In this document: one piece after another, positions 1 to 38,107 of the stretch | Position numbering within the stretch: the stretch's first letter is position 1 | How the letters are laid out: each line of letters starts with the position of its first letter | Source of the DNA: Pinguiococcus pyrenoidosus | Lineage: Eukaryota; Sar; Pinguiophyceae; Pinguiochrysidales; Pinguiochrysidaceae | Reading direction: 5' to 3' | Length of the DNA stretch: 38,107 bases | Assembly (NCBI GenBank): GCA_019677205.1 | Contig: JAAMXY010004499.1 | Coordinates: 1 to 38,107, forward strand | The notes under the pieces: model-generated | The model's database searches: none | What the model was told of the DNA's origin: nothing | What the model saw: the letters and a program-made list of their open reading frames with translations, nothing else | Made by a program: the position numbers and the translations under genes

Positions 1-1003
1 TAGATTCTAAAGGATCTTTTCTTAATCTATGACGTAGACATAAAACAATTATTTTACTTATATCATCAACAGTCACTTCTGTTCGGCCATCAAATGAAGT
101 AAAAGCTTTCGCAGCTCTATTTACAACTATATCCCCACGTAATCCATCTACATCTAGTTCACTACAAACTTGAGAAATTTTGACACGTAGATCATAATCT
201 AAGGAAACATCCCCTAATAAATTTTGGGCATCAATAATTTTATCCTTTAAAGCTTGTTGTTGATCTGAATATTTTTCTAACCAAATATCTGGATCTTTAT
301 CAAATGCTGTTCGTTCTTGAACGATTTTAACCCTAAGATCCGGTTCTTTTACTGTTCTGATTTCTGCATGCATACCAAATCGATCTAATAATTGAGGTCT
401 TAATTCACCTTCTTCTGGATTTCCAGACCCTACTAAAACAAATCTAGCTGGATGACGGATTGAAATGCCTTCACGTTCAACAGTATTCCAACCAGAAGCT
501 GCAGAATCTAAAAGAATATCAACCAAATGATCATCTAATAAATTAACTTCATCTACATATAAAATACCACGGTTAGCTTTAGCTAATAAACCTGGTTCAA
601 AAGCTTTAACACCTTCAGTTAAAGCTTTCTCAATATCTATAGTACCACAAACTCTATCTTCTGTAGCTCCTAAAGGCAAATCAATCATTGGAATTTTAAT
701 TGGTTCGACAGAAACTTCTTCATCATTTTCTAATTTTTGACGAACTTCTGAGCTCATTAACTCAAAGTCGGTCGGATGGGAATTAAAGGGATCATCTTTT
801 ACACATTCAATTTCTGGTAAAAGATCGGCTAATGCACGAATAGTTGTCGATTTTCCTGTACCACGATCCCCCATAATCATTACCCCACCAATCTTTGGAT
901 CAATGACATTTAATTGTAAAGCTAATTTCATTTCCTCTTGACCTACAATAGCTGTAAAAGGAAATACAGGTACTGTTTTCTTCTTTAATGTTTTTTCATT
1001 CAT
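1..1003 (-). CDS. chlI: Magnesium-chelatase ATPase subunit I (ChlI), 3' end outside window
   Basis: ChlI is the AAA+ motor subunit of Mg-chelatase, which inserts Mg2+ into protoporphyrin IX at the first committed step of chlorophyll synthesis; its partners are ChlD and ChlH. I read the frame back from an ATG at 1003: it stays open for 334 codons to base 1, so only about 20 C-terminal residues are missing compared with the usual ~350. Walker A is GDRGTGKS (residues 45-52, bases 848-871). Walker B is in [10 protein letters not shown], and the ChlI-typical stretches [19 protein letters not shown] and [14 protein letters not shown] follow. It lies downstream of psaM on the same strand, with the psaM hairpin between them. 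It has no stop inside the window. Identity is certain. Confidence 0.96.
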
Positions 1004-1034
1004 AATAAAATTTAAAATAGATTTATATAAAGAA

Positions 1035-1073
1035 TTTTAAGGAATAAGTTTTCTAAAAACTTACTCCTTAAAA
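1035..1073 (-). terminator. Stem-loop after psaM
   Basis: Inverted repeat with 18-nt arms at 1035-1052 and 1056-1073 and a 3-nt loop, starting just past the psaM stop (1075-1077), which it nearly touches. The only mismatch (A1044/C1064 on the plus strand) becomes a U.G pair in minus-strand RNA, the strand that carries psaM. I infer a 3'-end-forming or mRNA-stabilising structure between psaM and chlI. Confidence 0.75.
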
Positions 1074-1074
1074 A

Positions 1075-1167
1075 TTAAGAATATAGAGCTGCGCCTAATC
1101 TAATAGCTAATAAACCTGATACAAGGGCAACTGCTAAAGCAATAAGAATTTGTGATTCTGTAATCAT
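1075..1167 (-). CDS. psaM: Photosystem I reaction centre subunit XII (PsaM)
   Basis: A 30-residue single-span thylakoid membrane protein of photosystem I, located near PsaB at the trimer-side periphery in cyanobacteria. The translation begins MITESQILIALAVALVSG and ends in RLGAALYS, matching the family pattern of a short polar N-terminus, one hydrophobic helix and an RLG...LY end. Length equals the usual 30-31 residues. It sits 41 bases downstream of atpA on the same strand and is followed by a tight hairpin, so it is probably the last gene of the atp transcript or a processed unit before chlI. Confidence 0.93.
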   Translation of the reverse strand: MITESQILIALAVALVSGLLAIRLGAALYS

Positions 1168-1208
1168 AATTTTAAAATTATTCAATAATATAATATGAAT
1201 CTATTATA

Positions 1209-2732
<1,524 letters not shown>

Positions 2733-2794
2733 TTACTTGCTATTTTTTTTCTATAAAATTAAAATAAACTGATTTCAAAAACTTATATTTATAA

Positions 2795-3358
2795 TTAACT
2801 TAATTTTACATTTAAACCTAAATGCTTAATTAAACCTTTCATCTGACCTTCTACACTTAAATCTAGAAGCTTAGAATTAACTTGTATCTTTAAACCTGCT
2901 AAAATATTAGGGTCTACGGTACAAATAAGTTTTACAGATGAAGCATTACAGTATTCTTTAAGTTGAATCATTAAATTATTTCTTTGTGCAGTTGTCAGAG
3001 GAACTGCTGAAGTTACTCTTGCCATAGAAATTTTCATTGAATCACTTAAAATATTTGTAAATTTTTTAATAATTGCATAAATACAATTTATACGGTTTTT
3101 TTCAACCAAAATAAGAAGAAAATTAACAGTTATAGGATCAACAAAAGTTGTAAAAATATTCTTTGTTGCTAACTGTTTATCTTTTAAGGTAACTAGCGGA
3201 TGTTCCAAATACAAACGTAGTACAGGATATTTTTTAAATAAAGATATGATTGTAACTAAATCTTTTATTATAATATCTATTTTATTTGTACTTTTTGCTG
3301 CTTGAATTAAAGCTTCCGCATAAGGAGTTGCAACTTTTGATTCAATAACAGTTTTCAT
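2795..3358 (-). CDS. atpD: ATP synthase CF1 subunit delta
   Basis: The delta (OSCP-like) subunit sits on top of the alpha3beta3 head and ties it to the peripheral stalk formed by AtpF and AtpG. It has 187 residues, typical of the family. The N-terminal helical bundle begins KVATPYAEALIQAA, and the conserved C-terminal segment contains DPNILAGLKIQVNSKLLDLSVEGQ, split here as DPNILAGLKIQVNSK (about residues 148-162) and LLDLSVEGQ. The ATG at 3356-3358 overlaps the atpF stop by one base (TAATG), implying coupled translation. In green plants this gene is nuclear; its plastid location marks the red lineage. Confidence 0.97.
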   Translation of the reverse strand: MKTVIESKVATPYAEALIQAAKSTNKIDIIIKDLVTIISLFKKYPVLRLYLEHPLVTLKDKQLATKNIFTTFVDPITVNFLLILVEKNRINCIYAIIKKFTNILSDSMKISMARVTSAVPLTTAQRNNLMIQLKEYCNASSVKLICTVDPNILAGLKIQVNSKLLDLSVEGQMKGLIKHLGLNVKLS

Positions 3359-3885
3359 TAAGATAATCCTTTTATCATTTCGATACGGTCATTAATAAGA
3401 CGCTCATGATCATCAGTTGAAAAATTTGATTCTAAATCACTAATAACCGTAAAAATGGCATTTGTAGTAACTTCATTTTTAATATCAGTTAAAACTTCAT
3501 ATTTACGGATATTCATAGTGTTGAATTCACTTTCACATTGACGTATAATTTCTTGCTGAGTCGCCTGGTAATCTGCTTCTAAAGCAGCTAATTTTATATT
3601 CAAAGCACTTCCAGTTATTTCTTGTAAGACAATATCTGCTTGATTTACTTGAATTTCAACTTCTTGTAAACGTTCTAAAGCTTGATTTAATTTATTATCA
3701 GCATTTTTAATGTTGTTTATAATAAAATTTTGACGATTAGATAAGTTTGAACTTAAAAAATCTCTTCCAACAATAAAAAGACCAACTAATAAAATAGCGA
3801 TATTTACAATATTAGTTTCTAAAATGTCAGGATTTATCCCAAAACCAGACCCAGCCTCATTTGCCATTAATATATTTTGAAACAT
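3358..3885 (-). CDS. atpF: ATP synthase CFo subunit b (AtpF)
   Basis: Peripheral-stalk subunit b: one N-terminal membrane span (about residues 26-44, NIVNIAILLVGLFIVG) followed by a long charged coiled coil reaching up to the delta subunit. It has 175 residues, within the usual range. The N-terminal NPDILETNIVN is characteristic of plastid and cyanobacterial b subunits. The start could be the first Met (3885) or the Met at residue 7 (MANEAGSG); I keep the longer reading but cannot decide between them. It overlaps atpD by one base and there is no intron, unlike land plants. Confidence 0.96.
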   Translation of the reverse strand: MFQNILMANEAGSGFGINPDILETNIVNIAILLVGLFIVGRDFLSSNLSNRQNFIINNIKNADNKLNQALERLQEVEIQVNQADIVLQEITGSALNIKLAALEADYQATQQEIIRQCESEFNTMNIRKYEVLTDIKNEVTTNAIFTVISDLESNFSTDDHERLINDRIEMIKGLS

Positions 3886-3926
3886 ATTTTTATGTTTAAG
3901 GGTTTAAGGAAATTTATTTATTTATT

Positions 3927-4403
3927 TTAAATCTTCTTTAAACCTAATTTTTGATAAATTAAATTTGAAAGAGATTTTAAATCTGCTAATAAAACAGTAA
4001 TAACTCGTTCTTTTTCAGCATACAATTCATTTGTATATCTGTAAACTACATCATCTAAAACATATTGATTAAATCTAATCTCAAAATTAAAACGTCCTGC
4101 AAACAACGCTTTAAATTCAAGAATTTCATTTTCAGTTTGGTATCTTGCACGTGAAATACTAATTTCGTATTCCATTAAAAGTTTTTCAGCCTCTTTAAGA
4201 ATTTCAGATGCTTTAATTAAATTATTATTAACATATTTTGTTCTCTCTTCTATGCTATTTAATAATGGATTAAATAAAATAGACTTAAGTACTGCAGATA
4301 AAATAACAGTTTGTAATGCAATAACAATAAATGTACCATCGAAATCAAAAAGACCACCTGTCTTTTCTTCAAGAACCAAATATAGGGATATAATATTCGT
4401 CAT
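3927..4403 (-). CDS. atpG: ATP synthase CFo subunit b' (AtpG)
   Basis: The second peripheral-stalk subunit, b' (subunit II), which pairs with AtpF. Such duplicated and diverged b subunits are typical of photosynthetic organisms. It has 158 residues. The N-terminal block GGLFDFDGTFIVIALQ leads into the single membrane span (about 22-45), then LFNPLLNSIEERTKYV and a charged coiled coil. It lies 41 bases upstream of atpF in the operon. Plastid location is a red-lineage trait, since it is nuclear in green plants. Confidence 0.96.
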   Translation of the reverse strand: MTNIISLYLVLEEKTGGLFDFDGTFIVIALQTVILSAVLKSILFNPLLNSIEERTKYVNNNLIKASEILKEAEKLLMEYEISISRARYQTENEILEFKALFAGRFNFEIRFNQYVLDDVVYRYTNELYAEKERVITVLLADLKSLSNLIYQKLGLKKI

Positions 4404-4425
4404 AAATCTTTTTAATTCATTTATA

Positions 4426-4489
4426 AAAATACCAAGACTTTGAGAAGTCTAAACATAAATGTATGCCAGCATCCCAGTCTTGGTATTTT
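4426..4489 (-). terminator. Stem-loop after atpH
   Basis: Perfect 14-bp arms at 4426-4439 and 4476-4489 enclose a 36-nt loop. The stem begins 7 bases past the atpH stop. Because atpG follows on the same strand, this is more likely an RNA-processing or 3'-protecting element that lets atpH mRNA accumulate above its neighbours (its c-ring product is needed in many copies) than a full terminator. That role is inferred. Confidence 0.6.
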
Positions 4490-4496
4490 AAGCGAA

Positions 4497-4760
<264 letters not shown>

Positions 4761-4832
4761 TTAATTAAAAATTTTTAAAAATTAACAAGTTTCAAAATTT
4801 TTGACAATAGCTAATTAAAAGTAATACTGAAA

Positions 4833-5546
4833 TTATTCAACAGCTTCAGCTATATAGGCTGCAGCTAGAGTTGAAAAAATTAATGCTTGAATACTACTTG
4901 CAAAAACACCTAAAACCATAATAGGTAAAGGTATAATTAATGGAACAAGCATTGTTAAAACAGATACTGTTAATTCATCTGCTAAAATATTACCAAATAA
5001 ACGGAAACTTAAAGATAAAGGTTTCGTAAAATCTTCTAGAATATTAATTGGTAAAAGTACAGGAGTTGGTTCTAAATATCTTTTAAAATATCCAAGACCT
5101 TTTTTTTGTAAACCTGCATAAAAATAAGTTAATGAAACTAATAAAGACAGGGCTACTGTTGTATTAATATCATTTGTTGGAGCAGCTAATTCACCTTCTG
5201 GTAACTGTATAAGTTTCCATGGAACTAAAGCACCCGCCCAGTTACAACCAAATATAAATAGGAAAAGAGTCCCAATAAATGGCAACCAAGGTTTATAGGC
5301 TGTTGGTCCTAATTGATTCTTTGCTATATCTTCAACAAATTCAACGACAAATTCCATGAAGTTTTGCCATCCCTCAGGAATTCTTTCAATTTTTTGAGTT
5401 CCAAGAAGGGAAAAAGAAATTATAAGTAATAAAACCAACCAACTAACGATTAAAACTTGACCATGAAGTGATAATTCATCATTTAAATACCAATAGAAGT
5501 GCTGTCCTATTTCGACGCCTGCTAACGATAAAGTAATATTATACAT
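4833..5546 (-). CDS. atpI: ATP synthase CFo subunit a (AtpI)
   Basis: The stationary proton-channel subunit a of CFo in the thylakoid membrane. It has 237 residues with 5-6 hydrophobic spans. Signature segments include [33 protein letters not shown], and the essential-arginine helix [18 protein letters not shown], which carries the Arg that faces AtpH E61. The C-terminus is [20 protein letters not shown]. It is the first ATP synthase gene of the cluster, 108 bases after tsf. Full length. Confidence 0.98.
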
Positions 5547-5654
5547 ATAAAAAATTTCTCTAAAAACCAGAGTATTGAATTGATTTCTTTTTCTTGATAG
5601 TTATTATATAAAATGAAATTTAATTTTAAGTCAAAAGTAGTTAAAGACCTTAAT

Positions 5655-6263
5655 TTAGTCACCCTCTCCCAATGTAAAACGAGAGAATCGTGAAACTTGT
5701 ATATTTTCTCCAAGAACAGAAATTTTCTGTTTAATTAATTCATCGATAGTTATATTTTGATCCTTCATATAAGGCTGATCTAGTAAAGTTTGAGTTTTAA
5801 AAATCTTCTCTACGCGACCTTGAACTATCTTTTCTTTTATTTCTTCGGGTTTATTTTCCAGATCTTCCTTACCCAATTCAATTTGCTTCTCTTTTTCAAT
5901 AATATCTTCAGGTATATCATTATAAGAAATATAATTAATTGAAGGAAAAGCTGCTATTTGCATTGAAATAATTTTAGATAATTCTTTGAACTCTTCACGT
6001 CTCGCAACAAAATCAGTTTCACAGTTTAATTCTAATAAAACACCAATTTTGCCGCCGGTATGAATATAAGCATCTATAATCCCTTCACTAACGGCCCTAG
6101 AAGATTTTTTTTCTGCAGATGCTAACCCTTTTTGACGAAGAGCTTCCATTGCCTTTTCGAAATCACCTGCGTGTTCTTGTAAGGCTTTTTTACAATTCAT
6201 CATTCCTGCGCCAGTTTTTTCACGCAATTGTTTTACGTCTTGTGGATTAATTTGAATATTCAT
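5655..6263 (-). CDS. tsf: Elongation factor Ts
   Basis: EF-Ts is the guanine-nucleotide exchange factor that recharges EF-Tu in plastid translation. It has 202 residues: the N-terminal UBA-like domain with [20 protein letters not shown], the exchange-core motif [17 protein letters not shown], and the C-terminal [14 protein letters not shown]. This short form lacks part of the longer bacterial core (about 280 residues), as in other red-lineage plastid copies. Its start overlaps the end of rps2 by 17 bases, so translation may be coupled. The rps2-tsf-atpI order is ancestral to red-type plastids. Confidence 0.97.
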
Positions 6264-6984
6264 AATTTTCTTCCTCCTCAGTTTTTGAATTTTTAGTTAA
6301 TTGAATTTGCATACCATATGAAATACGATCTGCAAGATATTGTAAAATGTATTTAATTGAGCTAATTGTATCATCATTTGCAGGAATAGGAATATCTGTG
6401 ATATCAGGATCACAATTTGTATCTAATAAAGAAACAATCGGTATATTTAAAGTTAAAGCTTCTCTTACAGCTGTAATTTCTCTTTGCTGATCAATTACAA
6501 TAATTATATTAGGCAAAGTTTTCATATCCCTAATTCCGATCAAATGACGTTTTAAATTCTCTAATTCTTTTTTCTTGTTTGAAGCTTCTTTTTTCGGTAA
6601 TTTTTCAAAAGTACCATCTGCTTCTTGAGTTTCTAGTAAAACCATTTTATCAATTCTTAATCTAATGGTTTCCCAATTTGTTAGCATACCACCTAACCAG
6701 CGATGATTAATATAAAAACTTTTACAACGTTTTGCTTCTTGGCTAACAATTGACGCGGCTTGTTTTTTTGTTCCAACAAACAAAAAAGTATTACCATTTT
6801 CCGCAGCAGTTTGTAAAAAATCTCCTGCTTGAGTTAATAATTTTGCGGTTTGAACTAAATCTAGAATATGGATTCCATTACGCTCTGTATAGATATATGG
6901 AAACATTTTTGGATTCCAATTTGATGTTTTATGTCCTAAATGGACGCTTGCTTTTGCTAGTTGGGCTAAATGAATTGTAGCCAT
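6247..6984 (-). CDS. rps2: Small ribosomal subunit protein uS2 (Rps2)
   Basis: Ribosomal protein S2 binds the 30S head-body junction. It has 245 residues. Family marks: [22 protein letters not shown] at the N-terminus, [11 protein letters not shown], the block [16 protein letters not shown], and the C-terminal part with [22 protein letters not shown]. It is 70 bases downstream of rpoC2 on the same strand, continuing the rpoB-rpoC1-rpoC2-rps2-tsf-atp string, and overlaps tsf by 17 bases. Confidence 0.98.
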
Positions 6985-7054
6985 AATTTTTCCTTTTTTT
7001 TCTTTAACTCAAATATTATCATAAATTTATTTTTTCTTCCACTATTTAAGAATT

Positions 7055-10000
7055 TTATTTATATATATTTTTTAAATAAAAAGGAAGAGATAAATTATTT
7101 TCTATCAATAAACTATTATACAAATTAAAACCTGTTCCTGCGGGAATAAGTCGCCCAACAATTACATTTTCCTTCAATCCGTGTAACCAATCAAGTTTAC
7201 CTTCGACTGCTGATTGTGTAAGAACCTTTGTTGTTTCTTGGAAACTAGCTGCAGAAATAAAACTATCTGTTTTTAAAGATGCTCTAGTTATTCCATATAA
7301 AATTGGAATATAAGTTGCTGGATGTTTTCCAAAAAAGTAAATAGATTCATTTACATAATTTATAGTTTCAAGATCAATAATATCACCACATCGAAGCATT
7401 GTCTCACCAGGATTTGCAATTTGAATTTTTGAACTCATTTGTCTAACTATAACTTCAACGTGTTTGTCTGAAATTGAAACTCCTTGAGATTCATAAACTT
7501 GCTGAATAGAACTTACAATTAAAACTTGAATTTTTCTCAAGCTTCTATAGCAAGATTCATAGATTGAGTTAAATAATGAGAAATATTTATAGTAACTATG
7601 TAAAAGTTTATGTAAATTTAATCCTTTTTTGATTTGGAAATTTAAATAAACAAAATCTCCAAGTGACAAATTAGTAGTGTTATTTAATAATCTCCTATAA
7701 ACTTGAAGTCCCGTTCTTCCAAGTATAACAATTTGATTAAAACTAATAGCTTTAGTCAAATTATCACGATTTTGTTTTATATAAACTTGATATTTTCCAT
7801 TAAATATAAATAAACCAAAATTCTTTGCTAACCTTCCTTTATTAGATATTTTTCTAGCCTCTAAAATTTCTTCAACTTTAGGCAGACCTTGAACAATATC
7901 ACCTGTTGTTGTTTTTTCAAATAAGAATAATCCTAGATTCTCGTTTTTATAAATAAAATCATCATGTGATATAAATAAATAAGTTCCTTTAGAAAATAAA
8001 TAAGGATAAGCTTTTTGAATTTGGATAGAATTTCCATTTATTTCTTTTATTTGGCCAGATACTGGAGAATATAGAGTCGGATTTAATTTGTCATTTTTAA
8101 ATACAAAATCTCCTTTTTTAACAGAAAAATTATTATTATCAATAAAGTAATTTACATAATCTTTATCACTATTAAAAAATAGGGATAGATTATCTTCATG
8201 TTTTAATTGCCAATCTTGTATTGATTGATTTCTACTTGAATTTAATTCAAAAAATCCAATACAACTATTTACTGGAAAATAATATTCATTTTGGTTAAAA
8301 AGATTTAAATCTAAAGACTGATTTATTTGAGGTAAAAGAGATTCTCTAGTACTTATAAAAAATTTAAAATCATTTTTATTTGTTTTAATTAGTCTAGAGT
8401 AGATATTATTATTGTTGAATAAATTTTGATTAATTTGCAATACTAAAGACAGGTTAATTATTTTGCTATGAACGTTACGTTTATTAATATTTTCAAAAGA
8501 ATGTTCTAAAGTTAGTTTAGCAGTCTTTTCTTTTGAATTTATCTCATAAAGAGGTAATCTATAAAACTCAAGATCTGATAGAACTAAAAAAATATTCTTA
8601 TTTTTTATAATTTTTTCCAAAACACACGGAGTGTTTATTATTAAATTTTTAAATAGCTTTTCTCCAGGATAAAGTATTTGAGATTTTAAATTTATAATTT
8701 CGTTCATAAATTTTGGACTAAAATTAATGTTTTCGAAATTAATTTTTATTAAACCAGAGTTTTTTTCAATTTGCTTTGTAATTAAAATTAAGCAATTTTT
8801 AGAAGATAAAGATTCATTTACAAAATTATTTCTTATTAAACTAACTAATAATCTTTTTTTATTTAGTTCTTGTTTTTTCAGAGAATGATCTATAAAAAAT
8901 TTCTTATTTTTAAAAGATAAATTATTTATTGAGAAAAATAATTTATTACGCTTATTTAAAAAAGAATTTTTAGAAGGTAATATTCGCCCAATAATATAAT
9001 GGGTTTTGTCAATTTTAGAATTAGATTTAGGTACAAAATGTAAGAAAGAATTAAATAAATTAATAAAAATTTGATTATTTCCAATATCTTTATTTAGAGA
9101 TAAAAATTTTAAATGTAAAAGAGATGAGGAAAACTCTAATTTAGTAGTAAAATTATTATCTCTACTATTTATTAAATTTCCCGATAAATAATTCTTAATT
9201 TTACTTTGACCAAGTAATTGGTTGTTCAAAAATACTTTTTGTAATTTTAATCTTAATTCAATACTAAAAGGAAGTTCATATAATTCACCTGCAATTAACC
9301 ATATTACATCTGAAAAATCGTTTTTTTGGTCTTTTTTTGAACTTGATAGTTTTTCAGTAAATAATTTAGAATTAAAGAAAATTTTTCCAGAATTCTGAGC
9401 TTTTAATTCTTTTGTGCCAAGAGCTTTTGTTTCACTTTTGGAAGAAATCTTTCCAATTAGATCATTCTTTTTAACAAAAGATAAATTTTTTATAAATAAA
9501 TTTGTATCACTAGTTACAGGAATAGTAATTATTTTATTTGCATAAGTTTTTAAAAAAATCTCTCCAGAATTTTTAGTTAAATAAGCAATCTGACCTAACT
9601 CAGTTCGATAAGGAACAAATTTTAGATCTTTTGAAAATTTTATTTGGCCTGCTTCTTTTACAGAAATTTGATTAGTAAATGATCCTGTAAATACACCTCC
9701 GGTGTGGAATGTTCTCATAGTTAATTGCGTGCCTGGCTCGCCAATTGATTGAGCAGCCAAAACTCCAACAGCTTCACCTAATGGAACAATTTTATTAATT
9801 GCTAAATTCCAACCATAACAACGTTGGCATATTGATCTAACAGACCTACAGGTTAGCGCTGAATAAATAAAAATATCTAAGGGTAAAAACTTTTCTAATT
9901 TATCAAGAATTTCAAAAGTTAATTCTTGATTCTTTTTAATAACTATATTATTAACTATTAAATCTTCAGCGAGTATTCTACCAATTAATTGATCATAAAG

Positions 10001-10699
10001 AATTCCAGAATTTGAAACAGATATAAGGATACCTCTAGAAGTTCCACACGAAATTTCACGTATTACAACATCCTGAGCAACATCTACTAATCTGCGGGTA
10101 AGATAGCCTGAATCTGCTGTTTTTAAAGCAGTATCCACCAAACCTTTTCTAGCTCCAAATGAAGAAATTAAATAATCTGTAATTTTTAATCCTTCTCGAA
10201 AATTTGCTACAATAGGTAAATCAATAATTTCCCCATTAGGATCCGCCATTAATCCTCGCATTCCAACTAATTGACGAACTTGAGAAATATTGCCCCTTGC
10301 TCCAGAAAATGCCATTATATAAATTGAATTCAAAGGATCAGTAGTTTTGAAATAATCAATAACTTGATCTTTAAGATTTTCGCTTGTGGTGTTCCAAGTA
10401 TTAATAACCTGTTGAAAACGCTCAATTTCTGTTAATTCAGCTCTTTCAACTTTTTTATTAAATAAATCTGTTGAATCATAAGCTTTTTTTAAAGTATATG
10501 CCTTGCTTGGAGGAATTTTAAGATCTTCTAGATTTAAAGATAAACCTGCTCTTGTGGCATAATAAAATCCTAAAGATTTCAAAGTATCTACTAACGTAGA
10601 TACTGTAACAATTCCATAATTAGTAAAAGCTTCCAAAATAATTTTTCTTAGTTGCTTTTTATCAATTATTTGATTTTTATAAATAAACTTTTTTTTCAT
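7055..10699 (-). CDS. rpoC2: RNA polymerase subunit beta'' (RpoC2)
   Basis: The C-terminal half of bacterial beta', a separate subunit of the plastid-encoded RNA polymerase. It has 1214 residues. The N-terminal part is well conserved: IYIMAFSGARGNISQVRQLVG, the cysteine cluster TCRSVRSICQRCYGWN (zinc site), and GEPGTQLTMRTFHTGGVF near residues 315-335. Roughly residues 365-930 form a weakly conserved, Lys/Asn/Ile/Leu-rich insertion, corresponding to the sequence-insertion domain between trigger-loop halves in cyanobacterial and plastid beta''. Conservation resumes at GLPKVEEILEARK (about 940) and runs to VGRLIPAGTGF near the C-terminus. It starts 5 bases after rpoC1. Confidence 0.97.
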   Translation of the reverse strand: MKKKFIYKNQIIDKKQLRKIILEAFTNYGIVTVSTLVDTLKSLGFYYATRAGLSLNLEDLKIPPSKAYTLKKAYDSTDLFNKKVERAELTEIERFQQVINTWNTTSENLKDQVIDYFKTTDPLNSIYIMAFSGARGNISQVRQLVGMRGLMADPNGEIIDLPIVANFREGLKITDYLISSFGARKGLVDTALKTADSGYLTRRLVDVAQDVVIREISCGTSRGILISVSNSGILYDQLIGRILAEDLIVNNIVIKKNQELTFEILDKLEKFLPLDIFIYSALTCRSVRSICQRCYGWNLAINKIVPLGEAVGVLAAQSIGEPGTQLTMRTFHTGGVFTGSFTNQISVKEAGQIKFSKDLKFVPYRTELGQIAYLTKNSGEIFLKTYANKIITIPVTSDTNLFIKNLSFVKKNDLIGKISSKSETKALGTKELKAQNSGKIFFNSKLFTEKLSSSKKDQKNDFSDVIWLIAGELYELPFSIELRLKLQKVFLNNQLLGQSKIKNYLSGNLINSRDNNFTTKLEFSSSLLHLKFLSLNKDIGNNQIFINLFNSFLHFVPKSNSKIDKTHYIIGRILPSKNSFLNKRNKLFFSINNLSFKNKKFFIDHSLKKQELNKKRLLVSLIRNNFVNESLSSKNCLILITKQIEKNSGLIKINFENINFSPKFMNEIINLKSQILYPGEKLFKNLIINTPCVLEKIIKNKNIFLVLSDLEFYRLPLYEINSKEKTAKLTLEHSFENINKRNVHSKIINLSLVLQINQNLFNNNNIYSRLIKTNKNDFKFFISTRESLLPQINQSLDLNLFNQNEYYFPVNSCIGFFELNSSRNQSIQDWQLKHEDNLSLFFNSDKDYVNYFIDNNNFSVKKGDFVFKNDKLNPTLYSPVSGQIKEINGNSIQIQKAYPYLFSKGTYLFISHDDFIYKNENLGLFLFEKTTTGDIVQGLPKVEEILEARKISNKGRLAKNFGLFIFNGKYQVYIKQNRDNLTKAISFNQIVILGRTGLQVYRRLLNNTTNLSLGDFVYLNFQIKKGLNLHKLLHSYYKYFSLFNSIYESCYRSLRKIQVLIVSSIQQVYESQGVSISDKHVEVIVRQMSSKIQIANPGETMLRCGDIIDLETINYVNESIYFFGKHPATYIPILYGITRASLKTDSFISAASFQETTKVLTQSAVEGKLDWLHGLKENVIVGRLIPAGTGFNLYNSLLIENNLSLPFYLKNIYK

Positions 10700-10704
10700 A
10701 ATTG

Positions 10705-12576
10705 CTAAATGTTATCTTCATTCTCTAGAATTTTAATAATAGTATTATTAAGTAAAACTCTTCCTGGAGTTGTTCTTATAAAACAGCTAATTAATTTATT
10801 ATTTTGACACAAATGAATTTGCCATTCTTTTGAAAATTTTAATTTTGAATTATTAGAAAAGTTTTTCTCTTCCCAATTTTTTTTTTCCATAAGTTCTTGA
10901 GAAAATCCTTCATCGTATCTAACCCAAATTGAAGCATGTAAATCAACTAGTTTATTATCAAATGCTAGTAAAACATCTTCAAATGAAGAAAAATAATGAT
11001 TAGCCTTTTTTAAATTAGTTAAATTAGAAGTTGTTAAATAATAGCAACCAATAACCATATCCTGACTAGGTGATAAAATCGGTTGGCCAGTTGCAGGCGA
11101 TAAAAAATTGTGTGGAGCTAACATAAGTAAACGCGCTTCAGCCTGTGCTTCAAAAGATAAAGGTAAATGTACAGCCATTTGATCGCCATCAAAATCTGCA
11201 TTAAAAGCAGGACAAACTAATGGGTGTAATTGAATAGCTCGACCTTCAACTAAAAGGGGTTTAAAAGCTTGTATTCCTAAACGATGTAATGTTGGAGCTC
11301 TATTTAATAAAATAGGGTGATTTTCCATAATATTTTCTAGTAATTTCCAAGCAATTAACTTATTTTTTTGAATAATTTTTTTAGCCCCTTTTAAATTAGT
11401 TGCATAACCTAAATAAATTAATTCATGAACTATAAAAGGTTGAAAAAGTTCAATAGCAATTTCATAAGGTAAACCGCATTGATGTAATTCTAGATTTGGA
11501 CCAACTATAATAACTGAACGACCAGAATAATCAACCCTTTTTCCAAGAAGATTTTGCCTAAAACGACCTTGTTTTCCTTCAATCACATCAGCTAATGATT
11601 TAAGAGCCCTATTGTTAATATTAACTGCTTCTTTACCACGTCTACCATTATCAATAAGAGTATCAACTGCTTCTTGAAGCATTCTTTTTTCATTATTAAC
11701 AATAACATTAGGAGCATATATTTCAATTAGTTTAATTAATCGATTATTTCGTGTAATAACTCTTCGATAAAGTTCATTTAAATCAGAAGTTGCAAATCTT
11801 CCACCATCTAACTGAACCATTGGTCTTAATCCTGGAGGAATAACTGGTAAAACACTTAAAATCATCCATTCAGGTCTGGATTGGGTAGCATATAAATGTT
11901 CAATTATTCTTAATCTTTTTAATTCCTTATTTGCCCGATTTGCACCCTGAATTAAATATTTTGTTGAATAGGCTCTTTTAATACCTGTCTCTGGAAATGG
12001 CTCTTTTAAAACCACTGAAAAATTACGAATTTTTGCTAACTCTTTTTTTAAATTTAATTTTTCTAAATCCCTCTTAATTTTTTCTACGCCTAGCTGAAAA
12101 TTAAAAGAAGAAGAGGAGTCTTCTTGATTTTCTAATTCTTGTGTATCTTCATAAAAATAAGTTATTTTATCTAAATCTTTTAATTTTTGTTCAAGAAGTA
12201 ATGAAATGTAACTAGGTTGAGAATGTAAATACCAGATATGAACAATTGGGTAAGATAGTTCAATATATCCCATTCTATGCCTACGAACCCTAGATTCTGT
12301 TAATTCAACTCCGCATCTTTCACATACAAAACCAGGGCTTCTGACAAGTTTATATTTACCACAATAGCATTCCCAACTTTTAATTGGACCAAAAATTCTT
12401 TCGCAAAATAAACCATCAATCTCGGGTTTAAAAGTTCTATAATTAATAGTTTCTGAACTTAAAACTTCTCCTATTAATTGACCATCAGGTAATGTTCTTT
12501 GTCCCCATTTTCTTATAATTTTTGGAGAAGCTATATTAATCTTTAAAAAATCAAAATTTTTAACTATTGGTTGCAT
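10705..12576 (-). CDS. rpoC1: RNA polymerase subunit beta' (RpoC1)
   Basis: The N-terminal half of bacterial beta', holding the active-site metal-binding loop of the plastid RNA polymerase. It has 623 residues. The N-terminal zinc ribbon is visible in the spaced cysteines of [20 protein letters not shown]. The rudder and DNA-binding segments ([20 protein letters not shown]) follow, and the absolutely conserved catalytic loop NADFDGDQM lies near residue 460 (bases about 11177-11203), with its three Asp that chelate Mg2+. There is no intron. It is flanked by rpoB (24 bases upstream) and rpoC2 (5 bases downstream), so the three are cotranscribed. Confidence 0.98.
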
Positions 12577-12600
12577 AAGGTTTTCAAATTTAATTTTTTC

Positions 12601-15600
12601 TTAGAAAAAAATTTCTCGTTTGGATGTATCCATATTTGAGTTAATTAAGTCTATTTCATAGGGTTTAAAAATTGAAAGTTGATCTTGACAAACCTGGAAA
12701 GTTTCTATATCAATTCCTAATGCCTGTAACTCTCGAATTAAAACACGAAAAGATTCCGGAACACCAGGCTTAGGAACTGTTTGACCTCTGATAATAGCGT
12801 CTAAAGTTTGATTTCTACCATGAATATCATCAGATTTTACAGTTAATAATTCCTGAAGGGTATAAGCGGCTCCAAAGGCTTCTAAAGCCCATACTTCCAT
12901 CTCCCCAAATCTTTGCCCACCATTTCTAGATCGACCACCTAAGGGTTGTTGAGTAATTAAAGAGTATGGTCCGGTAGATCTTGCATGAATTTTATCATCA
13001 ACCAAATGAATTAATTTCAACATATAAGATCTTCCTACTGTTATAGGGTTATCAAAGAATTCCCCTGTTCGTCCATCTCTTAATTGGAATTTACCTGGAA
13101 ATTTTCTATTAAATAACCAATTTGTATTAGTAGAAATTGAAGCTTCTTTTAGTTTTTCTAAAACTAAAACCCTAGAAGCATTTTTTCCAAACATTTCATC
13201 AAAAGGTAAAACCTTAAAACGTTGATTTAATTTTTCGCCTATTAGACCCATTAAACACTCATAAATTTGCCCTACATTCATACGAGATGGAATACCTAAA
13301 GGATTTAAAATAATATCAATTGGTGTTCCATCAGGTAAAAAAGGCATATCTTGCTGAGGTAATATTTTAGAAATAATACCCTTATTTCCATGACGTCCTG
13401 CCATCTTATCACCAACTTGAACTTTTCGAATTTGGGCTAAAAATATTCTAACAATGCATATAGTTCCAATTGGAATATCATCTCCATTTTCTCTAGTAAA
13501 AATTCTAATATCAATTACACGGCCACGGCTTCCATTAGGTACTCGTAAAGAACTATCTCTAAGATCTCTTGCTTTTGCTCCAAAAATGGCTTTTAATAAT
13601 CTACCTTCCGGTAATTGCTCAGATTCCCCCACCGGGGTAACTTTACCTACCAATAAATCCCCAGGTTTAACTTTAGCTCCTTTATAGACAATACCTGTTT
13701 CATCTAATTGTCGTAAAGCTTGTTCAGAAACATAGGGTATAGTACGGCGGATTTCTTCAGGCCCAGCTTTAGTCTGCCTTACTTCTAAATCATGCTTTTC
13801 AATATGCACTGAAGTAAATAAATCTTTTGAAACTAGTCTTTCACTTATTAAAATAGCATCCTCATAGTTATAACCTTCCCAAGGTAAATATGCTAATAGA
13901 ATATTTTGTCCTAACGCTAATTCACCATCATTTGTGCTTGGACCATCAGCAATAACTTGCCCTGAATAAACAAATTCCCCTGGCCAGACAATTGGTCTTT
14001 GATTTATGCAAGTATCTTGATTTGAACGAGTATATTTTTGTAAACTATATTTAACATCAATTCCACTTAATGATTCTATAAGAATTAAGTCTGAAGAAAC
14101 TTTCTTTACATATCCATTAATATAACTTATTGCTACCATGCCAGATTCAACAGCAATTTGAGGCTCTAAACCCGTTCCAACAATAGGTTTTCTTGGAAAT
14201 AATAAGGGAACAGATTGCCTTTGCATATTAGAGCCCATCAATGCGCGATTTGCATCATCATGCTCTATAAAAGGGATAAGAGCAGTTGCAGCTGAAATAA
14301 CTTGAATTGGAGAAATTGCAATAAAGTCTACTTCCTCTCGCTTGCATATATTAAAATCTTGTTGATATCTTACAGGTACATATTTTTCTGAAATTAAATC
14401 AGAATTATTAAATTGTGTATCTCCAGGAGCTATTTTATATTGGTATTCTTTTTCAATAGTTAAAAAGTAAGGAGTTATAGTTCTTATAATTTTTCCATTA
14501 TTTACAGAAAAATAAGGAGTTTCAATAAAACCATATTCATTAACTCTTGCAAAACTAGTAAATGAAGCAATCAATCCCGCATTTTGACCTTCTGGAGTTT
14601 CTATAGGACAAACCCGTCCATAATGACTAGGATGTATATCTCGGACACTAAAACTTACGTGATCTCTATTTAAACCTCCAGGTCCTAGACCACTAATTCG
14701 GCGTTTATGAGTTAACTCTGAAAGAGGATTTATTTGATCTAAAAACTGCGAAAGTTGACTTGAACCAAAAAATTCTCGAATTGAAGCAATAATCGGTTTT
14801 GGATTAACAATAATACTTAATCTTTTTGTTTCTCTAATAGTTAATTTTTCATTAATATTTCTTTCTAGACGATTTAATCCTATTTTAATTTGATTTTGGA
14901 GTAATTCACCTACAGATCTTACGCGACGATTTCTTAAATTATCAATGTCATCATCTTGGGTTTTCATTAAGCTATTATTACAAAGAATTGTTATAATTGC
15001 TATTAAATCAATTAATGTTAATGTACGTGAATTTTCTGCAACAGAAATATTTAATCGTTCATTTAGCTTAAGTCTTCCTACTGTACCAAGATCATAATAT
15101 TTAGTATTAAATAGTTTTTCGCACACAGATTGCTGTAAAAAAGTTGATTTTTCTTCAGTTAATTTTAATAATTCTTGGTTTTCACTTGTTAAAATCGATT
15201 TTAAACTATTAGAATCAGGAAAACTAAAATATATTTCTTCATACGATAACCCAATCGAAAATAGCAAGTCTTGAATATTAAATTCAGCTTTATTATCCAT
15301 TTTAAAAACTAATTTATCACGTTTAAAACCGAATTTTAACCAACTTCCTCGATTTGAGATTAATGTAGCACTATATAATTTTCTTCCTGTAATTATTTTT
15401 TCTTTTCGGTAATAAATTCCAGGACTACGAATCAATTGATTGATAATAACCCTTTCGCAACCATTTATAATAAAGGTACCTTTATCTGTCATCAATGGTA
15501 TTTCACCAAAAAAAATATTTCTAAATGACTTTTGTTCTATATTCGAGCTTGTAATTTGAACCGGTACATAAATTCGAATAGCATAAGTTGCATCTCTTTG

Positions 15601-15804
15601 CTTTGTTTCAAAAAGACTATATTGGGGTCTTTTTAATTTATATTCCTGACCGTAAAGATAAACAAAAGTATCTTCACTAAAATCATAAATAGAAGAAATT
15701 GTTTCGAATTCTTCACTTAGCCCCTTTTTTAAAAACCAACAATAGCTTGATCTTTGAATTTCATTTAAATCCGGAAATTCTTTCAAATAAAGTAATTGAG
15801 GCAT
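12601..15804 (-). CDS. rpoB: RNA polymerase subunit beta (RpoB)
   Basis: The catalytic beta subunit of the plastid-encoded RNA polymerase, 1067 residues, normal for plastids. Conserved regions in order: FGEIPLMTDKGTFIINGCERV (fork/lobe), RISGLGPGGL and VCPIETPEGQNAGLI (the rifampicin-site neighbourhood), LAYLPWEGYNYEDAIL, GDKMAGRHGNKGIISKILP (nucleotide and template contacts), and the C-terminal LGGRSRNGGQRFGEMEVWAL clamp segment. It is the first gene of the long minus-strand transcript rpoB-C1-C2-rps2-tsf-atp. The upstream gap to the rps20 hairpin is short and AT-rich; I could not pick out a convincing promoter in it. Confidence 0.98.
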   Translation of the reverse strand: MPQLLYLKEFPDLNEIQRSSYCWFLKKGLSEEFETISSIYDFSEDTFVYLYGQEYKLKRPQYSLFETKQRDATYAIRIYVPVQITSSNIEQKSFRNIFFGEIPLMTDKGTFIINGCERVIINQLIRSPGIYYRKEKIITGRKLYSATLISNRGSWLKFGFKRDKLVFKMDNKAEFNIQDLLFSIGLSYEEIYFSFPDSNSLKSILTSENQELLKLTEEKSTFLQQSVCEKLFNTKYYDLGTVGRLKLNERLNISVAENSRTLTLIDLIAIITILCNNSLMKTQDDDIDNLRNRRVRSVGELLQNQIKIGLNRLERNINEKLTIRETKRLSIIVNPKPIIASIREFFGSSQLSQFLDQINPLSELTHKRRISGLGPGGLNRDHVSFSVRDIHPSHYGRVCPIETPEGQNAGLIASFTSFARVNEYGFIETPYFSVNNGKIIRTITPYFLTIEKEYQYKIAPGDTQFNNSDLISEKYVPVRYQQDFNICKREEVDFIAISPIQVISAATALIPFIEHDDANRALMGSNMQRQSVPLLFPRKPIVGTGLEPQIAVESGMVAISYINGYVKKVSSDLILIESLSGIDVKYSLQKYTRSNQDTCINQRPIVWPGEFVYSGQVIADGPSTNDGELALGQNILLAYLPWEGYNYEDAILISERLVSKDLFTSVHIEKHDLEVRQTKAGPEEIRRTIPYVSEQALRQLDETGIVYKGAKVKPGDLLVGKVTPVGESEQLPEGRLLKAIFGAKARDLRDSSLRVPNGSRGRVIDIRIFTRENGDDIPIGTICIVRIFLAQIRKVQVGDKMAGRHGNKGIISKILPQQDMPFLPDGTPIDIILNPLGIPSRMNVGQIYECLMGLIGEKLNQRFKVLPFDEMFGKNASRVLVLEKLKEASISTNTNWLFNRKFPGKFQLRDGRTGEFFDNPITVGRSYMLKLIHLVDDKIHARSTGPYSLITQQPLGGRSRNGGQRFGEMEVWALEAFGAAYTLQELLTVKSDDIHGRNQTLDAIIRGQTVPKPGVPESFRVLIRELQALGIDIETFQVCQDQLSIFKPYEIDLINSNMDTSKREIFF

Positions 15805-15882
15805 TTTAGTTTATCGGATTAATTTTTTTTATTTAAACAGAACTAATCAAAATAATAAAATTTCATTAAAAAATAAATAAAT

Positions 15883-15923
15883 AAAAATTAGGTCCATAGA
15901 AATATTCTATTTACCTAATTTTT
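15883..15923 (-). terminator. Stem-loop overlapping the rps20 stop codon
   Basis: Perfect 11-bp outer arms at 15883-15893 and 15913-15923, with an inner 6-bp stem (15896-15901 with 15905-15910) separated by a 2x2 bulge and closed by a 3-nt loop. The upstream arm in the RNA contains the rps20 stop codon (15915-15917). It separates rps20 from the rpoB transcription unit on the same strand. Confidence 0.7.
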
Positions 15924-16187
15924 TACTATTGATAATTTTTTTGCCATTTGAGATTTTTTTCGAGCTGCCTTATTTTTGTGCAGCAGATTTTTCTTAACAG
16001 CCAAATCGATTCTTTTGTAATATAAGTTTAGCAATTCTTGTAAAGCTGAGTTTTCAGAATCATCAGATTGCAATTTTTGTAAAATTTTTTTTTGAGTAGT
16101 TTTAATTCTCGTTTTATAAACTTTATTAGACTTTTCATTTCTTATATTAACTTTTATAGATTTTTTGGCTGATTTTGTATTTGCCAT
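15915..16187 (-). CDS. rps20: Small ribosomal subunit protein bS20 (Rps20)
   Basis: A small basic 30S protein that binds the 5' domain and helix 44 of 16S rRNA. It has 90 residues and is very Lys-rich. The family pattern is a basic N-terminal helix (MANTKSAKKSIKVNIRNE), a middle acidic-to-hydrophobic helix, and the C-terminal stretch KKNLLHKNKAARKKSQMAKK. It diverges from rpl33 across a 116-base AT-rich region. A compact hairpin overlaps its stop. Plastid location is typical of the red lineage. Confidence 0.96.
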   Translation of the reverse strand: MANTKSAKKSIKVNIRNEKSNKVYKTRIKTTQKKILQKLQSDDSENSALQELLNLYYKRIDLAVKKNLLHKNKAARKKSQMAKKLSIVKN

Positions 16188-16236
16188 GAATTCTCCTAAG
16201 AATTTTAATAAATTAAAATATAATATTTTTCTAAAC

Positions 16237-16265
16237 TTGATTTAAATCTTGTCATCTTGTATTAT
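16237..16265 (+). promoter_or_regulatory. Candidate sigma70-type promoter for rpl33-rps18
   Basis: TTGATT at 16237-16242 and TATTAT at 16260-16265 are separated by 17 bases, a good match to the bacterial -35/-10 pattern used by plastid-encoded polymerase. The predicted transcription start is about 30 bases before the rpl33 ATG (16304). In such AT-rich DNA chance matches are common, so confidence is moderate. Confidence 0.5.
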
Positions 16266-16303
16266 TACATTAACTAAATAACAATTTCAATAGGTTAATT
16301 TAA

Positions 16304-16486
16304 ATGGCAAAAAACAAAGGTAATCGCATAGTTATAACATTAGAATGCACTACTTGTCGTATAAACAATACTAGCCCGTCTCGTTATACAACAGTAAAAA
16401 ATAGAAAAAATACAACATCTAGACTAGAATTGAATAAATATTGTCCAAGTTGTAACGCACATACACTACATAAAGAAATTAAATAA
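16304..16486 (+). CDS. rpl33: Large ribosomal subunit protein bL33 (Rpl33)
   Basis: A 60-residue basic 50S protein located near the E site. It begins [18 protein letters not shown] and ends with [16 protein letters not shown]. The two CxxC pairs (CTTC and CPSC) form the zinc-ribbon version of bL33. It is followed after 5 bases by rps18 on the same strand, the standard plastid pair. Confidence 0.97.
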
Positions 16487-16491
16487 TATTT

Positions 16492-16707
16492 ATGAAAAAA
16501 AAGAAGAATCAATTTGTAGAGGCTGATCTTTTATCAGATAATAATTATAAGCAAATTGAAAATTTAGAAAAGTTTTTAACTGAACAAGGTAAAGTAATTA
16601 ATCGTCGCTTATCTAAATTACCTATTCGTCAACATGGAAGAATGACAAAGGAATTGAAGCGAGGAAGACTAATCGGTCTATTACCATTTACAGCTTTAGA
16701 TGACTAA
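16492..16707 (+). CDS. rps18: Small ribosomal subunit protein bS18 (Rps18)
   Basis: A 71-residue 30S platform protein that binds with bS6. Diagnostic C-terminal segment: RRLSKLPIRQHGRMTKELKR, followed by RGRLIGLLPFTALDD. It is translated right after rpl33 (5-base gap), and its stop runs directly into a strong hairpin (16706-16758), marking the end of this two-gene unit. Confidence 0.97.
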   Translation: MKKKKNQFVEADLLSDNNYKQIENLEKFLTEQGKVINRRLSKLPIRQHGRMTKELKRGRLIGLLPFTALDD

Positions 16708-16758
16708 AAAAAGATTTATTGCTTTTATCGAAATTAGAAAAGCAATAAATCTTTTTTT
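16706..16758 (+). terminator. Terminator hairpin after rps18
   Basis: Perfect 21-bp arms (16706-16726 and 16738-16758) with an 11-nt loop. The arms start and end in seven A and seven T, so the RNA has a stem followed by U residues, as in a bacterial intrinsic terminator. The first base of the stem overlaps the rps18 stop codon. Confidence 0.85.
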
Positions 16759-16765
16759 ATTAGGG

Positions 16766-16771
16766 TATAAT
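16766..16771 (+). promoter_or_regulatory. Candidate -10 box for ycf3
   Basis: A perfect TATAAT at 16766-16771 lies 65 bases before the ycf3 ATG and just after the rps18 terminator. The position where a -35 box would fall lies inside the terminator's right arm and is a poor match (CAATAA). Weak evidence. Confidence 0.35.
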
Positions 16772-16835
16772 ATTGAAGTAGAAGGTAATTTTTTGCCTAA
16801 TAAAATTATTTACTTATCTAATTTAAATCAAACCT

Positions 16836-17339
16836 ATGAGCCGTTCTCAAAAAAATGACAATTTTATTGATCAAACTTTTACAATAATGGCAGATATCCT
16901 ATTAAAAATTTTTCCTGCAGATAAAAAACAGAAGCAAGCTTTTTTTTATTATCGTGATGGAATGTCAGCTCAATCTGAAGGCGAATATGCAGAGGCCTTA
17001 GAGAATTATTATCAGGCTTTACAATTGGAAGAAGATCCTTTTGATAGAAGTTTTATTTTGTATAATGTTGGCCTAATTTATTCTAGTAATGGAGAATATT
17101 CAAAAGCTTTAAATTATTATCATCAAGCATTGGAATTAAATTCAAATTTACCTCAAGCCCTTAATAATATTGCTGTTATATATCATTACCAAGGAACTAA
17201 AGCTACAGAAAATCAAAATGTAGAATTAGCTCGAAAACTTTTTAATAAAGCTGGAGATTATTGGAAACAAGCATTAAGACTTGCACCAAATAGTTATGGA
17301 GAAGCAGAAAATTGGTTACGTATTACTGGTCGAATTTAA
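16836..17339 (+). CDS. ycf3: Photosystem I assembly protein Ycf3
   Basis: Ycf3 is a peripheral thylakoid TPR protein that acts as a chaperone in assembly of PsaA/PsaB and peripheral PSI subunits. It has 167 residues, the normal length. After the conserved N-terminus ([15 protein letters not shown]) there are three TPR units: about 35-68 ([20 protein letters not shown]), 72-105 ([20 protein letters not shown]) and a C-terminal one ([19 protein letters not shown]). There is no intron. It is separated from rps18 by a strong terminator and from atpB by about 150 bases, so it is probably its own unit. Confidence 0.97.
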
Positions 17340-17342
17340 TGC

Positions 17343-17359
17343 TTTAGTGTTTAACTAAA
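17343..17359 (+). terminator. Small stem-loop after ycf3
   Basis: Six-bp arms (17343-17348 and 17354-17359) with a 5-nt loop, beginning 4 bases after the ycf3 stop and followed by an AT-rich stretch. It is short and AT-rich, so it is only a weak candidate. Confidence 0.35.
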
Positions 17360-17375
17360 ATTTTCAATAGTATAG

Positions 17376-17381
17376 TATAAT
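17376..17381 (+). promoter_or_regulatory. Candidate -10 box for atpB-atpE
   Basis: A perfect TATAAT at 17376-17381, about 107 bases upstream of the atpB ATG. TTAACT at 17351-17356 could be a -35 element, but the 19-base spacing is long. The leader between here and atpB (about 100 bases) shows nothing else I recognise. Confidence 0.4.
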
Positions 17382-17434
17382 TTAGTCCAGGGATATTTTA
17401 ACAATTTTAAAATTCCTAGTTAAGCAAATAATAA

Positions 17435-18904
<1,470 letters not shown>

Positions 18905-18921
18905 AGTAGGAAAATATTTAA

Positions 18922-19323
18922 ATGAGCTTAAACGTTAAATTAATTACTCCTGAAAAAGTAGTTTTTAATAATTTAGCCGATGAAGCAATTGTTCCTAGTA
19001 TTACAGGGCAATTGGGTATTTTAGCTAATCATGCTCCTATGGTTTCAGCTTTAGATATCGGCGTTTTACGTGTCAAATATGAACAAAAATGGCTTGTTAT
19101 TATATTATTCGGTGGATTCGTTGAAGTAAAAGATAATCAAGTTACTGTTGTAGCCAATGATATTGAAGAAACTTCAAAAATCGATTTTGATGCCGCAAAA
19201 ATCAAGCTTACTGAAGCATTTGAAACTTTAGATGTAGCAGAAACACCAAAAGAAAAAATTCGTGCTTCTGAAGAATTAAAGAAAGCTTCAGCTAGAGTTC
19301 AAGCCGCTATGTATTTACAATAG
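18922..19323 (+). CDS. atpE: ATP synthase CF1 subunit epsilon
   Basis: The rotor subunit epsilon, which couples the c-ring to gamma and inhibits ATP hydrolysis in the dark. It has 133 residues: an N-terminal beta sandwich (MSLNVKLITPEKVVF, GQLGILANHAPMVSAL) and a C-terminal helical hairpin rich in A/E/K. It is translated with atpB. The last three codons and the stop lie inside the left arm of a perfect 65-bp inverted repeat (19312-19443), so the C-terminal YLQ and stop are mirrored in front of tatC. Confidence 0.97.
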   Translation: MSLNVKLITPEKVVFNNLADEAIVPSITGQLGILANHAPMVSALDIGVLRVKYEQKWLVIILFGGFVEVKDNQVTVVANDIEETSKIDFDAAKIKLTEAFETLDVAETPKEKIRASEELKKASARVQAAMYLQ

Positions 19324-19443
19324 ACTGACTAGTTTATAGGATTATATCAGATTTAGAAAACCGTCTGTGTATTTAATTTTAAATACACAGACGGTTTTCT
19401 AAATCTGATATAATCCTATAAACTAGTCAGTCTATTGTAAATA
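19312..19443 (+). repeat. Perfect 65-bp inverted repeat between atpE and tatC
   Basis: Left arm 19312-19376 and right arm 19379-19443 are exact reverse complements, separated by only two bases (TT). The left arm begins inside atpE (last three codons plus stop) and the right arm ends 4 bases before the tatC ATG. Both genes read rightwards. The RNA would fold into an unbroken 65-bp duplex. It probably forms the atpBE 3' end; there is no Shine-Dalgarno sequence between it and tatC. Confidence 0.97.
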
Positions 19444-19447
19444 ATTT

Positions 19448-20221
19448 ATGAAAAATCTAGAATTTAAATCTCAAAACAAGTTTTTCTTTTCGCCCAAAAT
19501 CTTTTTTAAAGAAAGCAAGGATAAAGTATTAATCTATGTATTAGAAGAACACGCAAAAGAATTTAATCAACGTATTAAATTCCTTCTGATTCTTTCAGTT
19601 ATTCTTATTGTATTTTTCTTAATAAACGTAAAACCTATAACAAAATTATTGGAATTGCCAGTTCAAACGGTAAAATTTTTCCAATTATCACCTAATGAAT
19701 ATTTTTTTTCTAGCATAAAATTAGGAATTTATACCGGGATATTAGTTAGTTGCCCTATTTATATTAATCAATTGATTATATTTTTATCACCAAGTTTTTC
19801 TCCCCGAGAACAAAAATTAGTTTTTCCTTTAATTTTACTTTCAATATTATTATTTTTTTTAAGCCTTCAATTTACTTTCTTTGCTTTACTTCCAGCAGCT
19901 TTAAACTTTTTCTTAAATTACAATCAAGATGTTTTGGAACCCCTTTGGTCTTTTACTGAATATTTTGATTTCAGTACTACTTTATTTATAGGTACAGCTC
20001 TTATTTTCCAATTACCAATACTTCAAGTTCTTTTGACTACAATAAATGTAATAAATACTGAAATGATGGAAAAAAGTTGGAAATATGTTGCTCTATTTTC
20101 TACAATACTTGGAGCTATTATTACTCCCTCTACAGATCCTATTACCCAGTTATTACTTTCTTCTGTTATAATGCTATTATATGTATTAGGAATTTTATTA
20201 GTAAAATTTTATAATAAATAA
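19448..20221 (+). CDS. tatC: Sec-independent translocase protein TatC (Ycf43)
   Basis: TatC is the twin-arginine signal receptor of the thylakoid Tat pathway, which moves folded proteins across the membrane using the proton gradient. It has 257 residues with about six hydrophobic spans, including FLLILSVILIVFFLINV and LLSILLFFLSLQFTFFALLP. Recognisable family segments are SPNEYFFSSIKLGIYTGI (after span 1), FSPREQKLVFP, and the C-terminal GAIITPSTDPITQLLLS. The start at 19448 lies 4 bases after the long palindrome; no upstream in-frame ATG is better. ycf39 follows after 17 bases. Confidence 0.95.
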   Translation: MKNLEFKSQNKFFFSPKIFFKESKDKVLIYVLEEHAKEFNQRIKFLLILSVILIVFFLINVKPITKLLELPVQTVKFFQLSPNEYFFSSIKLGIYTGILVSCPIYINQLIIFLSPSFSPREQKLVFPLILLSILLFFLSLQFTFFALLPAALNFFLNYNQDVLEPLWSFTEYFDFSTTLFIGTALIFQLPILQVLLTTINVINTEMMEKSWKYVALFSTILGAIITPSTDPITQLLLSSVIMLLYVLGILLVKFYNK

Positions 20222-20238
20222 AAATTTAGGAAAACTTT

Positions 20239-21189
20239 ATGACTTTATTAATATTAGGAGGAACAGGGACACTGGGATCCCAAATTGTTCGAAAAGCTCT
20301 AGATGAAGGGTATCAAGTTCGTTGTCTAGTTAGAAATTTAAGTAAAGCAAAATTTCTAAGGGAATGGGGTGCTGATCTTATAAAAGCAGATTTAACAAAA
20401 CCTGAGACCTTAACAGGCACATTGGATGGAATAAAAGTATTAATTGATGCATCTGCTGCTAGACCTTCGGAACCAATTCCGCTAGAAGAAATCGATTTAA
20501 TTGGAAAAACAAATTTAATAAGGGCTGCTAAAACTGCTAAAATAACTCATTTTATTTCTTTTTCAATCATTAATAATGAAAAGCATTTAAATATTCCATC
20601 AATGAAAATTAAAAATTTAATTGAAGAAAAAATTAGACAATCTTCAATAAATTATACAATTTTTCAAATCCCAGCGTTTTTTCAAGGCCTAATTGGGCAA
20701 TATGCAATACCAATTTTAGAAGAAAATCCTATTTTGGTAATTAATGGTTCTAATTCAATACCTTATATTGATACAGAAGATGTTGCAAAAATAACAATAA
20801 AAGCTTTAGAATTAGAATCTAGTTTAAACAAAACTTTTAAAGTTTCTGGTCCTAAACCGTGGAATTCTGATCAAATTATTGAGTTATGTGAAAAATTAAG
20901 CGGGCAGAAAGCCAAAATTAGAACTTTCCCTGTACCGCTAATTGAATTTAGTAAAAATATTACAAGCTTCTTTGAATGGACTTGGGCAATTGCAAACCGT
21001 TTACTATTTATTGAAGTACTTAATGATTTATTAATCAGTGAAGAAGAAAAATTAGAGTTCTATAAAACTTTTGATCTAACAGAAGAAGATTTTTCTAAAT
21101 TAGATAATTATTTAAAGGATTACTTTGAAAAAATATTACAAGATTTACAGAAATTAAATTTCCAAAAAACTAAAGATATTATTTTATAA
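20239..21189 (+). CDS. ycf39: Ycf39, NAD(P)-binding photosystem II assembly factor
   Basis: An atypical short-chain dehydrogenase (NmrA-like) with 316 residues. The N-terminal dinucleotide-binding motif is GGTGTLG (7-13) after a hydrophobic beta strand, followed by the second strand and basic residues VRCLVRN that suggest NADPH. The homologues (cyanobacterial Ycf39, plant HCF244) act in D1 synthesis and early PSII reaction-centre assembly with chlorophyll delivery. A conserved Ycf39 segment, DTEDVAKITIKALE, is present. It sits between tatC and psbX, a PSII gene. Function is by homology. Confidence 0.94.
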   Translation: MTLLILGGTGTLGSQIVRKALDEGYQVRCLVRNLSKAKFLREWGADLIKADLTKPETLTGTLDGIKVLIDASAARPSEPIPLEEIDLIGKTNLIRAAKTAKITHFISFSIINNEKHLNIPSMKIKNLIEEKIRQSSINYTIFQIPAFFQGLIGQYAIPILEENPILVINGSNSIPYIDTEDVAKITIKALELESSLNKTFKVSGPKPWNSDQIIELCEKLSGQKAKIRTFPVPLIEFSKNITSFFEWTWAIANRLLFIEVLNDLLISEEEKLEFYKTFDLTEEDFSKLDNYLKDYFEKILQDLQKLNFQKTKDIIL

Positions 21190-21270
21190 GTATTAGTTTT
21201 TTCATAAAAAAAGTATATATTTAATTTACAGAAATATTATCAAAATTTAAAGATAAAAAGGAAAATTCTT

Positions 21271-21387
21271 ATGACACCTTCATTAGCAAACTTTCTTCTT
21301 AGTCTAGTAGCTGGAGCTGTTGTAGTTTTAGCGATTGGAATTGCAGTATCACTTGTTGGTTTAAAAGATAAAATTCAACGTTCTTAA
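21271..21387 (+). CDS. psbX: Photosystem II subunit PsbX
   Basis: A 38-residue single-span PSII subunit next to cytochrome b559 and the QB channel. The translation begins MTPSLANFLLSLVAGAVV and ends LVGLKDKIQRS: a short polar N-terminus, one hydrophobic helix and a basic C-terminus, as in the family. It is preceded by AAAAAGG a few bases upstream. Its place before ycf66 and psbV is the arrangement seen in ochrophyte plastids. Confidence 0.94.
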   Translation: MTPSLANFLLSLVAGAVVVLAIGIAVSLVGLKDKIQRS

Positions 21388-21505
21388 ATTAATTTAATTT
21401 TCTAAAAACTTGAAAAATCTAAAAATTAAATTTAAATATTATTTAATTAAATATTTATAGGTTCACATACAAATTATAAATCTTTTAAAATTAAAATAAA
21501 ATAAG

Positions 21506-21796
21506 ATGATAAATATAATTTTTGGGTCTAATTTTTTGTTAGGTGGAATAGTTATAATAGGAATGATCTTATTTTATTTATTAAGATTTATAAAACCTTC
21601 TATTGCACGTGATGAAGATATATTTTTTACCGCTGTAGGTTTATTGTATGGTTGCATATTAATAATTCATGGATGGCGTTTAGATCCTATTCTAATTTTT
21701 AGCCAAGTTTTAATTGTTGGAACTTTATTAGCTTGTGGTTGGGAAAATGTAAGGCTTAGAGGTTTTATATTATATCAATCTGAGCAAAAAAATTAA
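21506..21796 (+). CDS. ycf66: Ycf66 family membrane protein
   Basis: A 96-residue protein with three hydrophobic segments (about 5-27, 40-55 and 62-78) and the family block GLLYGCILIIHGWRLDPILIFSQ, which is the diagnostic N-terminal Ycf66 domain. Cyanobacterial relatives carry a long extra C-terminal region that is absent here, so this copy is only the membrane part. The function of the family is not established. It lies between psbX and psbV; there are 118 AT-rich bases before it with nothing recognisable. Confidence 0.85.
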   Translation: MINIIFGSNFLLGGIVIIGMILFYLLRFIKPSIARDEDIFFTAVGLLYGCILIIHGWRLDPILIFSQVLIVGTLLACGWENVRLRGFILYQSEQKN

Positions 21797-21845
21797 AAAT
21801 CTATCTTGGTTCCTCTAATATAATTTTATATTATCGGTAAAATTT

Positions 21846-22331
21846 ATGAAGAATTTCTTAAAGATTACAGTTGCTTCTATTTTTTTATTACTTTTTTCTA
21901 GTAAAACTTCATTTGCAGTTGAATTAGATGAAGCAATTCGAACAATTCCTTTAGATGAAAAAGGCAAAACAGTTACTTTAAGTTTAGAGGAAGTTAAACG
22001 TGGTAAAAGATTATTTAATGCATCATGCGGCCAATGCCATATTGGAGGTATTACTAAAACTAACCCAAATGTAGGTTTAGATCCAGAAGCTTTAAGTTTA
22101 GCTACACCAGCTAGAGACAATATTAGCTCTTTAGTTGATTATATGAAAAATCCTACAAGCTATGATGGCTTAGAATCTATTGCAGAAATCCATCCTAGTA
22201 TTAAGAGTGCAGATATATATCCAAAAATGCGTTCATTATCAGAAGAAGATTTATATGCAATAGCAGGCCATATATTATTACAACCACGTATTATTTCTGA
22301 AAAATGGGGTGGTGGTAAAATTTACTTCTAA
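21846..22331 (+). CDS. psbV: Cytochrome c550 of photosystem II (PsbV)
   Basis: A lumenal extrinsic PSII subunit that stabilises the oxygen-evolving cluster in cyanobacteria and red-lineage plastids. It has 161 residues. An N-terminal signal peptide (KNFLKITVASIFLLLFSS) appears to be cleaved after TSFA, giving a mature start at VELDEA (residue 25). The haem-binding motif is CGQCH (C61, C64, H65). The second axial ligand is H116, i.e. mature His92, in EIHPSI. The C-terminus GGGKIYF is the conserved PsbV end. A hairpin follows. Confidence 0.98.
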   Translation: MKNFLKITVASIFLLLFSSKTSFAVELDEAIRTIPLDEKGKTVTLSLEEVKRGKRLFNASCGQCHIGGITKTNPNVGLDPEALSLATPARDNISSLVDYMKNPTSYDGLESIAEIHPSIKSADIYPKMRSLSEEDLYAIAGHILLQPRIISEKWGGGKIYF

Positions 22332-22354
22332 ACTTATATAAGTTTCTTAAAATA

Positions 22355-22398
22355 TATTTGAGTATCAATTAAAATTTATTAATTTTGGTACTCAAATA
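22355..22398 (+). terminator. Terminator hairpin after psbV
   Basis: Fourteen-nt arms (22355-22368 and 22385-22398) with a 16-nt loop, then a run of T (22400-22405). The one non-Watson-Crick position (T22365/G22388) is a U.G pair in the psbV-strand RNA. Confidence 0.75.
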
Positions 22399-22452
22399 AT
22401 TTTTTAATAAAAGTAAACCTAGAAAAATAAATTTATTAATCCAATTTAATTT

Positions 22453-22662
22453 GGGGTTGTAATGGCTTTCGACATTTAAAACTTATTTACTCTAAATAAA
22501 ATTAGCATAAATAAAAAAAAAAAATAGAAAAGTTCTAAACTTGACACTCTTTAAAATTTGAGTTACAGTAATAAATGTAGTTCTCTTGTTAGTACAAGTT
22601 CAAAAAATTTACATATAACTTAAAGTTTTAAATGGACGTGGGTTCGATTCCCACCAACTCCA
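22453..22662 (+). ncRNA. ssrA: tmRNA (transfer-messenger RNA)
   Basis: tmRNA rescues stalled ribosomes by acting as tRNA-Ala and then as a short template. The 5' GGGGTTG (22453-22459) pairs with 3' CAACTCC (22655-22661, one G.U pair) and is followed by discriminator A. The TATGG/TAATGGCTTTCGAC 5' signature and the T-arm GTGGGTTCGATTCCCAC are classic. Long helix 2 is perfect: 22473-22484 pairs with 22623-22634 over 12 bp. It is one-piece, about 210 nt, and small compared with bacterial tmRNA. CCA is not encoded apart from the final A. I could not find a normal tag reading frame around the 12-A run at 22513-22524 (see findings). Confidence 0.93.
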
Positions 22663-22675
22663 ATTTCTCTTAAAA

Positions 22676-22759
22676 GCATTCGTGGCCGAGTGGTTGATGG
22701 CACCGGACTCATAATCCGTTTTCGAAAGAACTTCGCTGGTTCGAATCCAGTCGAATGCA
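22676..22759 (+). tRNA. trnM: tRNA with CAU anticodon (Met) and a long variable arm
   Basis: An 84-nt cloverleaf. The acceptor stem 22676-22682 with 22752-22758 is 7 perfect pairs, with discriminator A at 22759. The D-stem is GCC/GGC. The anticodon loop CTCATAA (22708-22714) gives anticodon CAU (22710-22712), and this loop is identical to that of elongator tRNA-Met. The T-arm is CTGG-TTCGAAT-CCAG. The variable region is about 16 nt and can form a 4-bp stem (22723-22726 with 22732-22735), which is class II (Ser/Leu/Tyr type), while the D-arm GGCCGAGTGGTTGATGGC is Ser-like. The bottom of the anticodon stem (C22703/T22719) is mismatched. Assignment as Met is from the anticodon only. Confidence 0.8.
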
Positions 22760-22762
22760 TAG

Positions 22763-22812
22763 AATAAAATATGGTTAAAAGCTGAGGTTTCAGCTTTTAA
22801 CCATATTTTATT
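22763..22812. terminator. Bidirectional terminator between the CAU tRNA and rpl19
   Basis: Perfect 23-bp arms (22763-22785 and 22790-22812) with a GGTT loop. It starts 4 bases after the tRNA and ends 12 bases before the rpl19 stop. With no mismatch it folds equally in both strands, as expected for a shared convergent terminator. Confidence 0.88.
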
Positions 22813-22823
22813 TAAGATCTTAA

Positions 22824-23210
22824 TTAATCAAATCTTTGCTTTAACTTAGCAGCTTTTCCAGATAAATTACGAATATAATATAACTTAGATCTACGAACTT
22901 TTGATGAGCGTAAAATTTTAATTGAATCAATTCTTGGTGAATGAACTAAAAAGATTCTTTCTATACCAATACCTTGAAATACTCTTCTTACTGTAATATT
23001 AGTATTTATTCCAGTATTTTTTTTCCTAATAACTAATCCTTCGAATAATTGAACTCTTTCCTTATTTCCTTCCTTAATCTTAACACCAATTTTAACAATA
23101 TCTCCTATACGAATATTTGGTAAATTAGTTTTTAGAAATTTTTCTTCAACGGATTTCAGAATCCTACCCTTATCAATTTTAACGATCAGATCTTTAGATG
23201 TAGCTTCCAT
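22824..23210 (-). CDS. rpl19: Large ribosomal subunit protein bL19 (Rpl19)
   Basis: bL19 lies at the 30S-50S interface. It has 128 residues, close to the usual 115-120 with a slight extension at the N-terminus. Diagnostic segments: IGDIVKIGVKIKEGNKERVQLFEGLVI, read as the family's RVQ.FEG pattern, then NITVRRVFQGIGIERIF and a basic C-terminus with KVRRSKLYYIRNL. It is the only gene on the minus strand here, converging on the tmRNA/tRNA pair and diverging from psbD across 190 AT-rich bases in which I see no clear promoter. Confidence 0.97.
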   Translation of the reverse strand: MEATSKDLIVKIDKGRILKSVEEKFLKTNLPNIRIGDIVKIGVKIKEGNKERVQLFEGLVIRKKNTGINTNITVRRVFQGIGIERIFLVHSPRIDSIKILRSSKVRRSKLYYIRNLSGKAAKLKQRFD

Positions 23211-23400
23211 ATTTTTAAATATTTATATTTGTTTTAAAACACTATATTAATTTTAATGTTAATAAATAAATTTAGCAACCCCTTATTAAAAATAACAATA
23301 TTTAATATAAATAAATATGTTGTATATATATATTAAAAGTTGATAAAGAAAATTAGATTTAAATAAATCTATTTAATAAAATTAGAATTATAATTTCAAA

Positions 23401-24462
23401 ATGACAATTGCAATTGAAAACGAAAAACTTCAAGAACGTGGCCTATTCGACTTAGTTGATGATTGGCTTAAGCGTGATCGTTTTGTATTTATCGGTTGGT
23501 CTGGTTTATTATTGTTCCCTTGTGCTTACTTAGCATTAGGTGGTTGGTTAACAGGTATTACTTTTGTAACATCTTGGTATACTCATGGTTTAGCAAGTTC
23601 TTTCTTAGAGGGTTGTAACTTCTTAACTGCTGCAGTATCAACACCAGCAAATAGTATGGGTCATTCTTTAATCTTATTATGGGGTCCAGAAGCACAAGGT
23701 GATTTTACACGTTGGATTCAAATCGGTGGTTTATGGACATTCGTAGCTTTACATGGCGCTTTTGGTTTAATTGGCTTCTGTTTACGTCAATTCGAAATTG
23801 CTCGTTTAGTAGGTATTCGTCCTTATAACGCAATCGCATTCTCGGGTCCTATTGCAGTTTTCGTATCTGTATTCTTATTATACCCATTAGGTCAAGCTAG
23901 TTGGTTCTTTGCACCAAGTTTTGGTGTTGCAGCTATCTTCCGTTTCTTATTATTCTTACAAGGTTTCCACAACTGGACTTTAAACCCATTCCATATGATG
24001 GGTGTAGCTGGTATTTTAGGTGGTGCTTTATTATGTGCAATTCACGGTGCAACTGTAGAAAACACTTTATTCGAAGATGGTGATGCAGCTAATACATTCC
24101 GTGCATTCACACCAACACAGTCTGAAGAAACATACTCAATGGTAACTGCAAACCGTTTCTGGTCACAAATTTTTGGTGTAGCTTTCTCTAACAAGCGTTG
24201 GTTACATTTCTTTATGTTATTCGTTCCAGTAGCTGGTTTATGGACAAGCTCTATTGGTATTGTTGGTTTAGCATTAAACTTACGTGCATACGATTTCGTA
24301 TCTCAAGAGTTACGTGCGGCTGAAGATCCTGAGTTTGAAACATTCTACACTAAGAACATTTTATTAAATGAAGGTATTCGTGCTTGGATGGCTGCACAAG
24401 ACCAACCACATGAGAACTTCGTATTCCCTGAGGAGGTATTACCACGTGGAAACGCCCTTTAA
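23401..24462 (+). CDS. psbD: Photosystem II D2 protein (PsbD)
   Basis: D2 is one of the two PSII reaction-centre core proteins, carrying QA, P680 chlorophyll and the non-haem iron ligands. It has 353 residues. N-terminal [20 protein letters not shown], five transmembrane helices, and the His-containing segments [17 protein letters not shown] and [13 protein letters not shown] are visible. The C-terminus ends [11 protein letters not shown]. The last 17 bases overlap psbC. Codon use favours C-ended Phe, Asn, Tyr and His codons more than neighbouring genes, as in highly expressed plastid genes. Confidence 0.99.
24431..24448 (+). promoter_or_regulatory. Ribosome-binding site and GTG start of psbC inside psbD
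   Basis: A full anti-Shine-Dalgarno match, AGGAGGT (24431-24437), lies 8 bases before GTG (24446-24448). This decides the psbC start: the resulting protein begins [14 protein letters not shown] in line with the conserved family N-terminus, while the upstream in-frame ATG codons lack such a site. Confidence 0.9.
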
Positions 24463-25822
24463 TACAGTAGCTGGTCGCGATATTGAGTCTACAGGTTTTG
24501 CTTGGTGGGCTGGAAACGCGCGTTTAATCAATGTTTCAGGTAAACTTTTAGGTGCACACGTTGCACACGCAGGTTTAATTGTATTCTGGACTGGTGCTAT
24601 GACATTATTTGAAGTAGCTCACTTTATCCCAGAAAAGCCTTTATATGAACAAGGTTGTATCTTATTACCACATTTAGCAACTTTAGGTTGGGGTGTTGGT
24701 CCAGGTGGTGACATCGTAGATACATTCCCATACTTTGTAGTAGGTGTTTTACACTTAATCTCTTCTGCTGTATTAGGTTTTGGTGGAGTTTATCACTCTA
24801 TTATTGGCCCTGATACTTTAGAAGAATCTTTCCCATTCTTTGGTTACGACTGGCGTGATAAAAACAAGATGACTACTATTTTAGGTATTCATTTATGTTT
24901 ATTAGGTATAGGGTCTTTCTTATTAGTAATCAAAGCTATGTATGTTGGTGGATTGTATGATACATGGGCTCCCGGTGGTGGTGATGTTCGTGTTATTACA
25001 AATCCTACTTTAAATCCTCTAGTTATTTTTGGTTATGTTTTACGTTCTCCATTTGGTGGTGATGGTTGGATCGTTTCTATTAATAACATGGAAGATTTAG
25101 TAGGTGGTCACATTTGGGTAGGTATTTTATGCTTATTTGGTGGATTATGGCATATCGTAACTAAGCCTTGGGCTTGGGTACGTCGTACATTTGTATGGTC
25201 TGGTGAAGCTTATTTATCTTACAGTTTAGCAGCATTATCTGTTATGGGATTATCTGCTTCTATCTTTGTATGGTATAATAATACAGCTTATCCTAGTGAA
25301 TTCTATGGTCCAACAGGTCCTGAAGCATCTCAAGCTCAAGCATTTACATTCTTAGTTCGTGACCAACGTTTAGGTGCTAACGTAGCATCTGCTCAAGGTC
25401 CAACAGGTTTAGGTAAGTACTTAATGCGTTCACCTAGTGGTGAGATCATCTTAGGTGGTGAAACAATGCGTTTCTGGGATTTACGTGCACCTTGGTTAGA
25501 ACCTTTAAGAGGTCCAAATGGTTTAGATATCAACAAGATTCGTAATGATATTCAACCTTGGCAAGAGCGTCGTGCTGCAGAAGCAATGACACATGCTCCT
25601 TTAGGTTCATTAAACTCTGTAGGTGGTGTAGCAACAGAAATTAACTCTGTAAACTACGTATCTCCTCGTTCATGGTTAACAACTTCACACTTCTTCTTAG
25701 GCTTCTTCTTATTAGTAGCACATTGGTGGCATGCAGGTCGTGCTCGTGCCGCAGCTGCAGGTTTTGAGAAGGGAATTGATCGTGAAACAGAACCAGTATT
25801 AAGCTTACGACCAATTGACTAA
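24446..25822 (+). CDS. psbC: Photosystem II CP43 chlorophyll protein (PsbC)
   Basis: CP43 is the inner antenna of PSII; its large lumenal loop also supplies ligands to the Mn4CaO5 cluster. I use the GTG start at 24446, giving 458 residues. The processed N-terminus after the leader is expected near [10 protein letters not shown]. Conserved features: [18 protein letters not shown], six hydrophobic helices with His residues, and the loop motif [17 protein letters not shown], which contains the Glu and Arg next to the Mn cluster. It overlaps psbD by 17 bases. The stop is 36 bases before a 41-bp palindrome. Confidence 0.98.
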
Positions 25823-25858
25823 TTTAAGACTTTTAAATTTAGGAAATTTTCATAGGCT

Positions 25859-25942
25859 AATTAAATAATACTAAAAATTTCTAGGTTACTAAGAAAGAAT
25901 TTTCTTTCTTAGTAACCTAGAAATTTTTAGTATTATTTAATT
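25859..25942 (+). repeat. Perfect 41-bp inverted repeat after psbC
   Basis: Arms 25859-25899 and 25902-25942 are exact reverse complements with a 2-base loop (TT). It lies 36 bases after the psbC stop and is AT-rich with a GC-containing mid-section. It is the obvious 3'-end structure of the psbD-psbC message. The next gene, ycf19, is on the same strand. Confidence 0.95.
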
Positions 25943-26223
25943 TTTATTGTTTAATTAAATATTGTTAAAAGAAATTTTTTCTGTTAAAATAATTAAGTTA
26001 AAAACTATTTTATTATTAATGAATGACAAAAAACTATTTATTTATTAAAATAGATATGTAATATTATTCTAAAAAATAAATTACTTTAAATTTAAAATAT
26101 TCTAAATTATAACTAATTTAACTTTTTAATATAAATTTTTGACTAATTAATAAGATTAATTAATCTTAATTATGTTTTAACTGTTAAAACAGTTCAAAAT
26201 AAAACTAATATTTTTAAAAAATC
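25943..26223. other. AT-rich spacer before ycf19
   Basis: About 280 bases, strongly AT-rich, with no open frame or RNA gene that I can support. Several TATAAT-like and TTGACT-like fragments occur (for example TTTGACTAA near 26139-26147), but no well-spaced pair stands out. It presumably holds the ycf19-rps16 promoter. Confidence 0.5.
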
Positions 26224-26520
26224 ATGGATACAATTTCAAATATTTCAACTGAAACAATTTATGCTTTAGTACGAACTTTACAGCAATTTATAAGTTTTTA
26301 TGAATGGATTATTACTGTAAGAGTAATTTTGTACTGGTTTCCTAATTTTAATCCTTATAGTTTTCCCTTCTCTATATTTACATATGCTTCTTATCCCTTT
26401 TTAAGATTATTTGATAGATTATTACCCGTTATGTTTGGAATGGATCTATCATTATATTTAGGATTTATATGTTTAGAAGCTATTAAAAGATTTTTGGCAA
26501 AATTAATGCTAATACTTTAA
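26224..26520 (+). CDS. ycf19: Ycf19 (YggT-family membrane protein)
   Basis: A 98-residue membrane protein of the YggT/YlmG family. Two hydrophobic regions flank the conserved motif in WIITVRVILYWFPNFNPYSFP and SYPFLRLFDRLLPV. YlmG/Ycf19 homologues have been linked to nucleoid distribution and thylakoid or cytochrome b6f maturation in cyanobacteria and plants, but the role of the plastid gene itself is uncertain. rps16 follows after 42 bases. Confidence 0.9.
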   Translation: MDTISNISTETIYALVRTLQQFISFYEWIITVRVILYWFPNFNPYSFPFSIFTYASYPFLRLFDRLLPVMFGMDLSLYLGFICLEAIKRFLAKLMLIL

Positions 26521-26562
26521 AATATAAAAAGAAGAATTAAATAATCTAACTAGGAAAATATA

Positions 26563-26784
26563 ATGTTAAAAATTCGTCTAAAAAGACTAGGTAGAAAAAA
26601 AAGACCTACTTATAGAATAGTATTAATGGATGTAACAACTAAAAGAGATGGAAAAACAATTGAGGAATTTGGATTTTATAATCCTCTAAGTAAGGAAATT
26701 TCATTGGATAAGGATCGAATAAATTTACGAATTAAGCAAGGCGCCCAGTTAACAAAAACTGTTTCAAATTTATTAAAGAAATAA
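26563..26784 (+). CDS. rps16: Small ribosomal subunit protein bS16 (Rps16)
   Basis: A 30S assembly protein of 73 residues, intronless. It begins MLKIRLKRLGRKKRPTYRIV, the standard bS16 N-terminus, and contains EEFGFYNPL. The last five codons plus stop (from about 26769) lie inside the left arm of a perfect palindrome shared with convergent groEL, so its C-terminal LLKK and stop are the same codons as those of GroEL. Length is a little shorter than many bS16 proteins (about 78-82). Confidence 0.96.
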   Translation: MLKIRLKRLGRKKRPTYRIVLMDVTTKRDGKTIEEFGFYNPLSKEISLDKDRINLRIKQGAQLTKTVSNLLKK

Positions 26785-26852
26785 AAAATTTATAAAATGG
26801 AAAATTAAAAATTTAATTTTCCATTTTATAAATTTTTTATTTCTTTAATAAA
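26769..26852. repeat. Perfect 41-bp inverted repeat joining the rps16 and groEL 3' ends
   Basis: Arms 26769-26809 and 26812-26852 are exact reverse complements with a 2-base loop (AA). The left arm starts inside rps16 (last ~5 codons plus stop, stop ends 26784) and the right arm ends inside groEL (stop at 26837-26839). Both genes therefore end with TTA TTA AAG AAA TAA. It is the shared bidirectional terminator of the convergent pair. Confidence 0.96.
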
Positions 26853-28438
26853 ATTTTTTCATCCGAATCAACAATTATACATTCTGTAGTTAAAATCATA
26901 CTTGCAATAGAAGCTGCATTTTGAACAGCAGATCGTGTAACTTTAGCTGGATCAATAATCCCTTTTTCATACATATTAGCTATACAATTTTCATTAGCAT
27001 CATAGCCTATTTCAAAATCATTTGTTTTTAATTTTTCAATTATAATTGAAGCGGTTTGTCCTGCATTTTCAATAATTTTTCTTAAAGGTGCATTGATTGC
27101 TCTAGCTAATATTAATCCACCTATTAGTTCATCATCTTTCAAAGTTTTTCTAACCCAACTTTCTAAAGATTCAGATAAATGTGTTAGAGTAGCTCCACCA
27201 CCAGGAACAATACCTTCTTCAATAGCTGCTTTAGTTGCATTAATAGCATCTTCAAGTCGTAATTTTTTTTCACGCATTTCAGTTTCTGTGGCAGCTCCAA
27301 CTTTTATAACAGCTACACCACCAGATAATTTAGCAATACGGTCTTGAATTTTCTCTTTTTCATAAGAAGATTCAGTCCCGTTTAATTGTTTACGTAATTG
27401 CTCACATCTTTTTTGAACTTGTTCTTCTGTTCCTTCAGTAATAATAGTTGTGCTATCTTTAGTTATAACGATTTTCCTAGCTTTTCCTAACAAATCTAAA
27501 GTTACTGATTCTAAACTTAATCCAGCATCTTCAGTAATTAATTCCCCGCCAGTCATAATAGCAATATCTTCTAAATATTGTTTACGTCGATCTCCAAACC
27601 CTGGCGCTCTAACAACAACAACTTTTAGTATTCGACGAAGTTTATTTAATACTACAGTAGCTAATGCCTCTTTTTCAATATCATCTGCAATAATTAATAA
27701 TGGTTTACCTGTACTGGTAATTTGTTCTAAAATCGGGACTAAATCTTGCTCAACTAGAGTAATTTTTTTGTCTGTTAGTAAAATAAAGCAATCTTCGTAA
27801 ATACATTCTAATCTCTCAGAATCGGTAACAAAATATGGCGAAACATAACCTTTTTCAAATTCCATTCCTTCTGTTACTTCCAATTCTGTACTAATAGAAT
27901 TTCCTTCCTCAAGAGAAATGACACCATCTTTACCTACTTTATCAATTGCTTGAGCAATCATATCACCAATTTCATTATCATTACCAGCGGAAATTGAGGC
28001 AACTTGAGCTATTGATTGTAAATTTTCTATAGGTTTTGAAGATTCTACAATTTCATTTACTAAAAATTTAGTTGCTTTTTCAATTCCAATTTTTAAAGAA
28101 ATTGGATTTGCACCAGCTGCAACATTTTTCATACCTTCTCGAACAATGGCATAGGCTAAAACTGTTGCAGTGGTAGTACCATCACCTGCAACATCATTCG
28201 TTTTTGCTGCGGCTTGCCGAATTAAAGAAACTCCTGTATTTTCAATATGATCTTCTAAGCTAATTTCTTTTGCAATTGTAACACCATCATTAACAATTTG
28301 AGGTGCTCCATATGTTTTTCCTAATACAACGTTTCTTCCTTTGGGGCCTAAAGTAACAGAAACTGCTTCCACAATAATTTCCATTCCGCGCTCCAAAGCC
28401 CGTCTTGCATTATCATGATATAAAATTCTTTTAGCCAT
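26837..28438 (-). CDS. groEL: Chaperonin 60 (GroEL/Cpn60)
   Basis: The ATP-driven double-ring chaperonin of the stroma, which folds Rubisco large subunit and others. It has 533 residues. ATP-site motifs: [12 protein letters not shown] (29-40) and [11 protein letters not shown] (84-94); the hinge and apical domain include GISLEEG-type DGVISLEEG and APGFGDRRK; and [10 protein letters not shown] lies in the C-terminal equatorial domain. It ends SDEKILLKK without the Gly/Met-rich tail of bacterial GroEL; the last codons fall in the palindrome shared with rps16. Its plastid location is typical of red-lineage algae. Confidence 0.98.
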
Positions 28439-28506
28439 TTTACTTTTTTATTAAAATTTATATTTATAGTTTAATAATAAGGTATTCTATTTTAAATGAC
28501 AATTTT

Positions 28507-28535
28507 TTGAAAACATATAGTTTCTAAGTTATCTT
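28507..28535 (+). promoter_or_regulatory. Candidate promoter for trnC-trnL
   Basis: TTGAAA (28507-28512) and TATCTT (28530-28535) with 17-base spacing. The predicted start is about 15 bases before trnC. It lies in the divergent gap between groEL and trnC. Moderate match only. Confidence 0.4.
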
Positions 28536-28557
28536 ATATCATAAAATTATAACGGTA

Positions 28558-28629
28558 GGCGGCGTAGTCAAGTGGTAAGGCAGAGGATTGCAAATCCTTT
28601 ATTCCCCAGTTCGATTCTGGGTGCCGCCT
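28558..28629 (+). tRNA. trnC: tRNA-Cys (GCA)
   Basis: A 72-nt cloverleaf: acceptor GGCGGCG (28558-28564) pairs with TGCCGCC (28622-28628), with discriminator U at 28629 as required for Cys. The anticodon is GCA at 28590-28592 in loop TTGCAAA, and the T-arm is CCCAG-TTCGATT-CTGGG. trnL starts one base downstream, so the two are cotranscribed. Confidence 0.96.
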
Positions 28630-28630
28630 A

Positions 28631-28715
28631 GGGGGTGTGGTGGAATGGTAGACACGAAGGACTTAAAATCCTTTGGCTGTGAAAGGCCGTGAGGGTTCAA
28701 GTCCCTCCGCCCCTA
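28631..28715 (+). tRNA. trnL: tRNA-Leu (UAA)
   Basis: An 85-nt class II tRNA. The acceptor GGGGGTG (28631-28637) pairs with CGCCCCT (28708-28714, with G.U pairs at the first and sixth positions), discriminator A at 28715. The anticodon loop CTTAAAA gives UAA (28664-28666). The long variable arm (GGCTGTGAAAGGCC region) and T-arm GAGGG-TTCAAGT-CCCTC are clear. There is no intron, unlike the trnL(UAA) of many green plastids and cyanobacteria. Confidence 0.95.
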
Positions 28716-28723
28716 TAAAAACA

Positions 28724-28764
28724 AAAAAGCTACTTAAAGATTTTAGATCTTTAAGTAGCTTTTT
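28724..28764. terminator. Bidirectional terminator between trnL and cbbX
   Basis: Perfect 18-bp arms (28724-28741 and 28747-28764) with a 5-nt loop, flanked by A and T runs on both sides. It sits between the end of trnL (28715) and the cbbX stop (28773), serving both directions. Confidence 0.87.
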
Positions 28765-28772
28765 ATATTAGA

Positions 28773-29657
28773 TTATTGTATTAAAGTAGAATCCATACTA
28801 CTTCCTCTTAGATCCTCAGCTTTAATCTGAACTAAATCTTTTTTAGTTAATGAACCTTTATTTAGAGCAAATAATCTAGAAGCTTGACGCATCTTTGCTC
28901 TATCTAGGGCATTACGAATACTACGACCATTTGCAAATAATGGTTGATTCATACGAACACCAATATAATTAATAAATTCTCTCTCGGCATCCATATCAAA
29001 TTCATATTGATCGGATTCTAAAACGCGACGAGCAATTTCTGATAATTCTTCAATATTGTAATCTGGGAAATCAATATGATTAGCAACACGAGATGCTAAA
29101 CCTGGATTAGAACGATAAAATTCATCCATTTTATCTTTATAACCTGCAAATACTACTACTAAATCATCACGCTGATTTTCCATAACTTGTAAAAGAATTT
29201 CAATAGCCTCTCCACCATAATCTCTTTCGTTATCTGCTTTATAAAGATAGTAGGCTTCATCAATAAACAAAATACCACCCATAGCTTCTTTAAGAACATT
29301 TTTAGTCTTTGGTGCAGTATGGCCAATATATTGGCCTACTAAATCATCTCGAGTAACGGTAACTAAGTGGCCCTTACGAACATAATCTAATCTATATAAG
29401 ATATCAGCCATTTTTTCTCCAACACTAGTTTTTCCCGTTCCAGGACTACCTGTAAAAGACATATGTAAACTTGGCAAAGTACTAGATAAACCAAAATTTT
29501 TTCTAGCTCTATCGATTAATAAAAGGGCAGAAATTTCACGGATTCTATTTTTAACGGATTGTAATCCCACTAGTTCTTCATCTAATGAAACCAAAATATC
29601 CATAACTTTAGTATTATAAAATTCCTCTTGTAGATTAATTGCTTGATTTAAACTCAT
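28773..29657 (-). CDS. cbbX: Red-type Rubisco activase CbbX
   Basis: An AAA+ ATPase that remodels inhibited form ID Rubisco by pulling the C-terminal tail of RbcL and releasing bound sugar phosphates; it is activated by RuBP in red-type enzymes. It has 294 residues. Walker A is GSPGTGKT (70-77), Walker B is GILFIDEA (128-135), and the pore-loop region is near [14 protein letters not shown]. The sensor and arginine segments are [10 protein letters not shown] and the C-terminal helical domain. It follows rbcL-rbcS on the same strand, as in red algae, diatoms and brown algae. Confidence 0.97.
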
Positions 29658-29690
29658 TTTTTTAATTTTTTAAATTCTATTTTTATAAAA

Positions 29691-29751
29691 TATTTTTAAT
29701 TGACCCGGAAACTTTATAAAAATATTAAAGTTTCCGGGCCAATTAAAAATA
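29691..29751 (-). terminator. Long stem-loop between rbcS and cbbX
   Basis: Arms of 26 nt (29691-29716 and 29726-29751) with a 9-nt loop. The single mismatch (A29703/C29739 on the plus strand) is a U.G pair in minus-strand RNA, the strand of rbcL-rbcS-cbbX. Includes a GC-rich CCGGAAAC core. Probably ends or protects the rbcL-rbcS message, so cbbX would be expressed at a lower level. Confidence 0.8.
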
Positions 29752-29765
29752 TAACATTTAAGATC

Positions 29766-29797
29766 TTATAAAATCTATAACCTATAAGATTTTATAA
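29766..29797 (-). terminator. Short stem-loop directly after rbcS
   Basis: Perfect 11-bp arms (29766-29776 and 29787-29797) with a 10-nt loop, ending at the base before the rbcS stop (29798). AT-rich. It sits in tandem with the larger hairpin 29691-29751. Confidence 0.55.
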
Positions 29798-30220
29798 TTA
29801 AGAGTAACGACGACCTTCAGCGTTGCCTTGTACAGAGTAACTCTTAATTGTGTAGCGAAGATGACGGCTGTCTGTTTCTTGACGCTCTAAGTAGAAACCT
29901 GGCTCGAATTGTGGACGTTGTACAATAAAAGATAAAACACAACTTTCAACACCGCGAGCAGCATTAAATGCATTTACCTTAACATAACCTTGTGGTACAG
30001 TTTTACGGCACTCATTGATTTCGTACATTACAGCAGCAGAATCTTGCGTGTCGAATAAAGGTAAACCCCACATTTCCCAGTAAGCATTACGTGGATGTGG
30101 ATCATCAGTCCACTCAACACTAATTGCATAACCGTGAGCAAGGATGAAATTGATTTGAGCTAAGATTTGATCATCCGATAAGTCAGGTAAGAAAGAAAAA
30201 GTACCTTGCGTAAGTCTCAT
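29798..30220 (-). CDS. rbcS: Ribulose bisphosphate carboxylase small subunit, form ID
   Basis: The Rubisco small subunit, 140 residues, plastid-encoded, as only in the red lineage and glaucophytes. It begins MRLTQGTFSFLPDLSDDQI, the red-type N-terminus, contains HPRNAYWEMWGLPLFD, and has the extended C-terminal beta-hairpin (PGFYLERQETDSRHLRYTIKSY region) that lines the central channel in red-type L8S8 enzymes. It is 44 bases downstream of rbcL. Two hairpins follow its stop. Confidence 0.98.
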   Translation of the reverse strand: MRLTQGTFSFLPDLSDDQILAQINFILAHGYAISVEWTDDPHPRNAYWEMWGLPLFDTQDSAAVMYEINECRKTVPQGYVKVNAFNAARGVESCVLSFIVQRPQFEPGFYLERQETDSRHLRYTIKSYSVQGNAEGRRYS

Positions 30221-30264
30221 TATTACTCCTTTTAATATTACTTTAAGATTTATTAGCGTTTAAA

Positions 30265-31740
<1,476 letters not shown>

Positions 31741-31752
31741 CTATATTTAGAT

Positions 31753-31792
31753 ATTATAGATACTTTAAATTTGACCAAAATAGTTTGGCCAA
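31753..31792 (-). promoter_or_regulatory. rbcL promoter -10 box and adjacent dyad (candidate RbcR operator)
   Basis: On the minus strand a perfect TATAAT (complement of 31753-31758) lies 25 bases upstream of the rbcL ATG. No good -35 box is found at 16-18 bases (TTTTGG or ATTTTG). Instead a near-perfect dyad TTGACCAAA-4nt-TTTGGCCAA (31771-31792, one mismatch) sits where an activator would bind. LysR-type RbcR/Ycf30 is known to regulate rbc operons in the red lineage; assigning this dyad to it is inference. Confidence 0.55.
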
Positions 31793-32011
31793 GTTGTTAG
31801 GAATTATAATGCTAGTCCAAATTTCTTTCGTTTTAAATTACTTATAAATCAGTTACTAAAATTTAATAGTATTTGACAAATTTAAGTTTTAATATTTCCT
31901 CTGCTTTTTATGTAGAATAAATAGAGAAATAACATTTTAATTTGTTTAAAATGTTTTAATTCTATTATTTTAAGTTCTAACTAAATATTTAAAAATTAAA
32001 ATTCAAATATT

Positions 32012-33481
32012 ATGGAAAAAAATACAATTCAAGAAAAAAAAGGCCAAAATGAAGGTTTTTATAATTTGATGAATCAACCATATAAATATGGATTTGAAAC
32101 TAAAATTGATACAGATAGAATCAGATCAGGATTGAATGAAGAAACTGTGAGATTAATATCTGAAAAAAAGAATGAACCCAGTTTTATGTTAGAGTTTCGA
32201 CTTAAAGCTTTTAAAAAATGGCAATCTATGTCTGAGCCAGAATGGTCCTTATTAGAATATAATAAACCAAATTACCAAGATATAGTTTACTATTCGGCTC
32301 CAAAAAAGAAACCTAAATTAAAGAGTTTAGATGAGGTAGATCCAGAATTGCGAGAAACTTTTGATAAATTAGGAATATCAATAGTTGAACAGAAAAGATT
32401 ATCAAATGTTGCAGTAGATGCAGTATTTGATAGTGTATCGATCGCTACAACATTTCAAAACGATCTTGCAAAGGCTGGAGTTATTTTTTGTCCTATTTCA
32501 GAAGCTGTAATCAAGTATCCTAATTTAATTAAAAAATATTTAGGAACTGTAGTTCCCATAGGAGATAATTATTTTTCAGCTCTTAATTCAGCCGTTTTCA
32601 CTGATGGTTCATTCTGTTATATACCTAAAAATGTAAAATCTCCATTAGAATTATCGACTTATTTCCGAATTAATGATAAAGAGTCCGGTCAATTTGAAAG
32701 AACTCTTATAATTGCAGAGGAAAATAGCTATGTAAGTTATTTAGAAGGGTGTACAGCTCCTCAATTTGATGAAAATCAATTGCATGCAGCTGTTGTAGAA
32801 CTTATGACTTTCGATTCTGCGGAAATAAAGTATTCAACCGTTCAAAATTGGTACTCTGGAAATGAAAACGGTGATGGGGGGATTTATAATTTTGTTACAA
32901 AACGTGGTATTTGTGCAGGCAAATCTTCTAAAATTTCCTGGACACAAGTTGAAACCGGTTCAGCTGTTACATGGAAGTATCCAAGTTGCGTATTAGTTGG
33001 AGATAATTCCGTTGGGGAATTCTATTCTGTAGCTTTGACGAATAATTATCAACAAGCTGATACAGGTACAAAGATGATTCATATCGGTAATAATACTAAT
33101 AGCAAGATTATTTCGAAAGGAATCTCTACCGGAAATTCAAAAAACACTTATCGTGGTTTAGTAAGAGTAAACGCAAACGCTAAAAATACGAAAAATTATA
33201 CACAATGTGATTCTCTTTTGATAGGAAACCAATCCGAAGCTAATACTATTCCATATATTCAAGTTAGCAATGCAAGTGCAAAAATCGAGCATGAAGCTTC
33301 TACTTCAAAAATTGGTGAAGAACAATTATTTTATTTTCTTCAAAGAGGAATTAAAATTGAAGATGCAATAAGTCTTATGTTAAGTGGTTTTTGTCAAGAA
33401 ATTTTTACTGAATTACCAATGGAATTTGCAGTTGAAGCTGATAAATTATTAAGTTTAAAATTAGAAGGAACAGTAGGTTAA
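32012..33481 (+). CDS. sufB: Iron-sulfur cluster assembly protein SufB (Ycf24)
   Basis: Scaffold component of the SufBCD complex that builds Fe-S clusters in the stroma for PSI, b6f and ferredoxin. It has 489 residues, close to bacterial SufB. The N-terminal segment [33 protein letters not shown], the beta-helix core with [23 protein letters not shown] and [16 protein letters not shown], and the C-terminal [23 protein letters not shown] are family marks. sufC follows after 5 bases; sufD is not in the window (nuclear in related algae). It diverges from rbcL over 283 bases. Confidence 0.98.
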
Positions 33482-33486
33482 TTTTT

Positions 33487-34227
33487 ATGCTAAAAATTCA
33501 AGATCTAAAAATTAAAATTGAAGATATAGAAATAATCAAGGGTATAGATTTAGAAATTAAACCTGGTGAAATTCATGCAATAATGGGACCTAATGGCTGT
33601 GGTAAGAGTACATTATCTAAAGCAATTGCAGGTCATCCTTCATATGAAATTACTGAGGGAAATATTAGTTATAACAATGTTTCTTTAAATGATTTAGATC
33701 CTGATCAAAGATCGCATTTAGGAATTTTTCTAGGTTTTCAATACCCATTAGAAATACCCGGTGTTACTAATGAAGATTTTCTTAGATTTTCTTATAATTC
33801 TAAACTGGAATCGGAAGGAAAAGAAAAAATTGATCCTATAAGTTTTTTACAGCTTGTTATAGAAAAAGCAAATCTTATTAATATGAAACCTGAATTTTTA
33901 AGTCGGAATGTTAATGAAGGATTTTCAGGAGGAGAAAAAAAGAAGAATGAAGTTCTTCAAATGGCAATATTAGATTCATCATTCTGTATACTTGATGAAA
34001 TGGATTCCGGCTTAGATATTGATGCATTAAAAATTATTTCTGAAGCAATAAATAAAATTTTTAATTCTGAAAAAAGTTTATTATTAATAACTCATTATAA
34101 CAGATTGTTAGACTATATTAAACCAGATTTTATTCATATTATGCGAGATGGGAAAATAGTTAAAACAGGTAATATAGAATTAGCAAAAACTATAGAAGAA
34201 AAAGGTTATGAGTGGACAACAGCCTAA
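33487..34227 (+). CDS. sufC: Iron-sulfur cluster assembly ATPase SufC (Ycf16)
   Basis: The ABC-type ATPase of SufBCD; it is soluble and not a transporter. It has 246 residues. Walker A is GPNGCGKS (34-41), the Q-loop is in GFQYPLEIPGV, the signature is FSGGEKKKNE (146-155), Walker B is FCILDEMDSGLD (166-177), and the switch His is in LLLITHYNRLL. The start is 5 bases after the sufB stop, so the two are cotranscribed. Confidence 0.98.
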   Translation: MLKIQDLKIKIEDIEIIKGIDLEIKPGEIHAIMGPNGCGKSTLSKAIAGHPSYEITEGNISYNNVSLNDLDPDQRSHLGIFLGFQYPLEIPGVTNEDFLRFSYNSKLESEGKEKIDPISFLQLVIEKANLINMKPEFLSRNVNEGFSGGEKKKNEVLQMAILDSSFCILDEMDSGLDIDALKIISEAINKIFNSEKSLLLITHYNRLLDYIKPDFIHIMRDGKIVKTGNIELAKTIEEKGYEWTTA

Positions 34228-34278
34228 TATAACTAAAAATTATTAATATATTTATTTGATTATCAATACGAGCAAATT

Positions 34279-34827
34279 ATGGAACAAATTTATCAGGATC
34301 AAATTAAAGGAGCCCGTCAATTTAGTAATTTTATTTGGGCAATTATATTAAGCATTGGAGGGTTTGGGTTTTTATTGGCAAGTCTAGAATCATATTCTAA
34401 GATAAATTTTTTACCTTTTGCCGATACAACAAATTTAAGTTTTATTCCTCAGGGTATAACTATGCTTTTTTATGGAACCGTAGCTTTAGGTTTGATGATA
34501 TATACTATCCTATTAATGTATTGGGATATCGGAGGAGGTACAAATGAAATTGATCAAGAAAATGAAGTTTTACGAATAATTAGAAAAGGGTTTCCTGGGC
34601 AAAATAGAAAAGTTTTACTTACTTACAGTTTTGACAAAATACGTTCAGTTGAAATTTTTGTTGAAGATGGATTAAATCCAAGACGAACAATATTTTTATG
34701 TACTAAAGATCAACGTCGAATTCCTTTATACCCAAGCTCTGAATTATTTACTTTAGAAGCTTTAGAAGAAAAAGCTGGAAATATTGCCCGAATTTTGAAT
34801 GTGAATTTAGAAGGTAATTTAAGTTAA
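34279..34827 (+). CDS. ycf4: Photosystem I assembly protein Ycf4
   Basis: A thylakoid membrane protein that scaffolds PSI assembly. It has 182 residues. Two N-terminal membrane spans (about 19-41 and 60-83) are followed by a stromal domain. Conserved segments are FIWAIILSIGGFGFLLASL, PQGITMLFYGTVAL, YWDIGGGTNEID and FPGQNRKVLL. It is on the same strand as sufC (51-base gap) and psaL, giving a small PSI group. Confidence 0.97.
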   Translation: MEQIYQDQIKGARQFSNFIWAIILSIGGFGFLLASLESYSKINFLPFADTTNLSFIPQGITMLFYGTVALGLMIYTILLMYWDIGGGTNEIDQENEVLRIIRKGFPGQNRKVLLTYSFDKIRSVEIFVEDGLNPRRTIFLCTKDQRRIPLYPSSELFTLEALEEKAGNIARILNVNLEGNLS

Positions 34828-34884
34828 AAATAGTGAAAAAATATATATAATATTTTTACATAAAAAATATAAAGGGAATTAAAA

Positions 34885-35319
34885 ATGGCAAATTTTGTTA
34901 AACCATACAATAATGATCCTTTCGTTGGACATTTATCAACACCTGTAACAACATCTTTATCAACTCGAACATTTCTTTCAAATCTACCAGCTTACCGTAA
35001 AGGAATTTCGTCTTTACTAAGAGGTTTAGAAATTGGTATGGCTCATGGTTACTTTTTAGTAGGCCCGTTTTATAAATTAGGGCCATTAAGAAATTCTGAC
35101 GTTTCTTTATTAGCTGGATTTTTATCTAGTGTTGGCTTAGTTTTAATCTTTACAACAGGTTTACTAATTTATGGTATGGTTAATTTTGATTCAACAGATA
35201 AAAGTGAAGAATTACAAAGTAGTAAAGGTTGGAGTCAATTTACTGGTGGTTTCTTAGTTGGAGCATTTGGGGGTTCTAGCTTTGCTTATTTATTATTATT
35301 AAATTTACCTTTTGCTTAA
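34885..35319 (+). CDS. psaL: Photosystem I reaction centre subunit XI (PsaL)
   Basis: A PSI subunit at the trimer centre in cyanobacteria and at the antenna-docking side in algae. It has 144 residues. The N-terminal [18 protein letters not shown], the conserved block [30 protein letters not shown], and two further hydrophobic helices (about 73-94 and 114-140) define it. It is plastid-encoded here, as in red-lineage plastids. A GGGAATT purine-rich stretch precedes the ATG. It ends upstream of a perfect palindrome shared with petL. Confidence 0.98.
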
Positions 35320-35365
35320 AGGTTCTTATAATTTAACTTATATTAAAACAGCTTTATTTGCTATT

Positions 35366-35441
35366 ATAACAAGATAAATTATTAAAGGGTTTGTTTTATT
35401 GGTACCAATAAAACAAACCCTTTAATAATTTATCTTGTTAT
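35366..35441. repeat. Perfect 76-bp palindrome between psaL and petL
   Basis: Arms 35366-35403 and 35404-35441 (38 bp each) are exact reverse complements with no spacer; the centre is GGTACC. It lies 46 bases after the psaL stop and ends 5 bases before the petL stop, so it serves as a bidirectional 3'-end structure. Confidence 0.96.
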
Positions 35442-35446
35442 GCGAT

Positions 35447-35542
35447 TTAGATTAATTTAATTGCTTTAAACCCTAAATATAATCCTGCAGCTAATCCGAA
35501 ACTAATACTTACTAATAAAATATAATCAAAAAATAAAGCCAT
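35447..35542 (-). CDS. petL: Cytochrome b6f complex subunit VI (PetL)
   Basis: A 31-residue single-span protein. Translation reads MALFFDYILLVSISFG and ends GLYLGFKAIKLI. One hydrophobic helix followed by the basic, conserved KAIKLI end is the PetL pattern, as in other plastid PetL proteins. It stabilises dimeric cytochrome b6f. It is transcribed convergently with psaL and lies downstream of ycf37 on the minus strand with a 61-base gap. No other small b6f subunit fits as well. Confidence 0.85.
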   Translation of the reverse strand: MALFFDYILLVSISFGLAAGLYLGFKAIKLI

Positions 35543-35603
35543 AATTACTAGATTTAATTCATTTAATAAAAATTATACAATAAAATCTTAGAAAATTTAA
35601 TCA

Positions 35604-36158
35604 TTACTGTTTAATTAATTTTTGTAATCTTTGTTTTTGTTTTAAGGTTACAAGATTTTGAGAGTCTAATTCATAGGACTTTTGATATAAATCTAGTGCT
35701 TTTTCTAGATTTTTAGTATTTTCAAACAATAAAGCCAAATTATTAATAGCAACAACATAATCTGGTAAATAAACAAGTGCTTCACTATAGTAATACTCAG
35801 CTAAATCAAATTTATTCTGTTTAAAATAACAATAACCAATATTATTATAAATATTTCCTAATAATATAATATCATCGCAATTATAAATACCCAGTTTAAA
35901 ATATTTAATAGCCTGGCCAAATAATTTTTTATTTAATAGAAGAATTCCAAGTTCTAAATAGTCTTCAAAGTTCACATTAGTAGTTGATTGGATAGCAGTT
36001 TGTAGTTGACTAAATTGCTGTTCCTTTTCAATTAAGTTTTGAAGTTGTTTATAACCTAATATAAGTAAGCTAGAAAGGAAAAATAAAACTAAAGATAAAT
36101 AAATAAAAAGAAAGAAATTATTATTTGTAAAAAAAGGAAATATTTTATGAAGAGACAT
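35604..36158 (-). CDS. ycf37: Ycf37, photosystem I assembly TPR protein
   Basis: I take the ATG at 36158 as start, giving 184 residues (MSLHKIFPFF...); a longer reading to 36278 would run through trnE on the opposite strand. After an N-terminal membrane span (about 15-36, FLFIYLSLVLFFLSSLLI) come three TPR-like repeats between about 65 and 175, with typical pairs LLNKKLFGQAIKYFKLG, CYFKQNKFDLAEYYYSEA and NLALLFENTKNLEKALDLYQ. Cyanobacterial Ycf37 is involved in PSI assembly and stability. It precedes petL. Only about 40 bases separate it from trnE, so its promoter must be very close or overlap. Confidence 0.88.
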   Translation of the reverse strand: MSLHKIFPFFTNNNFFLFIYLSLVLFFLSSLLILGYKQLQNLIEKEQQFSQLQTAIQSTTNVNFEDYLELGILLLNKKLFGQAIKYFKLGIYNCDDIILLGNIYNNIGYCYFKQNKFDLAEYYYSEALVYLPDYVVAINNLALLFENTKNLEKALDLYQKSYELDSQNLVTLKQKQRLQKLIKQ

Positions 36159-36188
36159 TTGACAAAAATTTTTATTAATTGATATATT
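36159..36188 (+). promoter_or_regulatory. Promoter of trnE
   Basis: A consensus TTGACA (36159-36164) and TATATT (36183-36188) with 18-base spacing, 12 bases before the first nucleotide of trnE. The -35 box directly abuts the ycf37 ATG on the other strand. This is the best sigma70-type promoter in the window. Confidence 0.72.
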
Positions 36189-36200
36189 ATTTTTGGTAAA

Positions 36201-36273
36201 GCCCCCATCGTCTAGAGGCCTAGGACACCTCCCTTTCACGGAGGTAACAGGGATTCGAATTCCCTTGGGGGTA
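36201..36273 (+). tRNA. trnE: tRNA-Glu (UUC)
   Basis: A 73-nt cloverleaf, acceptor GCCCCCA with TGGGGGT (first pair G.U) and discriminator A. The anticodon loop CTTTCAC gives UUC (36235-36237), and the T-arm is AGGGA-TTCGAAT-TCCCT. Besides translation, plastid Glu-tRNA is the substrate of glutamyl-tRNA reductase for 5-aminolevulinate, hence for haem and chlorophyll. Its own strong promoter and terminator frame it. Confidence 0.97.
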
Positions 36274-36276
36274 TAC

Positions 36277-36326
36277 AAAATTATAAAGGGAAATGCTATA
36301 AATTTAGCATTTCCCTTTATAATTTT
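36277..36326. terminator. Bidirectional terminator between trnE and clpC
   Basis: Perfect 22-bp arms (36277-36298 and 36305-36326) with a 6-nt loop. It lies between the end of trnE (36273) and the clpC stop (36337), in the same layout as the other convergent terminators. Confidence 0.88.
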
Positions 36327-36336
36327 ATTAATTATT

Positions 36337-38107
36337 TTAGATATTCATATTGTCATTCTTTTTATCATCAACTTTGTCCGATTTTTTATCGTCAACTGAT
36401 GTCTTAACATTCGTATCTGTAAAACTTACATCTTTGTCTTTTGGAACATTATAATTCGAATTTCCTTCAAAAGGCTCTAAAGGATCCATAATTGCAATTC
36501 CCAATTCACGTAAAATTTTATCCCAACCCTTTAATTTATAGACTTTATCTTGGTTAGCGTTTTCATCAAAAATTATATTAATTTGATCATCTGTTAAAGA
36601 TGGCATTTCTTCAATAGATTTTTTAGAATCTTCTTCAGAACTTATAATATCATTACCTATACTACTTTCACCATTAATTAATGTAACGTTTTCACCAGAT
36701 TCTTCATCTTTTTGAATCAAAGTAAGACGCTTGTTCGTAGAAATTTCCTTTAAAGTTTCAATCTTTTCTGTAACTTCTTGAGGAGCGATTTCTTTGCTTT
36801 CTTCTTTTTCTGGCAACTTAGTTTCTACAAGAATAGACGGTTTACCATGTTCGTCTACATCTGCCCAAATTTCCGAGAATTTAGGATTATTACTATTTTC
36901 GTTATTGTCTAAAATGCGTTTTGCTAAACTGTCTTCAAGTAAACGGGTAACAGCGCGACGTAAAGGTCTAGCCCCATAAGTTGGATTATATCCTTCGTCT
37001 ACTAATTTTTGTTTCATTCTTTCAGTTACAGTTAAATTCTTGAAGCCTGCAGCTTTAACGCGTTTAGCTACATCTGAAATCATTAAGTTTGCAATTTCAG
37101 ATATTTGAGGTTTCGTTAACTGTTGGAATACAATAATTTCATCAATACGATTTAAAAATTCAGGTCTAAAATGATTTTTTAATTCTTTTTGAACTAAAGA
37201 TGACATTTCAGTGTAATTTGCTTCATCGTAGCTCTTAAAGTTTAATCCTTTCTTATTATCATTGAAACCTACACCACCATCAGATGGTGTGAATTTTTCA
37301 ATTACTTTAGAACCTAAATTCGAAGTCATTATAAGAATTGTATTCTTAAAGTCAATTGTTCGTCCTTTAGAATCTGTTAGGCGACCATCTTCTAAAATCT
37401 GTAATAATAAATTAAAAACATCCGGATGTGCTTTTTCAATTTCATCAAATAGTACTAAAGAATATGGTTTTCTTCGAACAGCTTCCGTCAATTGACCACC
37501 TTCTGTAAAACCAACATAACCTGGTGGTGAACCAATTAATTTCGCTACTGTATGACGTTCCATAAACTCAGACATATCTAATCTAACCATTGCATCTTCT
37601 GCTCCAAAATAATATGAAGCTAAAGTTTTTGTCAATTCAGTTTTACCTACACCAGTAGGGCCAGAGAATATAAAACTAGCAATTGGTCGGTTAGGATTCT
37701 TTAATCCAGTTCTAGCACGTCGAATAGCTTTTGAAATAGCTGTAACAGCTTGATGTTGTCCGATTACTCTTTGATGTAATATACCTTCCATATTCATCAA
37801 TTTATCTGTTTCACTTTGCGAAATTTTTGTGATAGGGATACCGGTCCAGGAAGAAACAATATGACCAATATCATCAGATTGTACGGAAGGTGCTTCCAAT
37901 AACTCAGAATACTTTTCTGAGAACTTCTTATTAGTTTTAATTATCGCCCTAATTTGAGCTCTAACTTCCATTTCTTTATCACGTGCAATAATTGCATCTT
38001 CAAATCGATCCTCACGAGCAGCTTCAATTTTTTGAACAAAATAGGCAGCAGCTTCTTTATATAATGCATCAAGAACATCTGGTAATTTATAACCTCGTTT
38101 TAGTCGA
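36337..38107 (-). CDS. clpC: ATP-dependent Clp protease ATPase subunit ClpC, 5' end outside window
   Basis: The Hsp100 unfoldase partner of ClpP in the stroma. The open frame continues past 37971 to the window edge (about 589 codons visible). Visible parts: the end of the middle domain (UVR-like [12 protein letters not shown]), the linker [16 protein letters not shown], and the second AAA+ domain with Walker A GPTGVGKT (37639-37662), Walker [11 protein letters not shown], sensor [10 protein letters not shown], and arginine-finger region [14 protein letters not shown]. The final ~160 codons (about 36337-36820) form an acidic, Lys/Ser-rich tail longer than usual for ClpC. The N-domain and first AAA+ domain would lie to the right; whether the gene is intact or split cannot be seen. 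Confidence 0.96.

Follow-up and report, generated by a model that had tools for sequence, protein, structure and literature searches.

Small inverted repeats close to the 3′ ends of genes have already been described in algal plastids. In Heterosigma akashiwo, 40 inverted repeats are reported from the plastid of one strain and 36 from that of another, the stems measuring 17-87 bp; like those described here, they have tiny loops, lie mostly 3′ of genes, are common to convergent genes, occur also in tandem spacers and in some cases overlap gene 3′ ends (psbI, psaI, petD, dnaK) (PMC2410131). Unlike the set described here, the Heterosigma repeats were accepted at >80% similarity and a few of them lie 5′ of a gene (petM/N, rpl3), and the section of that paper on repeats discusses neither homogenisation nor effects on protein tails (PMC2410131). 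In Nannochloropsis plastids, a study of 66 repeats reports almost all of them to be intergenic, with small loops and shared by convergent genes, and one of them serves atpE (PMC3999925). The group to which the atpE repeat belongs has a mean stem of 20.8 bp and the longest stem named in that account is 37 bp, whereas the palindrome studied here has a stem of 65 bp and reaches coding sequence (PMC3999925). Similarly, the 16 repeats reported for Chrysochromulina tobin and other haptophyte plastids lie mostly at the ends of opposite-strand genes, but their stems are shorter (mean 25.4 bp) and the description of them does not address arm identity; a haptophyte repeat beside clpC is conserved in place while its sequence and size vary (PMC4226036). 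A survey of chloroplast genomes reports 1,105 inverted repeats longer than 30 bp (31-100 bp), so that a 65-bp stem lies within the known range, but the counts given there are by length and not by gene end or arm history (PMC6081594).

As to function, plastid 3′ inverted repeats are reported to impede PNPase, which points to the likely role of a hairpin at the end of atpE (PMC5897788). As to origin, the mitochondria of Nematomorpha contain long perfect inverted repeats and few imperfect ones, and repeat conversion or template switching has been proposed for them, the authors arguing much as we do from the near lack of imperfect repeats; those repeats are embedded within protein-coding genes, whereas those described here occupy the 3′ ends of genes and in some cases span a convergent pair (PMC6649704). 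For RNA hairpins, a template switch is reported to make or repair a perfect stem in one mutation, which is the same mechanism as the one that we propose, but this origin was shown by ancestral reconstruction for RNA genes and not for plastid 3′ ends (PMC8794818). Our literature searches, which took in little of the subscription literature, found no account of homogenised plastid 3′ palindromes or of tails shared by head-on genes. What is added here is evidence, from sequence comparison, suggesting that the arms stay identical at the level of the DNA.

The palindrome between atpE and tatC

The window, by which we mean the whole stretch of 38,107 nt that was analysed (contig C750), comes from the plastid of an ochrophyte, possibly a eustigmatophyte-like one. 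Its gene content is that of a red-type plastid (cbbX, rbcS, rbcL, sufB, sufC, ycf39, tatC, psbV and others, named from our own reading). Three further contigs of the same assembly are also plastid, namely C753 (psbA), C762 (psaA/psaB) and C763 (rpl2), and the GC content of the four is 0.29-0.32, against 0.57-0.63 in eight other sampled contigs. The four plastid contigs, which together amount to 101.6 kb and represent part of the plastome, formed the sample for the survey. The gene table was built by hand from open reading frames and ARAGORN tRNAs, with names from our own reading; a Pfam check of 20 proteins matched the given name in 19, the exception being the secG candidate, which matched nothing. 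For rpl14 the coordinates, and for ycf37 the upper end, were guessed; both genes were omitted from the count of 128 coding sequences and rpl14 was assigned no hairpin. The junction is composed as follows.

17489-18904, plus strand: atpB, the upstream partner in a presumed atpBE unit (open reading frame; name read from the translation)
18922-19323, plus strand: atpE, ATP synthase epsilon subunit (open reading frame; Pfam PF02823 and PF00401), with its 3′ end inside the palindrome
19312-19376: left arm of the palindrome, which opens with 12 nt of atpE, the codons TAT TTA CAA and the stop TAG
19377-19378: spacer of 2 nt (TT)
19379-19443: right arm, the exact reverse complement of the left arm, ending 4 nt short of the tatC ATG
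19448-20221, plus strand: tatC, the next gene downstream (open reading frame; PF00902 on the 100%-identical database entry P0001)

The sequence-only reading of this stretch had described perfect 65-bp arms with a 2-nt loop, three atpE codons and the stop within the left arm, and a right arm that stops 4 bases before tatC. All of this was borne out: the arms are complementary at 65/65 positions (100%; 130 arm bases), the spacer is TT, the codons TAT TTA CAA TAG lie in the left arm, and the right arm ends at 19443 with the ATG at 19448. This start codon is supported by an alignment in which five of eight TatC relatives begin at the same column, one being longer and two shorter. In 50 dinucleotide-preserving shuffles of the window the longest perfect arm was 13, compared with the 65 observed, and the RNA of 19290-19470 has a predicted fold of -104.8 kcal/mol (z = -21.6). 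The same reading took the palindrome to be a copy of the atpE end, which presumes one of two possible directions: the helix domain of AtpE, as delimited by Pfam, ends at residue 129 of 133 and the three codons in the arm lie outside it, so the copying could equally have run the other way, with the palindrome supplying these codons to atpE.

When the segment 19280-19470 was searched at the DNA level against both strands of the 23.7-Mb assembly, no place matched except its own locus, and on these grounds the palindrome was judged neither to belong to a dispersed repeat family nor to be duplicated elsewhere. In this respect the single-site palindrome differs from the dispersed selfish palindromic repeats of green algal organelles, in which the same unit occurs at many sites. 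An intrinsic terminator was likewise rejected because there is no U-tract or T run and the GC content of the arms is 0.26; between 19200 and 19600 a terminator-like site was predicted just once, on the minus strand (19306-19289), where it lies clear of the palindrome. Nor is a missing Shine-Dalgarno sequence a peculiarity of tatC, since such a 4-mer was present in only 37 of the 128 coding sequences counted. Profile searches of viral contigs with TatC, the TatC alignment, PsbC and RbcL gave no confirmed relative, and a search of genome contigs with the TatC alignment gave no relative; a search of genome contigs with PsbD gave 567, and the best 80 of these 567 bear cyanobacterial titles.

A set of near-perfect hairpins at gene 3′ ends

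Scanning the four plastid contigs (spacer ≤12, score ≥16, wobble scored as a mismatch) yielded 26 hairpins in 101.6 kb. As many as 22 are mismatch-free, and there are 6 mismatches in all among the 904 arm pairs of the set. Among the 13 hairpins with arms of 31-65 bp, 604/605 pairs are Watson-Crick, and the spacer is 0 or 2 nt in 12 of them and 4 nt in one. No other hairpin of the set is as long as the atpE element. A wobble-tolerant scan adds 3 and 7 weak hairpins (score 16-19) on the two strands. The window alone contains 8 perfect arms of 18-65, against a maximum of 13 in the shuffles, and chance was therefore rejected as the origin of its hairpin set. Besides the one at atpE/tatC, the window holds eight hairpins, which were absent from the sequence-only reading.

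16705-16759: 22-bp arms, 3′ of rps18 (S18 confirmed by Pfam)
22763-22812: 23-bp arms, between convergent trnM and rpl19
25859-25942: palindrome with 41-bp arms, 3′ of psbC
26769-26852: palindrome with 41-bp arms, overlapping rps16 and groEL by 16 nt each at their 3′ ends (Pfam)
28724-28764: 18-bp arms, between convergent trnL and cbbX
29690-29752: 27-bp arms, a single mismatch (a G-U pair in the sense RNA of rbcS), 3′ of rbcS
35366-35441: palindrome with 38-bp arms and no spacer, between convergent psaL and petL (PetL by Pfam)
36277-36326: 22-bp arms, between convergent trnE and clpC

Because the palindrome at 26769-26852 spans the ends of both rps16 and groEL, the S16 and GroEL proteins both end LLKK.

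The position of the hairpins relative to genes is far from even. With the hand-made gene table of the four contigs, a hairpin was found at 14/16 convergent, 10/114 tandem and 0/18 divergent junctions, or 24/148 in total (Fisher tests: convergent versus divergent, p = 8.6e-8; convergent versus tandem, p = 9.1e-11). These proportions indicate that the hairpins mark the 3′ ends of transcripts; indeed, each of the 26 adjoins the 3′ end of a gene on one side or both, and no hairpin separates a pair of 5′ ends. At tandem junctions they follow rps18, atpE, psbC, rbcS, psaB, rpl12, psaD, petM, petF and psaJ, and the two of the 16 convergent junctions at which no hairpin was found are C763 psaE/trnK (6452-6504) and psbT/psbN (18673-18749). 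A coding 3′ end is overlapped by 14 of the 26 hairpins, and both convergent genes are overlapped by five (rps16/groEL, ftrB/psb30, psbJ/psaI, dnaB/chlB and rps14/petG).

The atpE/tatC palindrome stands at a tandem junction, 3′ of atpE, and by its small loop and its placement it fits the class of small plastid 3′ inverted repeats. The notion that it is an oddity peculiar to this junction does not hold, as 24 of 148 junctions carry such a hairpin and the class has been published (PMC2410131, PMC3999925). Rather, it is an unusually long and very clean new example of a known plastid feature. An 8-kb piece (C741:5001-13000; L107) of a 27-kb AT-rich contig whose reading frames apparently look mitochondrial had no hairpin at score ≥12, which hints that the palindromes are plastid-specific. 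At L006:8896-9291, about 400 nt without a recognised gene are flanked by hairpins 3′ of psbA and 3′ of rpl34.

A tail shared by DnaB and ChlB

The sister that bears on the history of these elements lies on another of the plastid contigs.

C763:14386-14442 (L103:4386-4442): coding palindrome with 26-bp arms, between convergent dnaB and chlB

Its arms take in the final 23 nt of both genes, in matching phase, and DnaB and ChlB consequently both end KEAAIS. We compared these tails in sets that consisted, for ChlB and for DnaB, of the own protein and the best 120 matches listed (121 rows each; the TatC search likewise took the best 120). KE[AST] within the last 12 residues was found in 101/121 ChlB rows, and KEA within the last 12 residues in 3/121 DnaB rows, namely the own protein, P0243 and P0244. 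These three rows come out as one clade (100/100) in a tree built from 22 rows, and the next five DnaB rows among the matches listed, P0245-P0249, end FKNL, FKNV or FKNQ. Since KEA is rare in DnaB and KE[AST] is common in ChlB, the DnaB tail is best read, from these sequences, as a copy of the ChlB tail that arose on that branch.

The nearest relatives among the matches listed, ChlB P0123 and DnaB P0243, both end KEATIS; each is listed on a contig of 8918 bases, and hence the two were taken to lie on one contig. At the protein level, the arms of the dnaB/chlB palindrome seem to have changed together in this relative. DnaB P0244 ends KEAAVS, and its ChlB partner was not found among the matches listed. 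In two further pairs, put together by the equal length of their contigs, P0127/P0249 (28241 bases) and P0128/P0247 (11093 bases), DnaB is without such a tail. The terminal DnaB branches within the clade measure 0.23-0.36 changes per column and the palindrome is still perfect, which argues that it is old and has been kept.

The plastid DnaB (L103:2702-4408) carries, by our own reading, an apparent intein-like insertion at residues of about 385-505. PF14890, which we take to be an intein domain, is marked on many of the listed DnaB relatives but not on the nearest two, P0243 and P0244.

Copying of DNA or selection on RNA

Our preferred reading, to which we assign a probability of about 0.7, is that the palindrome is the 3′-end hairpin of the atpB-atpE transcript and that its arms are kept identical by template-switch re-copying. 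The atpE/tatC RNA would fold into a 65-bp stem at the end of the atpB-atpE mRNA. Given where it stands and what plastid 3′ inverted repeats are known to do, this stem would most likely block 3′-to-5′ exonucleases, place the end of the mRNA at the stem base and separate the atpBE mRNA from tatC; insulation of tatC by the palindrome is plausible from this position. In the DNA, template switching during replication would re-copy one arm from the other and so erase mismatches, and the palindrome would grow outward into the adjoining coding ends until it met a site that cannot be overwritten, here the start of tatC. The atpE element presumably shares the history of its dnaB/chlB sister: homogenisation at atpE/tatC is suggested by analogy with this one sister, where the evidence is at the level of proteins. 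On the wider claim our judgement is evenly balanced: copying of arms in the DNA, and not selection on RNA, may keep the plastid 3′ hairpins of this lineage perfect and drive them into genes, and proteins encoded head-on (DnaB/ChlB, perhaps S16/GroEL) may thereby gain, keep and co-evolve the same C-terminal tail.

The alternative that survives best, though we consider it unlikely, is selection at the level of RNA alone, in which mismatches are selected against and compensatory substitutions restore pairing with no special DNA process. Hairpins that stand at 3′ ends and at 0/18 divergent junctions are probably useful, plastid 3′ inverted repeats are reported to protect mRNA (PMC5897788), and the difference between KEAAIS and KEATIS could, from the codons seen here, be a change of a G-C to an A-T pair by way of G-U. 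The frequency of wobble pairs speaks against this alternative. Sense-strand G-U pairs were counted in the 10 tandem hairpins because only one strand's transcript requires the fold there; at convergent junctions the fold may be needed in the RNA of both strands, a requirement that itself disfavours wobble, and the tandem-only count answers this concern with its 10 hairpins. They amount to 1/368 pairs, versus 38/476 in tRNA stems (22 tRNAs from the same four contigs; p = 4e-9). As the hairpin arms are A+T-rich, the comparison was also made with G-C pairs only, where the contrast is weaker (1:71 in hairpins versus 38:303 in tRNA stems, p = 0.007). Replacing one pair of the atpE hairpin by a wobble would lower the fold energy of 99.9 kcal/mol by 0.73 on average and 2.9 at most, a mean of <1%, so that selection for RNA folding alone should tolerate some. 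In addition, 65 perfect pairs are probably more than a block to exonucleases should need. Near-absent wobble combined with its low cost makes copying of the arms in the DNA a simpler explanation than selection.

A very young palindrome, the product of a single recent template switch that copied one side onto the other with decay yet to follow, seems improbable. Its 65/65 perfect pairs are as expected of a recent event, but the 13 long hairpins have 1 mismatch in 605 pairs and all of them would need to be equally young; moreover, the dnaB/chlB sister predates the split between the DnaB terminal branches of 0.23-0.36 and is still perfect. The sequence-only reading had offered a choice between very recent formation and active homogenisation, which was the right pair of options. 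We favour homogenisation because 22/26 hairpins are perfect, wobble is nearly absent, and the dnaB/chlB sister has stayed perfect despite its age, while the two proteins of a relative show a paired change.

There is also a slim chance, compatible with the preferred reading of a re-copied 3′ hairpin, that the element combines a 3′ end with a promoter, transcription of tatC starting from an extended -10 site in the right arm.

19406-19414, plus strand: TGATATAAT, a motif resembling an extended -10 element, within the right arm and 33 nt ahead of tatC; a weak candidate promoter, with a mirror copy at 19341-19349 on the minus strand

Its position ahead of tatC is suggestive, and a consensus scan of 19200-19600 found 4 promoter-like sites versus 1.7 expected, including one on the plus strand at 19314-19342 (in the left arm) and one at 19435-19463. 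However, TGnTATAAT is used by 0/4 of the sites from that scan, it occurs 8 times in the window versus 4.9 expected, and it is not enriched before genes, 2 of its 19 matches on the four contigs being intergenic and ≤200 nt from a same-strand start. An embedded promoter as the main function was rejected, the motif being without enrichment upstream of genes.

Palindromes are difficult for short-read assembly, and an assembler could have folded back on one arm. Such an artefact is very hard to credit here, given intact genes on both flanks, a sequence found at no second place in the assembly, 24 junctions alike with sensible gene context, separately sequenced relatives with the expected common DnaB/ChlB tails, and the same class of repeat in fosmid-sequenced Heterosigma (PMC2410131).

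The hairpin set makes it testable with ordinary sequence data whether perfect RNA stems are kept by compensatory selection or by template switching in the DNA. If template switching is true, a neighbouring gene can rewrite the ends of proteins, which matters for annotation; it would also be relevant to plastid engineering, where 3′ elements are needed.

psbC and isiA are presumably homologous, and this relationship may alone account for a strong match found opposite psbC, on the minus strand at 24851-25037 of the window, to the Rfam family IsrR (173.9 bits). IsrR is an antisense RNA that regulates isiA (Rfam), and the match in the plastid sequence may reflect the psbC/isiA homology only or a real antisense RNA.
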